64,000 nucleotides of DNA, from the NCBI GenBank assembly GCA_947473305.1, contig CANJCB010000020.1, positions 1 through 64,000 of the forward strand, given 5' to 3'. Origin of the DNA: Rhodospirillales bacterium. GTDB taxonomy: Bacteria; Pseudomonadota; Alphaproteobacteria; ATCC43930; CGMCC-115725. The notes beneath the pieces were generated by a model that was not told the origin of the DNA, did not search any database, and was given only the letters and a program-made list of their open reading frames with translations. A program made the position numbers and the translations under genes. This document shows, in pieces, positions 1 to 64,000 of the stretch (position 1 is its first letter; each line of letters begins with the position of its first letter).

Positions 1-42
1 ACAGAAACAAAGGGTGTCGAATCGCAACAGTTCCGGTGAAAT

Positions 43-119
43 CTGTTACAGAACACAGCCCTTGTTACAAAAGGCTCGTTCCTGTTACAGGCCCCCCTTT
101 CCTGTAACGATCTGTCACC
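43..119. promoter_or_regulatory. Array of TGTNACA-type sites spaced about 20 bp
   Basis: Odd palindromes of the form CTGT-N-ACAG recur. CTGTTACAG lies at 43-51, TTGTTACAA at 62-70 and CTGTTACAG at 82-90, followed by degenerate copies TGTAACG at 103-109 and TGTCACC at 113-119. Their centres are 19, 20, 20 and 10 bp apart, so they sit on one helix face. They lie upstream of the small ORF and hybrid kinase, so a cooperative operator is the simplest reading. The window edge prevents seeing whether the array continues. No cognate regulator is recognised. Confidence 0.5.
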
Positions 120-181
120 AACAGATCCCGCCAGTTACTATTCTTTACACATCGTTTCCGCATCGCCGTTGAACGTTGCGG

Positions 182-457
182 ATGCGAGGGCCTTTTATCC
201 GTATCGGTGAGATGCGCGAGGCTTTGGTTATGATCGCAGAGACAGATAGAGACCTCGACCCTGAAGAAGCGCGCGCCACGGTCGCGCGATACGAGGCATT
301 GCTCTCGATGATCTCCGACCGTTTGGCGCGGCAAGCGCTGAGGCGGGAGATCGCGGATTTGCGCGACCGCATCCGCGATACGGAGAGCGAAAACATCAGT
401 TCACCCGAAGCGTTACACAAAATACTTCAACTAGATGAAAGCGTTTCGCCGTTTTGA
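182..457 (+). CDS. Small hypothetical helical protein
   Basis: A short charged protein of about 91 residues, or about 75 if the ATG at 230 is used. It is rich in Glu, Arg and Ala and predicted by eye to be mostly helical (for example the stretch REIADLRDRIRDTE). It has no signal peptide, membrane segment or motif I recognise. Possible starts are TTG 176, ATG 182, ATG 212 and ATG 230. The last has the best purine-rich sequence ahead of it (GAGG about 7 bases upstream). It ends 44 bases before the hybrid kinase and points the same way, so it may be a leader gene of that cluster. An antisense frame covers the same DNA, so coding is likely but not certain. Confidence 0.45.
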   Translation: MRGPFIRIGEMREALVMIAETDRDLDPEEARATVARYEALLSMISDRLARQALRREIADLRDRIRDTESENISSPEALHKILQLDESVSPF

Positions 458-479
458 ACTGGAATCGCGATTCTCGTGG

Positions 480-500
480 CTAATCCCCAAAAAGGATTAG
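480..500 (+). promoter_or_regulatory. Hairpin that would sequester the kinase ribosome site
   Basis: CTAATCC at 480-486 is the exact reverse complement of GGATTAG at 494-500, with a seven-base loop between them. The right arm carries the only Shine-Dalgarno-like bases (AGGA) before the TTG start at 502, so the folded RNA would hide the ribosome site. A separate 12-bp palindrome, GAATCGCGATTC, lies at 462-473. Regulation of translation is inferred from the geometry. Confidence 0.4.
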
Positions 501-501
501 G

Positions 502-3500
502 TTGTCGAAAATATCCCCTTTCTTGAGATTTCTCGCGTATTTTTCCATTTCTTCCTTAGTTTCGATCGTTCGCGCCCAGGCCGATTCAGTCAGCGAGATT
601 TTTTTGGTCAATTTCTCTTCGGATCGGCTGCAACCGATTCTCTACGGCATTCTCATCGGCCTCATGGTCCTGATTTTCGGCGCGGACATGGTGCTTCCGC
701 TGGGGATCGCCGTCTGGGTTCTCTATCTTTTCCCGATATCGCTCGCTTTTTTCACCTGGCGGCTTCAGATCCCCCTGGCGCTGGCCGCGGCGGCGACCGC
801 TTTCCTCGTGCTCGGTTATTTCCTGGGGCCCCCCGGAGGCAGTGCCGCAACGGCCCAAATCAATCGGACGTTCGGAACCGTCACCTTCTGGGTGGTAGGA
901 ATAACCGGCTATTTCTTCATCAAGAGCAAGCTCGCCGTGCGCCGCGAAGCCTGGTTTCAGAGAGGCCATGTGGCGCTGGATAAAATTCTGGCCGGCGAAC
1001 AAAGCGTCGAGGAACTCGGCGGCAAGGTACTCCCCTTCCTCGCGCATTACCTCGGCGCCCAGGCCGGTGCGCTCTTTGTCCGCGATAAGGAAACCTATCG
1101 CCGCAGCGCCACCTTCGCGATCCCCGCCGAAAACCGAATTCCTGAGGAAGTCCAGCCCGGTCAGGGTCTGCTGGGCCAGGCCTTGGCGGAGAAACGCGGA
1201 TTTTTCCTCGACGACGTGCCCGCCGGCTATCTGGAATTCGGATCGGGCCTCAGCCTCGGCAAGCCCCGTATCTTGCTGATCGAGCCGATAACCGCTGACG
1301 GCGCGGTCAATTCCGTCCTGGAATTGGGGTTCATCGGCAAGGCCTCGGCCGATTGTCCGGAATTCATCCGGCGGGTGGCGGAATCGATCGGTGTCGCCGT
1401 GCGCTCCGCCCGCTATCGCGGCCAACGGATCGAGCTGTTGGAAGAGACACGGCGGCAGGGCGAAGAGCTGCGCAGCACGAACGAAGAGCTTTCCACCCAG
1501 AGCGAGGAATTGCGGAGTTCGAACGAGGAGTTGGCCGAACAGAGCCGCGCGCTCCAGGAGTCCCAGGCGCGGCTCGAGACGCAGCACGCGGAGCTCGAAG
1601 AGTCGAACGCCCGGCTCGAAGAACAGGCCCGGCTCCTGGAAGCCCAGCGCGACGATCTCAATCGCGCCCAAGCCTCCCTTCAGGCCCAGGCGCGGGAACT
1701 GTCTCAGGCGAGCCGCTACAAGTCGGAATTCGTCGCCAACATGTCCCATGAGTTACGCACGCCGCTCAACTCGCTCCTCATCATGGCGCGGCTGCTGGCG
1801 GACAACCGGACCGGCAACCTGAGTGCCGACCAGGTGAAATACGCCCAGACCATCGGCGAATCCGGCAACGATCTCCTGGCTCTCATCAACGATATCCTCG
1901 ATATCTCCAAGATCGAGGCGGGCCGGATCGATCTCAACCCCAGCCGGGTGCATATCGACCAGATCGCGGAAAAGCTGAAAGCCACCTTCGATACCGCCGC
2001 GCGGGCGAAGAACATCAGCTTTGCGGTCGAGATCGCCGAAGACGCCCCCGCCATCATCGAGACGGATGCGCAGAGGCTCGATCAGATCCTCAAGAACTTC
2101 CTGTCGAACGCCGTGAAATTCACCGAAGAGGGCAAGGTGGTCCTGCGGGTCGGCAGGGCGACCGGCGGGCGACCCGCCTTCACAGTTTCCGATACCGGCA
2201 TCGGCATCCCGGCCGAGCACCAGCAGACCATCTTCGAACACTTCCGGCAGGCGGACGGCACGATCAACCGCCGCTATGGCGGCAGCGGTCTCGGGCTCTC
2301 GATCTCGCGCGAATTGGCCCGTCTCCTGGGCGGCGACATCCATGTGGACAGCGCCGTCGGGCAAGGCAGCGCCTTCACCCTGATCCTGCCCGAGGCCTAC
2401 GATCCCGCCCTCGTCAAGCCGCGTGTCGCCACCGCGTCCGGTGCCGCCCCCCTCATCGCAGCACCCTCCGTCTCTCCGCCCCGCATGAGCGCGGAGCCCC
2501 TGCCTCTCCGGAAGCCGGCCGCGCGCAAACAGGCGGATTATGTCGAGGACGACCGGGACTGCCTGACCGGCGACAGCCGCATCATCCTGATCGTCGAGGA
2601 CGACGTGCCCTTCACCCGGGTGCTCTGCGATCTGGCCCATGAGCTGGGCTTCCAATGCCTGATCGCCGGGACCGCGGACGAAGGGGTGGTCATCGCCCGC
2701 CAATATGTGCCCCATGCGGTCCTTCTGGACATGTCCTTGCCGGATCATCCCGGCCTGTCGGTGCTCGACCGCCTGAAGCGCGACACGCGCACGCGCCACA
2801 TCCCGGTCCATATCCTCTCGGTGAGCGATTACAGTCACGCGGCCCTGGCGCTCGGCGCAGTAGGTTATTTCCTGAAGCCCGTCACCCGGGAAAAACTGGT
2901 CGAGGCCCTGGAAGGCATCGAGACGCGACTGACCCAGCGCGTGCGGCGGGTGCTCATCGTCGAGGACGACGAGACCCAACTCGCCAGCATCCAATTGCTG
3001 CTTGCTTCGCGCGATGTGCAGACCGAAGGCGTGCGCACCGCGGCGGGTTGCCTCGAAAGGCTCCAGGCTCAGACCTTCGACTGCATGGTGCTCGACCTCA
3101 CGCTGCCGGACGCCACGGGCTTCGAGCTTCTGGAACGGCTCAGCGACGACGAGGATTTGGCTTTCCCGCCGGTCATCGTCTACACCGGCAAGGATCTCTC
3201 GACGGACGAGGAGCTGCAGCTCCGCAAGGTTTCCAAATCCGTCATCATCAAGGGCGCCAAATCTCCGGAGCGGCTCCTCGACGAGGTCACGCTCTTCCTC
3301 CACCAGGTGGTTTCCGAGATGCCCGAGAAGCAGCAGACAATGCTGCGGAAATCGCTCGACAGGGACGCCGTTCTGGAGGGCCGCCGCATCCTCGTGGTGG
3401 AGGACGACGTGCGGAATGTCTTCTCCCTGACCAGTATCCTGGAACCCCATGGCGTCGAGGTGAAGATCGCCCGCAACGGATTGGAAGCCCTTCAGGTTCT

Positions 3501-3762
3501 GGAGCGGTCGTCCGAGGATGCCCTCGCGCCGATCGATCTGGTGCTGATGGACGTAATGATGCCGGAGATGGACGGCTTGACCGCGACGCGGGAGATCAGG
3601 ACAAGGCCCCAATGGCAGGATCTGCCGATCATCACGCTGACCGCGAAGGCGATGCTCGACGACCAGGAGCAATGTCTCGCGGCCGGCGCCAACGACTATC
3701 TCGCGAAGCCGCTCGATGTGGACAAGCTCTTGTCACTGGTCCGGGTCTGGATGCCCCGTTAG
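502..3762 (+). CDS. Membrane hybrid histidine kinase with three receiver domains
   Basis: Sensor kinase of 1086 residues starting at TTG, with AGGA five bases upstream. The N-terminus has several hydrophobic helices (about residues 45-145). A GAF-like domain follows (about 155-305), then a long Gln/Glu coiled coil (about 310-405). The HisKA motif [13 protein letters not shown] carries the phospho-acceptor His416. The ATPase domain shows the N box (NFLSNAVKF) and the G boxes (DTGIGIP, GGSGLGLSI). Three receiver domains follow, with predicted phospho-Asp743, Asp865 and Asp1017. It should autophosphorylate on His416 and pass phosphate to its own receivers and then perhaps to the kinase encoded downstream. 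The signal is unknown. The C-terminal half resembles the kinase at 44033-50389, including the shared SPERLLDE segment before the last receiver. Confidence 0.93.
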   Translation: MSKISPFLRFLAYFSISSLVSIVRAQADSVSEIFLVNFSSDRLQPILYGILIGLMVLIFGADMVLPLGIAVWVLYLFPISLAFFTWRLQIPLALAAAATAFLVLGYFLGPPGGSAATAQINRTFGTVTFWVVGITGYFFIKSKLAVRREAWFQRGHVALDKILAGEQSVEELGGKVLPFLAHYLGAQAGALFVRDKETYRRSATFAIPAENRIPEEVQPGQGLLGQALAEKRGFFLDDVPAGYLEFGSGLSLGKPRILLIEPITADGAVNSVLELGFIGKASADCPEFIRRVAESIGVAVRSARYRGQRIELLEETRRQGEELRSTNEELSTQSEELRSSNEELAEQSRALQESQARLETQHAELEESNARLEEQARLLEAQRDDLNRAQASLQAQARELSQASRYKSEFVANMSHELRTPLNSLLIMARLLADNRTGNLSADQVKYAQTIGESGNDLLALINDILDISKIEAGRIDLNPSRVHIDQIAEKLKATFDTAARAKNISFAVEIAEDAPAIIETDAQRLDQILKNFLSNAVKFTEEGKVVLRVGRATGGRPAFTVSDTGIGIPAEHQQTIFEHFRQADGTINRRYGGSGLGLSISRELARLLGGDIHVDSAVGQGSAFTLILPEAYDPALVKPRVATASGAAPLIAAPSVSPPRMSAEPLPLRKPAARKQADYVEDDRDCLTGDSRIILIVEDDVPFTRVLCDLAHELGFQCLIAGTADEGVVIARQYVPHAVLLDMSLPDHPGLSVLDRLKRDTRTRHIPVHILSVSDYSHAALALGAVGYFLKPVTREKLVEALEGIETRLTQRVRRVLIVEDDETQLASIQLLLASRDVQTEGVRTAAGCLERLQAQTFDCMVLDLTLPDATGFELLERLSDDEDLAFPPVIVYTGKDLSTDEELQLRKVSKSVIIKGAKSPERLLDEVTLFLHQVVSEMPEKQQTMLRKSLDRDAVLEGRRILVVEDDVRNVFSLTSILEPHGVEVKIARNGLEALQVLERSSEDALAPIDLVLMDVMMPEMDGLTATREIRTRPQWQDLPIITLTAKAMLDDQEQCLAAGANDYLAKPLDVDKLLSLVRVWMPR

Positions 3763-3773
3763 GATCCGCGCCC

Positions 3774-4634
3774 ATGGCGAAAACGACCGACGATATCGAG
3801 CTGAAACTGTTCCTGGAGGCGATCTACCAGCGCTATCACTACGACTTCCGGGGCTATTCGGCGTCTTCCATCCGGCGACGGCTGGCGCTGGCGCAAGAAC
3901 GCTTCGGCTGCCCCAGCCTGTCCATGCTCCAGCATCGGGCGCTGCACGAGCCGGGAATGCTGGTTGAGCTGCTCAACTTCCTCACCATCCAGGTCAGCGA
4001 GATGTTTCGCGACCCGTCCTTTTTCCTCGCGCTGCGGGAAAAGGTGCTGCCCCATTTGAAAACCTATCCCTCGCTCAAGGTCTGGGTGGCGGGCTGCGGC
4101 GACGGGGAAGAGCTTTATTCGCTCTCCATCCTCTTCCGCGAGGAAGGACTCGAAAGCCGGACGATGTTCTATGCGACCGAGATCAACCCGAGCGCGCTGC
4201 GCAAGGCCGAGGCCGGCGTCTATGAGATGAGCCGCCTCCCGGGCTTTACCGCGAACCACCGGGCTTCGGGCGGGAAATCCTCGCTGTCGGATTACTACAC
4301 CGCCGGCTATGGCGCCGCCGTGTTCGACAAGTCGCTCCGCGCCCGCACCGTCTTCTCCGAGCACAGCCTCGCCTCCGATGCGGTCTTCCAGGAGATGCAC
4401 CTCATCTGCTGCCGCAATGTCTTCATCTATTTCGACCAGCCGCTCCAGGACCGGGCGACAGCGCTTTTCCGGGACTCCCTGGTGCATGGCGGCTTCCTGG
4501 GTTTAGGACCCAGCGAGACCCTGCGCTTCGCCCGCGATGCCGAGACCTTCAAGGATTTCGTGGGCGAGCAGCGGATCTACCGCAAGACCGGCCAGCGCCC
4601 GGCGCTTGAGGAGGCAACCCGTGCCTTCGGCTGA
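3774..4634 (+). CDS. CheR-type SAM-dependent protein methyltransferase
   Basis: 286 residues, starting 11 bases after the kinase. It has the CheR layout: a helical N-terminal domain (about 1-75), then a methyltransferase fold with the SAM loop AGCGDGEELYSLS (CheR normally reads GCSTGEEPYS) and the C-terminal motif CCRNVFIYFD. In chemotaxis, CheR methylates glutamates on receptors. Here no chemoreceptor or CheB esterase is encoded nearby, and the gene is sandwiched between two sensor kinases, so its substrate is probably a signalling protein of this cluster (inference). The start ATG 3774 gives a protein of normal CheR length. The 3' end overlaps the next gene by 14 bases, which implies translational coupling. 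Confidence 0.88.
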   Translation: MAKTTDDIELKLFLEAIYQRYHYDFRGYSASSIRRRLALAQERFGCPSLSMLQHRALHEPGMLVELLNFLTIQVSEMFRDPSFFLALREKVLPHLKTYPSLKVWVAGCGDGEELYSLSILFREEGLESRTMFYATEINPSALRKAEAGVYEMSRLPGFTANHRASGGKSSLSDYYTAGYGAAVFDKSLRARTVFSEHSLASDAVFQEMHLICCRNVFIYFDQPLQDRATALFRDSLVHGGFLGLGPSETLRFARDAETFKDFVGEQRIYRKTGQRPALEEATRAFG

Positions 4635-6486
4635 ACCCATCAAGCTCCTGCTGGTGGACGATGTGAGGGCCAATCTCTTGGCGCTTGAAGCCGTGCTCAA
4701 GCGCGACGGGGTCGAGCTCTTCAAGGTCCAGTCGGGTTCCGAGGCCCTGGAACTGCTGCTCGTCCACGACTTCGCCCTGGCGCTGCTCGACGTGCAGATG
4801 ACCGCCATGGACGGTTTCGAACTTGCCGAGCTGATGCGCGGCACGGAACGGACGCGCGGCGTACCGATCATATTCCTGACCGCCGCCACCACCGATGAGC
4901 GGCGCAGCTTCCGGGGGTATGAGGCGGGCGCGGTCGACTTCCTCATCAAGCCGCTCGATCCCCAGATCCTGCGCAACAAGGTCGGGGTCTTCCTGGAGCT
5001 GGCGCGCCAGAAGCAGGAATTGGCGGGCCAGCGCGACGAATTGAAGGAAACCGCCGACCGCCTGGCTTCCGCCCTCGGCCGACTCCAGGCTCATAGCGAC
5101 AACTCGCCCCTCGCCATGGTGGAATTCGAACCCGGCGGACGCATCATCGCCTGGTCCAAGGGCGCCGAACGGATCTTCGGCTGGAGTGCGGCGGAAACCG
5201 TCGGCAAGCGGACGAGCGATCTGCGCTGGATGCATGAGGACGACACCCATGCCTTCATGTCGCCCGAGATCCTGACGGCGCGCGAGCGGCGCAGCGTGCA
5301 GGTTCATCGCTGCTACCGCCTCGACGGCTCGGTGATCGATTGCGAATGGTATAATTCCGCCTTGCTCGACGGAGCCGGCAAGCTCGTTTCGGTCAATGCC
5401 CAGATCCTCGACATCACCGAACGGAAGCGGGCGGAAGCGACCCAGAAGCTGCTGATCGGCGAACTCAATCACCGGGTCAAGAACACCCTCGCCACGGTCC
5501 AGGCCATCGCGACGCAGACCCTGCGCCACAACGGCGATCCGGCCGAATTCACCGCCAATTTTTCCGGCCGGGTGCATTCCATGGCCCGGGCGCATTCGAT
5601 GCTGAGCAATGCGACCTGGGCGGGCGCCGATCTCGCCGAGCTCATCCACGATCAGCTCCGCCTCGGCAGCGCGGACGAGAGCCGGGTGAAGGCGGCGGGT
5701 CCCGAGGTCCAGCTCCCACCGCAATTGGCTTTGCATCTCGCCCTCATCCTGCACGAGCTTGGCATCAACGCGCGGAAATACGGCGCGCTTTCCCGGGGCG
5801 AGGGCGAGGTGGCCTTGACTTGGGCCGTGGACAACGACCTGCTGCGATTGAGCTGGGCCGAGCGGGGCGGCCCGCCGGTCCGGGCCCCCAAGAAACGTGG
5901 CTTCGGCAGCTCGCTGATCGAGCAGAGCGTGAAGGCCGAGGGCGGCACCGCGAGGGTCACCTACCGCGCCGAAGGCATCTCCTGGGAGATCGCCCTGACG
6001 CTCTCCTCGCCCATGGCCGGCGACTACGCGCATAAGCCCATTCATGCCGCGCCGATAGAAAATGCCGCGTCCCAGGGAAGCGCCGCCGCCAGCTCCGGCG
6101 CCATGCTGGAAGGGCTGAGCTTCCTTATTGTCGAAGACGAACCGCTGGTCTCGCTGGTCATCACCAATGTCCTCGAAGATGCCGGAGCCGAGGTGGCCGG
6201 GACGGCCGGGACGGTGGAACAGGCCCTGGAGCTGATCGACACCGGCCGCTACGACTGCGCCATCCTGGACGGCAACCTGAAGGGACGGCCGGTCGACGAA
6301 ATCGCCGCCGCCCTCACCCGCTGCAACATCCCGTTTCTTTTCGTGAGCGGCTACGGCCGCGCGGGCCTTCCACAGGCCTTCGCCAAGGCCCCCGTGCTCG
6401 GCAAGCCTTTCACCATGGTGCAGCTTCTCGATGCGGTGCACGACCTGATGCCACGGCAGAGCACGGTCATCCAGCTCAGGAAATAA
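4621..6486 (+). CDS. REC-PAS-HWE histidine kinase-REC protein
   Basis: 621 residues. The GTG start at 4621 is chosen because AGGAGG lies just upstream and the receiver domain begins at once (IKLLLVDD). The order is receiver (Asp57), coiled coil, PAS domain (about 155-275), kinase core and second receiver (Asp550). The kinase belongs to the HWE family of alphaproteobacteria. It has the His284 box ELNHRVKNTLATVQAIA, a His in the N box (LHELGINARKYG) and the diagnostic WxE (SWAERGG). HWE kinases often feed single-domain or output-less receivers and stress or light pathways. Having receivers at both ends, it could accept phosphate from the upstream hybrid kinase through Asp57. It is co-transcribed with the cheR-like gene by overlap. 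Confidence 0.9.
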   Translation: MPSAEPIKLLLVDDVRANLLALEAVLKRDGVELFKVQSGSEALELLLVHDFALALLDVQMTAMDGFELAELMRGTERTRGVPIIFLTAATTDERRSFRGYEAGAVDFLIKPLDPQILRNKVGVFLELARQKQELAGQRDELKETADRLASALGRLQAHSDNSPLAMVEFEPGGRIIAWSKGAERIFGWSAAETVGKRTSDLRWMHEDDTHAFMSPEILTARERRSVQVHRCYRLDGSVIDCEWYNSALLDGAGKLVSVNAQILDITERKRAEATQKLLIGELNHRVKNTLATVQAIATQTLRHNGDPAEFTANFSGRVHSMARAHSMLSNATWAGADLAELIHDQLRLGSADESRVKAAGPEVQLPPQLALHLALILHELGINARKYGALSRGEGEVALTWAVDNDLLRLSWAERGGPPVRAPKKRGFGSSLIEQSVKAEGGTARVTYRAEGISWEIALTLSSPMAGDYAHKPIHAAPIENAASQGSAAASSGAMLEGLSFLIVEDEPLVSLVITNVLEDAGAEVAGTAGTVEQALELIDTGRYDCAILDGNLKGRPVDEIAAALTRCNIPFLFVSGYGRAGLPQAFAKAPVLGKPFTMVQLLDAVHDLMPRQSTVIQLRK

Positions 6487-6571
6487 GGCCCTTTCCTCCA
6501 GGGAGGGGGCCGGAATACTTTAGGCGCGGTCGTGGCTATGGTCAGCCGGCGATCCTGCCAAGGAAACTTCA

Positions 6572-7513
6572 ATGAACCCCTCTGCCGCCACGACCCTGTC
6601 GAAGGCGAAGCGCATGGATTATCTCCTTCTGGTCTTTCTCGCGGTGCTTTGGGGATCGGACTATTCGCTGATCCGGGTTGCCGTCCAGACGATTCCGCCA
6701 ACGACGCTCACCGCAGCCTGCACGATCATCGCCTGCCTTTTCCTCTATCCCATTCTCCGGGTCAAAGGGATCAAGCTCCCGCGGGACCTCAGGACCTGGG
6801 GCAGGTTCCTCTTCCAGTCGCTCTTCAGCGCCGTGATCCCCCTGATCATGATCGCCTGGGCCGAGCAGACGGTGAGCGCCGGGCTCGCGACGATCCTCAA
6901 TTCGACGGCGCCGATCTTCACTTTTCTCATCAACTGGGGCATTACGCGGCACGAGCCCGCGACGCTCAGAAAGCTCGTGGGCGTGGTGGCGGGCATGGGC
7001 GGCGTCGCGCTGATTGTCGGTCTCGATGCGCTGAAAGGGTTGGGGCAAGAAACGCTGGCGCAGCTGGCCCTCGTGATCTCCGCCGCCTTTTATGCCTGGT
7101 CGGCCATCTTCGGACGCGCCTTCGCCAAGTTCCCACCGCTCGTGCCCGCGATGGGAACATTGATCGCCGGTCTGGTCTGGCTCGTGCCCCTGACGCTGGT
7201 TCTCGATAAGCCTTGGACGCTGAATCCCCCGATGGAGGCGATCGCCGCGACCGTGGTGGTGGGCATCTTCACGACCGGCCTCGGGCTGGTCATCTATTTC
7301 CGGCTGCTGGCGTCATTGGGCGCGGTGGGCGTCACCTCCCAGGGCTATTTGCGCGTGCCCATCGGGGTATGGGTCGCCGGCGTCTTTCTGGACGAGACGA
7401 TGCCCTCGACCGCCTGGATCGGGCTCATTTGCGTCGTGCTGGGCGTCGCCGCCATGACGATTCCGGAGAAATGGAGTCTTATGGGGCGCCGGCGGGTGCT
7501 CCCGGCGGCTTGA
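6572..7513 (+). CDS. EamA-family drug/metabolite transporter
   Basis: 313 residues with about ten hydrophobic helices arranged as two EamA repeats (about residues 15-145 and 160-295). This is the standard size and architecture of DMT-superfamily inner-membrane exporters such as RhaT or YdcZ relatives. The early motif LAVLWGSDYSLIRVAV matches the usual N-terminal WG.. signature. Substrates of this family range from amino acids to nucleotide sugars and cannot be deduced here. The ATG at 6572 follows AAGGAAA. The gene stands alone between the kinase cluster and the TRAP operon. Confidence 0.88.
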   Translation: MNPSAATTLSKAKRMDYLLLVFLAVLWGSDYSLIRVAVQTIPPTTLTAACTIIACLFLYPILRVKGIKLPRDLRTWGRFLFQSLFSAVIPLIMIAWAEQTVSAGLATILNSTAPIFTFLINWGITRHEPATLRKLVGVVAGMGGVALIVGLDALKGLGQETLAQLALVISAAFYAWSAIFGRAFAKFPPLVPAMGTLIAGLVWLVPLTLVLDKPWTLNPPMEAIAATVVVGIFTTGLGLVIYFRLLASLGAVGVTSQGYLRVPIGVWVAGVFLDETMPSTAWIGLICVVLGVAAMTIPEKWSLMGRRRVLPAA

Positions 7514-7534
7514 TCCGGCAAGGGCTCCCCCCAT

Positions 7535-7552
7535 CACGTTCACGCCAACGTG
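7535..7552. promoter_or_regulatory. 6-6-6 inverted repeat upstream of the TRAP operon
   Basis: CACGTT at 7535-7540 and AACGTG at 7547-7552 form a perfect dyad around CACGCC. It lies about 130 bases before dctP and just after the DMT gene, so it could be an operator or a hairpin ending the DMT transcript. No T-run follows, which favours an operator. Confidence 0.3.
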
Positions 7553-7679
7553 GATGCCAAGCCTAAGCTCGGCCTTGTAGATAACGCCGGATGGCGACAG
7601 AATGACTGGGAAGAACAAGGCATCCGGTGGGCTTCATGTCTGCTTGAACTTGCCGTCATGAAGTTTGGGGGAGACATAG

Positions 7680-8675
<996 letters not shown>

Positions 8676-8709
8676 GAAGCGGCGCGCCAAGATCCGGCCG
8701 AGCGCCGGC

Positions 8710-9258
8710 GTGACCCTTTCCATGAAATGGTTCAATCGGCTGGAGGAGGCTCTGATCAGCTTCCTCCTCGCCGCGATGACCTTGCTCACCTTCCTCCAGG
8801 TCGTCCTGCGCTACGTCTTCAACAGCGGCCTCATCTGGGCGCTTGAGGCCACCACCTATATGTTCGGCTGGATGGTGCTGCTGGGCATCTCCTACGGCAT
8901 CAAGGTGGGATCCCATATCGGCGTCGACGTCATCGTCCAGCAATTGCCCCCTCGGGGACGCCGCCTGGTCGGGCTTCTGGTGGCGCTGCTCTCGATCCTT
9001 TATGCGGTGATCGTGCTGGTCGGCAGCTATAATTATGTCGACACCATGCATACCCTCGACATCGAAGCCGAGGACATTCCCATCTCCCGCTGGATCCTCC
9101 TGCTTGCCCTGCCGATCGGCTTCTCCCTGCTGCTGATACGCCTCGCCCAGGCGGCTTGGCGCATCGTCTGCGGGACCCAGACCGGCCTTCTTCTCGCGGA
9201 CGAGGCAAAGGAAGCCATCGATCTTTTCCTCAATGAAGACGGGAAAGCGCCGCGATGA
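8710..9258 (+). CDS. dctQ: TRAP transporter small permease (DctQ family)
   Basis: 182 residues with four hydrophobic helices (about residues 13-35, 48-68, 87-110 and 128-150), typical of DctQ. The segment NSGLIWALEATTYMFGWMVLLG matches the family's conserved second helix region. DctQ bridges the receptor-loaded DctP and the large permease. The GTG start at 8710 gives the expected length. An in-frame ATG at 8722 is an alternative. The stop overlaps the dctM start by four bases (ATGA), so the two subunits are translationally coupled. Confidence 0.87.
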   Translation: MTLSMKWFNRLEEALISFLLAAMTLLTFLQVVLRYVFNSGLIWALEATTYMFGWMVLLGISYGIKVGSHIGVDVIVQQLPPRGRRLVGLLVALLSILYAVIVLVGSYNYVDTMHTLDIEAEDIPISRWILLLALPIGFSLLLIRLAQAAWRIVCGTQTGLLLADEAKEAIDLFLNEDGKAPR

Positions 9259-10538
9259 CGACAGCTTTCCTTTTCGCCTCGCTTTTTGTCTTTCTTTTCC
9301 TTGGGATGCCGATCGCCATCTCGCTCGGGCTCGCGAGCGTCTTGACCATCCTTCTCTTCACCGACGATTCGCTGGCCTCCATGGCGCTGAAGCTCTTTCA
9401 GACCATGGAAAACTTCACCCTCCTGTCGATCCCCTTCTTCATCCTCTCCGGGGCGTTCCTGACGACGGGCGGCGTCGCCCGAAGGCTGATCGCCTTCGCC
9501 ACCGCGCTTGTCGGCCATCTGCGGGGCGGCCTTGCGATCGGTTCCGTGCTGGCCTGCATGCTCTTTGCCGCGATCTCGGGCTCCTCCCCCGCGACGGTGG
9601 TGGCGATCGGCACCATCGTGATCGCCGGGATGATCAAGACCGGCTACACCAAGGAATTCGCCACCGGGGTGATCTGCAACGCGGGTACGCTCGGCATCCT
9701 GATCCCGCCCTCCATTCCCATGGTGGTCTATGCGGCGGCCACCGAAAGCTCGCTCGGCAAGCTCTTCGTCGCCGGCGTCATTCCCGGCATTCTCCTCGGC
9801 TTGATGCTGATGGTGGCGATCTGGATCGCCGCCCATGTGCTCGACCTGCCGCGCATGCCGCGGAAATCCCTGCGCGAGGTGGTGGCGACCGCGCGCGAGG
9901 CCTTCTGGGGCCTGTTGCTGATCTTCATCATCCTGGGCGGAATCTACGGCGGCGCCTTCACCCCGACCGAAGCGTCGGCCGTGGCCGCCATCTATGCCTT
10001 CATCGCGGCGGTCTGGATCTATGGCGACATCGGTCTGAAGGACGTTCCAAAGGTCCTGCTCGACGCCGGCAAGATGTCGGTGATGCTGATGTTCATCATC
10101 GCCAACGCCATGCTCTTCGCCCATGTGCTCACCACCGAGCGCATCCCCCAGGAAATCTCCGAGGCGATCATCCGCGCCAATATGGAACCCTGGATGTTCC
10201 TCCTGGTGGTGAACCTCATCCTGCTCGTGGCCGGCGACTTCATGGAGCCTTCGGCGATCATCCTCATCCTGGGACCGATCTTTTTCCCGATCGCCACCAA
10301 GCTCGGCATCGATCCGATTCACTTCGGGATCATCATGGTGGTGAACATGGAGGTCGGGATGGTGACGCCGCCGGTCGGCCTCAACCTCTTCGTCGCCTCG
10401 GCGATCACCGGCATGAAATTCTGGGATGTCTTCAAGGCCGCGGTGCCCTGGATGGGCGTGCTGCTGCTGTTCCTCGTGATCGTGACCTATGTGCCGATCC
10501 TGTCGACGGCTCTGCCGAGCTACGTCTTCGCCCGCTGA
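9255..10538 (+). CDS. dctM: TRAP transporter large permease (DctM family)
   Basis: 427 residues, highly hydrophobic, with about 12 membrane helices as in DctM subunits. Typical segments are LFAAISGSSPATVVAIGTI in the first half, PPSIPMVVYA and the C-terminal MVTPPVGLNLF. It forms the Na+- or H+-driven translocation channel of the tripartite transporter. It follows dctQ with an ATGA overlap and is the last gene of the operon. The Rieske genes end 11 bases away on the other strand, with no obvious terminator hairpin between. Confidence 0.92.
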   Translation: MTTAFLFASLFVFLFLGMPIAISLGLASVLTILLFTDDSLASMALKLFQTMENFTLLSIPFFILSGAFLTTGGVARRLIAFATALVGHLRGGLAIGSVLACMLFAAISGSSPATVVAIGTIVIAGMIKTGYTKEFATGVICNAGTLGILIPPSIPMVVYAAATESSLGKLFVAGVIPGILLGLMLMVAIWIAAHVLDLPRMPRKSLREVVATAREAFWGLLLIFIILGGIYGGAFTPTEASAVAAIYAFIAAVWIYGDIGLKDVPKVLLDAGKMSVMLMFIIANAMLFAHVLTTERIPQEISEAIIRANMEPWMFLLVVNLILLVAGDFMEPSAIILILGPIFFPIATKLGIDPIHFGIIMVVNMEVGMVTPPVGLNLFVASAITGMKFWDVFKAAVPWMGVLLLFLVIVTYVPILSTALPSYVFAR

Positions 10539-10548
10539 TCTCTGAGAG

Positions 10549-11025
10549 CTACAGCGGCTCGGCGAGCAGCGTCATGACCATGTCGCCGTCGATCACGGCG
10601 AGCTTCTTTTCGAACCGCATTCCCTTCGGCAAGCGCACGACGCGATCCTCATAGTAGCCGACCGCGAAGAGGCGCGTTCCACGGTCGGGCTCCGATTGAT
10701 GGACGGTGAAATTCTGGATCACGAGCCAGGCATCCACACCATCCGGAACAACGCGCATCGGCCCCAACATGTGGCGGTTGCGATGGACGTTGAAGGTGGC
10801 GACCTTGCGCAGATAGACGACCCGATCCCGCAGCATTTCCTGTCCCTCGGCGACAAGGAGGCTCGCAGGCAGGCCCTGGTCGATGTTTTCCCGGGGCGCG
10901 ATCCGATAGAGGCAATCCTCGGTGAAGAGGTCGAGCCATTCTTCCAGACGATCTTCGTCCAGTAGCAGCGCATGCTCGCTCTGCAGGTTCGCGATTTCCG
11001 CTTGGATTTCATGGGGGACAGTCAT
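10549..11025 (-). CDS. Rieske-type aromatic ring-hydroxylating oxygenase, beta subunit
   Basis: 158 residues, the size of the small cone-fold (NTF2-like) subunits of ring-hydroxylating oxygenases such as NagH, BenB and AntB. Visible family signs are the N-terminal LLDEDRLEEWLDLFTEDCLYRI and the RNRHMLGP segment. It stabilises the catalytic alpha subunit and helps shape specificity. Its ATG overlaps the alpha-subunit stop (ATGA, 11022-11025), so the subunits are co-translated. Together they would form an (alpha-beta)n oxygenase that hydroxylates an aromatic acid. Salicylate- or anthranilate-type substrates are an inference from the alpha subunit. Confidence 0.87.
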   Translation of the reverse strand: MTVPHEIQAEIANLQSEHALLLDEDRLEEWLDLFTEDCLYRIAPRENIDQGLPASLLVAEGQEMLRDRVVYLRKVATFNVHRNRHMLGPMRVVPDGVDAWLVIQNFTVHQSEPDRGTRLFAVGYYEDRVVRLPKGMRFEKKLAVIDGDMVMTLLAEPL

Positions 11026-12308
11026 CGGATGCCGCCTTCCGGCTCCTCGCCCATGAGCTCGGCGTAATAGGACCAGAAGCCTCGCACGGAGAGTTCGTTC
11101 ATCCGGGTCGTCACATGTTCAGGGATCGGGCCGATACCGCCCATTTCGAGCAGAGACGCCTCGTCAGAGGCCTGCTTCGTCGCGTTATGCACCAGTTCGA
11201 TGGCCTCCCCGTCTTCCAGGGAGACATAGCCCGCAGGCCCGCCGATATTCGCCTGGAGAAGACGATGGGCGCCGAGTTCCTCGCTATCGTCCGCAAAACC
11301 GAAAAGCGTCCAATGCAGCTCGAAGGCATCCAACCCCTTGGGCCGAATCACGCGGGTGGCGAGGCTATTGCGGATACGCTGGAAGACGACGCCGGGAAAG
11401 AGCGAGCAGATCGCGCTGCCGACCCCGTCACCGTATTCATCGATATGGCGCAGCATCGTCATGCGGCGCAGGCGGTCCGCGCCGTCGATGTCGTGAACCA
11501 CGTCCTCCTGAACCCTTGCCGAATCGACCTCCAGCGCCTTGCGGCCGGGCATCGAATAAATCAGGCTGTGGCGATGCCTCGGATCCAGCCGGAGGCCGCC
11601 CTCCGTCACCGTGCGCGTGATGAGCGCGCCCTGGAAACGGTGCAACAGGCTGCCGTGATACTGATCGCGCGAGTTCTCGGCGTAGAGCTTCCAGTTCCCC
11701 CTGATGAATTGGCGCTGATATCCCAGGATACGGATTTCGCCTTTGAGAAGGCGGGCAAGCCAGCCGCCGATCTCTTCGCCGAGGTAATCTTCCAACGGCG
11801 CGGCGGCATCGTCGAAATTTGCGAAGAGCGCGCCGCGGAAATTCTCGATGCGCAGTCGCCGGAGCCCATGGTCGGAACGCTTGAAATCGGCTGGCAGTCC
11901 GCCTTGTCCCGCAAGCCCGCGCTGAAACGGCACGCCGAGCAGCGAGCCGTCGAGCCCGTAGCACCATTGATGATAGATGCAGACATGGTCCTTGGCATTG
12001 CCATAGGGCTCGCGCCGCACCACCGAGCCTCGGTGCGCGCAGCGGTTCACAAAGGCGTGGATCCCGCCTTCCATGTCGCGGTTGTAGACGACGGGCGTCT
12101 CGCCCAGGAAAGCGGTCCGGAAGTCGCCCGGCTTAGGGATCTCTGCCGCGAAGCCGAGGAACTGCCAAGCCGGCCCGCCGAATACGCGCTGCATTTCCCG
12201 CTGGTAGAGTTCGGGATCGTGGAATACGGCGAAGGGAACGCGCGAATAGTCCTGCCGCGTCCACTTGATGGGACGGGGAAGCCCCTCGGGTGATTGTCGC
12301 TCGCTCAT
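11022..12308 (-). CDS. Rieske-type aromatic ring-hydroxylating oxygenase, alpha subunit
   Basis: 428 residues. The Rieske 2Fe-2S ligands are Cys90, His92, Cys110 and His113 (NRCAHRG...CIYHQW). The mononuclear iron site shows D215-x2-H218-x4-H223. The stretch from EIPKPGDF through GNAKDH to GVPFQRG resembles salicylate 5-hydroxylase (NagG) and anthranilate dioxygenase large subunits more than naphthalene or biphenyl types. The enzyme would insert oxygen into an aromatic carboxylate and needs electrons from a ferredoxin reductase. None is encoded beside it. It sits in a minus-strand operon with an alpha/beta hydrolase, a TauD-like oxygenase and the beta subunit, and overlaps the last by four bases. 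Confidence 0.9.
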   Translation of the reverse strand: MSERQSPEGLPRPIKWTRQDYSRVPFAVFHDPELYQREMQRVFGGPAWQFLGFAAEIPKPGDFRTAFLGETPVVYNRDMEGGIHAFVNRCAHRGSVVRREPYGNAKDHVCIYHQWCYGLDGSLLGVPFQRGLAGQGGLPADFKRSDHGLRRLRIENFRGALFANFDDAAAPLEDYLGEEIGGWLARLLKGEIRILGYQRQFIRGNWKLYAENSRDQYHGSLLHRFQGALITRTVTEGGLRLDPRHRHSLIYSMPGRKALEVDSARVQEDVVHDIDGADRLRRMTMLRHIDEYGDGVGSAICSLFPGVVFQRIRNSLATRVIRPKGLDAFELHWTLFGFADDSEELGAHRLLQANIGGPAGYVSLEDGEAIELVHNATKQASDEASLLEMGGIGPIPEHVTTRMNELSVRGFWSYYAELMGEEPEGGIR

Positions 12309-12402
12309 CGCCCTTCACCCGCCCCAGCAATGGAGATCGCCGCATGAGCGAGGCAGCGAGCCACCCCCAGGTCCGCGGGGATCTGGGGATCGCGGTCTCG
12401 CC

Positions 12403-13419
12403 CTAATAAGCCTCGGCGATCGCCTTGGCCGCTTCCGATCCTTCGGGAGCCTTCATCTTGCCGCCGCCGGAATATTCTCCCGCGAAATCGACATAGACGG
12501 GAAGTACCGGGCGTCCGTCCGTCAAGTCGAGCCAGAGCCGCAAAAGATGCCGCTCCTGCCCCGGCCCATTGGTGAAGCCGTTCCGCCCGTGCAGGCAGGT
12601 GTAATTGTTCACGACCATCATCTCACCGGGCTCGACGATGAACTTGACCCGGATATCTTCCCGCTCGGAAGTGTCGCGGAAATAGGTCATGGCTTCCTCC
12701 AGGTCGCTGGGCAGCGGAATGCCCAGCGCCGGAGCCGCCTGTTCGATCCCGAAGAAGGAGCAGGTGATCTTGCCGTCGACGCAGGAGAAGATCGGCACCG
12801 TATAGTCCGTGGCGACCGTCTTCTCGAAAATCCAGCGGTTGAAGCCGCGATAGAGCGGGTCGAGCAGTTCCGGCCGGTTCAGGAAGATCTCGTTATGGAT
12901 GGCGATCGAACTCGCGAGCCGGCTGGCGCCGCCCACGGCAGCCTTCTGGACGCTCATCATGCCGACGATTTCCTGGACGTCGGTATGGAGCCCGCCCTCG
13001 TTGTTGTTGCGATAGGCGCGCACCACCTTCTGGTCCGGCACATAGCGCACATGGCCCAGCCGATCGCCCAGCGCGCTCTGTACGACCGCATTGCCCCAAT
13101 GAAGCCCGAAGCCCCAATAGATCCGCTCGAAATCTTCTTCGGAATAGCGCTCGGGCGTGACGCCCTTGACGATGATCGCTCCTGTCCCCTCGAGGATCTC
13201 GTGGCGCAGCTTCATGATCATCGGCGTCAGGTCCGGATGATCGAATTCCGCGCGCGTCACCTCCTGGGGCTTCTTGTGGCGCGTGCGCTTCAGAAGGTCG
13301 TCGATCGCGTCTAGATGCCGCTCGGTCAGGTGATGGGTCAGCCCCTCCTTGCCCCCGACGGACTTGTTCGTCCAGGCCGAGGGATGGTCGATAAACTTGC
13401 GATAGACTTCGGTAGCCAT
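12403..13419 (-). CDS. TauD/TfdA-family Fe(II)/2-oxoglutarate dioxygenase
   Basis: 338 residues from the ATG at 13419, preferred over the ATG at 13431 because GGGGAG lies five bases before it. Iron ligands are His145 and Asp147 (GGLHTDVQE) and a distal His at about 277 (CLHGRNG). The C-terminal RHLLRLWLDL matches the arginine that binds 2-oxoglutarate. Members hydroxylate sulfonates, phenoxyacetates, betaines and similar compounds. The IYWGFGLHWG...LGHV segment also occurs in the two proteins at 52356 and 53491, so the window holds three relatives. It lies between the alpha/beta hydrolase and Rieske genes and is probably co-transcribed with them. The substrate is unknown. Confidence 0.87.
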   Translation of the reverse strand: MATEVYRKFIDHPSAWTNKSVGGKEGLTHHLTERHLDAIDDLLKRTRHKKPQEVTRAEFDHPDLTPMIMKLRHEILEGTGAIIVKGVTPERYSEEDFERIYWGFGLHWGNAVVQSALGDRLGHVRYVPDQKVVRAYRNNNEGGLHTDVQEIVGMMSVQKAAVGGASRLASSIAIHNEIFLNRPELLDPLYRGFNRWIFEKTVATDYTVPIFSCVDGKITCSFFGIEQAAPALGIPLPSDLEEAMTYFRDTSEREDIRVKFIVEPGEMMVVNNYTCLHGRNGFTNGPGQERHLLRLWLDLTDGRPVLPVYVDFAGEYSGGGKMKAPEGSEAAKAIAEAY

Positions 13420-13465
13420 TTCACTCCCCATGCATTGTTAAGATCGTTGCGCGCTTGAACGCGCC

Positions 13466-14293
13466 CTAGGTCCGGTCCTTGGCCAGGAAATCGAGCAGCA
13501 GCCGATTGACCTGCCCGCTGTGCTCGATATGGGCGCAATGGCCACAGTTTTCGATGACATGCACCTCGCAGTGCGGAATGCGCTTGGCAAGCTTCAGAGC
13601 ATAACCCGGCTCGCGCAATTTGTCCTCGGCTCCGGCAATCAGCAGGACCGGCATGCCGAGCTTTTCATATTGGGTCGCGTCGGGCAGCCCGAATTCCTCC
13701 CGCGCCGGCACCAGCGGGCTCTTGAAGCGCGCCGCCGCCGTGCATTCCCAGGCGCCGGGGAGCGCGCTCATCTGGTAGCGCTTCTCCACATAGGCTTCGT
13801 CCGCCGCCCATTTGGGATCGTGGAACATCGCCGCCACCGTCGCCCGCATGCTTTCCCGCGTGCAGTCATAGGCCATCATCGCGCGGCGATCGTCGTTGAC
13901 CGGGGTGAAACCGCCCGACGAGATCATCGTGAAAGTCCGCACCGGGAAACTCGCACCGTCCCCCAGCACCCGGGCGAAGACCGAGCCACCCATGGAATTG
14001 CCGATGAAGTCCGCCTTGTCGATGGCAAGGACTTCCAGGAACCGCTTCAGGTGCCGGATCCGTCGCGCGACGCCGCTGGTAAAGTCATGCACCTTGTCGG
14101 TCCGGCCATAACCGAGCCAATCCGGCGCGACCACCCGATAGCGTTCGGCCAAGGCTCCGATCGTATATTCCCAGCTGATCTCGGCCGCAGCGCCGAATTC
14201 GCCGCTATGGAGCAAAACGACGGTGCGTCCCTCACCACCTTCCAGGTAATGGGTGCGAATGCCATCCACATCGACATATCGGCTAGCGACCAT
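13466..14293 (-). CDS. Alpha/beta-fold hydrolase (meta-cleavage-hydrolase-like)
   Basis: 275 residues from the ATG at 14293 (AAGGGA nine bases upstream). A longer in-frame extension to 14455 lacks support. The fold begins VDVDGIRTHYLEGGEGRTVVLLHSGE. The nucleophile elbow is GNSMGGS, the acid is probably the Asp of AGAEDKL and the catalytic His is in ENCGHCAHIE. This pattern fits C-C-bond hydrolases acting after ring cleavage (MhpC, BphD, XylF types), which would agree with the Rieske oxygenase in the same operon. Esterase activity is equally possible. No extradiol ring-cleavage dioxygenase is present in the window. Confidence 0.85.
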   Translation of the reverse strand: MVASRYVDVDGIRTHYLEGGEGRTVVLLHSGEFGAAAEISWEYTIGALAERYRVVAPDWLGYGRTDKVHDFTSGVARRIRHLKRFLEVLAIDKADFIGNSMGGSVFARVLGDGASFPVRTFTMISSGGFTPVNDDRRAMMAYDCTRESMRATVAAMFHDPKWAADEAYVEKRYQMSALPGAWECTAAARFKSPLVPAREEFGLPDATQYEKLGMPVLLIAGAEDKLREPGYALKLAKRIPHCEVHVIENCGHCAHIEHSGQVNRLLLDFLAKDRT

Positions 14294-14496
14294 CACGCTC
14301 TTTCCCTTGCCTATCCCGCCTTGAGGTCGATAATCAGCTGATCCAGAATGTGCCGCTTTGACCATGCGGTCAAACTCGACGAGTGGCGCCGCATTGAAAA
14401 AGTCGCGCAGAAGGCGAACCGTAACTCCACAGGCATCGATGTGCACAATATGCAATATGCCGGAGCTACAGGGCAGAACATGACAAGAGGGGACCC
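14294..14496. promoter_or_regulatory. Divergent intergenic region with an AATATGC repeat
   Basis: This 203-bp gap lies between the minus-strand oxygenase operon and the plus-strand binding-protein gene, so it should hold both promoters. AATATGC is repeated back to back at 14447-14453 and 14454-14460, just after the palindrome GTGCAC. A GAGGGGA ribosome site precedes the gene at 14497. The repeat may be an operator. Confidence 0.3.
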
Positions 14497-15561
14497 ATGA
14501 AGAGCGTAGGATCGAAGCAAAACCGGCGGACTTTCCTGAAATATGCCGCCGGCGCCGCCGTCGCAGCGCCGTTTACCGGCGCCAGGCTGGCAAAGGCGCA
14601 AACCCGCACGGTGCTGGTCAACAGCTGGGGCGGCGTGTTGACGGAGTCGGAAGATATCGCCTTCTTCAAGCCCTTCACCAAGGAGACCGGCATCCAGGTG
14701 AAGGCCGTGACCCCGGTGTCCTATGCCAAATGGAAGGCGCAGGTGACCTCAGGGCAATACGAGTGGGACATCACCACCATCAACCAAGCGCAATGGAGCC
14801 GGGCCGAGCAGGAAGGCTTGGTCGAGCCCATCGACTGGTCGATCATCGACAAGAGCAAGATGTGGCCGGGGGCGGTCTATGCCAATGGCATCGGCTTCAC
14901 GTCGCTGTCCACCAACCTCGCTTATCGCAAGGACAAATTCCCCAATGGCGGGCCTAAGAATTGGGCCGACTTCTGGGACGTGAAGAAATTCCCCGGCAAC
15001 CGCAGCCTCTATAGCGGCGAGCCCGTGGTCGCCCTCCTGGCGGCGCTCATGGCGGATGGCGTGCCCAAGGACAAGCTCTATCCCCTCGATCTCAACCGCG
15101 CTTTCAAGAAGCTCGACGAGATCAAGCCTCATATCAAGGTCTTCTGGTCCCAAGGAACCCAGTCGCAGCAGCTCATCCGCGACGGCGAAGTCGACATGAT
15201 GGCGATCTGGAATGCCCGCGCGACGGACCTCCAGAAGCAGGGCCATCCGATCGAGCTCGTCTGGGACGGAAATATGAGCGTGATCACGAATATCGGGGTG
15301 GCGAAGGGCTCCCCAAATGTCAAGGCAGCCTGGGAATACATCAAATCCGCCCTCCAGCCCGAGCATCTGGCCGCCTATGCGAAGCTGCTGCCCTATGGCC
15401 CCCTCAATCCGGAATCCTTCAAATACATCCCCGAGGAGATCGCCAAGAACCTGCCGACCTATCCGGCCAATCTGGCGATCGGGGTCAAGGTCGATCCGGT
15501 CTGGGGCGCCGAAAACAACGCCAAGCTCGATGAGCGCTATGCTCAATGGCTGGCGTCATAA
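14497..15561 (+). CDS. Orphan ABC-type solute-binding protein (PotD-like)
   Basis: 354 residues. It begins with a twin-arginine signal (NRRTFLKYAAGAAVAAPFTG, cut near AKAQ), so it is exported folded. The mature part has the type II binding-protein pattern of PotD and iron or thiamine receptors (LVNSWGGVLTESED, WDITTINQAQW, GIGFTSLSTNLAYRKD). Such receptors bind polyamines, small cations or related organic solutes and deliver them to an ABC permease. No permease or ATPase gene is adjacent, so it must use a transporter encoded elsewhere or act as a sensor. It precedes the LLM monooxygenase by 77 bases on the same strand. Confidence 0.87.
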   Translation: MKSVGSKQNRRTFLKYAAGAAVAAPFTGARLAKAQTRTVLVNSWGGVLTESEDIAFFKPFTKETGIQVKAVTPVSYAKWKAQVTSGQYEWDITTINQAQWSRAEQEGLVEPIDWSIIDKSKMWPGAVYANGIGFTSLSTNLAYRKDKFPNGGPKNWADFWDVKKFPGNRSLYSGEPVVALLAALMADGVPKDKLYPLDLNRAFKKLDEIKPHIKVFWSQGTQSQQLIRDGEVDMMAIWNARATDLQKQGHPIELVWDGNMSVITNIGVAKGSPNVKAAWEYIKSALQPEHLAAYAKLLPYGPLNPESFKYIPEEIAKNLPTYPANLAIGVKVDPVWGAENNAKLDERYAQWLAS

Positions 15562-15638
15562 AGCGGAAGATCATAATGAAACCCAGGTGGGGCGGGCAGT
15601 CACTTGCTCCCACCTGATCGGAACTGAAGGAGTTTAGC

Positions 15639-16982
15639 GTGGGCGATAAACGGCGGCAGTTGGCCTTGGGTTTCAGCCTGGTCTCGAACGGGACACACGG
15701 GGCGGGCTGGCGCCATCCCGATTCACCGCCGGACATCACCCTCGATATCGCCGCCTGGAAGGAACTGGCCAGGACGGCGGAGCGCGGCAAGATCCATTTC
15801 ATCTTCTTCGCCGATGGCGCCGCCGTGCGGACCGAAGCGAAGAGCGAAGAGGCCCTGAGCTATATCGGCCGGATCGATATGTTCGAGCCGCTGACGCTGA
15901 TCGCGGCTCTCACGCAAGCGACGGAGCGGATCGGCTTCGTCTCCACCGCCTCGACCACCTATAACGAGCCCTATGCGCTGGCCCGGAAGTTCGCCTCGCT
16001 CGATCACCTGAGCGGCGGGCGGGTCGGCTGGAACCTCGTGACCACATGGAGCGAGGCGGAAGCCCTCAACTTCAATCGCGACAAGAACCCGCCTCATTCC
16101 CAGCGTTATGAGCGCGCGCAGGAATTCATCGACGTCGCCACCGGGCTCTGGGACAGCTGGGAGGACGACGCCTTCCTGCGCGACAAGGAATCGGGCCGCT
16201 ATTTCGACCCCAAGAAAATGCACGTCCTGAACCACAAGGGCGAGCATTTCCAGGTGAAGGGTCCGCTCAATATCGCGCGGCCGCCCCAGGGTTATCCCGT
16301 GATCGCCCAGGCCGGCGCGTCGGAGCCCGGTCAGGAACTGGCGGCCCGCACCGCGGATATCGTCTACACGGCGCAGCAGAGCAAGGAATCCGCCCAGAAA
16401 TTTTATCAGAGCCTCAAGGGGCGGCTGGGCAAACACGGCCGCTCGGAGGACGATTTGAAAATCATCCCGGGCGCTTTGCTGACGATCGGCCGCACCGATG
16501 AAGAGGCGCGGGAGAAGCAGGCGTTGCTCCAAAACCTCATTCACCCGGAGGTTGGCCTCTCCCTACTCCTGGGGATGTTCGGCGATCTTTCGGGCTATCC
16601 CATCGACGGCCCTGTGCCGGAAATACCGACCGAGACGAACGGGCTCAAAAGCATCCTGCAAAGCTGGCACGACCGGCTGAAGCGCGAGCCCATGACGATC
16701 CGCCAGCTTTACCAGGCGGTCGCCTCCGGGTCCGGTCATCTCAGCCTCGTCGGGTCGGTCAAGACCATCGCCGACCAGTTCGAGGACTGGTTCACCACCA
16801 AAGCCTGCGACGGCTTTGCCATCATGGTGCCCTTCATGCCCGGCGGGATCGACGATGCGGTGAACCTCCTGGTTCCCGAGCTCCAGCGTCGCGGCCTGTT
16901 CCATCTCGACTATGAGGGACACACGCTCCGGGAGAGCCTCGGCCTGCCGCGTCCGGCGAATAGGTTCGCCAAGGCCAAGTGA
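15639..16982 (+). CDS. LLM-class flavin-dependent monooxygenase (NtaA/SnaA/DszA type)
   Basis: 447 residues. The GTG start at 15639 follows GAAGGAG. It has the bacterial luciferase-like barrel with family segments FIFFADGAAV, RIGFVSTASTTYNEPYALARKFASLDHLSGGRVGWNLVT (given here as landmarks), PVIAQAGASEPGQELAA and GTVE-type FMN-phosphate contacts. Relatives are nitrilotriacetate monooxygenase, DszA and pristinamycin synthase subunit A. They use FMNH2 from a separate reductase to oxidise C-N or C-S bonds. No reductase is encoded next to it. A second member, about equally long, lies at 41333-42658. It follows a binding protein, which suggests the imported compound is its substrate (inference). 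Confidence 0.9.
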   Translation: MGDKRRQLALGFSLVSNGTHGAGWRHPDSPPDITLDIAAWKELARTAERGKIHFIFFADGAAVRTEAKSEEALSYIGRIDMFEPLTLIAALTQATERIGFVSTASTTYNEPYALARKFASLDHLSGGRVGWNLVTTWSEAEALNFNRDKNPPHSQRYERAQEFIDVATGLWDSWEDDAFLRDKESGRYFDPKKMHVLNHKGEHFQVKGPLNIARPPQGYPVIAQAGASEPGQELAARTADIVYTAQQSKESAQKFYQSLKGRLGKHGRSEDDLKIIPGALLTIGRTDEEAREKQALLQNLIHPEVGLSLLLGMFGDLSGYPIDGPVPEIPTETNGLKSILQSWHDRLKREPMTIRQLYQAVASGSGHLSLVGSVKTIADQFEDWFTTKACDGFAIMVPFMPGGIDDAVNLLVPELQRRGLFHLDYEGHTLRESLGLPRPANRFAKAK

Positions 16983-17018
16983 GCCCCGGCATATCATCCG
17001 CCTGAAAGACCCCCTCCC

Positions 17019-18197
17019 TTGCGCGAGCCGATCTTCGTTATCAACGCAGGCTCCTCCAGCATCAAATTCGCTGTCTATGCAACGGGCGAAGGACGGGTCG
17101 TGGAGGCGGTCTTCGAGGGGGAAATTTCCAGCATCGGGCATCTGCCGCAACTCAAGGTTCGGAGCGCCATCGGCGAGACCCTGGCGAAGCGATCCGCCAC
17201 CGTTGCGGATCATGACCGCGCGGTCGCCGAGATTTTCGATTGGATCGCCGGTCATCTTGGATCAGAGATGACCTTCGATGGCGTCGGGCACAGGGTGGTT
17301 CACGGCGGCGAGCGTTACTCCTCACCTGTTTTGATCGACGACGAGGTTCTGGAAAGACTGGGCGAATTGATCCCGCTCGCGCCACTTCACCAGCCGCATA
17401 ATGTCGCCGCGATTCAGGCGGTCAGGACGACAGCGCCGAGGCTTCGGCAGGTGGCCTGTTTCGACACCGCCTTTCATCAAAGCCAGCCGGCCATCGCCCG
17501 CGCTTTGGCCCTCCCCCCGGAGTTCGCCGCCAAAGGGCTGCGGCGCTATGGCTTCCACGGCCTTTCCTATGAATATGTCGCTTCGAAGCTTTGGCAAAAG
17601 GGCGAGGCGGAGGGCAAGACCGTCATAGCGCATCTCGGGAACGGCGCCAGCCTCTGCGCCATCGAGGATGGATCCAGCGTCGCCACCACGATGGGGTTCA
17701 GCACCCTCGATGGCCTCATCATGGGAACCCGGCCGGGAACTCTCGATCCAGGCGTGATTCTCTATCTTCTGCAGCACGAAGGCATGACGGCGGAAGAGAT
17801 CGCCACGCTGCTCTACAAGCGATCGGGGCTCCTGGGTGTGTCCGGCATCTCCAGCGACATGCGGACCCTCCTGGAAAGCGATGCGCCGGCGGCCCGGCAG
17901 GCCATAGATCTCTTCATTTACCGCATCGGCCGGGAGATCGGCTCCCTGGCGGCGGCGCTGGGTGGTCTCGACCGGATCGTGTTCACCGGCGGCATCGGGG
18001 AAAACGCGCCTGAAATCCGCAAGCGCGTCTCCCTTATGGCCGCCTGGCTCGGCGTCGACCTCGACGAAGAGGCCAATCTTCGAGGCGATGCCCGCATATC
18101 GACGGCAGAGAGCGCCACGTCCCTCTGGATCGTTCCTACGGACGAGAACCTGATGATCGCACAACATACACGGCGGGCCCTCGACGGATCGTCGTGA
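17019..18197 (+). CDS. ackA: Acetate kinase
   Basis: 392 residues, the normal AckA length. Diagnostic motifs are present: NAGSSSIKF at the N-terminus, GHRVVHGG, FDTAFHQ, RRYGFHGLSYEYV, AHLGNGASLCAI, GTRPGTLDPG and FTGGIGENAPEIR. The enzyme interconverts acetyl phosphate plus ADP with acetate plus ATP. The start is a TTG at 17019 with a poor ribosome site, chosen because the family N-terminus begins right there. No phosphotransacetylase, phosphoketolase or sulfoacetaldehyde acetyltransferase is nearby, so the source of acetyl phosphate is not evident. It follows the LLM gene by 36 bases and may share its transcript. Confidence 0.93.
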   Translation: MREPIFVINAGSSSIKFAVYATGEGRVVEAVFEGEISSIGHLPQLKVRSAIGETLAKRSATVADHDRAVAEIFDWIAGHLGSEMTFDGVGHRVVHGGERYSSPVLIDDEVLERLGELIPLAPLHQPHNVAAIQAVRTTAPRLRQVACFDTAFHQSQPAIARALALPPEFAAKGLRRYGFHGLSYEYVASKLWQKGEAEGKTVIAHLGNGASLCAIEDGSSVATTMGFSTLDGLIMGTRPGTLDPGVILYLLQHEGMTAEEIATLLYKRSGLLGVSGISSDMRTLLESDAPAARQAIDLFIYRIGREIGSLAAALGGLDRIVFTGGIGENAPEIRKRVSLMAAWLGVDLDEEANLRGDARISTAESATSLWIVPTDENLMIAQHTRRALDGSS

Positions 18198-18259
18198 ACC
18201 TGGCCTATTTCTCCAGCCAGCCCTCGCTGTAGCGGCCACTGATATAAGCGTGGTGATAG

Positions 18260-18454
18260 ACGCCTCAGAGTTTCGCCGACATGACGATCCCCGCGGGCAC
18301 GTTAGTCCTGGGCGAAGCCCAATCGTTGCCGGCGTTGCCGTCGATCGAACTCATCCTTCGGCGAAGAGCCGAGCCGTCGAGCGGCAGCGCCGCCAACCGG
18401 CTGGCGGAATATATCGTCGAGCATCTCGGTCCCCGCCGACGAAGGGCGAAGTAG
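18260..18454 (+). pseudogene. Remnant of a LysR-type regulator C-terminus
   Basis: Between ackA and the racemase homologue, the frame from just after the TAG at 18257-18259 to the TAG at 18452-18454 reads ADMTIPAGTLVLGEAQ, then LPALPSIELILRRR and AANRLAEYIVEHLG. This matches the usual end of LysR-type effector domains, where a Leu-Pro-rich strand is followed by a short strand ending in Arg, then a small-residue-rich final helix before the stop. No DNA-binding domain or remainder of the protein exists upstream, so the gene appears deleted except for its last 60 or so codons. Part could still be translated from the ATG at 18281, without a clear ribosome site. Identification is from pattern only. 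Confidence 0.4.
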
Positions 18455-18530
18455 CTCGGCTTCGAGATTGTAACCTGCGGGTTCCACTGAGATAGTCAGC
18501 CCTTGAGCTGAACAATCGCGAGGGACCGAA

Positions 18531-19391
18531 ATGGGCATCAGGATCTGGCATCAGAGCATGACCGTCCTGGACGACGTGCCGGCCTATGAAACGGCGCTTC
18601 AGGAACGGCTCCCGCTTCTGCTGCGCCCCGATACCGAAGTGGTGCTCCACGGCCTGATGCCCGGAACCTTTCCGGAAGCCTATCCCCGCAACGATCTCGC
18701 CTCCTCCTACCTGCTCTATGCCCAGGGCAATCAATGGATCGAGGCAGGGTTGGAAGCCGAGCGCCAGGGATACGACGCCATCGTGCTCGCCAGCATGGGC
18801 AATCCCATGCTGCGGGAAATCCGGACCCTGGTGAACATCCCGGTGATCGGTTTCAGCGATACGGTGTTCCGGATCTCGGGTCTCTATGGCCGCCGTTTCG
18901 GGATGCTCTTCTTCAATCTCACGCGGGAGGATTTCTGGCCGGAGCAGGTTCGCCTCATGGGGCTGCAGGAGTCCTTCGTGGGCAATTCGCCCGCCGGCAC
19001 GACCTTCAACGACGTGATGGCCGCCCATCAGGACGAAAAGAAACGCGCCGAGGTCATCGCCCAGGTGACCGAGGCGGGCGAGAAACTCGCCAGGCGGGGC
19101 GCCGATGTCATCGTCCCCGGCGAGATGCCGCTCAACCTGCTGCTCGCGCGGGCCGGCGTCTCCAATATAGGCGGCGCGACCGTGATCGACGGCCTCGCCG
19201 TGATCTTCAAGACGGCGGAGATGCTGGTGGACCTTCATCGCACCAGCGGCATGCTGCAAAGCCGGCGCGGCTGGTTCCACCACCCGCCGGATCCGAAACG
19301 CGTCGAGCAGGTCCAGGAATTCTACGGCTTGGACAAGCTCCAGGGACGATTGCAGGAGGGTGGCTCGGTGACGGGCGCAAAGGGGAAATAA
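18531..19391 (+). CDS. Asp/Glu/hydantoin-racemase-superfamily protein lacking cysteines
   Basis: 286 residues with a good ribosome site (GAGGGAC). The fold signature fits the Asp/Glu racemase, maleate isomerase and arylmalonate decarboxylase superfamily: an N-terminal IRIWHQSM strand, YDAIVLASMGNP where racemases have their first Cys, NIPVIGFSDTVF, and ADVIVPGEMPLN where they have the second. The protein contains no cysteine at all, so the two-Cys racemase mechanism is impossible and a different reaction or a binding role is likely. A C-terminal extension (about 245-286) ends in a charged tail. It is transcribed toward the ABC permease gene and follows the LysR remnant. Confidence 0.75.
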   Translation: MGIRIWHQSMTVLDDVPAYETALQERLPLLLRPDTEVVLHGLMPGTFPEAYPRNDLASSYLLYAQGNQWIEAGLEAERQGYDAIVLASMGNPMLREIRTLVNIPVIGFSDTVFRISGLYGRRFGMLFFNLTREDFWPEQVRLMGLQESFVGNSPAGTTFNDVMAAHQDEKKRAEVIAQVTEAGEKLARRGADVIVPGEMPLNLLLARAGVSNIGGATVIDGLAVIFKTAEMLVDLHRTSGMLQSRRGWFHHPPDPKRVEQVQEFYGLDKLQGRLQEGGSVTGAKGK

Positions 19392-19532
19392 GCCCCCCAA
19401 CAAGGGGAGTTTCCGGGGGCTCCGGGGGAGCAATCGGGAAAGCTTCGCCGCTTCGGCGCCATCCCTTCGGCGCTAGGTGAAATGCCGATTGACAAGGCCC
19501 AGGGGGCCTTTCACAATCTCGTCTACCAACGC

Positions 19533-19567
19533 TTGTTTGGCTAACAAAATCCGCTCGCGTTTGGCTA
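19533..19567. promoter_or_regulatory. Repeats upstream of the ABC permease gene
   Basis: TTGTT-TGGCT-AACAA at 19533-19547 is an inverted repeat. The octamer TTTGGCTA occurs at 19536-19543 and again at 19560-19567, 24 bases apart. They lie 80-120 bases before the permease start and may be an operator for the transport island. No regulator gene is adjacent. Confidence 0.3.
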
Positions 19568-19649
19568 TTTGTGACGCCTTGCTACGCGCCAACGAAGACA
19601 GCGCTCTTCGGGTATCGACGGTCCCGAAACGGTAAATGCGGAACAGCCT

Positions 19650-20306
19650 ATGCGCTATGAATTCGATTGGAGCCGCGTACTCGTCCTTCAGCCCTGGCTC
19701 GATGCTCTCGGCATAACCATCAGCTATGCCATCGGCACGATCCTGGGCGGGCTGATGATCGGCCTTGTCTGCGGATCGCTGCTGCTGTCGCCGAAGATGA
19801 TCGTCAGGGCGGCAGCCAATGCCTATGTCCAGTTCTTCCGCTGCACGCCGCTCCTCGTGCAGATCATCTGGTTCTACTACGCGCTGCCCATCCTGACCGG
19901 CTTCAACATTCCCGCCGGGATCGCGGCCGGGCTCGGGCTCACCCTCTATATGGGCGCCTTCTGCTCGGAGATTTTCCGGGGCGGCGTGATCTCGATCGAC
20001 AAGGGGCAGTGGAACGCCGCCAAGGCGCTCGGCATGAATTATTTTTCGATGATGCGTTACATCATCCTGCCCCAGGCGGCGCGGCGGATGGTGCCGCCCT
20101 TCGTCAACCAGTCGGTCCTGCAGCTGAAGAACACCTCGCTGCTCTACGTGGTCGCGGTGCCGGACCTCATGTACACGAGCTACGAGATCACCGCGCGCAC
20201 CTATCGGCCGCTCGAAGTCTATACGACGGTGGGGCTCATCTATTTCCTGATCCTCTATCCAGCAACCCTCGCCGCCAAGCGGCTGGAGGCCCGGTTCGAC
20301 ACCTGA
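19650..20306 (+). CDS. Polar amino acid ABC transporter permease (HisMQ/GlnP family)
   Basis: 218 residues with about five membrane helices. The conserved EAA loop is clear (EIFRGGVISIDKGQWNAAKA then LGM..ILPQA) and an early IRCTPLLVQ-like segment appears as FFRCTPLLVQIIWFYYALP. This is the standard inner-membrane subunit for family-3 binding proteins. Most such systems have two different permeases. Only one is present here, so it may work as a homodimer. The paralogous receptors are at 20402 and 26531 and the ATPase is at 27448 on the other strand, so the transporter genes bracket the enzyme genes of the island. Confidence 0.9.
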   Translation: MRYEFDWSRVLVLQPWLDALGITISYAIGTILGGLMIGLVCGSLLLSPKMIVRAAANAYVQFFRCTPLLVQIIWFYYALPILTGFNIPAGIAAGLGLTLYMGAFCSEIFRGGVISIDKGQWNAAKALGMNYFSMMRYIILPQAARRMVPPFVNQSVLQLKNTSLLYVVAVPDLMYTSYEITARTYRPLEVYTTVGLIYFLILYPATLAAKRLEARFDT

Positions 20307-20401
20307 GAAGTTCTTCGACAGTCGCCAATGAAAGCCCCGGAAGAGGGCATTCCAAGTCTCAAACTTAACGATTGGAATAAACGCGTCAACAGGGGGTATC
20401 G

Positions 20402-21256
20402 ATGAAAATCGGGTCGTTTTTGAAGCTTACGGCAGCCACCGCCGTTCTGGGTCTCATGGCCCTGGTGAGCCAGGTCAATCAGGCCGCGGCGCAAGAGTCC
20501 GACTGGGACCGCATCATGCGGACGGGTGTCGTCAAGGTCGCCGTGATCCCCAATCGGGCGCCTTATTTCTGGGACGAAAATAAGGAGTGGAAGGGTTTCA
20601 CCGCCGAGATGAGCCGCGATATCGTCAAAGGGCTCAGCGTCGCGATGAACAAAGAGCTCAAGACGGAATGGATCATCACGAGCTACGCGACCGTGATCCT
20701 CGATATCCAGGCCAGCAAGGTCGACTTCTTCATCGGCATGGCCTTTTCCGAGGAACGCTTGAAGGCGCTGAACATGTTCGGTCCGATGTGGGCCGTGCCC
20801 AACGTCGCGGTCAACCGGAAAGACTTCAAGATCGGCGATACCTGGGCGGTTTATAACCGACCGGAAGTCAATATCGCGGTTCAGATGGGCACGACCGATG
20901 AGGATGCCGCCCGTAAGTTCCTGCCCAATGCGAAAATCCGCGGCCTGAAGGGCTTTGCCGAGACGGTGCTCGACGTGCAGTCGGGCAACTCGCAAACCTT
21001 TGTCGCCTCGGTGCTGACCGGCATGGGGGCGCTCAAGGAGAACCCGAGCCTCGGCGATCTCGTCGTGCTGCAACCGGTCTTCGCGCTGCCTTCGGGCGGC
21101 GGTGTCCGGCGCGATGGCGACGGCCGGCTTTTCGAGTGGCTGCAAGGCTGGGCCTGGTCCTATCGCAATTCGGGCTGGAGCCAGAGACGGATCGTCGAAT
21201 CGATGAAGGATGCGGGATTGCCGGTCGAGCGTCTCCCGCCGGATCTGAAGTTCTAG
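20402..21256 (+). CDS. Family-3 ABC solute-binding protein
   Basis: 284 residues with a Sec-type signal peptide (about 1-30). The mature protein starts near SDWDRIMRTGVVKVAVIPNRAPY, with the type II receptor core WKGFTAEMSRDIVKG, TVILDIQASKVDFFIGMAFSEERLKAL and the unusual C-terminal block GGGVRRDGDGRLFEWLQGWAWSYR. Family-3 receptors bind amino acids or opine-like compounds in the periplasm. It is 96 bases after the permease and probably in its operon. It is a clear paralogue of the receptor at 26531-27415, sharing the DIQSGNSQ and RRDGDG segments, so the pair may bind related ligands. Confidence 0.9.
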   Translation: MKIGSFLKLTAATAVLGLMALVSQVNQAAAQESDWDRIMRTGVVKVAVIPNRAPYFWDENKEWKGFTAEMSRDIVKGLSVAMNKELKTEWIITSYATVILDIQASKVDFFIGMAFSEERLKALNMFGPMWAVPNVAVNRKDFKIGDTWAVYNRPEVNIAVQMGTTDEDAARKFLPNAKIRGLKGFAETVLDVQSGNSQTFVASVLTGMGALKENPSLGDLVVLQPVFALPSGGGVRRDGDGRLFEWLQGWAWSYRNSGWSQRRIVESMKDAGLPVERLPPDLKF

Positions 21257-21337
21257 GGCCTCAAGTTCTGGAGTAAGCGAAACGTCGATTGCCCCGGGGG
21301 AGCGGTCTCTTCCCCGGGGACAGTCGCGAGAGATGCA

Positions 21338-22309
21338 ATGGCGCAATCGGGCACGATCAAAGCGATGATCCTGGACGCGGCCGCGGAGGCGCGGGCGAGC
21401 GCCTTGGCGTCACGGTTCCCGGAGGTGCGCTTTCATCCCTGCGCCAGCTACGACGATGTGTCGCCTATCCTCGCCGAGCACCGGCCGGAAGCGGTTCTCA
21501 CCTTCAAGATCCCTGGCAAGCCCTATCCGCGCACAAGCCTGCTGGAAGCCCCTTCGGTCAAATGGATCCATGTGGGCGGCGCGGGCGTCGATCATTTCCT
21601 GCCCTGGGATCCGGGGCGTATCAGGATCACCAATTCCTCGGGCATCCATGGCGATATCATGGCGCAATACGTGCTCTGCGCCGTCCTCATGGTGAACCAG
21701 CGCTTCCCGACCTATTCCCGCCAGCAGCACGACCGGCGCTGGCAGAAGCATCTCAGCACCAGCATCGCGGGCCAGACGCTGACCGTGATCGGCTTCGGCC
21801 ATGTGGGCTCGGCCATCGGCGAGCTTGCGAAACGCGCCGGGATGCGGGTGATCGGCGTACGCAACCGGCCCGAGCCTTCCGAGGCCGCGCATGAAGTCGT
21901 GGGCACCGACCGGCTGCGCTGGGCGGTCGGTCAGGCCGACCATGTGGTCGTGATCCTGCCGCTCTCCGAAGCCACGCGCGGTTCGATCGACGCTTCCGTC
22001 ATCGCCGCCATCAAACCCCGAGCCCATCTCATCAATGTGTCGCGCGGAGGCATCGTCGACGAGACGGCGCTTTTGGTGGCGCTCAGGTCCGGGGCTCTCG
22101 GAGCCCTGACCATGGATGTCTTCGCCACTGAACCCCTGCCGAAGGACAGTGCCTTCTGGACCGAGGAGAACGTCGTGCTGACGCCCCATTCGTCGAGCGA
22201 TATCGAGGGCTGGCAATCGCGGGTCGTCGATCTCTTCGCGCGCAATCTCGAGAATTGGCTCGCCGACCGGCCCCTGATCAATCTGGTCGATCCGGCAAGG
22301 GGCTATTGA
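21338..22309 (+). CDS. D-isomer-specific 2-hydroxyacid dehydrogenase
   Basis: 323 residues. It shows the NAD(P)-binding Rossmann motif VIGFGHVGSAIGELAKRAG, the ARG/NVSRGGIVDE helix with the substrate-binding Arg, the Glu of FATEPLP and the catalytic His in LTPHSSSD. Enzymes of this family (GhrA, glyoxylate/hydroxypyruvate reductases, D-lactate dehydrogenase) reduce 2-oxoacids to D-2-hydroxyacids or run in reverse. It lies between a binding protein and three DapA-family lyases. If those lyases release pyruvate, glyoxylate or another 2-oxoacid, this enzyme could process it (inference). It is followed 14 bases later by the first lyase gene. Confidence 0.9.
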   Translation: MAQSGTIKAMILDAAAEARASALASRFPEVRFHPCASYDDVSPILAEHRPEAVLTFKIPGKPYPRTSLLEAPSVKWIHVGGAGVDHFLPWDPGRIRITNSSGIHGDIMAQYVLCAVLMVNQRFPTYSRQQHDRRWQKHLSTSIAGQTLTVIGFGHVGSAIGELAKRAGMRVIGVRNRPEPSEAAHEVVGTDRLRWAVGQADHVVVILPLSEATRGSIDASVIAAIKPRAHLINVSRGGIVDETALLVALRSGALGALTMDVFATEPLPKDSAFWTEENVVLTPHSSSDIEGWQSRVVDLFARNLENWLADRPLINLVDPARGY

Positions 22310-22322
22310 GGGAGGACGCTTC

Positions 22323-23246
22323 ATGAACAATGGCAAGATCGGTTGGGAGGGCAGTTACGCCGCCGTTGTCTCCCCCTTCACCAGGGATGGCGAGATCGAC
22401 GAGGCGAAATTCGTCCAGAACATCGAGCTCCTCCTGTCGGAAGGACTCCAGGGCGTCGTGGTCTCGGGCTCCAACGGCGAGTCCTGGGCCTTGAAGCCCG
22501 ACGAACGGCTGCGGCTCTTCAAAGCCGCCAAGGATGCCGTGGGCAACCGTGTCCCGGTGATCGGCGGCACGGGCGGCATTCCCACGGGAGATGTGGCGAA
22601 GCTGACCGCCGCCGCCCGCGATACCGGCGTCGATGGGGTGATGATCATGCCGCCCTATTATTGCGGCGCCAGCCGGCGGGAGGTCGTCGCCCATTACAAG
22701 ACGATCTCCGACGAGGCCAAGATGCCGATCCTCGTCTACAACTCGCCGAAATCCACCGGGGTCGATATCACGGCCGACTTTGCCGCCGAGCTTGCCGAGG
22801 TCGAATGGGTGGTCGGGATCAAGCAGAGCACGCTCGATTTCACCGTCTTCGAGCAGACGGTCGCGGCCTGCGGCGACAAGATCCGGGTCTTCACCGGCCA
22901 TTCCGGCAAGCGCGGCCTCGCCGCCGTGCTGGCGGGGGCGGTGGGCTTCGTGTCGAGCCTCGATTCCCATGTGCTGGGCGCGGAAGGCATCGCGCTCTAC
23001 AAGCTGTCCAAATCGGGCGACTACGAGAAGGCCCGCAAGGTGCAGATGCGCGCGCTGGCGCTCGACATGACCTTGAGCGGGATCGGCAGCGGCCCCTCCG
23101 TCATGAAAGCCGCGATGAACATGCTGGGCCGGCCCGGCGGCTATCCGCGCCGCCCCCTGCTCGAAGCCTCCGACGCGGAGAAGGAGAAGATCCGCCAGGC
23201 GCTCGACGACCTCGGGCTCTTCGCCCAAGCCCGCAACGCCGCCTGA
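22323..23246 (+). CDS. DapA/N-acetylneuraminate-lyase family protein 1
   Basis: 307 residues with a GAGGGAGG ribosome site. It is a class I aldolase-type barrel: Schiff-base Lys167 (VVGIKQST) and the Tyr of VYNSPKSTG are present. The usual GTTGE loop reads SNGES, and the Arg that DHDPS uses to bind the substrate carboxylate (YNxPxRTG) is replaced by Ser. Both differences argue against authentic lysine-biosynthetic DapA. It is first of three tandem paralogues and shares the N-terminal MNNGK and general layout with the second, so they arose by duplication. Likely reactions are retro-aldol or dehydration/deamination of a 2-oxo acid; the exact substrate is unknown. Confidence 0.85.
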   Translation: MNNGKIGWEGSYAAVVSPFTRDGEIDEAKFVQNIELLLSEGLQGVVVSGSNGESWALKPDERLRLFKAAKDAVGNRVPVIGGTGGIPTGDVAKLTAAARDTGVDGVMIMPPYYCGASRREVVAHYKTISDEAKMPILVYNSPKSTGVDITADFAAELAEVEWVVGIKQSTLDFTVFEQTVAACGDKIRVFTGHSGKRGLAAVLAGAVGFVSSLDSHVLGAEGIALYKLSKSGDYEKARKVQMRALALDMTLSGIGSGPSVMKAAMNMLGRPGGYPRRPLLEASDAEKEKIRQALDDLGLFAQARNAA

Positions 23247-23259
23247 AGGAGATGGAGCC

Positions 23260-24180
23260 ATGAACAACGGCAAGGTCGACTGGCAGGGCAATTTCGTCGC
23301 CATCGCGACGCCCTTCACCCAGGAAGGCGCGATCGACGAGGCGAAGTTCAAGGCCAATGTCGAACTCATGATCGAGGAAGGCGCCAGCGGCATCGTGGTC
23401 TGCGGCTGCACGGGCGAAGCCTGGGCTCTGGAAGCCGAGGAACGGCTCAGGCTCTTCGCGCTCGCTCGCCAGGCGGCCGGACCCAAGGTCCCGATCATCG
23501 GCGGGACGACGCAGATCGTCACCGGCAAGGCCATCGAGCTTGCCCAGGCCGCCATGAAGGCGGGCTGCGACGGTGTGCTGGCCATGCCGCCCTATTACGC
23601 GGTGATCGGCCCGCGCGAAATCCACGCCTATTTCAAGGCGCTCTCGGATGGCGTCAGGGCACCGATCTTCCTCTACAACATGCCCAAGCGCACCAATATC
23701 AACATGCCGCCGGAATTCATCGCCGAACTCGGCAAGCTCGAATGGATCGTGGCGCTGAAGCAGAGCTCCAACGACTTCAACGAGTTAGAGCGGACGCTCT
23801 CCCTGGCGGGCGAGCGGATCAGCGTCTTCGCCGGCCATTCCGCCGAGCGCGGCTTCGCGGCCGTCATGGTCGGCTGCCCCGGCTTCGTCTCCAGCATGGA
23901 GGCGCAGGTCATGGGGCGCGAGGCGATCTCGCTCTATGCCCTGGCCAAGGCTGGCAACGTGATGGAAGGAAGACGGGTGCAGCAGCGCACCATCGCGCTG
24001 GACAAAGCGATGCGAGGGGTCGGCACCTTCCCCTCCAACATGAAGGCGGCCATGAACCTGCTCGGACGGCCCGGTGGCTATTGCCGGGCACCGCTGCTCG
24101 ACCTCGACGCCGACGAAACTTCTCGCGTCAGCGAGATTCTCACCGGGCTCGGTCTTCTCGACCGCGCCAGGGCGGCCTGA
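23260..24180 (+). CDS. DapA/N-acetylneuraminate-lyase family protein 2
   Basis: 306 residues, 13 bases after paralogue 1, ribosome site GAAGGAG. The Schiff-base lysine is Lys167 (IVALKQSS). The tyrosine motif is LYNMPKRTN, which keeps the Arg missing in paralogue 1. The active-site loop reads GCTGEAWAL in place of GTTGES. Family members include dihydrodipicolinate synthase, 2-keto-3-deoxygluconate aldolase, 4-hydroxy-2-oxoglutarate aldolase and pyrroline-hydroxy-carboxylate deaminase. The adjacent aminomutase, dehydrogenase and amino-acid transporter genes favour a degradative member (inference). Confidence 0.86.
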   Translation: MNNGKVDWQGNFVAIATPFTQEGAIDEAKFKANVELMIEEGASGIVVCGCTGEAWALEAEERLRLFALARQAAGPKVPIIGGTTQIVTGKAIELAQAAMKAGCDGVLAMPPYYAVIGPREIHAYFKALSDGVRAPIFLYNMPKRTNINMPPEFIAELGKLEWIVALKQSSNDFNELERTLSLAGERISVFAGHSAERGFAAVMVGCPGFVSSMEAQVMGREAISLYALAKAGNVMEGRRVQQRTIALDKAMRGVGTFPSNMKAAMNLLGRPGGYCRAPLLDLDADETSRVSEILTGLGLLDRARAA

Positions 24181-24224
24181 CCGCCCCTCGTCAAGTGCCT
24201 CTCAACAAACAAGGAGTTGAAACC

Positions 24225-25151
24225 ATGGCCAAGAACTTCCCCGTAAAGGGCAATATCCCCGCCGTCGTCACCCCCTTCGGCAAGAATGGCGAGCTGCGGA
24301 TCGACGATTTCGCGGCAATCGTCAAATGGCACCTGGCGCGCGGCGTCGATGGGCTCTGCCTTGCAGGCGACAACGGCGAAGCCTGGAACCTGACGCTCGA
24401 GGAACGCACCCTCATCGCCGAGACGGCGGTGAAGATCGCGGCCAAGCGCGTGCCCGTGGTGATGGGCGCCAGCTCCACCACCGCCAAGCAGACCATCGTC
24501 TATGCCGAGAATGCCGCCAAGGCTGGCGTCGATGCGATCATGGTCGGTCCCCAGTCCTACGTCATGAAGGCGACGACCAAGGAACTGGTGACCCGGATGG
24601 AAACGATCCACAAGGCGGTTCCCCTGCCGATCGTTCTCTATAATTCCCCGCGCCGCACCAACATCAGCCTGACCATCGATTCCATGCGGGCGATCACTGA
24701 GGCGGTGAACATCATCGCGATCAAGGAAGCCTCCCGCGACTTCTTCTACATCACCCATGTGATCCAGAACTTCAAAGACAAGCTCGCGGTGCTGGTCGGT
24801 GCCGCCCCCTACATCATCCCGGGCGTCCAGCTCGGCGCGGCGGGCTTCATCTCCAGCGGGCCGGAACTTCTGGGCGACCGGGCGCAGAAGATCATGCCTT
24901 CCGTGAAGAAGCCGCTCGACGACGAGATGAAGGAAATCCAATACGCCTTCACGCGGATCTACGAGCTGCTGATGGCGCTGGGCACCTGGCCGGCGGGATT
25001 GAAGGCCGCCCATATCCTGATCGGCCAGCCTGCCGGCATTCCCCGCGAGCCCGTCCTGCCCCTGGACGACGCGGGCGTCGCCAGCCTCGCGTCCCTGCTC
25101 GCGGAACTCCGCCGCGAGCCGATCGGCGCAACCCGCGCGGCGGCGGAATAA
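24225..25151 (+). CDS. DapA/N-acetylneuraminate-lyase family protein 3
   Basis: 308 residues, starting at the ATG at 24225 (AAGGAG ten bases upstream), 44 bases after paralogue 2. Lys167 (IIAIKEAS) is the Schiff-base residue, at the same index as in paralogues 1 and 2. The tyrosine motif is LYNSPRRTN. The usual GTTGE loop reads GDNGEAWNL, so the threonine that relays protons in DHDPS is absent. The protein is less similar to the first two than they are to each other. Its presence beside them suggests successive or alternative steps on related substrates, or hetero-oligomers (inference). The convergent aminomutase gene ends 15 bases downstream. Confidence 0.86.
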   Translation: MAKNFPVKGNIPAVVTPFGKNGELRIDDFAAIVKWHLARGVDGLCLAGDNGEAWNLTLEERTLIAETAVKIAAKRVPVVMGASSTTAKQTIVYAENAAKAGVDAIMVGPQSYVMKATTKELVTRMETIHKAVPLPIVLYNSPRRTNISLTIDSMRAITEAVNIIAIKEASRDFFYITHVIQNFKDKLAVLVGAAPYIIPGVQLGAAGFISSGPELLGDRAQKIMPSVKKPLDDEMKEIQYAFTRIYELLMALGTWPAGLKAAHILIGQPAGIPREPVLPLDDAGVASLASLLAELRREPIGATRAAAE

Positions 25152-25166
25152 GCGCCGCCCTTCGGC

Positions 25167-26477
25167 TCAGTCGCGCAGGATCGTTTGGTATTCGTCGACG
25201 ACTGAGCCGAGGGCTGTAACGAAGCCCTCGAAGTCCTGGCCCTCAAGGGCCAGGGACAAGGTGAGATAACCGCGACGGGCGAAGTAGAAGCCGCGCGCCA
25301 TCATTTCCAGATGGATGAGCGCGCGCTTTTCCTTGGCCGGCAGCACATCGGCCGGACGGCGGATCGGTGTGCCCTGGAACTGGATGTTCATGAGCGAGCC
25401 GACGCCCGTCATCTGCATCGCCACGCCCTTAGCCTTGAAGAGGGCATTGAGCTTCTCGCGGAACCCCTCGCCCAGTTCGGTCAGCGCAAGCGAGGCTTCC
25501 GGCGTATAGATATCGCGCAATCCCACGACGCCTGCCGCCATGGTCATGGTGTTGTTGTTGAAGGTGCCCGCATGAGCGATGTAATCGGCCCGGGTCGGGT
25601 CGAAGCGCTCCATGAGCCAACGCGCGCCGCCGAAGGCCCCGATGTTGAAGCCTCCGCCGAGATATTTCCCGAAGGTGGTGAGATCGGGGCGGATCCCCAG
25701 TTTTTCCTGCAGCCCGCCCGGCGACAGCCTGGAGGTCATCACCTCGTCGAACAGCAGTACGATGCCATGCTTGGCCGTCGCTTCGCGCAAGGCCAGCAGG
25801 AAGCTGCGGTCGGCGGGAAGCCCACCGGCGCTGCCCATCATGGGTTCGACGATGACCACCGCCAGTTCATCCTTGTGGCGCTCGATTAGGCTGACGGCCC
25901 CGTCCGTGTCGTTATAGGAGGCCATGATCGTCGGGAAAGGCGCGTTGATGATGGAAGGCCCGTTGGGGAAGCTCAGCACGCCGCCATGGTAGCCGCCGAG
26001 GAAGGCCATGATGTGGCTGCGGCCGGTGATGGCCCTCGCCGTCGCCAGGGCCATCAGGTTCGCTTCGGTTCCCGAATTGCAGAAACGCATCAAGTCGATT
26101 GAGGGAAAGCGCGCCTTCACCAGCGAGGCGAGTTCCGCCTCATGCTCGTTGGGTCCGCCCAAAGCCAGACCCGCCGCAATCGCCTTCTGGGCTGCCGCGA
26201 CGATCCGGGGATCGGAATGACCGTAGAGCCCGGCCGAGAACTCGCCCAGAAAGTCCGTATAGGTGTGGCCGTCGATATCGGTGAGCTTCGCCCCGCTGCC
26301 GCCTTGGAAGGCCACGGGAAAGGGGCTGTAATGCAACACCGTGCGGGTATTGCCGCCGGGCATCGATTCGGCCGCCTTGCGGAAGCGCTGCTCGCTCCGG
26401 GGATTGGCGGCGGTGAAGCGACGTTCCGCCTCCTGAAGCGCGGTGTTCAGGTCGAAATTCACCAGGGCCTCGGCCAT
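25167..26477 (-). CDS. HemL-like class III aminotransferase/aminomutase
   Basis: 436 residues from the ATG at 26477. The preceding GTG at 26480 sits too close to GAGGAG. It belongs to the PLP fold-type I class III family: the PLP lysine is about residue 271 (TFGKYLGGG), the cofactor Asp is in LLFDEVMTSRL, and SGTEANLMALATARAITGR matches glutamate-1-semialdehyde 2,1-aminomutase. True HemL has GGGFPIGAFGG after the lysine. Here it is GGGFNIGAFGG. Its location in a catabolic island rather than with haem genes, and its divergent N-terminus, suggest an amino-acid or amino-sugar aminotransferase/aminomutase other than haem biosynthesis (inference). Confidence 0.85.
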   Translation of the reverse strand: MAEALVNFDLNTALQEAERRFTAANPRSEQRFRKAAESMPGGNTRTVLHYSPFPVAFQGGSGAKLTDIDGHTYTDFLGEFSAGLYGHSDPRIVAAAQKAIAAGLALGGPNEHEAELASLVKARFPSIDLMRFCNSGTEANLMALATARAITGRSHIMAFLGGYHGGVLSFPNGPSIINAPFPTIMASYNDTDGAVSLIERHKDELAVVIVEPMMGSAGGLPADRSFLLALREATAKHGIVLLFDEVMTSRLSPGGLQEKLGIRPDLTTFGKYLGGGFNIGAFGGARWLMERFDPTRADYIAHAGTFNNNTMTMAAGVVGLRDIYTPEASLALTELGEGFREKLNALFKAKGVAMQMTGVGSLMNIQFQGTPIRRPADVLPAKEKRALIHLEMMARGFYFARRGYLTLSLALEGQDFEGFVTALGSVVDEYQTILRD

Positions 26478-26530
26478 CACGTCTCCTCTTCGGCCAAAAG
26501 GCCGGCCATCAACTTAAGGTCGTCGCGTCT

Positions 26531-27415
26531 TTAGAACTTGAGCGTCGCGGGCAGGTTGCTGACGTCGAGGCCGGAATGCTTCATCGCGGCGATGATCGAC
26601 TCCCGGCTTTTCCCATCGGCGCGATATTTGAGCGCCCAGGCCATCAGGAAATCGCCAAGCTTCCCATCGCCGTCCCGCCGCGTGCCGCCCATCGACGGCT
26701 GATTGAGGAGGGGGGACAGCACGAGGGGGGTTGAGAGATTGGGCGTCGCCTTGGCCGCCGCCATGCCGGAAAGCAGGGTATTGACCATCATCTGGGAGTT
26801 GCCGGACTGGATATCGAGGATCGCCTCGGCGGTCGATTTCAGCGCCCGGATCTTGGCGTTGGGCAGCATCTTCCGCGCGGCCTGCTCGTCGGTGCTTCCC
26901 AGCACCACCGACACGGTCACAGAGGGGTTATTGTACTTGTCCCATGTGTCGCCGGGGTTGAACCCCTTGGAATTGATGGCGCATTCCGGAAGTTCGTAGA
27001 TCGGGCCGAAAAGCCAGATCGCCTTGCGGCGCTCCTCCGAATCGCTCAGCCCCACATACATGTCGAGCTTGTCCGACTGGATATCCAGGATGACCGTGGC
27101 GAGGGTCGTCTCGAAATATTCGACCTTCAAGGGCTTCTTCATGGCCGCGCTCAACTGAGCCGTGGCGTCGAGCCCCATCTCGATGGCGAAACCGACCCAT
27201 TTGCCCTGTTCGAGATTGTGATAGGGCTCATGGTTCGAAAGAACGCCCATGCGCACCACGCCGGTTTCGGCGATGCGATCCCAGCTCGAATTGCTCGCGG
27301 CGCGGACCGTCCCCGATCCGAACCCCAGGAGCGAGCTTCCCGCAAACCCCGCCGCCGCGCCGGTCTTGAGGAGCTGGCGGCGACCGACGATGAGCCGGCT
27401 GTTGTTCTTGTCCAT
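26531..27415 (-). CDS. Family-3 ABC solute-binding protein with Tat signal
   Basis: 294 residues. The N-terminus VGRRQLLKTGAAAGFAGSS is a twin-arginine signal, unlike the Sec signal of its paralogue at 20402. The mature body aligns throughout with that protein (ATVILDIQSDKLDMYVGLSDSEERRKAIW, SGNSQMMVNTLLSGM, TRRDGDGKLGDFLMAWALKY). It binds a small polar organic solute, probably an amino acid derivative, for the ABC system whose ATPase follows downstream on the same strand (27448-28224). Use of the Tat route may reflect a bound cofactor or fast folding, but could simply be variation in this family. Confidence 0.9.
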   Translation of the reverse strand: MDKNNSRLIVGRRQLLKTGAAAGFAGSSLLGFGSGTVRAASNSSWDRIAETGVVRMGVLSNHEPYHNLEQGKWVGFAIEMGLDATAQLSAAMKKPLKVEYFETTLATVILDIQSDKLDMYVGLSDSEERRKAIWLFGPIYELPECAINSKGFNPGDTWDKYNNPSVTVSVVLGSTDEQAARKMLPNAKIRALKSTAEAILDIQSGNSQMMVNTLLSGMAAAKATPNLSTPLVLSPLLNQPSMGGTRRDGDGKLGDFLMAWALKYRADGKSRESIIAAMKHSGLDVSNLPATLKF

Positions 27416-27447
27416 AAGGTCCCTCCCAGGGCTTTGATCTTGACGGC

Positions 27448-28224
27448 TTATTGAACCGCCGCCGGAGCGGCGCCGAAATGAAAGCGGCGCAGAAACGCGC
27501 TGGTCCGGGGGTTGGAGGGATTGCCGATGACCTCATCGGCCGATCCGTCTTCCAGGACCTTGCCTTCGTCCATGAAGCTGACCCGATGGGCGACATCCCG
27601 CGCAAAACGCATCTCGTGCGTGACGATGACCATGGTCTTGCCTTCATGGGCGAGCTGCCGCATGACGCCCAGCACTTCCTCGACCAGTTCCGGATCGAGC
27701 GCCGAGGTCGCTTCGTCGAAAAGGATGACCGCGGGCTCCATCGACAAGGCCCGGGCGATGGCGACCCGCTGGGCCTGGCCGCCGGAGAGGTTCCGCGGAT
27801 AAGCGTCCGTCTTCTCCGTGAGGCCGACCTTGGCGAGCAGGGCGTGGGCAAGTTCCGCGGCCTCCCGCTGCGGCGTCTTCTTCACGATGCGGGGACCGGC
27901 CATGACGTTCTCGAGGGCGGTCAGATGGGGAAAGAGGTCGAACTGCTGGAAAACCATGCCGAGCTGGGCGCGGAAAGGCCCCAGGTGCTTGGGCACCGGG
28001 GTCTTCTCAGTGAAGGAGAAACTCGATGTCCCGACGCGGAGCGTGCCGCTGGTCGGCTGCTCCAGCAGGTTCATGCAGCGCAGCATGGTGGACTTGCCGC
28101 AGCCGCTCGGCCCGATCAGCACCCTGACTTCGCCCGGCGCCACCGTGAGGGAGACACCTTTGAGCGCATGCAAAGCGCCATATTTCTTATGAATGTCCCG
28201 CAGTTCGATCATCGCTTCGGACAT
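27448..28224 (-). CDS. Polar amino acid ABC transporter ATPase
   Basis: 258 residues. Walker A is GPSGCGKST (residues 38-46), the Q loop is FQQFDLFPHLTALENV, the signature is LSGGQAQRVAIARAL and Walker B is VILFDEATSALDPE, followed by the switch His in VTHEM. This is the HisP/GlnQ type. It energises uptake through the permease at 19650. It precedes the Tat-dependent receptor in the same transcript (33 bases apart). The gap upstream, 28225-28706, should hold its promoter; TATAAA-like sequence is visible there but no convincing -35 box. Confidence 0.92.
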   Translation of the reverse strand: MSEAMIELRDIHKKYGALHALKGVSLTVAPGEVRVLIGPSGCGKSTMLRCMNLLEQPTSGTLRVGTSSFSFTEKTPVPKHLGPFRAQLGMVFQQFDLFPHLTALENVMAGPRIVKKTPQREAAELAHALLAKVGLTEKTDAYPRNLSGGQAQRVAIARALSMEPAVILFDEATSALDPELVEEVLGVMRQLAHEGKTMVIVTHEMRFARDVAHRVSFMDEGKVLEDGSADEVIGNPSNPRTSAFLRRFHFGAAPAAVQ

Positions 28225-28706
28225 CGGGGTCCTTCAAGGGCAGAAGCGCGTTCGGGGCGCCCGCAAATCAGGGTTGCCGGGAGAGGTTGCAGACATCGAC
28301 CGGCCCCGCCGCCGTTGAGGTCTTGACCGGCCGCAAGATGCGATTCCGGTTTATATCCTAAACATTTATTTCGTCTGCAAAGGGTATGCTTGAGCCCGGA
28401 TCACTGTCAACTCTCGGCCGCGTGAAGGAGTAGCGCAGCGCGGCCACGCAAGCTCCCGATCTGTCGGAACAGGCTGCGATCTCGCTGAGTATCTTGATAT
28501 CTTTCGGCGTCGAGATTTATCATCCTTCCCGGGGCGAAACGCTCAGGTACGGGTCCTCGACCGACGGGATGCATTTGACAAAATCGACCGGCTCTCCATT
28601 CATATGCAAACAGAGAGTTTATATTTGAACATTCGGATCGCCTGGCGGAACCGCCGATTGTATAGTCGGAATCACTGCGCCCACCGCTCGCTTCATTGGA
28701 CGACCC
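28225..28706. other. 482-bp divergent intergenic region
   Basis: No convincing gene lies between the ATPase and the 2Fe-2S subunit. The left part is AT-rich around 28350-28372 and probably carries the ATPase promoter. The right end holds two dyads: GGCGG-AA-CCGCC at 28644-28655 and CCGA-TTGTATAG-TCGG at 28654-28669. The latter resembles GntR-family operators built around TTGTATAC. They lie about 40-60 bases before the 2Fe-2S gene, so could control the dehydrogenase operon. I see no matching regulator gene. Confidence 0.4.
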
Positions 28707-29045
28707 ATGCCTGAAATTTCCAGTCCTCCGCCTGAAGCCTGGCGTCGCGACCCCCATGTCGCGCGCGGCCCGCTGGTCCAGATACTGGTCGATGGCCTGC
28801 CCCTCGAAGCGCATGACGGCGAGCCCCTCATCGTCGCCCTCGGAGCGGCGGGATGCCTCGCCATGCGGCGGAGCCCGAAGGCTGGAACCCCGCGCGGGGC
28901 CTTCTGCCTCATGGGCAGTTGCCAGGAATGCCTCGTCCATGTGGACGGCGCGCCGGTGGAGGCCTGCATGGAACTCGTCAGAAGCGGGATGCGGGTCGAA
29001 CTCGACCGCCTCGCCCGCGACCTGCGCAAACTTTCGGAGCGGTGA
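28707..29045 (+). CDS. 2Fe-2S ferredoxin-like subunit of a heteromeric dehydrogenase
   Basis: 112 residues of the Fer2_4 type found as the small subunit of hydrogen cyanide synthase (HcnA), opine oxidase and D-hydroxyproline dehydrogenase. The cluster ligands are in FCLMGSCQECLV and the later ACM; a further Cys sits in AGCLAM. The N-terminus (about 1-20) precedes the strand VQILVDGLPLEAHDGEPL. It carries electrons between the FAD sites of the partner subunits encoded next. Seven bases separate it from the alpha-subunit gene, and the third subunit follows, so this is one operon. Confidence 0.87.
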   Translation: MPEISSPPPEAWRRDPHVARGPLVQILVDGLPLEAHDGEPLIVALGAAGCLAMRRSPKAGTPRGAFCLMGSCQECLVHVDGAPVEACMELVRSGMRVELDRLARDLRKLSER

Positions 29046-29052
29046 TCGGCCG

Positions 29053-30486
29053 ATGACTCAATCCTATGACGTCATCGTCCTGGGCGGCGGACCCGCCGGC
29101 GTCCGCGCCGCGATCGCCGCCCGACGACAGGGCCTGACCGTCGCGGTCATCGACGAGGGACGTCGTCCCGGCGGCCAGGTCTATCGCGCACCGAATTTCA
29201 CCGTGAGTGCCGCCGATCTCGACGCCAACCCGGACCTAGTGCGCGGAGAGCGGCTGCGCGCCGATTTCGCCGGCTCGGGCGCCGAGCTTTTCGCCCGCCA
29301 TCGCGCCTGGTTCGCCGCCCCCGGCATAAAGGTTTCCGCCGCAGGACCGGAGGGGGCGACCTGGTTCGAATCCCGCGCGCTGATCCTCGCCACGGGCACC
29401 AGCGAGCGGGCGATCCCGGTCCCCGGCATCACCCTGCCCGGTGTCATCGGCCTTGCGGCGGCGACGGTCCTTCTGAAGGCGCATGGCGCGGTGCCGGGCA
29501 GTCCCACCCTGGTTGCCGGCGTCGGCCCCCTGCTCTACGCCGTGGCAACAAGCATTCTCAAACATGGCGGGCAGGTCGCAGCGGTCGTCGATCTCTCGCG
29601 ACCCGGTGAATGGGCCGCCGCCCTTCCGGGGATGATCAGTCGGCCGGATCTCCTGGCGCGCGGCCTCGGCTGGATGCTGTCACTGAAACGCGCCGGCATT
29701 CCAATCCATCATGGTTCCACCGTCACGGCGATCCGGGGCGACGTGAACGTTCAGGAAGTCGAAATCTGCCCCGTCGACGGGAATTGGGCGCCCATCGCCG
29801 GTGCGAGACGCAAGACCATCGCGGCGAAAGGCGTCGCCATCGGGCACGGCCTGACCCCGGCGAGCGAATTCGCCCGCATCCTCGCCATTCCCCATCGTTT
29901 CTCGGCGGAGCGCGGCGGTTGGATTCCCACACTCGCCCCAGACCGCAAGGCGATGGACGGCGTCTATATCGCTGGGGATTGCGCGGGCATTTCGGGCGCG
30001 GCCGCCGCAGAAATTGCCGGCACCCTGGCCGGGCTCTCCGCAGCCCGCGACCTTGGCGCGCTGACCGACGCGAAATACGCTGAGCTGGCGCTGCCGGTTT
30101 CCCGCAGCCTCGCCCGGGCGGAGCGGTTCGGCTGGACGATCAGCAAGCTCATGTCCCTGCGGCCTGGCCTTGCCCGTGCGATTGCCTCCGACACCGTCGT
30201 CTGCCGTTGCGAGGACGTGGCCCGCGAGACCATCGACGATGCCGCAAAGGCCGGCGCCACCCATGTAAACCAGCTAAAGTCCCTGACCCGCTGCGGCATG
30301 GGTCCCTGCCAGGGGCGCAGTTGCGGCGAAGCGGCGGCGGAGATCATGGCGGCCGATACCAATACCAGCCGCGAGGCGGTTGGCGCCTGGACCGCGCGGA
30401 CGCCGTTGCGGCCGCTGCCGCTGGACGTGCTACTCGGCAGCTATGTCTACGAAGATATCCTCAAGCCGCCGCCCTTGCCGGCGTAA
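29053..30486 (+). CDS. FAD/NAD(P)-type oxidoreductase subunit with 2Fe-2S domain (HcnB/OoxA/LhpE-like)
   Basis: 477 residues from the ATG at 29053. The dinucleotide fold starts VIVLGGGPAGVRAAIAARRQG, with a second nucleotide site in the middle and an ATG-type GVYIAGDCAGISGA segment. The C-terminal part (about 365-440) has a BFD-like [2Fe-2S] site with four Cys: VCRCED and RCGMGPCQGRSC. Relatives are the alpha subunits of HcnABC, octopine/nopaline oxidase and hetero-oligomeric D-hydroxyproline dehydrogenase. It cooperates with the 2Fe-2S protein before it and the DAO-family subunit after it to oxidise a secondary amine or amino acid and pass electrons to the respiratory chain. Confidence 0.9.
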   Translation: MTQSYDVIVLGGGPAGVRAAIAARRQGLTVAVIDEGRRPGGQVYRAPNFTVSAADLDANPDLVRGERLRADFAGSGAELFARHRAWFAAPGIKVSAAGPEGATWFESRALILATGTSERAIPVPGITLPGVIGLAAATVLLKAHGAVPGSPTLVAGVGPLLYAVATSILKHGGQVAAVVDLSRPGEWAAALPGMISRPDLLARGLGWMLSLKRAGIPIHHGSTVTAIRGDVNVQEVEICPVDGNWAPIAGARRKTIAAKGVAIGHGLTPASEFARILAIPHRFSAERGGWIPTLAPDRKAMDGVYIAGDCAGISGAAAAEIAGTLAGLSAARDLGALTDAKYAELALPVSRSLARAERFGWTISKLMSLRPGLARAIASDTVVCRCEDVARETIDDAAKAGATHVNQLKSLTRCGMGPCQGRSCGEAAAEIMAADTNTSREAVGAWTARTPLRPLPLDVLLGSYVYEDILKPPPLPA

Positions 30487-30500
30487 TCAGGAGCTTGTCG

Positions 30501-31625
30501 ATGCACGATATCATGGTGATCGGCGGCGGCGTGATGGGCTGCACCACGGCCCTGCGTCTCGCCCAGGGCGGCCTGAAGGTGCTGCTGATAGAACGCGAGG
30601 GGCTCTGCATGCAGGCCTCCGGCGTCAATGCGGGAACGCTGTCGGTCGGGATCAAGCGCGCCTCCCTCATCCAATATGCGATCCGGGGCAGCAACCTCTG
30701 GCGGACAACGCCGGAATGGGCCGGCTTCGATGCCGGCTTCCATCAGATCGGCGGCTTGACGCTCGCCTTCAACGACGAAGAAGCCGAGATGCTGACCGAG
30801 CGCATGGACGCGCGGAAGGCCAATGGCGCCCCTATCGAGATGGTCGGTCTCAACCGCGCCAAGGAGATCGAGCCGGGAATCTCCAACAAGGCCGTTCTGG
30901 CGGCCTATTGCCCGATCGACGGCTATGCCAATTCGAACGAGATCGGTTCCGGTTTCCGAGGCGCGCTGAAACGGGCCGGGGTCGAGATCAAGGAATTCAC
31001 CCGGGTCGATGGCGTCGAACGCGAGGACCAGGGCTATGCGGCCAGAACCCCGGCCGGGATCTTCCGCGGCAAGCGCGTGGTGATCGCGGGCGGGGTCTGG
31101 CTCGAGGAACTGCTGAAGCGCGATTTCGGGATCAATATCCCGATCACCTGTCGCACCAATATGGTCTCGGTGACGGAGCGGCTGCCACCGGTCATGCGGA
31201 ATGTGCTGGGCATCGCCACGAGCCTGCTGACTCTGAAGCAATCCACCAACGGAACAGTCCTCATCGGCGGCGGCTGGCAGGGCAAGGGCGACACCAAGCG
31301 CGGTGGCTACGAGATCGTGCCGGAGAACCTGCTCAGCAACTTGAGGCTCGCCTGCTACGTCATCCCGGAACTGCGCAAGGCGCGGATCGCCCGCACCTGG
31401 CTCGGCATCGAGGGAAATACCCAGGACGTCATGCCGATCGTCGGGGATATTCCGGGATCTCCCGGGGCTTTTGTCATCGGCGCGGTGCGAGGCGGCTTCA
31501 CCATCGGTCCCTGCATGGGGATGCTGCTCGCGCAGTATATCCTGGGCAAGGAGCCGGAACTGCCGCTGTTCGATCCGACGCGCGTGATCGTGCCGGACGA
31601 TACGATAGAGCGAGTGGCCTCCTAG
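30501..31625 (+). CDS. DAO-family FAD oxidoreductase subunit (HcnC/OoxB/LhpB-like)
   Basis: 374 residues. The ATG at 30501 follows CAGGAG. The FAD-binding start is IMVIGGGVMGCTTALRLAQGGLKVLLIER, with a C-terminal GxGFxxGP-type region (RGGFTIGPCMG). It has the sarcosine-oxidase/D-amino-acid-oxidase fold and would be the catalytic subunit of the three-part dehydrogenase encoded from 28707 to 31625. Substrates of such complexes include opines, glycine (cyanide formation) and cis-4-hydroxy-D-proline. In hydroxyproline breakdown the product is then deaminated by a DapA-family enzyme, which would match the lyases of this island. No proline-racemase-type epimerase is present in the window, so this match is only suggestive. 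Confidence 0.9.
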   Translation: MHDIMVIGGGVMGCTTALRLAQGGLKVLLIEREGLCMQASGVNAGTLSVGIKRASLIQYAIRGSNLWRTTPEWAGFDAGFHQIGGLTLAFNDEEAEMLTERMDARKANGAPIEMVGLNRAKEIEPGISNKAVLAAYCPIDGYANSNEIGSGFRGALKRAGVEIKEFTRVDGVEREDQGYAARTPAGIFRGKRVVIAGGVWLEELLKRDFGINIPITCRTNMVSVTERLPPVMRNVLGIATSLLTLKQSTNGTVLIGGGWQGKGDTKRGGYEIVPENLLSNLRLACYVIPELRKARIARTWLGIEGNTQDVMPIVGDIPGSPGAFVIGAVRGGFTIGPCMGMLLAQYILGKEPELPLFDPTRVIVPDDTIERVAS

Positions 31626-31629
31626 AGGC

Positions 31630-32505
31630 CTACTTCAGCCCCAGCATCGCCCGCGCTTCGGCGGCGGTGGCGATCTTGCCGCCGAGGTTCTCCACCAGGG
31701 AAACGCCCTTTTCGACCAATTGGGCATTGTCCCGGGCGAGCACGCCCTTGCTGAGATACACATTGTCCTCAAGACCGACGCGCACATGGGCGCCGAGCAG
31801 CCAGGCCTGGGCCAGCATCGGGAATTCTGACTTGCCGATACCAAAGGCGGACCAGAAGCAATCCTTCGGAAGGCGCGCGCTGTAATAGAAAAGCGTCTGG
31901 GGATCGGCGACCGCGCCATAGCGCACGCCCAGCACGATCTGGAACATGCCCGGCGGCTTCAACAGGCCGCGCTCGATAAAGTTCGTCGCCATATGGAGAT
32001 CGCCCGTGTCGAAGATCTCGATCTCCGGCAGCACGCCCGCGTCATAGATCCGCTTCAGCATGATTTCGAGGTTGCGCGGGGTGTTGATCACCACCGAGGA
32101 GCCCGAATACATCGTGTTGAAATCGAGGGTGCCGATTTCCGGCTTCAGTTCCTCGATATGGGCGACCCGCTTCTCCGGTGCGGTCAGCGTCGTGCCGGCA
32201 GCGGCAACGCTCGGCTCGTCTTCGGAAGGAACGAACCGCCCGCCCTCGCCGGTCGAGAGATTGAGGATCACGTCTGTCCCTGAGTCCCGGATGCGGCTGA
32301 CGATCTCGCGGAACAGGCGGATATCCATGGTGCCCTTGGTCGTCTCCGGATCGCGCGCATGAAGATGGACGATGGCCGCGCCGGCCTTCGCCGCCTCGAT
32401 GGCGGAAGTCGCGATTTCCTGGGGCGTGACCGGCAGGCCCGGATGCTGGGCGCGGGTGGTCTGGTTGCCGGTGATGGCGCAGGTCAGGACGGTGAGACGG
32501 CTCAT
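31630..32505 (-). CDS. BKACE-family beta-keto acid cleavage enzyme
   Basis: 291 residues. BKACE proteins use a catalytic metal and acetyl-CoA to cleave beta-keto acids, with 3-keto-5-aminohexanoate cleavage enzyme (Kce) as prototype. The metal-binding HLH is His47 and His49 (VHLHARDP), and the LNLSTGEGG and RVGLEDNVYLSKGVLA segments are typical. Many members handle dehydrocarnitine or other modified keto acids, so the substrate is open. It is transcribed toward the dehydrogenase operon and ends five bases from it. The upstream gap (32506-32605) contains its promoter. Confidence 0.9.
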   Translation of the reverse strand: MSRLTVLTCAITGNQTTRAQHPGLPVTPQEIATSAIEAAKAGAAIVHLHARDPETTKGTMDIRLFREIVSRIRDSGTDVILNLSTGEGGRFVPSEDEPSVAAAGTTLTAPEKRVAHIEELKPEIGTLDFNTMYSGSSVVINTPRNLEIMLKRIYDAGVLPEIEIFDTGDLHMATNFIERGLLKPPGMFQIVLGVRYGAVADPQTLFYYSARLPKDCFWSAFGIGKSEFPMLAQAWLLGAHVRVGLEDNVYLSKGVLARDNAQLVEKGVSLVENLGGKIATAAEARAMLGLK

Positions 32506-32605
32506 GGGTATGGCTCCATTCGGGCTTAGCTCGTTTCATCTTCAAAACATACGTTGGCAGAGGAAACAAGCCAAGCAAAGGATACGCCGGCTGCGCTTCG
32601 TCCGG

Positions 32606-33382
32606 CTACATCCGTCCGGCGTCGACCCGCAGCCTTTCGCCCGTGATCGGGCCGGAATTCGGACCCGCGAGGAAGAGCGCGGCGGCCGCAACCTCTTCGG
32701 GTTCGACCCAGCGCCGCAGGGCGGCCTTGTCGGTGTAGTTCATCCGGATGATCTCTTCCGCCGTTCGGTTCTCGGCCTTCACCCGGGAGGCGATCACGCG
32801 CTGCATCAGCTCGCCATTGATCGCGCCGGGGCAGAGCGCGTTGACGCGGATGTTATGCACGCCGACTTCCTGGGCGACCGCCTCGGTGATCCCGAGTACC
32901 GCGAATTTGCTAGCGGTATAGGCGCTCCGCATCGGATACCCACGCAAGCCCATCAGCGACGACATATTGACGATCGACCCGCCGCCACGCTTCTTCATCA
33001 GGGGCACCGCGTATTTGGTGCAGAGGATCGTGCCTCGGATATTGCTCGCCATGCAGGCGTCCCAGGCTGCCATGTCCATGTCCTCGGCGTTCGAGACAGG
33101 ACCCGTCACGCCGGCATTATTCACCAGGATGTCGAGACCGCCGAAGCGCTTTTCGATCTCGGCGAAGAGCGCCTTGACCGCCGTCTCCTCAGCAGCGTCG
33201 CCGGCGATGGCATGAGCGCCGGTGCGCTTCGCCGAGGCCTCCAGGCGCTCGGCGGTCCGCCCGGAAACGACTACCGTCGCGCCCGCCTGGACGAAGGCCG
33301 TCGCGATGGCTTCTCCGATACCTGTCCCGCCGCCCGTCACGAGCGCGACCTTGCCGGAAAGCTGCATGCCCGAAGCCGTCAT
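32606..33382 (-). CDS. Short-chain dehydrogenase/reductase
   Basis: 258 residues. The NAD(P) motif TGGGTGIGEAIA (about 16-27), NNAG (88-91), the catalytic Ser in VNMSSLMG (about 141-142) and Y155-x3-K159 are all intact. The acidic or basic residue choice after the second strand (SGRTAER) suggests NADP(H), but this is weak. The C-terminus GERLRVDAGRM ends as typical for classical SDRs. It lies between the BKACE and the fourth DapA-family gene, all on the minus strand, and could oxidise or reduce a hydroxy intermediate of the pathway. A GC hairpin separates it from the gene upstream. Confidence 0.87.
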   Translation of the reverse strand: MTASGMQLSGKVALVTGGGTGIGEAIATAFVQAGATVVVSGRTAERLEASAKRTGAHAIAGDAAEETAVKALFAEIEKRFGGLDILVNNAGVTGPVSNAEDMDMAAWDACMASNIRGTILCTKYAVPLMKKRGGGSIVNMSSLMGLRGYPMRSAYTASKFAVLGITEAVAQEVGVHNIRVNALCPGAINGELMQRVIASRVKAENRTAEEIIRMNYTDKAALRRWVEPEEVAAAALFLAGPNSGPITGERLRVDAGRM

Positions 33383-33486
33383 CCCGATATCTCCCGTTAT
33401 TTATAAGGTCAAGCGCCCGCTTGCCGCTGTCGCCGGAACGGCGCTGCCAGCTTGGATTCCAATGGTAATCGTCCCCCGAAGGACGC

Positions 33487-33510
33487 GGGCCCGGCTGTGA
33501 GACCGGGCCC
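33487..33510. terminator. Strong GC hairpin between the DapA-like gene and the SDR gene
   Basis: GGGCCCGG at 33487-33494 and CCGGGCCC at 33503-33510 form a perfect eight-pair stem with an eight-base loop. It lies between the stop of the fourth DapA-family gene and the start of the SDR gene. On the minus strand no T-run follows, so it may be an RNA-processing or attenuating hairpin rather than a classical terminator. Confidence 0.4.
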
Positions 33511-33532
33511 TTTCGATAATCGACGCCCCGAA

Positions 33533-34450
33533 TTATTCGGCCGCGGCGCGCTCCGCCGGAAGGACGTTGGCGCGAACGAGCGCCTTGCGAAGCGTCTCCT
33601 TCTGCGCCGCATTGAGCGAACGGATCGGGGGGCGGGTGGGACCGCCCGGACGGCCGAGCAGGTCGAGGGCCGCCTTGACCGCCGAGGGGAAGGTGCCGAG
33701 CCCGAAGAAGGCGCCGAGCATGGCGGCCATCTCGGTCTGGATATGGCGGGCGGTCTCAAGGTCGCCCGTCGATGCTGCGCGGTAGAAATCGGCGGAGCGG
33801 CTGCCGAAGACCGGGGTCGCGCTATCGATATAGCCGACGGCGCCCTCGGTGATCGCGGCAAGGCCAAAGTAGCTGGCATAGCCCGCGAAGACGCTGATCC
33901 GGTCGCGGGTGCGGCGGATCGTTTCGGAAAGGACACCCCAATCCTTGGAGCTTTCCTTGATCGCCACGACCTTCGGATGATCGGCCAGGCGGTCGATCAT
34001 GTCGGGGGTGATATTGACGCCGCAGCGGCGCGGGATGTTGTAGACCACGACCGGCAACTCGGAGGCTTCCAGCACCGTGGCGTAGTGGTCCATGATCTCT
34101 TCAGGACCGGGGATAACGTACCAGGGCGGGGAGACCATCGCATAGTCGCAACCGGCCTTCGCGGCCTGATGAATTTTGTGGATCGTGTCGCTGGTGGAGA
34201 TGGCGCTGCAACCGGCCATCACCGTGACCCGGCCCTTGGCGGCCTCGACCGTCGTGCGGAAGGCTATCGCGCGCTCGTCGTCGGTCAGGGTCCAGCTCTC
34301 GCCGGTGCAGCCGTTGACCAGAACGGAATCGACGCCGTCCTTGATCACCGTATCCACCAGGACGGCCAAACCCTCGGGGTCGAGGGAGAGATCGGCATGA
34401 AACGGCGTCGTGAGCGCCGGGATCACGCCCCGGAACGATTCGATTTTCAT
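33533..34450 (-). CDS. DapA/N-acetylneuraminate-lyase family protein 4
   Basis: 305 residues from the ATG at 34450 (GGAGG upstream). An upstream in-frame extension is not supported. Among the four family members in the window this has the most DHDPS-like signature: loop NGCTGESWTL, VYNIPRRCG with the carboxylate-binding Arg, and Schiff-base Lys165 (VVAIKESS). It could be a lysine-pathway enzyme, but lysine genes are absent and its neighbours are catabolic, so a lyase or deaminase of the island is as likely. A sigma-70-like promoter lies upstream at 34532-34560. Confidence 0.86.
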   Translation of the reverse strand: MKIESFRGVIPALTTPFHADLSLDPEGLAVLVDTVIKDGVDSVLVNGCTGESWTLTDDERAIAFRTTVEAAKGRVTVMAGCSAISTSDTIHKIHQAAKAGCDYAMVSPPWYVIPGPEEIMDHYATVLEASELPVVVYNIPRRCGVNITPDMIDRLADHPKVVAIKESSKDWGVLSETIRRTRDRISVFAGYASYFGLAAITEGAVGYIDSATPVFGSRSADFYRAASTGDLETARHIQTEMAAMLGAFFGLGTFPSAVKAALDLLGRPGGPTRPPIRSLNAAQKETLRKALVRANVLPAERAAAE

Positions 34451-34531
34451 GCAATTCCTCCTTGCGGCTCGGACTGTTTGGTTGCAGCGAAATGGCCGCT
34501 TGGCAGCGGCATCACTTGGAGGTTCAATTTT

Positions 34532-34560
34532 TATATACGAACGGCCTGTTTGACAAGCAA
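34532..34560 (-). promoter_or_regulatory. Sigma-70-like promoter for the fourth DapA-family gene
   Basis: Read on the minus strand, TTGCTT is followed after 17 bases by TATATA, about 80 bases before the start codon of the DapA-family gene. Spacing is ideal and the -10 box matches well. The same gap also has to serve the divergent oxygenase gene at 34650. Confidence 0.45.
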
Positions 34561-34649
34561 ACGCTTGCGCCCGGGCCAATATGACGGAGAGCGTTGAAAT
34601 TGCTCCATCTCCATCGTAAAACCCGCGCTCACCCCGGAAGGATGGTTCG

Positions 34650-35660
34650 ATGGACGGCGCCGACGAAATCTATTTGATGGATCACCCGGATTCGACCGAG
34701 GAAATCCCGATCATCGACATCGCCCCCTTCCTCGCGGGCGAGCCGGGTGCTGCCGGGCGGATCGGCAAGGAGTTGCGCCATGTCACCGAGACGGTGGGCT
34801 TCTTCTATCTCGCCGGCCATGGGGTTCCGCAGTCCCATATCGACATGATGTTCGCCGAGGCACGGCGCTTCCACGCCCTGCCTCTCGCGGTGAAGGAAGC
34901 GATCCCCCGGGTCGACAACACCGACTATCTCCGCATGAGCGAGGCGCTGACGACGACCGCGAATATCATCGACGGGGCCGCGCCCAATCTCAACGCGGCC
35001 TTCATCTTCAACCGGGAGCGCGCGCCCGACGATCCCGACGCGCTGGCCAGGAAACCTTTCCGGCAGTTCAACAACTGGCCCGAGGGCCTCCCCGGCTTCA
35101 AGGAGAACGTGCTCGATTATCTCTATACGATCGAAGCGCTGGGGCAGCGGATGCTGCCGCTCTGGGCCGCCTCGCTGGACTTGCCCGCCGATTACTTCGC
35201 GCCCTTCTTCAAGAGCCCGCATATCACCATGCGGATCTCCCATTATCCGCATCAGAAGGTGGTGGGAAACCGGCAATACGGGCTGGCACCCCATACCGAT
35301 AATTGCCTGATGACGATCCTGGCCCAGGCCAATGTGCCGGGGCTGGCAGTGCGGATGCCGTCGGGCCATTGGCGGCTCGTGGACATCATTCCCGGCACCT
35401 TCGTCGTCAATACCGGCAACCTCATGGTGCGCTGGACCAACGACCGTTATCTCTCGACCAAGCACCGCGTAATCAACATCTCCGAGACCGATCGCTACGT
35501 CTTCCCGGTCTTCTTCGGCCCGGATCACGACGCGTTGATCGAATGCTTGCCGACCTGCACGGATGCGGCGAACCCGCCCCGGCACAAGGCCATGACCTAT
35601 CTCGATCTGATGATGCAGTATTTCGTCATGAAACAGGCGAAGAGCACCGGCTCGAAATAG
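34650..35660 (+). CDS. Isopenicillin-N-synthase-like Fe(II)/2OG oxygenase
   Basis: 336 residues of the IPNS/DIOX family (ethylene-forming enzyme, gibberellin oxidases, flavone synthases). The N-terminal DIOX_N domain contains IPIIDIAPFL and GFFYLAGHGVP. The C-terminal jelly roll has iron ligands His215 and Asp217 (APHTDNCLMTIL) and His272 (STKHRVINIS). Bacterial members hydroxylate amino acids or small aromatics with 2-oxoglutarate or the substrate itself as co-reductant. It is divergent from the DapA-like gene and convergent with the amidohydrolase, with a 35-base overlap of the 3' ends. Confidence 0.88.
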   Translation: MDGADEIYLMDHPDSTEEIPIIDIAPFLAGEPGAAGRIGKELRHVTETVGFFYLAGHGVPQSHIDMMFAEARRFHALPLAVKEAIPRVDNTDYLRMSEALTTTANIIDGAAPNLNAAFIFNRERAPDDPDALARKPFRQFNNWPEGLPGFKENVLDYLYTIEALGQRMLPLWAASLDLPADYFAPFFKSPHITMRISHYPHQKVVGNRQYGLAPHTDNCLMTILAQANVPGLAVRMPSGHWRLVDIIPGTFVVNTGNLMVRWTNDRYLSTKHRVINISETDRYVFPVFFGPDHDALIECLPTCTDAANPPRHKAMTYLDLMMQYFVMKQAKSTGSK

Positions 35661-36951
35661 CCGCAACGACCCGGTCTCGCGCCTCATCGGCGAGCCTTGC
35701 CACACGAGAAAGATCAACGCCGACGAGCTGGCCATGGCGCTTTCTGATCTTGCCGGCGATGATGACCGTATCGACGCTCGCCGGGCTCATGCTCGTGACC
35801 ACGGCGCCAACCGGATCGTTCATCGGCAGCACGTCGAAGCGATCGGTCCGCAGGAGAATGATATCGGCCTCCTTGCCCGGCGTCAGGGTACCGATGCGGC
35901 TGCCCAGCCGATTGGCGGCGGCGCCCTCGACGGTCGCAAATTCAAGCACGTCCCTTGCGGTCAGGATCTGGCCACCCGATGCGCGGGCATCGGGACGCTG
36001 CAGAGCCAGCACGCAGCGCATCTGGGTAAACATGTCTCCCGGCGCCGAAGTCTCGACATCGATGCTGAGGGACGGCCTTATCCCGAGATCGAGCGCCTTC
36101 TGGACCGGCGGCGTCCCGATCCCCATGGTCAGTTCCACATAGGGCGAGATCGACAGCGCCCCGCCGGTATCGCGGATATAGGCCCATTCGCGATCCGTCA
36201 GATGGCAGCAATGGATATAGGTCGTGTCGGGTTTCATCAGTCCCGCTTCGCCCAGCCTTTCCAAAGCGCCGTCGGCGTGGGTTCCGGCATGGATCGAGAT
36301 GGGCGCCTCGACTTCCCGTGCCGCCTGCCAGACCTCGACCAGCCTTTCGTGCGGACCGCCGACGCTCGCCAGCGCCAGGGTCGTCAGCTGGTCCGCGCTG
36401 GAGAAATGCTCCTTGCGAAGCCGAGGGAGATCGGCCGGATAGCGATGCCGGGGATCGCCCCAGAACTGCCCCGTCGCACTCGCCGGATTGCCAAAAGCGA
36501 AGACCGCGCGGATGCCCGCGTCCGAAAGCGCGGCGATAGCGGCTTCCGTATGGGCAGGCGTGTTCTGGATGCTCGACCAGTCCAGGATATTCGTGATCCC
36601 GCAATCGATGGCGCCGAGCGCGCTCGTCAATGTCGCCGCATAGACGTCCTCGGGCGTGAAGACCGGCCCGAAGGTGCGGCTCACGATTCTGAAATATTTG
36701 GCCAGCGGCGCATCCGGCAGGAGATTGCGCAAGAGGCCCTGCCACATATGCCGGTGGGTATCGACGAAGCCCGGCATGACGATGCAATCGGAAGCGTCGA
36801 TGATCTCGGCATCGGCCGTTTCCAGCCCGGGTCCGACCGCGGCGATCTTGCCGTGCCGCACCAGCACGTCGGCACGCGAAAAATCGCCGATCCGCCGGTC
36901 GAGCGTCAGAACGCAGCCGTTGCGGATCAGGACGGGGCGACTAGCGGCCAT
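35626..36951 (-). CDS. Amidohydrolase (cytosine-deaminase/AtzA-TrzN type)
   Basis: 441 residues. It is a metal-dependent TIM-barrel hydrolase with His66 and His68 (VDTHRHMWQG), further metal or substrate histidines in SIHAGTHAD and TYIHCCHL, and an Asp-containing LSIDVETS segment. This set places it in the subtype III amidohydrolases that deaminate or dechlorinate N-heterocycles such as cytosine, 8-oxoguanine, S-adenosylhomocysteine and triazines. A role in removing amino groups from a cyclic substrate of the island is inferred. Its last 35 bases overlap the 3' end of the IPNS-like gene. Confidence 0.87.
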   Translation of the reverse strand: MAASRPVLIRNGCVLTLDRRIGDFSRADVLVRHGKIAAVGPGLETADAEIIDASDCIVMPGFVDTHRHMWQGLLRNLLPDAPLAKYFRIVSRTFGPVFTPEDVYAATLTSALGAIDCGITNILDWSSIQNTPAHTEAAIAALSDAGIRAVFAFGNPASATGQFWGDPRHRYPADLPRLRKEHFSSADQLTTLALASVGGPHERLVEVWQAAREVEAPISIHAGTHADGALERLGEAGLMKPDTTYIHCCHLTDREWAYIRDTGGALSISPYVELTMGIGTPPVQKALDLGIRPSLSIDVETSAPGDMFTQMRCVLALQRPDARASGGQILTARDVLEFATVEGAAANRLGSRIGTLTPGKEADIILLRTDRFDVLPMNDPVGAVVTSMSPASVDTVIIAGKIRKRHGQLVGVDLSRVARLADEARDRVVAAISSRCSSPVS

Positions 36952-37088
36952 GGGGCTTCATGCTGCTTGGATGTTCCATTGGCTTCATCCTAGCGAAAGG
37001 CGAGCGGCAAGGATATTTGCAGCTTTCAGGGAAAGCGGGCGATGGGTCGCGACCGAAATTACATTATTTTTATGTTTAAATAAGCTAT
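36952..37088. other. AT-rich part of the amidohydrolase-sulfur operon gap
   Basis: The 229-bp gap between the amidohydrolase start and the small leader ORF begins here and becomes notably AT-rich from about 37050 (TTATTTTTATGTTTAAATAAGC). No gene is seen. The amidohydrolase promoter should lie here. The sulfur-operon promoter follows at 37089. Confidence 0.4.
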
Positions 37089-37115
37089 TTGACATTTTTC
37101 ATAGAGTATTATTTA
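37089..37115 (+). promoter_or_regulatory. Sigma-70-like promoter of the sulfite reductase operon
   Basis: A consensus TTGACA at 37089-37094 is followed after 15 bases by TATTTA at 37110-37115, within an AT-rich stretch unusual for this genome. The spacing is short, but the -35 box is perfect. Transcription would start near 37122, just ahead of the hairpin at 37138 and the small ORF at 37181. Confidence 0.45.
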
Positions 37116-37137
37116 CTGCAATCACAGTCTAGCTTTC

Positions 37138-37158
37138 GCCCCTCGCCGGTCGAGGGGC
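37138..37158 (+). promoter_or_regulatory. Leader hairpin before the Cys-ending small ORF
   Basis: GCCCCTCG at 37138-37145 pairs perfectly with CGAGGGGC at 37151-37158 around a five-base loop and is followed by TTTGT. It is terminator-like but with a short U-run, and lies between the probable transcription start and the 52-codon ORF. It could be an attenuator or protein-binding site controlling the sulfur operon (inference). Confidence 0.45.
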
Positions 37159-37180
37159 TTTGTATCTGGAGTGCCCGCTT

Positions 37181-37339
37181 ATGGATTACCGCCCCGCACC
37201 GAAGCAACCCCTCCAGGAGGAGCAGGTTTCTCAGGCGGCTCGCGTTCCGGCAGCCGAAGGCACCCTCGACAGGCAGCCCTCTTCGCCTGGTTCGGACGAG
37301 GATTGCCTGGGCTTTTCCATGTGCGGCATGGCCGGCTGA
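37181..37339 (+). CDS. Putative 52-residue leader peptide ending in Cys codons
   Basis: An ORF of 52 codons with a GGAG ribosome site nine bases before its ATG. The translation is Pro/Gln/Ser-rich (MDYRPAPKQPLQEEQ...) with no hydrophobic segment, and ends DEDCLGFSMCGMAG, giving Cys codons at positions 42 and 48. It stops 23 bases before the DUF2849 gene of the sulfite reductase operon. The position and terminal Cys codons suggest a regulatory leader sensing cysteinyl-tRNA, by analogy with known Cys-rich leader ORFs. A small functional peptide is also possible. I do not recognise the sequence. Confidence 0.45.
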   Translation: MDYRPAPKQPLQEEQVSQAARVPAAEGTLDRQPSSPGSDEDCLGFSMCGMAG

Positions 37340-37362
37340 AGGTTTGAGCGGAAGATCGGTCG

Positions 37363-37689
37363 ATGAGTGCAGCCAAGCGCCCCCCTCTGCCCGTGATCCT
37401 GCTGGCCAACGACCTCCTCGACGGAGAAGTGGTTTTCCGCAGCGACAAGGGATGGAGCCGCGATCCGGGCGAGGCGCTGATCGCCTTCGACGATGAGGCG
37501 GCGGTTGCCCTGGAGCAGGCCGGACAGCGGGCCTATGCAAACAACGAGGTCGTCGAGGTCGCACTTGTCGACGTCAGCCTCACCGGCGACGGCAAGCCCG
37601 TGCCGAACCATTTCCGCGAGCGCTTCAAGGTCAATGGCCCCACGGTCCGGCTGGATCTCGGCAAACAGGCGGTCTACGGGAGACGCTGA
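37363..37689 (+). CDS. DUF2849 family protein of the sulfite reductase operon
   Basis: 108 residues. DUF2849 proteins are small and of unknown function, found in alphaproteobacteria almost always directly before a siroheme sulfite/nitrite reductase gene, as here. Landmarks are PVILLANDLLDGEVVF and DVSLTGDGKPVPNHFRERFK. There is no signal peptide or cysteine. It is encoded three bases before cysI, and such tight linkage suggests a role in assembly or activity of the reductase (inference). An ATG at 37363 with a weak GGAAG ribosome site is used. Confidence 0.85.
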   Translation: MSAAKRPPLPVILLANDLLDGEVVFRSDKGWSRDPGEALIAFDDEAAVALEQAGQRAYANNEVVEVALVDVSLTGDGKPVPNHFRERFKVNGPTVRLDLGKQAVYGRR

Positions 37690-37692
37690 CAC

Positions 37693-39375
37693 ATGTACCG
37701 TTATGACGAATTCGACGAGCGCTTCGTTCGCGAGCGCGTCGAGCAATTCCGTGACGAGGTCGCCCGCCGGCTCGACGGCTCGCTGACCGAGGACGAGTTC
37801 CGGCCCCTGCGGCTGAAGAACGGGCTCTATCTGCAGCTTCACGCCTATATGCTGCGGATCGCCATTCCCTACGGCACCTTGTCCTCCCGCCAATTGCGGC
37901 AATTGGCGCTCATCGCCGACCGTTACGACCGGGGCTATGGCCATTTCACCACGCGGCAAAACATCCAGTTCAACTGGCCGAAGCTGCGCGATGCCCCGGA
38001 CATTTTGGGCCTGCTCGCCGACGTGGAGATGCATTGCATCCAGACCAGCGGCAATTGCATCCGCAACGTGACCGCCGATCACTTCGCGGGCGTCGCGGCG
38101 GATGAGATCGACGATCCCCGCCCGGTCTGCGAATTGATCCGGCAATGGTCCTCGGCCCATCCGGAATTCAGCTATCTCCCCCGCAAGTTCAAGATCGCCG
38201 TGACGGGGGCGCTGCACGACCGCGCGGTGGTCAAGGCCCACGATATCGGCCTTCGGATGGTCCGCGACCGCGAAACCTCGGCCAAGGGCTTCGAGGTCAT
38301 CGTGGGTGGCGGGCTCGGCCGCACGCCCTTCGTCGGCAAGGTCATCCGCGACTTCCTGCCCGAAGACGAGTTGCTCGCCTATCTCGAGGCGATCATGCGG
38401 GTCTATAACCTCGAAGGCCGCCGGGACAACAAGTATAAGGCGCGGGTCAAGATCCTGGTCCATGAGATCGGCGTCGAGGCCTTCCGGGAAAAGGTCGAAG
38501 CGGAATACGCCCGGCTCGACGTCGCCAGCATCAATCCTGATCCGGCGGAGGTCGAGCGCATCGCCGCTTATTTCGCGCCGCCCGCCTATGAGAAGCTCCC
38601 GGCGCAGAGCACCGCGCTCGACGCGGCGATGAAGCTCAATCCGGCCTTCGCCGAATGGGTCGAGATCAACGGCTTCGAACATAAGGCGCCGGGCTATGTC
38701 GCCGTCACCGTCTCCCTCAAGGGGATCGGCGAGGTCCCCGGCGACATGACCTCGGATCAGATGCGCCATTTCGCCGATCTGACCGACCGCTTCTCCCTCG
38801 GCGAGTTGCGCGTCAGCCACAACCAGAACCTGATCCTGCCCGATGTGAAGAAGAAGGATCTCTTCCCCCTCTGGCAGGAGCTTGGAAAGTTCGGCCTGGC
38901 AACCGCCAATGTCGGGCTCATCACCGATATCATCGCCTGCCCGGGCCTCGATTATTGCTCGCTGGCGACCGCCCGCTCCATTCCCATCGCCCAAGCCATC
39001 GCCACGCGCTTTGCCGATCCCGTCCGCCAACGCGACATCGGGCCGCTCAATCTCAATATCTCAGGCTGCATCAACGCCTGCGGCCATCACCACGTCGGCC
39101 ATATCGGCATCCTCGGCCTCGAAAAGCGCGGGCAGGAATCCTACCAGATCACCCTGGGCGGCGATTCGTCGGAGGATGCGGCCATCGGCGACGTGATCGG
39201 ACCCGGCCTGACCGGCGATGCCGTACCCGGCGCGATCGAGCGGTTGGTGGCGATCTATCTTCAGGAGCGTCGTGAAGGCGAGCCCTTCATCGCCACCGTG
39301 AAGCGGATCGGGCAAGCGCCCTTCAAGGCGGCTTTCCAGCATTATGTCGAAGGGTTGCGCGACCATGCTGCTTGA
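37693..39375 (+). CDS. cysI: Siroheme/4Fe-4S sulfite (or nitrite) reductase
   Basis: 560 residues. It has two Nir/Sir ferredoxin-like half domains and siroheme/4Fe-4S folds. The FTTRQNIQFNW segment is typical of the first half. Cluster ligands appear as IACPGLDYC (C-x5-C) and SGCINACGHHHVGH (C-x3-C). The enzyme reduces sulfite to sulfide with six electrons, or nitrite to ammonia in sister enzymes. The gene order with DUF2849, DUF934 and cysG indicates assimilation of sulfite. A ribosome site GGGAGA precedes ATG 37693. The stop overlaps the DUF934 gene by 11 bases. No flavoprotein CysJ or PAPS reductase CysH is encoded beside it, so electrons probably come from ferredoxin. Confidence 0.9.
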   Translation: MYRYDEFDERFVRERVEQFRDEVARRLDGSLTEDEFRPLRLKNGLYLQLHAYMLRIAIPYGTLSSRQLRQLALIADRYDRGYGHFTTRQNIQFNWPKLRDAPDILGLLADVEMHCIQTSGNCIRNVTADHFAGVAADEIDDPRPVCELIRQWSSAHPEFSYLPRKFKIAVTGALHDRAVVKAHDIGLRMVRDRETSAKGFEVIVGGGLGRTPFVGKVIRDFLPEDELLAYLEAIMRVYNLEGRRDNKYKARVKILVHEIGVEAFREKVEAEYARLDVASINPDPAEVERIAAYFAPPAYEKLPAQSTALDAAMKLNPAFAEWVEINGFEHKAPGYVAVTVSLKGIGEVPGDMTSDQMRHFADLTDRFSLGELRVSHNQNLILPDVKKKDLFPLWQELGKFGLATANVGLITDIIACPGLDYCSLATARSIPIAQAIATRFADPVRQRDIGPLNLNISGCINACGHHHVGHIGILGLEKRGQESYQITLGGDSSEDAAIGDVIGPGLTGDAVPGAIERLVAIYLQERREGEPFIATVKRIGQAPFKAAFQHYVEGLRDHAA

Positions 39376-39856
39376 TGCCCGGGGCGCAAAGGACGACGTC
39401 TGGATCAAGCCCGACCAAGTCCCGCAAGTTCAGGCCTCCCACCGGCTCGTGCTCTGGGAGGATTGGGCGGGCGACAGCGAGGTCCAGGCTCGCGGCGTCG
39501 AAATCCCCAATACGCTGAAGATCGGCGACCTTCTTCCCATCCTTGGACAGGTCGAATTGATTGCGATCCGTTTCGGCGCTTTCACCGACGGCCGGGGCTT
39601 CAGCCTCGCGCGGCTGATCCGGGCGCAAGGCTACAAGGGGACTTTGCGCGCCACGGGGCCTTTGATCCCCGACCAGTTCGCCTATGCGCTGCGCTGCGGC
39701 TTCGACGAGGTCGAGGTGCCGGATGCGAACGCCAACCGCCAGCCACCGGACGTCTGGCTGCGGGCGGCGCGTTCGTTCAGCGCGAATTACCAAAGAGGCT
39801 ACGCCACGGGCGTGAATATCCTCGACCAGCGACGGCTCGCCCGGGCCGGGAGATAG
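39365..39856 (+). CDS. DUF934 family protein of the sulfite reductase operon
   Basis: 163 residues from the ATG at 39365, which overlaps the end of cysI by 11 bases; an upstream ATG at 39344 exists. DUF934 proteins accompany CysI/CysH in proteobacteria and are thought to take part in sulfite or sulfate reduction, perhaps as an electron or binding partner; the biochemistry is unsettled. Landmarks are the central RFGAFTDGRGFSLARLIRAQGY block and QFAYALRCGFDEVEV, and the protein ends with a basic tail. Co-translation with cysI is implied by the overlap. Confidence 0.87.
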   Translation: MLLDARGAKDDVWIKPDQVPQVQASHRLVLWEDWAGDSEVQARGVEIPNTLKIGDLLPILGQVELIAIRFGAFTDGRGFSLARLIRAQGYKGTLRATGPLIPDQFAYALRCGFDEVEVPDANANRQPPDVWLRAARSFSANYQRGYATGVNILDQRRLARAGR

Positions 39857-39865
39857 GCCCCCACA

Positions 39866-41323
39866 ATGGAGCGCCATCCCCAGGAACAGGCTTCGAGCCG
39901 GATTGCACCGCTCTCCCGGCTGCCGGTTTTCTTCAAGATCGCCGGACAGAAAGCCGTCCTCTCGGGCGACAGCGAAGCCGCGCTGTGGAAAGCGGAGCTT
40001 CTGCTGGCCGCCGGTGCGGATCTGGATGTTTTCGCGGGTGGCGTCACCGGTCGCTATGACGCTCTTGGGGCAAAGGTCGGCGCCGGAAGGCTGACGGTAC
40101 ATCCCCGGGCCTGGCAAGCGGGTGACTTCGAGGACGCGGTTCTCGCCATCGCCGATGCCGCGACCGAAGACGAGGCTGCGGCCTTTGCAGCAGCCGCCAA
40201 AGCGGCGGGTGCGGCGGTCAACATCATCGACAAACCGGCCCATGGCACGGTCGAATTCGGCTCCATCGTCAATCGCTCCCCTCTCCTGGTGGCAATTTCC
40301 ACCAGCGGCGGCGCGCCGGTCTTCGGCCAGGCCATCCGCGCCCGCATCGAAGCGCTGCTGCCGAGCGGCCTCAAGGAATGGGCCGAGGCCGCCCGCGAAT
40401 GGCGGCCCTCGGTGCGAAAAGCGGATCTCTCGCCCGGACGGAAGAGGCGGTTCTGGGAACGCTTCGCCGCGCTGGCGCTGAGCCAATCCCAACGTCTACC
40501 CGAACCCTCCGATCGCACAAAGCTTTTCGGGGAAGTCGACCGGCTCTCGACGGCAAGCGGCGGCAACGGGCGGGTCAGCCTCGTCGGCGCGGGGCCGGGC
40601 GACCCCGAGCTCCTGACCCTGAAGGCGATCCGGGCGCTGCAAAGCGCCGATGTGATCCTCTACGACGATCTCGTCTCGCCGGAAGTCCTCGACATGGCGC
40701 GCCGCGAGGCGCGGCGGATCTGCGTCGGCAAGCAAGGCCACCGGCCCTCCTGTTCCCAGGAGGAGATCAACCGCATGATCGTGCGGCTATCGGTGGAAGG
40801 CCGGCACGTGGTCCGCCTCAAGGGGGGCGATCCCGGCATCTTCGGCCGGGCGACCGAGGAAATCGACGCCTGCCGCAAAGCGGGCGTCCCGGTCGTTCTC
40901 ATTCCAGGCATCACCGCCGCACAGGGAGCGGCGAGCGCCCTGGGAATTTCGCTCACCGAGCGCAACCACGCCCGCCGCGTCCAATTCATCACCGGGCATT
41001 CCGCCAAGGGCGCCCTGCCCGACGATATCCATTGGGCCTCGCTCAAGGATCCGTCCACGACGACGGCCATCTATATGCCGCGCAAGACCCTTGTCGATCT
41101 GCGGGATCGCGGGCTGGCGGCCGGCCTCGATCCCGAGATGCCAGCCCTGGCCATCGCCTCGGTCAGTCGCAGCGAACAGGCCTATGTCGCCGGCACCCTG
41201 GCGAGCCTGCCGCATCAGATCCACGCACTCGACGATGCTGGTCCTCTGCTTGTCCTGCTCGGCGACGTGGTCCGTGACTACGCCCTCGGCTCGGCGAAAG
41301 CCGAAACCCGCCAGGCGGGCTGA
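39866..41323 (+). CDS. cysG: Siroheme synthase (multifunctional CysG)
   Basis: 485 residues, the fusion size. The N-terminal half (about 1-215) is a precorrin-2 dehydrogenase/sirohydrochlorin ferrochelatase domain with AISTSGGAPVFGQAIRARIE. The C-terminal half is the SAM-dependent uroporphyrinogen-III methyltransferase with VSLVGAGPGDPELLTLKAI, YDDLVSPEVL and RLKGGDPGIFGRATEE. It makes siroheme from uroporphyrinogen III, supplying the cofactor of the CysI-like reductase upstream. The nucleotide-binding loop of the first domain reads LSGDSEAALWKAELLL, without the usual GGG, so the NAD site is slightly divergent. It closes the operon ten bases after the DUF934 gene. Confidence 0.92.
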   Translation: MERHPQEQASSRIAPLSRLPVFFKIAGQKAVLSGDSEAALWKAELLLAAGADLDVFAGGVTGRYDALGAKVGAGRLTVHPRAWQAGDFEDAVLAIADAATEDEAAAFAAAAKAAGAAVNIIDKPAHGTVEFGSIVNRSPLLVAISTSGGAPVFGQAIRARIEALLPSGLKEWAEAAREWRPSVRKADLSPGRKRRFWERFAALALSQSQRLPEPSDRTKLFGEVDRLSTASGGNGRVSLVGAGPGDPELLTLKAIRALQSADVILYDDLVSPEVLDMARREARRICVGKQGHRPSCSQEEINRMIVRLSVEGRHVVRLKGGDPGIFGRATEEIDACRKAGVPVVLIPGITAAQGAASALGISLTERNHARRVQFITGHSAKGALPDDIHWASLKDPSTTTAIYMPRKTLVDLRDRGLAAGLDPEMPALAIASVSRSEQAYVAGTLASLPHQIHALDDAGPLLVLLGDVVRDYALGSAKAETRQAG

Positions 41324-41332
41324 CCGCTCCTC

Positions 41333-42658
41333 TCAAGAAAAAAAGCGGTTCGCCGGCCTCGGCAGGCCCAGGTTTTCCCGCAGGGTCTTTCCCTCGTACT
41401 CGCAGCGGAAGATGTCCCGCCGCTGGAGTTCCGGCACGACACGATCGACGAACTCGTCGAGCCCGCCGGGCACATAGGGAAACATCACGTTGAACCCGTC
41501 GCAGGCATCACTGAGGAGCCATTCCTCCATCTGATCCGCGATGGTCTGGGGCGTTCCGACCAGGGCGTGGCCCCCGTAGCTGCCCGCGATCTGGGCAAGC
41601 TGGCGGACCGTCAGGTTCTCCGATTGCGCCAGATCCACCATCTTCTGGCGGCTCGTCTTGCTCGCGTTGCTTTCCGGAATTTCGGGAAGCGGGCCGTCGA
41701 GATCGAAGCCCGAGGCGTCATGCCCCAGCGCGATCGAAAGCGAGGCGAGGCCGCTGTCGGGATGGACGAGGCTGTCGAGATGAGCGCGCTTCTTCCGCGC
41801 CTCGTCCACCGTGTCGCCGACCACCACGAGCGCTCCCGGCATGACCTTCAGATGGTCGCGGGACCGGCCGAGCTTCTCCATCCGTCCCTTGATATCGGCA
41901 TAGAAACGCTGGGCGCCCGCAAGGCTGTTGCCCGTGGCGAAAATGACCTCGGCGGTTTCGGCGGCAAGCTGCCTCCCCGACTCCGAAGCTCCCGCCTGGA
42001 CGATGACGGGCCAGCCCTGGATCGGCCGCGCCACGTTGAGCGGCCCCCGGACCGACAGGAATTCGCCCTTGTGGTCGAGCACATGCAGCTTGTCCGGATC
42101 GAAGAAGACGCCGCTTTCCTGGTCCCGGACAAAGGCGTCGTCGGCCCAGCTGTCCCAGAGCCCGGTCACCACATCGAAGAATTCCCGCGCCCGGCGATAG
42201 CGCTCCCCATGCTCCATATGCTCCTCGAGCCCGAAATTGAGCGCGGCGTCGGGATTGGAGGTCGTCACCACGTTCCAGCCCGCCCGCCCGCCGCTGATAT
42301 GGTCGAGCGAGGCGAATTTCCGGGCGACATGATAAGGCTCGTTGAAGGTCGTCGAGGCGGTCGCAGCAAGCCCGATATGCTCAGTGACAGCGGCGAGCGC
42401 GGGCAGCAGGGTCAAGGGATCGAAGGAAGTGACCGTGGCGCTGCGCTTCAAGGCAGCCATCGGCATATTGAGCACGGCCAGATGGTCGGCCATGAAGAAC
42501 ATGTCGAACTTTCCCGCTTCCAGCTTCTGGGTGAAGCGCTTGATCTGCTGGAAGTTGAAATTGGCGTCGGGAGCCGCACCCGGATAGCGCCACCAGGCGG
42601 TATGGATGCCGACCGGACGCATGAAAGCACCCAACTTCAGACGACGCGGCTCCGTCAT
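41333..42658 (-). CDS. LLM-class flavin-dependent monooxygenase (NtaA/SnaA/DszA type)
   Basis: 441 residues from the ATG at 42658 (AGGAGC upstream). Family landmarks are the opening LKLGAFMRPVGIHTAWWRYP, FDMFFMADHLAVLN, TASTTFNEPYHVARKFASLDHISGGRAGWNVVT (landmark stretch), and PVIVQAGASESGRQLAA. It closely parallels the protein at 15639-16982. Such FMNH2-dependent enzymes open C-S or C-N bonds in sulfones, sulfonates or aminopolycarboxylates. It is convergent with, and nine bases from, the cysG end of the sulfite reductase operon. It may free sulfite for that operon (inference). A flavin reductase is not nearby. Confidence 0.9.
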   Translation of the reverse strand: MTEPRRLKLGAFMRPVGIHTAWWRYPGAAPDANFNFQQIKRFTQKLEAGKFDMFFMADHLAVLNMPMAALKRSATVTSFDPLTLLPALAAVTEHIGLAATASTTFNEPYHVARKFASLDHISGGRAGWNVVTTSNPDAALNFGLEEHMEHGERYRRAREFFDVVTGLWDSWADDAFVRDQESGVFFDPDKLHVLDHKGEFLSVRGPLNVARPIQGWPVIVQAGASESGRQLAAETAEVIFATGNSLAGAQRFYADIKGRMEKLGRSRDHLKVMPGALVVVGDTVDEARKKRAHLDSLVHPDSGLASLSIALGHDASGFDLDGPLPEIPESNASKTSRQKMVDLAQSENLTVRQLAQIAGSYGGHALVGTPQTIADQMEEWLLSDACDGFNVMFPYVPGGLDEFVDRVVPELQRRDIFRCEYEGKTLRENLGLPRPANRFFS

Positions 42659-42949
42659 GTTCGCTCCTTTATCATCTGGATCGATCCTAGCCCAGCTCGG
42701 GGGCGGCGCAGAAGAGTTACAGCGTTGCCCCAGCCATGCGCAGGTCACTATCTTTCTGAAAACTAAAGCCGGAGGACCGATCCTTCGCTAAAAGAGATGG
42801 CGCATCGACGCCGCCTTCTTAAGGCTGTCGTGCCTAAGGGTAATCGACGATATCGCCGCCCTTCTATACATCGGGGGCGATGATCGCGGCCTTCGCTTCC
42901 CGCCTCCGGGCGCCGACGTTCCGTCTCACCCGCTGAGAGGGACATCGTC
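42659..42949. other. 291-bp gap between LLM gene and signalling locus
   Basis: A divergent region that should contain promoters for the LLM monooxygenase (minus) and the winged-helix-like gene (plus). A partial dyad, ATCGCC..GGCGAT, occurs around 42851-42880. No gene or strong repeat was seen. Confidence 0.35.
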
Positions 42950-43312
42950 ATGCTCGAGGAAGAAGTGGCGATTTTCATCCGGCAGCGGATCAAATCCGTT
43001 TGGGCGCTCGAGGTGCTGCTTCATCTTCGGGAGAAGTCCGGGCCCGAAACCGCCGAGGCTCTGGTCCGCGACCTGCGATCGAGCCCGGTCATCATAGAGG
43101 AGGTTCTTGCGAGCCTTTTCGCTGGAAAGCTCCTGGCGAAGCAGGCGGATGGATGTCACCTTTTCCAACCCGCGACGCCCGCCCTGGCGGCGCTCGTCGA
43201 ACGGCTCGCGGAAGGCTATCGGGATTTCCCCGTGGCGGTCATCCAAGTCATCTATGCCCAGGCCTCCGAGATCGAGAAATTTGCCAACGCCTTCCGCCTG
43301 AGAAAGGATTGA
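42950..43312 (+). CDS. Small winged-helix-like protein preceding the HAMP kinase
   Basis: 120 residues. The pattern (WALEVLLHLREKSGPETAEALVRDLRSSPVIIEEVLASLFAGKLL) looks like the winged helix of MarR- or BlaI-type regulators, followed by a helical C-terminus. There is no ligand domain. The ribosome site is GAGAGGGA. It is encoded just before two mini membrane proteins and the giant HAMP-array kinase, all plus-strand with short gaps, and probably belongs to the same locus. It could be a regulator or a signalling adaptor. The DNA-binding function is a prediction. Confidence 0.6.
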   Translation: MLEEEVAIFIRQRIKSVWALEVLLHLREKSGPETAEALVRDLRSSPVIIEEVLASLFAGKLLAKQADGCHLFQPATPALAALVERLAEGYRDFPVAVIQVIYAQASEIEKFANAFRLRKD

Positions 43313-43319
43313 GCCCGCG

Positions 43320-43586
43320 ATGATATCCTACGCTGCCGCGGTCTATCTCTTGTGTTTCCTGACCAGCCTGACGGCCATGTCGCTGCTGCTGCGCAGCTAT
43401 TGGGCAAGCCGATCGAGGCTCCTCATGTGGAGCACGCTGGGATTTGTCGCACTGACGATCAACAATCTTTTTCTGCTGCTCGACACGGTGGTTCTGCCCG
43501 ATATCGACCTCCTGGCGATCCGTCAGATCTCGGCGCTGACCGGGGCGGGATTGCTGCTCTACGGCTTGATCCTGGAAGTGGACTAA
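43320..43586 (+). CDS. DUF5985-like mini membrane protein
   Basis: 88 residues with three hydrophobic helices (about residues 4-22, 37-55 and 68-85) and short charged loops (RSYWASRSRL). The pattern fits DUF5985, a group of small integral membrane proteins of unknown function that I recall near sensor kinases in alphaproteobacteria. It starts seven bases after the winged-helix-like gene and is followed eight bases later by a second similar gene, so the pair may form a membrane partner for the soluble kinase encoded downstream (inference). Confidence 0.6.
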   Translation: MISYAAAVYLLCFLTSLTAMSLLLRSYWASRSRLLMWSTLGFVALTINNLFLLLDTVVLPDIDLLAIRQISALTGAGLLLYGLILEVD

Positions 43587-43593
43587 GCCGCAA

Positions 43594-43875
43594 ATGCCGC
43601 CAGCCTTTCCCGCCGATTTCGTGGCCGGCGCCCTGACCACGGGCTACTTGGTGATCGGTCTGCTTTTTATCAAATTCTGGCGGCGGACGCGGGATTCCTT
43701 CTTCCTTCTCTTCGCCATCGCCTTTGCCCTGCTCGCGAGCAACCAGGCGGCCTTCACGATGTCGCGCAGCGAGGGGCAAGAGCAGATCTGGATCTTTACG
43801 CTGCGCCTGGCCGCTTTCGCCCTGATCATCGCCGCCATCGTGCTGAAGAACATCCGCGGAAAAGGAAGTTCTTAA
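43594..43875 (+). CDS. DUF5985-like mini membrane protein, second copy
   Basis: 93 residues, also with three hydrophobic segments (about 7-27, 36-56 and 69-87) and an inner basic loop (KFWRRTRDS). It resembles the preceding protein in size and topology, though residue identity is low. It follows eight bases behind that gene and precedes the HAMP-array kinase by about 160 bases. The soluble kinase has no membrane segments, so such small membrane proteins may be its anchor or sensor (inference). Confidence 0.58.
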
Positions 43876-44032
43876 CGCCAAGCTCCCACTTCCGGGTCGG
43901 AAAGCGGCAATCACCCTCCAAGGGATGGAAAATCTCGTCCTAATTAGAATGCGTAAGTATTCCAAACACCGAATAAAATCTGGGATGAGGCATTCCGCCC
44001 ACGAAGCGCGGAACGAAACAGGAGACGGCTTT

Positions 44033-47000
44033 ATGGCAGCGACCAGCAAGGCGGCCGCACAGGCGGTCATTGCGCCCTCGGAAGGCATCATGCCGCCGCT
44101 GCGGACACGACGTAACGGCAAGGCCAATGGCAACGGTCACGACCATGCCGACGCCGGCGAGCGGCCGCTCGACATGCAGCTCTTGCTGGACGCGCTCCAG
44201 TCCATGAAGGTCGGCGAGTTCTCGGTCCGATTGCCTCGGGGCGCCGTGGGTCTTGCCGGCAAGATCGCCGATACCTTCAACGAGATCGTCGCCGCCAACG
44301 AGCGCATGGCCAAGCAGCTTGAGGAAGTCGGCCAGGTCGTCGGCCGCGAAGGCAAAACCAAGAAGCGCGTGAGCTTCAGTCTCTCCTCCGGCTCCTGGGG
44401 CGAAATGGAGGATTCGGTCAATACGCTGATCGACGACCTCATTTCGCCGACCACGACGGTCACACGCGCCATCGCCGCCGTCGCGCGCGGCGACCTCACG
44501 CAGAAAGTGGAATTGGAAGTCGAGGGGCGCCCCTTGAAGGGCGAGTTCCTGCGCTCGGCGAATATCGTCAATACGATGATCGAGCAGCTCAGCGTCTTCA
44601 CCTCGGAAGTGACCCGCGTGGCGCGCGAAGTCGGCACCGACGGCAAGCTCGGCGGACAGGCGCAGATCCGCGAAGTGACGGGCGTATGGAAGGACCTGAC
44701 CGAGAGCGTCAATTCCATGGCCTCGAACCTGACCGCCCAGGTCCGCAACATCGCCGAAGTCACTATCGCCGTGGCCAACGGCGATCTCTCCAAGAAGATC
44801 ACCGTCGACGTGCGGGGCGAGATTTTGCAGCTGAAAGAAGCCATCAACACGATGGTGGATCAGCTGCGTTCCTTCGCGTCTGAAGTGACCCGCGTGGCGC
44901 GCGAAGTCGGCACCGAAGGCAAGCTCGGCGGACAGGCGCTGGTGCCTGGCGTGGCCGGCACCTGGAAGGATCTGACGGACTCAGTCAACGCCATGTGCGG
45001 CAACCTCACCGATCAGGTCCGCAACATCGCGCAGGTTACGACCGCCGTGGCGCGCGGCGACTTATCCCGCAAGATCACCGTGGACGTGCGCGGCGAAATT
45101 CTCGAACTTAAAGACACCATCAATACGATGGTGGACCAATTGAACGGTTTCGCGTCGGAAGTGACCCGCGTCGCCCGAGAGGTCGGCACCGAGGGACAGC
45201 TCGGCGGACAGGCGCAGGTCCCCGGCGTCGCCGGCACCTGGAAGGATCTCACTGACAGCGTCAATTCCATGGCCGGCAATCTCACCGGTCAGGTCCGCAA
45301 CATCGCCGAGGTGGCGACCGCCATCGCGCGCGGCGACTTGTCGAAGAAGATCACCGTGACCGTGAGCGGCGAGATCCTCCAGCTGAAAGAAACCATCAAC
45401 ACGATGGTCGATCAGCTCAACGGTTTCGCCTCGGAAGTGACCCGCGTCGCCCGAGAGGTCGGTACCGAGGGACGGCTCGGCGGTCAGGCCAACGTGCTGG
45501 GCGTCGCCGGCACCTGGAAGGACTTGACCGAGAGCGTCAACTCCATGGCCTCGAACCTGACGGCCCAGGTCCGCAACATCGCCGAAGTCTCCACCGCCAT
45601 CGCCAGCGGCGACTTGTCAAAAAAGATCACCGTCAACGTCAGCGGCGAAATCCTGCAGCTGAAAGAGACCATCAACACGATGGTCGATCAGCTCAACGCC
45701 TTCGCTTCGGAAGTGACGCGCGTGGCGCGCGAAGTGGGCACCGAAGGAAAGCTTGGCGGGCAGGCCCAGGTGAAGGGCGTGGCCGGCACCTGGAAGGACT
45801 TGACCGATAGCGTCAATTCCATGGCCTCGAACCTGACGGGCCAAGTCCGAAACATCGCCGAAGTGGCCACCGCCGTGGCCCAGGGCGACTTGTTCCGCAA
45901 GATCACGGTGAACGTCAGCGGCGAGATCCTTCAGCTGAAGGAAACGCTCAATACCATGGTCGATCAGTTGAACGCCTTCGCGTCCGAAGTGACCCGCGTT
46001 GCGCGCGAAGTGGGCACCGAAGGACGGCTCGGCGGTCAGGCCAACGTGCCAGGCGTCGCAGGGACCTGGAAGGATCTGACGGACTCGGTCAACTCCATGG
46101 CCTCGAACCTGACAGGTCAGGTCCGTAACATCGCCGAAGTCGCGACCGCCATCGCCAATGGCGACTTGTCGCGCAAGATCACCGTCGACGTGCGCGGCGA
46201 GATCCTTCAGTTGAAGGAAACCCTCAACACCATGGTCGATCAGCTCAACCGTTTCGCGGGCGAGGTGACGCGCGTGGCGCGCGAAGTCGGCACGGACGGA
46301 CGGCTGGGCGGACAGGCCAATGTGCCGGGCGTGGCGGGTACCTGGAAGGATCTCACGGACTCCGTGAACTTCATGGCCGGCAACCTGACCGCCCAGGTCC
46401 GGAATATCGCCGAAGTGACCACGGCGGTGGCGCGCGGCGACTTGTCCCGCAAGATCACCGTGGACGTGAAAGGCGAGATCCTTCAGCTGAAGGAAACCAT
46501 CAACACGATGGTCGATCAGCTCAACGCCTTCGCGTCCGAAGTGACCCGCGTCGCCAAGGAAGTGGGCACCGAAGGCAAGCTCGGCGGACAGGCTTCCGTG
46601 CCGGGTGTCGCCGGCACCTGGAAGGACTTGACCGAGAACGTCAACTTCATGGCGTCCAACCTGACGGGTCAGGTCCGCAACATCGCCGAGGTGGCGACCG
46701 CCATCGCCAGCGGCGACTTGTCCAAGAAGATCACCGTGGACGTACGCGGTGAGATCCTGCAGCTGAAAGAAACCATGAACACCATGGTGGAGCAGTTGCG
46801 CTCCTTCGCCGCCGAAGTGACCCGCGTCGCCCGCGAGGTCGGCACCGACGGAAGGCTCGGCGGGCAGGCCGTGGTGCCAGGTGTTGCGGGCACCTGGAAG
46901 GACCTGACGGATAACGTCAACCTCCTCGCCGCAAACCTCACGACCCAGGTCCGCAACATCGCCGAGGTGACCACGGCCGTGGCGCGCGGCGACTTGTCCC

Positions 47001-50000
47001 GCAAGATCACCGTGGATGCCCGCGGCGAAATCCTGGAACTCAAGAACACCATCAACACCATGGTGGACCAGCTCAACGCCTTCGCCGGCGAAGTGACCCG
47101 TGTGGCGCGCGAAGTCGGCACCGAGGGCAAGCTCGGCGGACAGGCCCTGGTGCCTGGGGTTGCGGGCACCTGGAAGGATCTCACCGACACCGTCAACGTC
47201 ATGGCCGTGAACCTCACCGAACAGGTGCGCGGCATCGTGAAGGTGGTGACCGCCGTCGCCGATGGTGACCTCAAACAGAATCTCACCGTGCAGTCGAAGG
47301 GTGAGGTTGCGGCGCTCGCCGAGACCATCAACAACATGACGAACACGCTGGCGACCTTCGCCGATCAGGTGACGACGGTCGCCCGCGAAGTCGGCGTGGA
47401 AGGACGGCTCGGCGGTCAGGCCAACGTGCCGGGCGCCGCCGGCACCTGGAAGGATCTGACCGGCAACGTGAACCTGCTGGCTGCCAATCTCACGACCCAG
47501 GTGCGCGCCATCGCCGAGGTGGCGACCGCCGTGACCAAGGGCGATCTCACGCGCTCCATCCAGGTCGAGGCGCGCGGCGAAGTGGCTGAGCTGAAAGACA
47601 ACATCAACACCATGATCGACAACCTCCGGCTCACCACGGACCGGAACACCGATCAGGACTGGCTCAAGACCAACCTCGCGCGCTTCACCAGCATGCTCCA
47701 GGGCCAGCGCGAACTATCGACAGTCGGCAAGATGCTTCTGTCGGAACTCTCGCCGCTGGTCGAGGCGCAGAACGGCGTTATCTATCTCGTGGAAAGCGAT
47801 GGACTTAAACTGCTCTCGGCCTACGCCGACGCGGACGAGGGGCTTGGCGGCCATCCTGAAAAGATCCATTTCGGCGAGGGCCTGATCGGTCAATCCGCTG
47901 CCGACGCGCGCCGGCTCCTCATCACCGAGATGCCATCGAATGTAGTGCCGATCCGGTCGGGCCTCTTCAGGGTCACGCCGACCAATGTGATCGTCATGCC
48001 GGTGCTTTTCGAGGGCCAGGTCAAGGCGGTGATCGAGCTTGCCTCCGCCGCGTCCTTCACCGACCTCCAGGTTTCCTTCCTCGACCAGCTCACCGCCAGC
48101 ATCGGGATCCTGCTGAACAGCATCGAAGCGACCATGCAGACCGAGGGCCTGCTGAAGCAGTCGCAGCAGCTCGCCACCGAGCTCCAGACCCAGCAGCGCG
48201 AGTTGCAGCAGACCAACGAACAGCTGGAGCAGAAGGCCCAGCAGCTCGCCGAGCGCAACGTCGAGGTGGAGCGCAAGAACCAGGAAATCGAACAGGCCCG
48301 CCGCGCGGTCGAGGAAAAGGCGACCGAACTCGCCCTGACCTCGAAATACAAGTCCGAATTCCTCGCCAACATGTCCCACGAGCTGCGCACGCCGCTCAAT
48401 TCGATCCTGATTCTCGGCCAGCAGCTGGTAGACAATCCGGATCACAACCTGACCGGCAAGCAGGTCGAATTCGCGCGCACAATCCATGGCGCCGGCACCG
48501 ATCTTCTCAACCTTATCAGCGACATCCTCGATCTTTCCAAGATCGAATCCGGCACCGTCTCGGTCGATGCGGAAGAGGTCTTCCTCTCGAACCTCAACGA
48601 TGTGGTCGCGCGGCCATTCCGGCACGAGGCCGAGAGCCGGGGCCTCTCCTTCGAGGTGCAGATCGATCCGCATCTCGACCGCAGCATCTACACGGACTCA
48701 AAGCGGGTTCAGCAGGTGCTCAAGAACCTTCTCTCCAACGCCTTCAAGTTCACCGCGCATGGCGGGGTGCGGCTGACGGTCTCCAGCGTCGCGGGCGGAT
48801 GGAGCCCCGATCATCCGACCCTGCCCAACGCGCCGGCGGTCGTCGCCTTCGAGGTGTCCGACACGGGCATCGGCATCCCGCCCGAAAAGCAGAGGATCAT
48901 TTTCGAAGCCTTCCAGCAGGCCGATGCGAGCACCAGCCGCAAATATGGCGGCACCGGTCTCGGCCTCGCCATCAGCCGCGAACTTGCCTACCTGCTCGGC
49001 GGCGAAATCCAGCTCCGCAGCACCCCCGGCATGGGCAGCACCTTCACCTTGTTCCTGCCCCTGAGATATGTGGGACCGTCCGGCGCGCAGCGACCCGTCA
49101 CGCAGCAGTCTCAGTTGCCGGCGCCGAACACCTGGGCCAGCAGCGCCGTTGTCGCCCGCGTCACGGACAGCCAGCCGGAGCCGGTGCCCGACGACCGCGC
49201 CACGGTCATGGAGGGAGACGCCGTCCTGCTGATCGTCGAGGATGATCCGCATTATGCGCGGATCATGGCCGATCTCGCCCATGACTCCGGGCTCAAGGTA
49301 TTGGTCGCCGCCAGAGGCGCCGAGGCCCTGGCGCTTGCCCGCGAATATCGGCCGAGCGCGGTGTCGCTCGACGTCTTCCTTCCCGACATGCTCGGCTGGA
49401 CCGTGTTGAGCCAGTTGAAGCAGGATCCGGCGACCCGTCATATCCCGGTCCAGATCGTGACCATGGACGAAGACCGCCAGCACGGCCTCGCTCGGGGCGC
49501 CTTCTCCTTCATCACCAAGCCGACCACCAAGGAGGGTCTTGAAGGCGCGCTCACGCGGATCAAGGACTTCACCAAGCCCCGTCGCAAGCAGCTGCTGGTC
49601 ATCGAGGACAATGCGGCCGAACGGCTGAGCATCACCGAACTTCTGGGCCACGACGATATCGATATCGTCTCGGTCGACACCGGGGCCGCGGCGCTTCAGA
49701 TCCTCACCGAGGAGCCCTTCGACTGCGTCGTGCTCGACCTCCGGTTGCCGGACATGACCGGTTTCGATCTGCTCGCCAATTTCCGGGACAACCCGGCATT
49801 GATGGACCTGCCGGTTGTGGTCTTCACGGGTCGCGAGTTGTCGCCCGAGGAGGACGCGCAGCTTCACACCATGGCCCGCAGCGTCGTGGTAAAGGGCGTC
49901 GAATCGCCGGAGCGGCTGCTCGACGAAACCGCCTTGTTCCTCCATCGCGTCGTCGCCGATCTGCCGACCGAAAAGCGCGACATGCTGGAACGGCTCCATA

Positions 50001-50389
50001 GCTCCGACGAGGATCTCGTCGGCAAGACGGTTCTGCTGGTGGACGACGACGCGCGCAACATCTTCGCCTTGAGTTCCGTCCTTGAACGGCGCGGCATGCG
50101 TGTGCCGACGGCCACCACGGGCAGCGAGGCGATCGAGCTTCTGAACTCGACGCCGGATGTCTCTCTCGTTCTGATGGACATCATGATGCCGGAGATGGAC
50201 GGCTATGAGACCATGGGCGTCATCCGGCAGAACCCGGCCCTGCGGCGACTGCCGATCATCGCCCTGACGGCCAAGGCGATGAAAGGCGACCGCGAGAAAT
50301 GCCTGGAGGCAGGCGCTTCCGATTATCTCGCGAAGCCGGTGAATACGGAGCAGCTGCTCTCGGCGCTCCGCATGTGGCTCCATCGTTAG
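44033..50389 (+). CDS. Soluble hybrid histidine kinase with long HAMP array and three receivers
   Basis: 2118 residues from the ATG at 44033 (AGGAG upstream); a longer frame from 43925 lacks a ribosome site. There is no signal or membrane helix. Residues about 45-1200 are HAMP-type repeats: a divergent first domain, then 12 copies of RNIAEV..AVARGDL..KITV..RGEI modules separated by 11 linkers with [10 protein letters not shown] and GTWKDLT, each unit 92 residues. A GAF domain (about 1215-1370), a Gln/Glu coiled coil, HisKA with His1449 ([13 protein letters not shown]), the ATPase domain, and receivers with Asp1780, Asp1902 and Asp2049 follow. The layout recalls fungal group III (Nik1/Os-1) osmosensing kinases, but with more units. 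It probably senses a cytosolic stress or a partner protein. Confidence 0.94.
44606..47641 (+). repeat. 276-bp in-frame tandem repeat encoding HAMP units
   Basis: The DNA for the HAMP array repeats with an exact period of 276 bases (92 codons). The GAAGTGACC word occurs at 44606, 44882 and 45158, and the corresponding last linker starts at 47366, ten periods on, so no unit has gained or lost a base. Eleven linker-plus-HAMP units are seen. Copies in the middle are more alike than those at the ends, as expected from internal duplication by recombination. Such a repeat is prone to change in copy number. Confidence 0.9.
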
Positions 50390-50399
50390 GCCGCGCAAG

Positions 50400-51770
50400 A
50401 TGAACGCCAAGGAACCCGTCAATATCCTGCTGGTCGACGACCAGCCGGGTAAACTCTTGACCTACGAGACGATCCTCTCGGAACTCGGCGAGACCTTCAT
50501 CAAGGCAAGCTCCGCCCGCGAGGCCCTGGAGCATATCCTCAAGAAGAACATCGCCGTCATCCTGATCGACGTCTGCATGCCCGAGCTCGACGGCTTTGAG
50601 CTCGCGGCGATGATCCGCAATCATCCGCGCTTCCAGACCACGGCGATCATCTTCGTCTCGGCCATCGCGCTGACCGACTTCGACCGCATCAAGGGCTATG
50701 AGCATGGCGCGGTGGATTACGTGCCGGTGCCCGTGGTGCCGGAACTCCTGCGCGCCAAGGTGCGGGTCTTCGCGGATCTCTATCGCAAGACCCGGCAGCT
50801 CGAAGCCCTGAACATGGACCTGGAGCGCCGCGTATCGGATCGGACCTCCGAACTTGCCCAGGCGAATGCGGATCTTGAACGCCGGGTCGAGGAACGCACC
50901 CGCGAACGCGAGATGGCGCTCGCGCAGATCAACGAGATGCAGAAACTTGAAAGCCTGGGTCAGCTCACCGGCGGCGTCGCGCACGACTTCAACAATGTGC
51001 TCATGGCGATCCAGGGAAACCTTCAGCTCCTGGAGCGCAAGATGCCCGAAAGCGCGCCCGAGAGGAGTTATGTGGAAGGCGCGATGAAAGCGACGCGGCG
51101 GGGTGCGGCCCTCTCGCAACGCATGCTGGCCTTCGCCCGCCGCCAGGAGCTTCGGCCGGAGACGATCGACACGGTGCAGCTTGTCAACGGAATGGCGGAC
51201 ATGCTGGGCCGCACCCTCGGCCCCTCGATCGAGATCGGGATGGAATTCGAGGAGAACCTCGCCCAGATCCGCGCCGACCGAAACCAGCTCGAACTGGCGC
51301 TTCTCAATCTCGCGATCAACGCCCGCGACGCGATGCCCGAAGGGGGAAAGCTCTCCATCGCCGCGCGCCTGCGGAGGCTCGATGCCGGCAATCTGCAGAA
51401 TCTCGCGGCGGGCGAATATGTCTGCATCATCGTCACCGATACCGGCTGCGGCATGGATGAGGCGACCTTGAAGCGCGCGCCGGAACCCTTCTTCACCACC
51501 AAGGGAACAGGCAAGGGCACCGGGCTCGGCCTCTCCATGGTCTATGGGCTCGCGACCCAATCGGGCGGCACCGTGCGCATCGCGAGCCGGCCCAAAGTCG
51601 GCACGGCGATCGAAGTCTGGTTGCCGGTTTCGCGCATGACCCAAGCGGCCGAGGACGCCCCCCCCGTCGCCATCGGCGGAAAGCTCGCGGTCTTTCTGCG
51701 TGTTGCTCGTGGACGACGACGACTTGGTCATCGAGCCCACCTGCGGCATGCTCGAAGAACTGGGCCATAG
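50400..51770 (+). CDS. REC-histidine kinase, C-terminus frameshifted
   Basis: 456 codons, ten bases after the HAMP kinase. The domains are receiver (Asp57, LIDVCMPELDG), heptad linker, HisKA with His195 (GGVAHDFNNVL) and an ATPase domain (NLAINARDAMPEGG, GTGKGTGLGLSMVYGL). The frame is then lost after about residue 430: the tail becomes the Arg-rich sequence RVARGRRRLGHRAHLRHARR. The missing receiver continues in another frame from 51700. This family normally ends in a C-terminal receiver, so one base appears to be gained near 51690-51700. It would work with the adjacent kinase, as the locus at 4621-6486 works with its own hybrid kinase. Confidence 0.85.
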   Translation: MNAKEPVNILLVDDQPGKLLTYETILSELGETFIKASSAREALEHILKKNIAVILIDVCMPELDGFELAAMIRNHPRFQTTAIIFVSAIALTDFDRIKGYEHGAVDYVPVPVVPELLRAKVRVFADLYRKTRQLEALNMDLERRVSDRTSELAQANADLERRVEERTREREMALAQINEMQKLESLGQLTGGVAHDFNNVLMAIQGNLQLLERKMPESAPERSYVEGAMKATRRGAALSQRMLAFARRQELRPETIDTVQLVNGMADMLGRTLGPSIEIGMEFEENLAQIRADRNQLELALLNLAINARDAMPEGGKLSIAARLRRLDAGNLQNLAAGEYVCIIVTDTGCGMDEATLKRAPEPFFTTKGTGKGTGLGLSMVYGLATQSGGTVRIASRPKVGTAIEVWLPVSRMTQAAEDAPPVAIGGKLAVFLRVARGRRRLGHRAHLRHARRTGP

Positions 51771-52089
51771 GGTATTGACCGCTTCCACCGGGGCGCTGGC
51801 GCTCGACGTCCTGCGCCTCGATCCCAAGATCGATCTCGTCATCACCGATCACGCCATGCCGGGCATGACTGGCGCCGAGCTCGCTCACCGTGTCGCCGAA
51901 CTGAGGCCGGGCCTTCCGGTGATCCTCGCCACCGGCTATGCGGAAAGTCCGGGTGAAGAGAGTAAGCTCCCGCGGCTGCAAAAGCCCTTCACCATGGACA
52001 ATCTCGCCTGCGCCCTGGCAGACGTCTCCGAGATGCCCTCGACATCGAATGTCGTCGCCTTGAACGTGGCTGCCGCGGGCAAGCGTTAA
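51700..52089 (+). CDS. Receiver domain, split from the preceding kinase by a frameshift
   Basis: 129 codons beginning VLLVDDDDLVIEPTCG, with the phospho-Asp in LVITDHAMPGMTG and the switch Lys in LQKPFTMDN. It is a complete receiver domain with no output domain. The only start is a GTG at 51700 inside the kinase gene, without a clear ribosome site, so it may be translated only by coupling or frameshifting, or be a fragment of one originally fused protein. The short C-terminal tail (VVALNVAAAGKR) has no known function. Confidence 0.75.
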   Translation: MLLVDDDDLVIEPTCGMLEELGHRVLTASTGALALDVLRLDPKIDLVITDHAMPGMTGAELAHRVAELRPGLPVILATGYAESPGEESKLPRLQKPFTMDNLACALADVSEMPSTSNVVALNVAAAGKR

Positions 52090-52152
52090 AACCTTTTCGA
52101 TTTCCCGCCGCCCGCAGCCTCTGCCGGCGGCGCTCCCTTGCTCCTTCCGATT

Positions 52153-52180
52153 CCAGATCGCGACTCTGGGCTGGTTTTTT
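52153..52180 (+). terminator. Possible intrinsic terminator after the kinase locus
   Basis: CCAGA-TCGCGAC-TCTGG at 52153-52169 is followed five bases later by TTTTTT at 52175-52180. The stem is short but the T-run is good. It lies 70 bases past the receiver stop and would end the 42.9-52.1 kb transcript. Confidence 0.4.
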
Positions 52181-52227
52181 AAATGCGGCCGGGATAGGCT
52201 CGTTTCGAGCAGAGGGGATTTTGTAAA

Positions 52228-52237
52228 TTGAATTCAA
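52228..52237. promoter_or_regulatory. Palindrome TTGAATTCAA in an AT-rich tract
   Basis: A perfect 10-base palindrome within an AT-rich stretch (52217-52245, flanked by GATTT and AAATC), about 120 bases before the TauD-like pair. It may be an operator or part of the promoter for these genes. Confidence 0.28.
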
Positions 52238-52355
52238 AATAAATCACCTCGACAGCGCCCGGGCATCGACGAGTTGTCCGCGGAGACATAAGAACGGCTG
52301 GCGTGCCGACCCGCTTGAGAAGTAAAACTGGCGAGTGGTGCCTTTGGAGAGCGCG

Positions 52356-53474
52356 ATGAAGCAATATCCGATCCCGAGTCTCGACAGCATCCCCGGCGAC
52401 TACACGATGCCGGAAGGGCCGCTCCAGGGTCCCCATTGCTGGATGTCGGCGGACCATCAGACCTCGACCGACTGGCAGTATCGCCTGACCGAAGAGGATC
52501 TCGTCGAACTCGACGCGGCGCTCGCCCATGTGAACGAGGCCGGCCTCGACCTCATCGAGATCGAGAAGATGGATTTCCCCCTCGGCAAACTCGCCGCGAA
52601 ATTAAAGGGCCTGCGGCACGATATCCTCGAAGGCCGGGGCTTCGTGCAGATCAAGGGCGTCCCGGTCAAGTCGAAGTCGCGGCGCGACGCGGCGATCCTC
52701 TATTGGGGCATCGGCCTCCATCTCGGCTATCTGGTGCCGCAGAACGCGCGCGGACAACTCCTGGGACATGTGGTCAATCTCGGCCCGGTGCAGGAAGACG
52801 CGCGACACGTCGAGGCGGATCTCGCCCAACGCACCTTCGACCAGAACACCCGGCGCTTTCCCTTCCATGTGGACAGCGGCGACATCGTCGGGCTGATGTG
52901 CATGCATGGCGCGCGTCAGGGCGGTGAAAGCCTCATAGCCAGTTCCGCCGCGATCCATAACGAGATCATGCGGACCAGGCCCGACCTCCTGAAGGTGCTC
53001 TACAAGCCCTATTGGCGGGACCGTCGCGGCGGCGAGATCCCGACCGGAGCCAAGCCCTATTTCCCCATGCCGGTCTATTGCTATCACAACGGCCGGCTCT
53101 TCGCGCCCTATGGCTCCTCGAACATCCGCAGCGGTGGCAGCGGGACCACCCACGAGGGGCTGCCGGCCATGACGGCGGAGCAGCGCGAAGCGATCATGCT
53201 GCTGGAGAAGCTCGCCGAAGACCCGCGCTTCCATCTCAGCATGGAACTGGAAGCAGGCGACATCCAGCTTCTCAACAATCACCACATCATGCACGCCCGG
53301 ACGGAATACCGGGACTACCCCGAGCTCGACCGCCGCCGTCACCTGATGCGGCTCTGGATGGTCGTGCCGGAGCATCATCCCTTGCCCGAATGGCATTACA
53401 ACTGGTGGGGCGAAGGCCGGCGCGGCGGCATCTATATGCCGGGCATGGTCGAAGTCGCCCAGTGGGATCCGTAG
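52356..53474 (+). CDS. TauD/TfdA-family Fe(II)/2-oxoglutarate dioxygenase, copy 1 of a pair
   Basis: 372 residues from the ATG at 52356 (TTGGAGA upstream); a GTG at 52335 is an alternative. Iron ligands are His171 and Asp173 (FPFHVDSGD) and His313 (HIMHARTEY). RRRHLMRLWMV near the end carries the 2-oxoglutarate Arg. The C-terminal WHYNWWGEGRRGGIYMPGM is shared with the next gene. The two are paralogues in tandem, and the enzyme at 12403 is a more distant relative. Substrate unknown; sulfonates, betaines and aromatic ethers are known for the family. It lies 16 bases before its sister gene. Confidence 0.88.
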   Translation: MKQYPIPSLDSIPGDYTMPEGPLQGPHCWMSADHQTSTDWQYRLTEEDLVELDAALAHVNEAGLDLIEIEKMDFPLGKLAAKLKGLRHDILEGRGFVQIKGVPVKSKSRRDAAILYWGIGLHLGYLVPQNARGQLLGHVVNLGPVQEDARHVEADLAQRTFDQNTRRFPFHVDSGDIVGLMCMHGARQGGESLIASSAAIHNEIMRTRPDLLKVLYKPYWRDRRGGEIPTGAKPYFPMPVYCYHNGRLFAPYGSSNIRSGGSGTTHEGLPAMTAEQREAIMLLEKLAEDPRFHLSMELEAGDIQLLNNHHIMHARTEYRDYPELDRRRHLMRLWMVVPEHHPLPEWHYNWWGEGRRGGIYMPGMVEVAQWDP

Positions 53475-53490
53475 GCCGAGGAGTTTCGTC

Positions 53491-54630
53491 ATGAACAGCG
53501 CCGTTCTCGAGATCGATCGCGACGTCAACCGCATCGCCGCGGCCCTTCCCCGGCCTTCCGGCCCCCTGGGGGGACCGGCCAATTGGAAGTCCGCCGATCA
53601 CCAGAATTCCACGACTTGGCAATATCGGCTGAGCCTGCAGGAACTGGGCGAACTCGAAGAGGCGCTCGCCGCCGTCAACAAGGCTGGGCTCGATATCATA
53701 CAGGTGTCGCGCACCGACTTCCCGCTGAAGGGCTTCACGAAGACGCTGCGGGACCTGCGCGAGGAGATCCTGAACGGCAGGGGCTTCGTGCTGCTGCGCG
53801 GCCTGCCGGTGCAATCGGTTTCGCGGCGCGACGCGGCGATCCTCTATTGGGGCATCGGGCTTCATCTGGGATATCCCGTGTCGCAGAACGGCCGGGGCCA
53901 GCTCCTGGGCCATGTGGTCAACCGGGGCGCCGCGGCCGCGAAGCCTCTTCCCACGGAATCGGACAAGGGCACGGGGCCGACCTCGCGCGGCTATGACAGT
54001 AACAAGGGCGATTCCCATTTCCATGTGGATGCGGGCGACATCGTCGGTCTGATGTGCCTCCACCCCGCCAAGAGCGGCGGGCGCAGCCTGATCGTCAGCT
54101 CGACCGCCCTCCATAACGAGATCCTGAAGCGCCGGCCCGATCTTTGGGAAGTGCTCTACCAGCCTTTCTGGCGCGACCGGCGGGACAGCGAGGTGCCGGC
54201 CGGCGCCCGGCCCTATTTCCCGATCCCGGTTTTCAATTTCCACAACGGGCGCCTCTTCGCGCCCTATTCCGCCTCGGCCATTCGCAACGCGGGCTATGGC
54301 CAGCTCTATCCGGAACTGCCGGTGCTGACGACGCTGCAGCGCGAAGCCATGGCGCTGGTGGAAGGGCTCGCGGAAAATCCCGAGTTCCATCTCTCCATGG
54401 GAATGGAGGCTGGGGACTGCCAGCTTCTCAACAACCATGTGATCCTGCATTCCCGCACGGCCTACGAGGACTGGCCGGAGGACGAGCGCCGCCGTCACCT
54501 GCTGCGCCTCTGGCTCGTGGTGCCGGAGCATCACGCGCTGCCCCATTGGCATTACGACCGCTACGGCGCGGGAAGGCGGGGCGGGATCTATGTTCCCGGC
54601 GTCAAGGAGACGGTTCAGTGGGAACCATGA
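53491..54630 (+). CDS. TauD/TfdA-family Fe(II)/2-oxoglutarate dioxygenase, copy 2 of a pair
   Basis: 379 residues. The start at 53491 follows GAGGAG. Ligands are His178 and Asp180 (SHFHVDAGD) and His320 (VILHSRTAY). It keeps the C-terminal RRRHLLRLWLVVPEHH and HYDRYGAGRRGG blocks of copy 1. The middle, ANRGAAAAK..., is variable. Its 3' end faces the binding-protein gene, 17 bases away. If the pair forms a heterodimer or acts on two related compounds, it may be supplied by the NMT1-type receptor next door (inference). Confidence 0.88.
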   Translation: MNSAVLEIDRDVNRIAAALPRPSGPLGGPANWKSADHQNSTTWQYRLSLQELGELEEALAAVNKAGLDIIQVSRTDFPLKGFTKTLRDLREEILNGRGFVLLRGLPVQSVSRRDAAILYWGIGLHLGYPVSQNGRGQLLGHVVNRGAAAAKPLPTESDKGTGPTSRGYDSNKGDSHFHVDAGDIVGLMCLHPAKSGGRSLIVSSTALHNEILKRRPDLWEVLYQPFWRDRRDSEVPAGARPYFPIPVFNFHNGRLFAPYSASAIRNAGYGQLYPELPVLTTLQREAMALVEGLAENPEFHLSMGMEAGDCQLLNNHVILHSRTAYEDWPEDERRRHLLRLWLVVPEHHALPHWHYDRYGAGRRGGIYVPGVKETVQWEP

Positions 54631-54647
54631 GGCTCCCGGGCTGAAGC

Positions 54648-55640
54648 CTATTTGCGGGTGGCCATCTCCAAGGCGAAGACCTGGGAGGGCTGCACGTCGC
54701 TCTTCACTTCAAGGCCGAGCTTCGTGAGTTCGATGGTCCGCTTGACCCGGTCTTCGGTGACGAAGCCGAAGCCATGTTGCGCGGCATAGGGGGTGCGGAT
54801 CGCTTCAGACGTTCCTTGCAACTGCCCCAGGGTCGTCTCGTATTCCATGGTGGAATAGCGCTTGATGAGGATCTTCGTCGCCTCCTCGGGATTATCGAGC
54901 GCGCCGTTGATCGACTTCGCGGTGGCCGCCGCGAAGGCCCTCACTTCCTCGGGCCGGTTGGCGAGCCGCTCGTTGGAGGTGATGAAGACGGCGCCGATGG
55001 CGTCGTAGCCCAGGTCGTAATATCGCGTGTAATAGATCCTCTTCCCCTGCGCCGGCCCGAGCTTGTAAAGGATCGGCATATCGCTGGTGAGCGCCGCCCC
55101 CATTGCGTCGATCGAGCCGTTCATCAGGAGCGGGATGATGCTGGAGGTCGTCACCGTCTCCCACTTGATATTGGCCGGATCCAGGCCCTTCTGCTTGACG
55201 ATGACCGGCAGCACCGAGCGGGTGGAACTCGCCGCCGGCGCACCGATCTTGGCGGCCAAGACGGATTGGACATCCGGGAATGGCTTGAGCGAGGCGAGCC
55301 CGTTCGAGGTGCTTTCGTAAAGCGCCTGGTAGGCCCTGACCTTCGCGCCCTTGTCGATACCTTGGATGAGGGTCGAGGTTTCCAGGATGCCGAAATCGCC
55401 CTTGCCGCCGTCGATCACGGAGACGACGAAGTTGCTGCCCTGGGACGGCACGATTTCGAGATCGAAGCCCGCCTCCTTGAAGTAGCCCTTCTCCATGCCG
55501 TAGGTGAAAATCGCGTCACGGCCCGAGAGCGTATAATTGAGAACCAGGGTCACTTTCTTGGGCGCTGTCTGCGCCGAGGCAGGCTCCATGAAGGTGCCAA
55601 GCACGGCCAATCCGATCGCCATCACGCGTGCTGCGTTCAT
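54648..55640 (-). CDS. NMT1/THI5- or SsuA/TauA-type ABC binding protein
   Basis: 330 residues with a Sec signal peptide (about 1-23). The mature protein begins APKKVTLVLNYTLSGRDAIFTYGMEKGYFKEAGFDLEIVPSQGS, typical of NMT1-type receptors for pyrimidines, sulfonates, nitrate or aromatics. The ligand pocket area includes ETSTLIQGIDKGAKVRA. No permease or ATPase gene adjoins it, so it is an orphan receptor. It is divergent from the acyl-CoA cluster at 55882, and their shared gap holds TGTGCC repeats. Sulfonate uptake would suit the TauD-like neighbours, but this is not proven. Confidence 0.88.
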   Translation of the reverse strand: MNAARVMAIGLAVLGTFMEPASAQTAPKKVTLVLNYTLSGRDAIFTYGMEKGYFKEAGFDLEIVPSQGSNFVVSVIDGGKGDFGILETSTLIQGIDKGAKVRAYQALYESTSNGLASLKPFPDVQSVLAAKIGAPAASSTRSVLPVIVKQKGLDPANIKWETVTTSSIIPLLMNGSIDAMGAALTSDMPILYKLGPAQGKRIYYTRYYDLGYDAIGAVFITSNERLANRPEEVRAFAAATAKSINGALDNPEEATKILIKRYSTMEYETTLGQLQGTSEAIRTPYAAQHGFGFVTEDRVKRTIELTKLGLEVKSDVQPSQVFALEMATRK

Positions 55641-55679
55641 CCCCGGAACCTCGTGTCTGATGATTTTAGGGTCTTACGG

Positions 55680-55744
55680 TGTGCCGTTTTTGGCTAGACT
55701 GTCAAGGATTGTACCAAGTTCGGCACAGTTGACGATTTTGTGCC
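55680..55744. promoter_or_regulatory. TGTGCC/GGCACA operator-like cluster
   Basis: In the divergent gap, TGTGCCG (55680-55686) and CGGCACA (55721-55727) form one inverted repeat, and GGCACA (55722-55727) with TGTGCC (55739-55744) forms another around an 11-base spacer. Three half-sites in 65 bases suggest a regulator controlling the binding-protein gene and/or the acyl-CoA cluster. The IclR protein at 60326 is a candidate but its usual sites differ. Confidence 0.4.
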
Positions 55745-55881
55745 CCTTACGCTTTCTGCCGCAAGAAAATTTCAGCTATTTCGCAGGGACTGCGAAGTCG
55801 CTTGCAGCATATGCGACAGAACGCTAGGCTCGCCTCCAGCGAAGGGGCCGGGTGGGTCCTTTCTTGGACCCGGAGATAGCA

Positions 55882-56730
55882 ATGGCCTCAGAACTCGAAA
55901 CCAGAGAATGGAAAACCGTCAAGATTGAGCGCAAGGGCGACGGCATCACGTTCCTCTATATGAACCGCCCCGAGAAGCGGAACGCGATGAACCCGACCAT
56001 GTGTTTCGAGATGTGCGATATCCTCGATCTGCTGACCGACGACAAAGAGACGCGGGTGATCGTGCTGACCGGTGCGGGCGAAGCCTGGACCGCCGGCATG
56101 GATCTTCGGGAATTCTTCCGCGAACTCGACGGCAACCCGGCGGGCCGGCGCAAGGCGGCCGCGGCCAACAAGGAATGGGCCTTCACCAAGCTGCGCATGA
56201 ACCCGAAGCCGACCATCGCCATGGTCAACGGCTATTGCTTCGGCGGCGGCTTCTCCAAGCTCATCGCCTGCGACATCGCCATCGCCGCCGACGATTCGAT
56301 CTTCGGCTTGAGCGAGATCAACTGGGGCATCTTCCCGGCCGGCGGCCTCGCTCGCGTGCTGGACGACGCCATGTCGCTCCGTGACGCCATGTATTACTCG
56401 ATGACCGGCGAGCCCTTCGATGGCAAGAAGGCGTCGGAAATGCGCCTCATCACCATGTCGGTGCCACGCGATCAGCTGATCGCCAAGACCCTGGAAGTGG
56501 CAAAGGTGCTGTCCGCGAAGAATCCGGTGGTGCTCTCCGCCGCCAAGATCGCGCATAAGACCGCGCGCCGGATGGATTACTGGGAAGCCGACGAATATAC
56601 CATGGCGAAGTCGATCGCCATGGTCGCCCAGGACCCGGAGAAGGGCCGCAACGAAGGCATGAAGCAGTTCCTCGACGAGAAGCGCTATCGTCCGGGTCTC
56701 GGCAACTACATCCGCGAAGACAAGAAGTAG
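55882..56730 (+). CDS. p-Hydroxycinnamoyl-CoA hydratase/lyase-like crotonase
   Basis: 282 residues from the ATG at 55882 (CGGAGA upstream). It is a crotonase-fold enzyme most like feruloyl-/p-coumaroyl-CoA hydratase-lyase (HCHL, Ech): LTGAGEAWTAGMDLREFFRE, CFGGGFSKL, FGLSEINWG and a C-terminus like RPGLGNYIR. Matching catalytic residues appear at Ser125, Glu145 and Tyr239 (Ser123, Glu143, Tyr239 in HCHL from memory). HCHL usually has Tyr in the DLxEY motif; here residue 78 is Phe, so recognition of a phenol hydroxyl may differ. Such enzymes hydrate and split the side chain, releasing an aldehyde and acetyl-CoA. It starts an acyl-CoA operon, 36 bases ahead of a dehydrogenase. Confidence 0.82.
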   Translation: MASELETREWKTVKIERKGDGITFLYMNRPEKRNAMNPTMCFEMCDILDLLTDDKETRVIVLTGAGEAWTAGMDLREFFRELDGNPAGRRKAAAANKEWAFTKLRMNPKPTIAMVNGYCFGGGFSKLIACDIAIAADDSIFGLSEINWGIFPAGGLARVLDDAMSLRDAMYYSMTGEPFDGKKASEMRLITMSVPRDQLIAKTLEVAKVLSAKNPVVLSAAKIAHKTARRMDYWEADEYTMAKSIAMVAQDPEKGRNEGMKQFLDEKRYRPGLGNYIREDKK

Positions 56731-56766
56731 ACTTCAAGCGACAAGGAACGGGGAGGAGGCGGACGG

Positions 56767-57957
56767 ATGGATTTCGATTTACCGCCTGAGATCCAGGAAC
56801 TCCAGGCAAAGGTGCGCGACTTCGTCCGGCGGGAGTTGATCCCGATCGAGATGACGATCAACCACTTCGAGCGCGTGGAGCCCGACATCCTCCGCCCCTT
56901 CCAGGAAAAGGTGAAGGCGCTCGGCCTCTGGCAGGTCGATGTGCCGAAGGAGTTCGGCGGCCTGGGGCTAAGCCAGGTCGCCAAATGCGTGATCGAGGAA
57001 GAGGTTTCCCAGAGCAAGGCGATGCCCTATCGGCTCTCCGCGCTCATGGGGCCTCCGGTCGGGCCGATCCTCTATCGCTGCAACGACGAGCAGAAGGAAC
57101 GCTTCCTGAAGCCCGTGCTGCGCGGCGAGAAGCGGATCTGCTTCGCCCAGACCGAGCCTGACGCCGGGTCGGACCCGGCCGGGATGCGGACCCGGGCGGT
57201 GCGCGACGGCGATCATTATGTGATCACCGGCACCAAACGCTTCATCACCGGCTCGATCGACGCGGACGCCGCCCAGGTGATCTGCGTGACCGATCCTGAG
57301 AAGGGCGCCAACGGCGGGATCAGCTGCGTTGTCGTCGACATGAAGGCGCCGGGCGTGAAGCTCGTCAAAGCCTGGCAGAACATGATGGACGATCCCGTCG
57401 GCGAGATCGTCTTCGACGGCGCCCGCGTGCCGATCGCGGACCGGATCGGCGAGGAGGGCGAGGGTTTCAGGCTCGCCCAGGAATGGCTCACCCGCGCCCG
57501 CATCAAGCAGGCGGCAAAGGCGCTCGGCATCGCCCAGCGCTGCTACGACATGAGCATCGATTATGCGGAGGCTCGCACCACGGGCGGCATCCCTCTGGGG
57601 GAGCGGCAGGCGGTGCAGTTGATGATCGCCGATTGCGCCATGGAGATCCGGTCGCTGCGGCTGATGATCTATGACACGGCCTGGCGCGCCGACCAGAAGC
57701 AGGACATCCGCAACGAAGCCTATATGGTCAAGATCATGGGCCTCGAAACGGTCACCCGGGTGATCGACCGGGCCATCGAGATCCATGGGGCGCTCGGGCT
57801 CTCTAAGAAGCTGCCGCTCGAATACTGGTATCGTCAGGTCCGCAGCAGCCGCATCGCCGACGGCGCGACCGAGGTCCTGCGCTGGGTTCTCGCCCGCAAC
57901 CTCGCCCGCGCCCGGAAACCGAGACCGCCGAAGGCGAAGCCCAATGAAGCTGCTTGA
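56767..57957 (+). CDS. Acyl-CoA dehydrogenase 1
   Basis: 396 residues. FAD- and substrate-binding segments are CFAQTEPDAGSDPAGM, YVITGTKRFITG and EIHGALGLSKKLPLEYWYRQ. The canonical catalytic Glu before the C-terminus is Asp in the ADGATEVLRW block, as in many ACAD11-type members that may use another base. It oxidises an acyl-CoA at the alpha-beta position. It overlaps the CoA-transferase gene by 14 bases and resembles the dehydrogenase at 61309. The two may be subunits or isozymes. The hydratase/lyase gene before it could act on its product. Confidence 0.9.
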   Translation: MDFDLPPEIQELQAKVRDFVRRELIPIEMTINHFERVEPDILRPFQEKVKALGLWQVDVPKEFGGLGLSQVAKCVIEEEVSQSKAMPYRLSALMGPPVGPILYRCNDEQKERFLKPVLRGEKRICFAQTEPDAGSDPAGMRTRAVRDGDHYVITGTKRFITGSIDADAAQVICVTDPEKGANGGISCVVVDMKAPGVKLVKAWQNMMDDPVGEIVFDGARVPIADRIGEEGEGFRLAQEWLTRARIKQAAKALGIAQRCYDMSIDYAEARTTGGIPLGERQAVQLMIADCAMEIRSLRLMIYDTAWRADQKQDIRNEAYMVKIMGLETVTRVIDRAIEIHGALGLSKKLPLEYWYRQVRSSRIADGATEVLRWVLARNLARARKPRPPKAKPNEAA

Positions 57958-59131
57958 GGGATTTGTCGCTCTCGATCTTGCCGATCTGAGGGGCCAGTTC
58001 TGCGGAAGGCTCCTGTCCGACCAGGGCATGGAGGTCATCAAGGTCGAACCGCCCGCCGGGGATCCGGTGCGCCGTCTCGGCCCCTTCAAGGACAATGACC
58101 CGTCGCTCGAAAAGAGCCTTCCCTTCGCCGCGCTCAACGCGGGCAAGAAGAGCGTTACGCTCGATTGGACCCATGCGGCGGGCCGCGAGCTTTTGCTCTC
58201 GCTGGTCGAGAAGGTCGACGTGGTCGTCGAAAGCTTCGAAGGCGGCACGCTCGCCGAATACGGCCTGTCGCCCGATGAGCTGCGCCGCCGCAACCCGCGC
58301 CTTGTGGTGACGTCCATCTCGGGCTTCGGCCAGACCGGCCCGCGCAAGGACTACCTCAGCCCCGATCTCATCGTCACGGCGATGGGGGGGCTCATGTCGG
58401 TAAGCGGCGACCCGAAGCTTCCGCCCACCACGGGGCCAGAGACCCAGGGCTTTTATTCGGCCTCCATCTATGGGGCGCTCGGCACGCTGCTCTCGCTCTG
58501 GCAACGCGACAAGGACGGCACGGGAGATCATGTGGACATCGCCGCCCAGGAGGCGATGGCGAGCCACGATCAGGTGATCCGAACCTTCAGCACGGAAGGC
58601 GCGCCGATCCGACGCTTCGGGAGCCAGCATCACCACGTCGCCCCCGCCAACGTCTTCCCGACCAGCGACGGCTACGTCTATCTCTTCGTGACCCATCAGC
58701 ATTGGACGGGTCTGCTGGCGCTGTGGAAGGACCATCCGGTTGAGCTCGATTCCGTCGAGTTCAAGCACAACATCGGACGTCGCAAGAAAGCCGATTGGAT
58801 CAACGGATTGGTCGCCGACTATACGCGGCAATTCACCAAGCGCGATCTGGTCACCAAGCTCCAGGAAGCCGGCCTGCCCTGCCTGCCGGTCTATTCGCCC
58901 AGCGAATTCATGACCGACGACCAGATCCAGCATCGCAAATTTTTCCAGCCGGTCCATCACCCCGTGCTCGGGGACTATTCCCAAATGGCCTTTCCGGTTC
59001 TGATCAACGGCGAGCGTCCGCTCCTGGGACCCCCACCGCTTCTCGGCCAGCATACCCGCGACATTCTGGTCCAGCGCTTCGGCGTGACCGCCGCCGACTT
59101 CGAGATGCTTTTCGCTCAAGGGATCGTCTGA
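57944..59131 (+). CDS. Family III CoA-transferase, subunit without catalytic Asp
   Basis: 395 residues from the ATG at 57944, overlapping the dehydrogenase gene by 14 bases. The CaiB/BaiF fold is shown by ALDLADLRGQFCGRLLSDQG, EVIKVEPPAGDPVR, NAGKKSVTLDW and VTSISGFGQTGP. At the position of the nucleophilic Asp (Asp169 in formyl-CoA transferase, Asp170 in the next gene's product) it has Phe170 (TQGFYSA). It probably forms a complex with that active neighbour, as in heteromeric benzylsuccinate or malate CoA-transferases (inference). The stop overlaps the next start by one base (TGATG). Confidence 0.85.
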   Translation: MKLLEGFVALDLADLRGQFCGRLLSDQGMEVIKVEPPAGDPVRRLGPFKDNDPSLEKSLPFAALNAGKKSVTLDWTHAAGRELLLSLVEKVDVVVESFEGGTLAEYGLSPDELRRRNPRLVVTSISGFGQTGPRKDYLSPDLIVTAMGGLMSVSGDPKLPPTTGPETQGFYSASIYGALGTLLSLWQRDKDGTGDHVDIAAQEAMASHDQVIRTFSTEGAPIRRFGSQHHHVAPANVFPTSDGYVYLFVTHQHWTGLLALWKDHPVELDSVEFKHNIGRRKKADWINGLVADYTRQFTKRDLVTKLQEAGLPCLPVYSPSEFMTDDQIQHRKFFQPVHHPVLGDYSQMAFPVLINGERPLLGPPPLLGQHTRDILVQRFGVTAADFEMLFAQGIV

Positions 59132-60333
59132 TGGCTTTCCTCGACGGGATCCGGGTCCTCACCTTCACCTCGGGCGTCGCCGGGCCGAATGCCGGACGGC
59201 TCTTGGCCCAATCCGGCGCCGAGGTCATCAAGTTCGAATCGCTCCAGGGCGGTCTCGACAGCTTTCGCTTCTTCTCGCCGGACGGCGATATCGAGGCCTC
59301 GCCCCGGCTCGTCGAAGCCAACCTCAATGTGCTGTCGGCACAGCTTAATCTGAAGAGCCCGAAGGCGTTGGAACTCCTGAAGGAGCTGGTCGCCAAGTCG
59401 GACATCGTGCTGGACAATTTCCGCCCCGACGTGATGCCCCGCTTAGGCCTCGGCTACGAAGACCTGCGGAAGATCAAGGAAGACATCATCGTCATCAAGA
59501 TGCCGGGCCTGGGGTCGGACGGACCCAAGGCCAAGTATGGCAGCTGGGGCACGACGGTGATGGCCTATTCCGGCATGACCGCGCTTTGGAACCATCCGAA
59601 CCAGCCGCATCCCATCGGCACGCAAACCGTCTATCCGGATTACGAGGCCTCGACCTTCGCGCCGATGATCGCGCTATCGGCCCTGCTGCATCGGAAACGG
59701 ACGGGCAAGGGCGTGTTTCTCGACCTCTCCCAGGGCGAGATGACCGCCTTTCTCCTGGGCGTGAGCTACCTGCAGGCCGCCGTCACCGGCAAGGACCCCT
59801 TGCCCCAGGGTAACGATCGCCCCTATGCGGCCCCGCATAACGCCTATCGCTGCCAGGGCGAGGATCGTTGGTGCGCCATCGTCGTCGAGACGGAAGACCA
59901 ATGGCACCGGTTCTGCGATACGATCGGCCGACCCGAACTGGCCACCGATCCGCGCTTCGCGACCCTGGCGACGCGCCGGGCGAACCTCGGCGCGCTCGAC
60001 GAGGAGATCGGCGCCTGGACCAAGGACCACACGCCCCACGAAGCGATGGAGATCTTGCAGAAGGCCGGCGTTCCCTGCGGCGCGGTGCAGGACGGGAGAG
60101 ACCTTTTCCATGACCAGCATCTGCGCGCGCGGGGCTTCGTGCATGAGATCGATCATTTGAAGCTCGGCCATGTGGCGCTGTCGGACATTCCGATCAAGAC
60201 CGGCAAGAAGGGCATCAACCTGCCCGTGACCAATTCCGTGTTGGGCCAGCACAATGCCCATGTCTACGGCCAGATCCTGGGCTATTCCCCGAGCCAGATC
60301 GCGGCCTGGCAGGAGGAAGGGGTCATCAAGTGA
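59131..60333 (+). CDS. Family III CoA-transferase, catalytic subunit
   Basis: 400 residues. The ATG at 59131 shares its A with the preceding stop. Fold landmarks are VLTFTSGVAGPNAGRLLAQSGAEVIKFES, DNFRPDVMPRLGLGYEDL and VIKMPGLGSDGP. The predicted nucleophile is Asp170 (TVYPDYEAS). The enzyme would transfer CoA from a donor such as succinyl- or acetyl-CoA to a carboxylic acid, preparing it for the dehydrogenases and hydratase of the operon. The 3' end overlaps the convergent IclR gene by eight bases. Confidence 0.88.
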   Translation: MAFLDGIRVLTFTSGVAGPNAGRLLAQSGAEVIKFESLQGGLDSFRFFSPDGDIEASPRLVEANLNVLSAQLNLKSPKALELLKELVAKSDIVLDNFRPDVMPRLGLGYEDLRKIKEDIIVIKMPGLGSDGPKAKYGSWGTTVMAYSGMTALWNHPNQPHPIGTQTVYPDYEASTFAPMIALSALLHRKRTGKGVFLDLSQGEMTAFLLGVSYLQAAVTGKDPLPQGNDRPYAAPHNAYRCQGEDRWCAIVVETEDQWHRFCDTIGRPELATDPRFATLATRRANLGALDEEIGAWTKDHTPHEAMEILQKAGVPCGAVQDGRDLFHDQHLRARGFVHEIDHLKLGHVALSDIPIKTGKKGINLPVTNSVLGQHNAHVYGQILGYSPSQIAAWQEEGVIK

Positions 60334-61174
60334 CCTCCGCCTTTCTCGACCGGCGGCCTGTATGAAAATCCAAGGTCGCGCCCATTTCGCGCGAGGTGTC
60401 GCGCGCGGCGGCGACCAGCGTATCCTCGATCTTGTCCATGCCCGCCGCGTCCCATCGGGTCAGCGGCCCGGTGATGATGATGAGCCAGGCGGGCTGATTG
60501 CGTTCGTTGAAGATCATGGCCGCCAGGGACGCGATGTCGAAGGCTCTCTCACCGAAGCTCCGGGCGACACCCTTGCGGCGGATTTCCGGAAGCTCCGCTT
60601 CGATCTCGGACCGTTTGCGGCTCGCCTTGCGCCAGTCGATCCCGTTCATCATCGCCAGCTGTCGCTGAGGCGACAGATGCGCCATCAAGGCCTTGCCGAT
60701 GGCCCCCAGGGTCGGCATGGGAACCACGGTGCCGACACTGATGATGCGGCGGACTTCAAGCATGCCGTCCACCCGGTCGATGCAGACCGCCGCATCGCCG
60801 CTGACCGTATAGAGGCTTGTCGTCTCCAGGGTGGAGTCCCGCAGGCTTTCGAGATGCGGCCGGGCCACCGACAGGATGTCGAAATGCCGGCGCCGAGCCT
60901 CGGCCAGACGGGCGATGCCGGGACCGACCCCGAAACGGCGCGTGACGGGATCGCGCTCCACCAGATGGAATTTCCCCAGGGTCGCCAGGATCCGATAGAC
61001 CGTGCTGTCGCTGGTGCCGGCGATCTCGCTCAGCTCGCGCAGGCTCTGCGGCCGGGACGAATTGCCGAGATGCTCCAGCAGCCTGACAGCGCGGGCGACG
61101 GCGCCGATAGATCCATCCCGTTCGGAGGCATCTTTTTCTGGGCCGTCTCGCTCTTGCTCGGGCTCGGAAGCCAC
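60326..61174 (-). CDS. IclR-family transcriptional regulator
   Basis: 282 residues from a GTG. The winged helix (about 24-85) contains LRELSEIAGTSDSTVYRILATLGKFHLV, and the effector domain (about 100-265) has the IclR GAF-like fold with VPMPTLGAIGKALMAHL. Such regulators bind small acids or acyl derivatives. It faces the acyl-CoA operon and is divergent from the dehydrogenase at 61309, whose promoter region contains dyads, so control of this pathway is likely (inference). The charged N-terminal tail (about 1-22) is extra. Confidence 0.88.
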   Translation of the reverse strand: MASEPEQERDGPEKDASERDGSIGAVARAVRLLEHLGNSSRPQSLRELSEIAGTSDSTVYRILATLGKFHLVERDPVTRRFGVGPGIARLAEARRRHFDILSVARPHLESLRDSTLETTSLYTVSGDAAVCIDRVDGMLEVRRIISVGTVVPMPTLGAIGKALMAHLSPQRQLAMMNGIDWRKASRKRSEIEAELPEIRRKGVARSFGERAFDIASLAAMIFNERNQPAWLIIITGPLTRWDAAGMDKIEDTLVAAARDTSREMGATLDFHTGRRSRKAEVT

Positions 61175-61239
61175 CGGCGCTCTCGCTTCAGTGAGGATGC
61201 GTCGAGGCTAGGCCTGCCAAAGGCTTCCGTCAACGACTC

Positions 61240-61292
61240 TCGCATATGGTGCGAAGGAATTTTCATCATGCGAAGAAATTGCCCTTCTTCGC
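61240..61292. promoter_or_regulatory. Operator-like dyads between iclR-like and dehydrogenase genes
   Basis: TCGCA-TATGG-TGCGA spans 61240-61254, and GCGAAGAA-ATTGCCC-TTCTTCGC spans 61270-61292 as a perfect eight-base inverted repeat. TGCGAAGGAATT (61250-61261) and TGCGAAGAAATT (61269-61280) form a near-perfect direct repeat 19 bases apart. These fit binding by the divergent IclR regulator and overlap the likely promoter of the dehydrogenase gene. Confidence 0.5.
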
Positions 61293-61308
61293 TGCAAGGA
61301 TGCCGCTC

Positions 61309-62445
61309 ATGAATTTCGACCTGCCCTGGGATATTCAAACCCTGCGCGACGTGGTTCGGTCCTTTGTCGCGGATAAACTCATCCCCATCGAGACCGAGGT
61401 GGACGAGGACCGTCCCCTGCCAGCCGAGGTACTGCGCGGGCTGCAGGACCAGATCAAGGAACTGGGCCTCTGGCTGCTCGATGTCCCGGAGGACCTGGGC
61501 GGTCCCGGCCTCGGTTTCCTCGCCCGCTGCGTCATCGAGGAGGAGATCGCCAAGACCCGCGCGCTGCCCTTCCATACGAGCGAACTCTTCGGCCCGGTGG
61601 TCGATCCCATTTTGCGACACGCCGCAGGCGACCAGAAGCAGCGCTTCCTGGAAGCGGTCGCCAAGGGCGAACTCAAGGCCTGCTTCGCCTTGAGCGAACC
61701 CGGTGGCTCCAATCCTGCGCATGTCGCGGCGGAAGCCGTCCGCGACGACGCGCATTACGTGCTGACCGGGCAAAAGCGCTTCGTGACCGGCGCCGCGACC
61801 GCCGATTTCGCCGAGGTCATCTGCAAGACCGAGGGCGGCGTCTCCTGCCTTCTCGTCGATCTCAAATCGCCGGGCGTCACCCTGCTCGATCCCTGGGAGA
61901 TGATCACCGGCGAAAAGCTCGGGGAAATCGATTTCCGGGGCGTGCGGGTGCCGGTCGAGAACCGGATCGGCGCCGAGGGTCATGGCCCCGCCTTGGTCGA
62001 GGAATGGCTCACGATCAGCCGCCTCAAGGCCCAGGCGGCCCGTGCCGTGGGCTTCTCCCAACGAGCCATCGACATGGCCGCCCTTTATTCCACCGAGCGC
62101 AAGACCTTCGGGCAGACCCTCTCCAAGCGCGGCGCGGTGCAGCGCATGATCGCGGAATCGGCGACCGAGATCGAGGCGGCGCGCCTCCTCGTCTATCAGG
62201 CGGCCTGGCTCATCGACGAAGGCCGGGACTCAGGCCAGGCGAGCCGGATGGCTAAGATCTTCGCGACCGAAATGTCGAACCGGGTGGTGGACCGTGCGAT
62301 CCAGATCCTCGGCGGCACCGGGCTCATGAGGGACCTGCCGCTCGAATACTGGTATCGGCAGGCCCGCAGCATCCGCCTCGCGGACGGCGCGCCGGAGGCC
62401 CTGCGTTCCGAGATCGGCGTGAGTGTGATCGAAGCGGTGTCCTGA
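61309..62445 (+). CDS. Acyl-CoA dehydrogenase 2
   Basis: 378 residues from the ATG at 61309 (AAGGA nine bases upstream); an in-frame ATG at 61246 is less likely because it lies within the operator dyad. Landmarks are CFALSEPGGSNPA, YVLTGQKRFVTG, QILGGTGLMRDLPLEYWYRQ and RLADGAPEAL, where the canonical Glu is again Asp. It is a paralogue of the enzyme at 56767 (MNFDLPWDIQ versus MDFDLPPEIQ at the start). It is divergent from iclR and probably part of its regulon, working on a related acyl-CoA or forming a mixed complex with the first dehydrogenase. Confidence 0.9.
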   Translation: MNFDLPWDIQTLRDVVRSFVADKLIPIETEVDEDRPLPAEVLRGLQDQIKELGLWLLDVPEDLGGPGLGFLARCVIEEEIAKTRALPFHTSELFGPVVDPILRHAAGDQKQRFLEAVAKGELKACFALSEPGGSNPAHVAAEAVRDDAHYVLTGQKRFVTGAATADFAEVICKTEGGVSCLLVDLKSPGVTLLDPWEMITGEKLGEIDFRGVRVPVENRIGAEGHGPALVEEWLTISRLKAQAARAVGFSQRAIDMAALYSTERKTFGQTLSKRGAVQRMIAESATEIEAARLLVYQAAWLIDEGRDSGQASRMAKIFATEMSNRVVDRAIQILGGTGLMRDLPLEYWYRQARSIRLADGAPEALRSEIGVSVIEAVS

Positions 62446-62449
62446 GGCT

Positions 62450-64000
62450 TCAGCTCACCGGGATGACGACGCGGAACGTGGTTCCGCAGCCGACTTCGCT
62501 CTCCACCGAGATCGTGCCGCCCTGCTGTTCGATCGATTCCTTGACGATGTTGAGTCCCAGGCCGGTGCCGGAGATATTCCCCACGTTGCGGGCGCGGTGG
62601 AAGCTCTCGAAGAGATGAGGAAGATCGTCGGCGGGAATGCCGATGCCCCGGTCGGCGACGACGATCTCGATCTTGGCGAGATGCCGGCCCACCGCGATGG
62701 TCACGGTCCCGCCCTCGGGGGAATATTTTATCGCGTTCGAGATCAGGTTGCCGAAGATCTGGCGCAGCAGCTTTTCATCGAGAACGACATCGCCCGGTGG
62801 CGGCGCGATGTAATTAAGGACGATGTTCTTCGGCGCCGCGCGCCGGAATTCATCGATCATCCCCTGACACATCGCCGCGAGATCGAAGCGCATACGCGCG
62901 CGGTCCGAGCGTCCGGATTCCGCCTTTCCGACACGCAGCACATCGTCAAGCATGCCGCTCATCCGCTTGACCGCCGAGTTGACGCTCCGGAAAAGCTCGG
63001 CCCGTTCTTCCGCCGACAAGCGGTCGTAGTAATGCTCCAGCATCTCCGAGGACGACAGGATGGTGCTGAGTGGCGTGCGGAATTCATGGGAGGTCGTCGC
63101 AACGAAGCGGGATTTGAGATCCGACAGCTCCCGCTCCTGCGCCAGCGCGCGGCGGAGATCCTCCTGCATCGCAAGCCGCTCGGTCACGTCCGAGAGGAAA
63201 TTGAGCGTTGCCGGCCGCCCTTCCCATTCGATCATCACCGCTCCGATCTGCAGCGAGCGGATCTCGTCCTTGGGCGTCACGATGCGGAAGGTATAGAAAT
63301 TCTCCACCTCGTCGCCCTGCAGGCGCTTCACATAGTTGTCGTAAATGCGGGGGCGGTCTTCCGGATGGATCTGCTCCAGGAAGGGCTTGGTCATGACCTC
63401 TTCGGCGGTCTGGTCGAGCAGCGCGAACATCTTGTCGTTGCCGAATTTGATATAGCCGTCCTGGGCGACCGCGATGCCCTCGTTGGCGTTTTCGACCAGC
63501 ACACGATAGCGCTCTTCCGACTGCTGGAGAGCCTCATCGGCCTTCTTGCGCTCCGAGATATCGCGGATGAAGGAGCTGAAGGTATGGCCCACTCCGGTCT
63601 TCACCGGCCAGAGGGCAAGCTCCACATCGATCTCGTGACCGTCGCGATGCAGCGCCTTTATCTGGGTGCGCTTGTTGATGATCGTGGCTTCGCCGGTCGC
63701 CAGGAAGCGCTTGATTCCTGCCTCGTGCATGGGCCGGTAGATCGGCGGGACGATCATTTGATGCATGCTGCCGCCCAAGGCCTCGTCGCGGCTCCAGCCG
63801 AACATCCGCTCGGCGGCACTGTTCCAATCGAGGACGATGCTGTCCTGGTCGATGCTGATGACCGCGTCATTGGCCTCTTCGATCAGCCGGCTCGTGCGCT
63901 CGGTGTTCTCGACCAGTTCGGCGGTGCGCGCGGCGATCCGGGTCTCCAGATCCTGGTTGAGCGAGAGCAGCTCCGCCTCGATCCGCTTACGCTCCTGGAT
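62450..64000 (-). CDS. PAS-domain sensor histidine kinase, 5' end outside the window
   Basis: At least 517 codons; the frame stays open to the right edge, so the N-terminus is missing. The visible order is a coiled coil (IQERKRIEAELLSLNQDLETR), PAS domain 1 (AVISIDQDSIVLDWNS and MFGWSRDEAL), PAS 2 (NEGIAVAQDGYIKF), a coiled coil, HisKA with the phospho-acceptor His in VATTSHEFRTPLST, and an ATPase domain with NLISNAIKYSPEGG and GTGLGLNIV. It lacks a receiver in the visible part. The signal is unknown. It is convergent with the dehydrogenase gene, five bases away. Confidence 0.92.
   Translation of the reverse strand: MQERKRIEAELLSLNQDLETRIAARTAELVENTERTSRLIEEANDAVISIDQDSIVLDWNSAAERMFGWSRDEALGGSMHQMIVPPIYRPMHEAGIKRFLATGEATIINKRTQIKALHRDGHEIDVELALWPVKTGVGHTFSSFIRDISERKKADEALQQSEERYRVLVENANEGIAVAQDGYIKFGNDKMFALLDQTAEEVMTKPFLEQIHPEDRPRIYDNYVKRLQGDEVENFYTFRIVTPKDEIRSLQIGAVMIEWEGRPATLNFLSDVTERLAMQEDLRRALAQERELSDLKSRFVATTSHEFRTPLSTILSSSEMLEHYYDRLSAEERAELFRSVNSAVKRMSGMLDDVLRVGKAESGRSDRARMRFDLAAMCQGMIDEFRRAAPKNIVLNYIAPPPGDVVLDEKLLRQIFGNLISNAIKYSPEGGTVTIAVGRHLAKIEIVVADRGIGIPADDLPHLFESFHRARNVGNISGTGLGLNIVKESIEQQGGTISVESEVGCGTTFRVVIPVS

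Follow-up and report, generated by a model that had tools for sequence, protein, structure and literature searches.

Candidate leader peptides with a conserved C-terminus ahead of two sulfur operons in a Rhodospirillales bacterium

The DNA analysed here (the window) is a stretch of 64,000 nucleotides from a Rhodospirillales bacterium, and it carries on its plus strand a sulfur operon in the order leader ORF, DUF2849, cysI-like, DUF934 and cysG. The first structural gene encodes a DUF2849 protein (37363-37689; PF11011, E 6.9e-21) and is preceded by a GGAAG at 37350-37354. It is followed by a nitrite/sulfite reductase hemoprotein gene (cysI-like, 37693-39375), the product of which matches several nitrite/sulfite reductase models, all of them below the curated cut-offs; orthologs of the gene occur in 18 genomes related at the level of the order, and homologs on plasmids are annotated as nitrite/sulfite reductase. 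A DUF934 gene (39344-39856; PF06073, E 1.2e-25) precedes the last gene of the operon, the siroheme synthase gene cysG (39866-41323; NF007922, above the curated cut-off). At the closest CysG loci (L100-L111, 44-52% identity), neither cysI nor DUF2849 is present in the flanks searched, whereas at cysG-DUF2849-cysI loci elsewhere CysG is only 37-41% identical to that of the window; this cysG may therefore be a replacement that came from a different gene setting. Convergent with the operon, on the minus strand, lies a gene for an NtaA/DmoA-family FMN monooxygenase (41333-42748), which perhaps has a role on organic sulfur compounds.

The leader ORF, matched by a paralog in the same genome, comprises 52 codons plus a TGA (37181-37339, plus strand). 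Its GGAG Shine-Dalgarno (SD) sequence (37168-37171) lies 9 nt before the ATG, inside the TGGAGTGCC common to both leaders, and its stop is 23 nt from the start of DUF2849. The product ends DEDCLGFSMCGMAG, with the codons of the conserved C-terminal peptide LGFSMCGMAG, the same in both copies, at 37307-37336. The original prediction had described this ORF, with a proper ribosome site, this terminal sequence and the 23-nt distance, and its coordinates are correct. The product matches no Pfam or NCBIfam family up to E 1, and a search with the covariance models of Rfam 15 gave no match in the leader, the sole hit being a chance one elsewhere (37825-37863, minus strand), below the gathering score.

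Upstream of the ORF, the predicted perfect eight-pair hairpin is found at 37138-37158 (-15 kcal/mol, z -3.4 in folding against shuffles), and together with the TTT behind it (37138-37161, plus strand) it is terminator-like and has a counterpart in the paralog. Such a hairpin alone is not rare, as perfect 8-bp hairpins occur at 20 distinct places (24 entries) in the window. It is the sole terminator-like site in 36600-37800 (1 versus 0.8 ± 1.0 expected), where it precedes the leader ORF, and it cannot be the terminator of the upstream gene (35626-36951) since that gene is divergent. The TTGACA of the original prediction is likewise in place (37089-37094), as part of a TTTGACATT...GTATTAT box (37088-37112, plus strand) that we regard as a candidate promoter or regulator site. 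Its earlier label as a promoter is retained to the extent that this -35-like box is common to the cysI leader and the paralog leader, but a standard -10 is lacking, and the scan of 36600-37800 for sigma-70-type promoters with 16-18 nt spacing found none versus 0.4 expected. Further upstream, an ACAT-N7-ATGT inverted repeat (37061-37075, plus strand) is a candidate operator with a counterpart in the second leader (L002, 1335-1349), although alone it is a weak signal (1 match in the window versus 0.26 expected by chance). An assignment of this repeat to the LysR type (T-N11-A) was dropped, because its symmetric bases do not fit.

When the genome of the window was searched for relatives of the 52-aa product, a second copy turned up at G000:C43 (E 1.6e-4); the remaining three hits (E 0.26 or worse) are noise. 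The second leader ORF encodes 54 aa that are 42% identical to the cysI leader and also ends LGFSMCGMAG-stop; its product has no Pfam family up to E 1 and no NCBIfam family up to E 0.001. It is separated by 77 nt from a gene whose product scores above the NCBIfam cut-offs for substrate-binding proteins of sulfate ABC transporters. Both leaders have the same order of parts, i.e., ACAT-N7-ATGT, TTTGACATT...GTATTAT, a hairpin with a T run, TGGAGTGCC, ATGGATT, and an ORF ending LGFSMCGMAG-stop. The distance from ACAT-N7-ATGT to TTGACA is nearly equal in the two, and the hairpin with its T run ends 19-22 nt 5' of the ATG in both. The hairpin sequences are unlike, only presence and place being kept, and the paralog hairpin is the stronger terminator-like one (seven T versus TTT at the cysI leader). 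The pattern TTTGACATT-N6to9-GTATTAT has exactly two matches genome-wide, both at the two leaders (reversed-pattern control, 0), and the C-terminal pattern with 3 mismatches allowed also occurs at two places, again both leaders (reversed control, 1). Each part alone could be due to chance, but the same parts in the same order precede a second sulfur gene, which makes chance implausible for the whole.

The sulfate-binding-protein gene behind the second leader gives way after approximately 236 codons to a repeat (L002, 2451-2605, the end of G000:C43), of which copies of at least 96 nt are present at 15 places in the genome, often where a contig ends. The gene is thus interrupted either by a mobile element or by a break in the assembly; a genome search for its lost C-terminal part, run with no positive control, did not find it. 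On the 5' side of the leader, a family-5 solute-binding-protein gene (Pfam SBP_bac_5) contains an in-frame TGA (L002, 149-151) and looks as if it were a pseudogene.

Comparison of the two copies shows that conservation is concentrated in the C-terminus of the peptide. Over the last 11 codons (33 nt) there are five differences, all third-position and all silent, and of 400,000 simulated trials with five random substitutions each, 78 gave silent changes only; this shows selection on the C-terminal peptide, in a comparison of two sequences. An N-terminal block, MD[YF]...PK.PL.E, is also kept but more weakly, and the middles of the peptides have diverged, with an indel. There are two Cys codons among the 52 of the cysI leader and three among the 54 of the second leader, without any run and with one in common, which in each copy precedes the stop by five codons and has a Met codon on either side. 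The Cys of DEDC in the cysI leader is Pro in the paralog. On sequence grounds, the pattern is the one expected of an ORF that is translated and constrained at its C-terminal end, which fits a cis-acting nascent peptide and a small protein acting in trans alike.

Outside this genome, none of our searches returned a convincing relative. In the 43 genomes of the order, among which there is no other species of the genus of the window, the leader profile matched the own genome only, apart from weak hits at E 0.019 and E 0.070, both of which contain an internal stop. Among 385 alphaproteobacterial genomes the leader pattern was present in one, and the profile had matches in four, of which three were foreign and weak (E 0.003 to 0.011). 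Weak profile hits at L043 and L045 were rejected as chance for want of the motif, and so was the hit at L044, where GFSMRGM follows an in-frame stop and the frame continues. A protein scan across 84,980 species gave no confirmed relative, with a tblastn that may be too strict for 52 aa, and a scan of the same species with the exact motif returned six matches, none of them a leader. All six were rejected, as none ends MAG-stop and all overlap longer frames; L047 reads FSMCGMAG, but its 21-codon frame extends beyond it. The motif scan required F, MCGM and [AG]G, accepted S, T, C, R or W at position 2, and covered contigs of at least 3,000 bases, so that it misses relatives with other letters and may exclude the genome of the window itself or very near ones. 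A search of plasmids gave one chance match, in a transposase (E 1).

Orthologous operons were also screened, and among the short ORFs listed upstream of CysI, sulfate-binding-protein and CysG homologs at 83 loci none ended in the motif. The CysI loci came from 16 of the 18 order relatives with a match (G021 and G034 being left out), the screen starting from cysI itself in five of the 16 and from a guessed cysG start in one. The sulfate-binding-protein loci were 11 from order relatives and 27 from the class (with three earlier ones, 30 loci from 61 matching genomes), and the cysG loci were 29, from 82 genomes with a match, with only late-Cys ORFs listed. The ORFs considered in these screens had a crudely defined SD and lay no more than 330 to 450 nt upstream. 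Lack of conservation had been named among the points that would refute the proposed control, and this holds by half: the ORF has no homolog in the other genomes searched, yet comparison with its paralog reveals selection. The best reading of the distribution is a two-member, lineage-bound family of sulfur-operon leaders with a conserved C-terminus. In two relatives belonging to one genus (loci L037 and L039), the sulfate-binding-protein gene is preceded by TTGACAACGGAGGTTCCTCCGTTAT with a perfect palindrome, AACGGAGGTTCCTCCGTT, which from its symmetry is likely a repressor operator; sulfur control would therefore differ within the family.

Four other explanations were weighed against a leader peptide. 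In the first, the ORF encodes a small protein that acts in trans in sulfur metabolism, with conserved end motifs on a disordered chain. Both ends are kept (MD[YF]...PK.PL.E and LGFSMCGMAG), the lengths are similar at 52 and 54 aa, and the hairpin precedes the ORF, which could hence simply head each operon. Against this stand the lack of any family match or homolog elsewhere and the unconserved middle with its indel, so that we regard such a protein as unlikely, though a serious contender.

The second explanation, classical cysteine attenuation, in which a shortage of Cys-tRNA would halt the ribosome at the Cys codon and so increase expression of the operon, is close to the cysteine-sensing translation control that the original prediction had proposed. 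A short ORF lies directly ahead of a sulfur operon at both loci, both operons serve sulfur assimilation, and the position of the common Cys codon between Met codons near the stop is the same in the two copies. Moreover, UUUUCC just 5' of this codon can pair with the DUF2849 SD GGAAGA (duplex -3.9 kcal/mol), and UUUUCG in the paralog with CGGAGA (-2.5 kcal/mol). Neither copy has a run of Cys codons, however, and eight other residues of the block are as conserved as the single common Cys. No terminator or antiterminator overlaps or follows the ORF in 36600-37800, and a stalled ribosome did not unmask the SD in either leader in a crude in-silico test: with a ribosome masked at the Cys codon, the DUF2849 SD was unpaired at 0.002 versus 0.05 unmasked, and the SD of the sulfate-binding-protein gene at 0.33 without versus 0.31 with the mask. 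Masking at the stop codon gave 0.26, but that mask covers the first base of the measured SD, so that this value says nothing about SD release. The pairing was therefore rejected as a switch on this test. What is left of the proposed control is an apparent leader ORF with a selected C-terminus; since ten residues are kept while the codons change silently, it is probably the peptide and not a Cys-codon run that matters, and we consider cysteine attenuation doubtful.

Attenuation of transcription at the hairpin before the ORF, in which a premature terminator would be passed when sulfur is needed and the ORF would have no part in the control, is very improbable: a terminator-like hairpin with a T run is equally placed in both leaders and the paralog terminator competes with an alternative fold, but at the cysI leader the hairpin is followed by TTT only and little space is left upstream for an antiterminator, and selection on the C-terminal peptide is left unexplained. 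A chance ORF, with a similarity that is left over from the duplication of an upstream region and not under selection, agrees with there being two copies only, in one genome, but is scarcely credible given diverged middles next to ten identical last residues with silent changes only.

We therefore return to the leader peptide, and consider the chances about even that the ORF is a cis-acting nascent regulatory peptide, one of two paralogs over sulfite reductase and sulfate uptake. Sulfur control is likely, because two sulfur operons have a common upstream element, and an effect of the nascent chain is likelier than the counting of Cys codons, because only one Cys is common and conservation is just as strict at the neighbouring F, S, M, G, M, A and G. 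The divergent middles and the absence of Pfam and NCBIfam matches also fit a leader more than an enzyme. In the proposed scheme, the common upstream element would start transcription, the ribosome would translate the leader ORF, and at LGFSMCGMAG-stop the nascent C-terminus would tie elongation or termination to sulfur status. The resulting delay would set the output of the operon via translational coupling across the 23-nt gap, RNA turnover, or termination, possibly by Rho. Several observations count against the leader reading, namely the lack of homologs in the other genomes searched, which leaves only two comparable sequences, the unequal gap to the next gene (23 versus 77 nt), and a leader folding no better than shuffles, with an SD not freed by masking. 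The 312-nt cysI leader is no more stable than its shuffles (z +1.45), and the stretch from the end of the leader to DUF2849 is less stable than shuffles (z +1.76); the region after the paralog ORF folds better (z -2.66).

Going further, we tentatively raise the possibility, short of an expectation, that the ORF is a new sulfur-sensing arrest peptide. LGFSMCGMAG would stall at or near its own stop on a sulfur metabolite, MD[YF]...PK.PL.E would bind a partner that tunes the stall, and the pair would co-ordinate sulfate uptake and sulfite reduction. At the stall, the N-terminal block, approximately 40 residues from the C-terminus, would be just leaving the exit tunnel. As in arrest peptides, the C-terminal peptide is conserved with synonymous codon change, in a comparison of two sequences; the conserved N-terminal residues count against a pure C-terminal stall, which does not need them. 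If true, two sulfur operons of an alphaproteobacterium would have in common a peptide-based switch that depends on a peptide motif rather than on consecutive Cys codons, and the ten residues would be a short, precise and cheap target for studies of nascent-peptide sulfur sensing. Short, lineage-bound leader peptides are easily missed in annotation, and paralogs within one genome are a useful route to them when relatives lack them.

Small proteins coded beside sulfate uptake genes have a parallel in the OscA-type proteins (DUF2292), which adjoin sulfate transport genes in pseudomonads. The likeness ends with the location, as neither leader here has a Pfam match. In agreement with the original prediction, for which no described alphaproteobacterial example of this form was known, we found no alphaproteobacterial cysteine leader of such form before sulfite reductase in the open-licence literature, and the accessible main text on small proteins of Sinorhizobium meliloti (PMC10117765) does not contain cysteine, sulfate or sulfite. 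The metL leader of Streptomyces lividans has 29 aa with Cys and Met mixed near the end and precedes a methionine uptake operon (PMC8079986, as excerpted); by its description it is set apart by its leaderless transcript, other phylum and different peptide.

C-terminal arrest peptides, including ApdP of Alphaproteobacteria, are all tied to protein localisation in the available portion of PMC10987492. Like SecM and ApdP, the present leader is an upstream ORF with a C-terminus conserved in homologs, and some peptides of that type also end at the stop codon. As described there, such peptides monitor localisation, have a signal or membrane segment at the N-terminus and carry RAPP-like motifs or others, whereas the leader here is soluble-looking, ends MCGMAG and precedes sulfur genes. 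Closest in setting are leader peptides of Actinobacteria that precede cys operons and a cbs gene and have their Cys codons in runs close to the stop, for which the sections of PMC1262725 at hand report no terminator and suggest Rho; cysteine-responsive short ORFs in mycobacteria are cited from Canestrari 2020 in PMC9094748. As far as these partial texts go, both types agree with our case, the actinobacterial leaders in a short ORF before sulfur assimilation genes with a Cys codon near its stop, and the mycobacterial ones in several loci per genome, as here two. The mycobacterial ORFs are leaderless by the title cited, whereas a ribosome site is present here, and in place of the actinobacterial Cys runs our leaders have one common Cys codon within a conserved ten-residue peptide.
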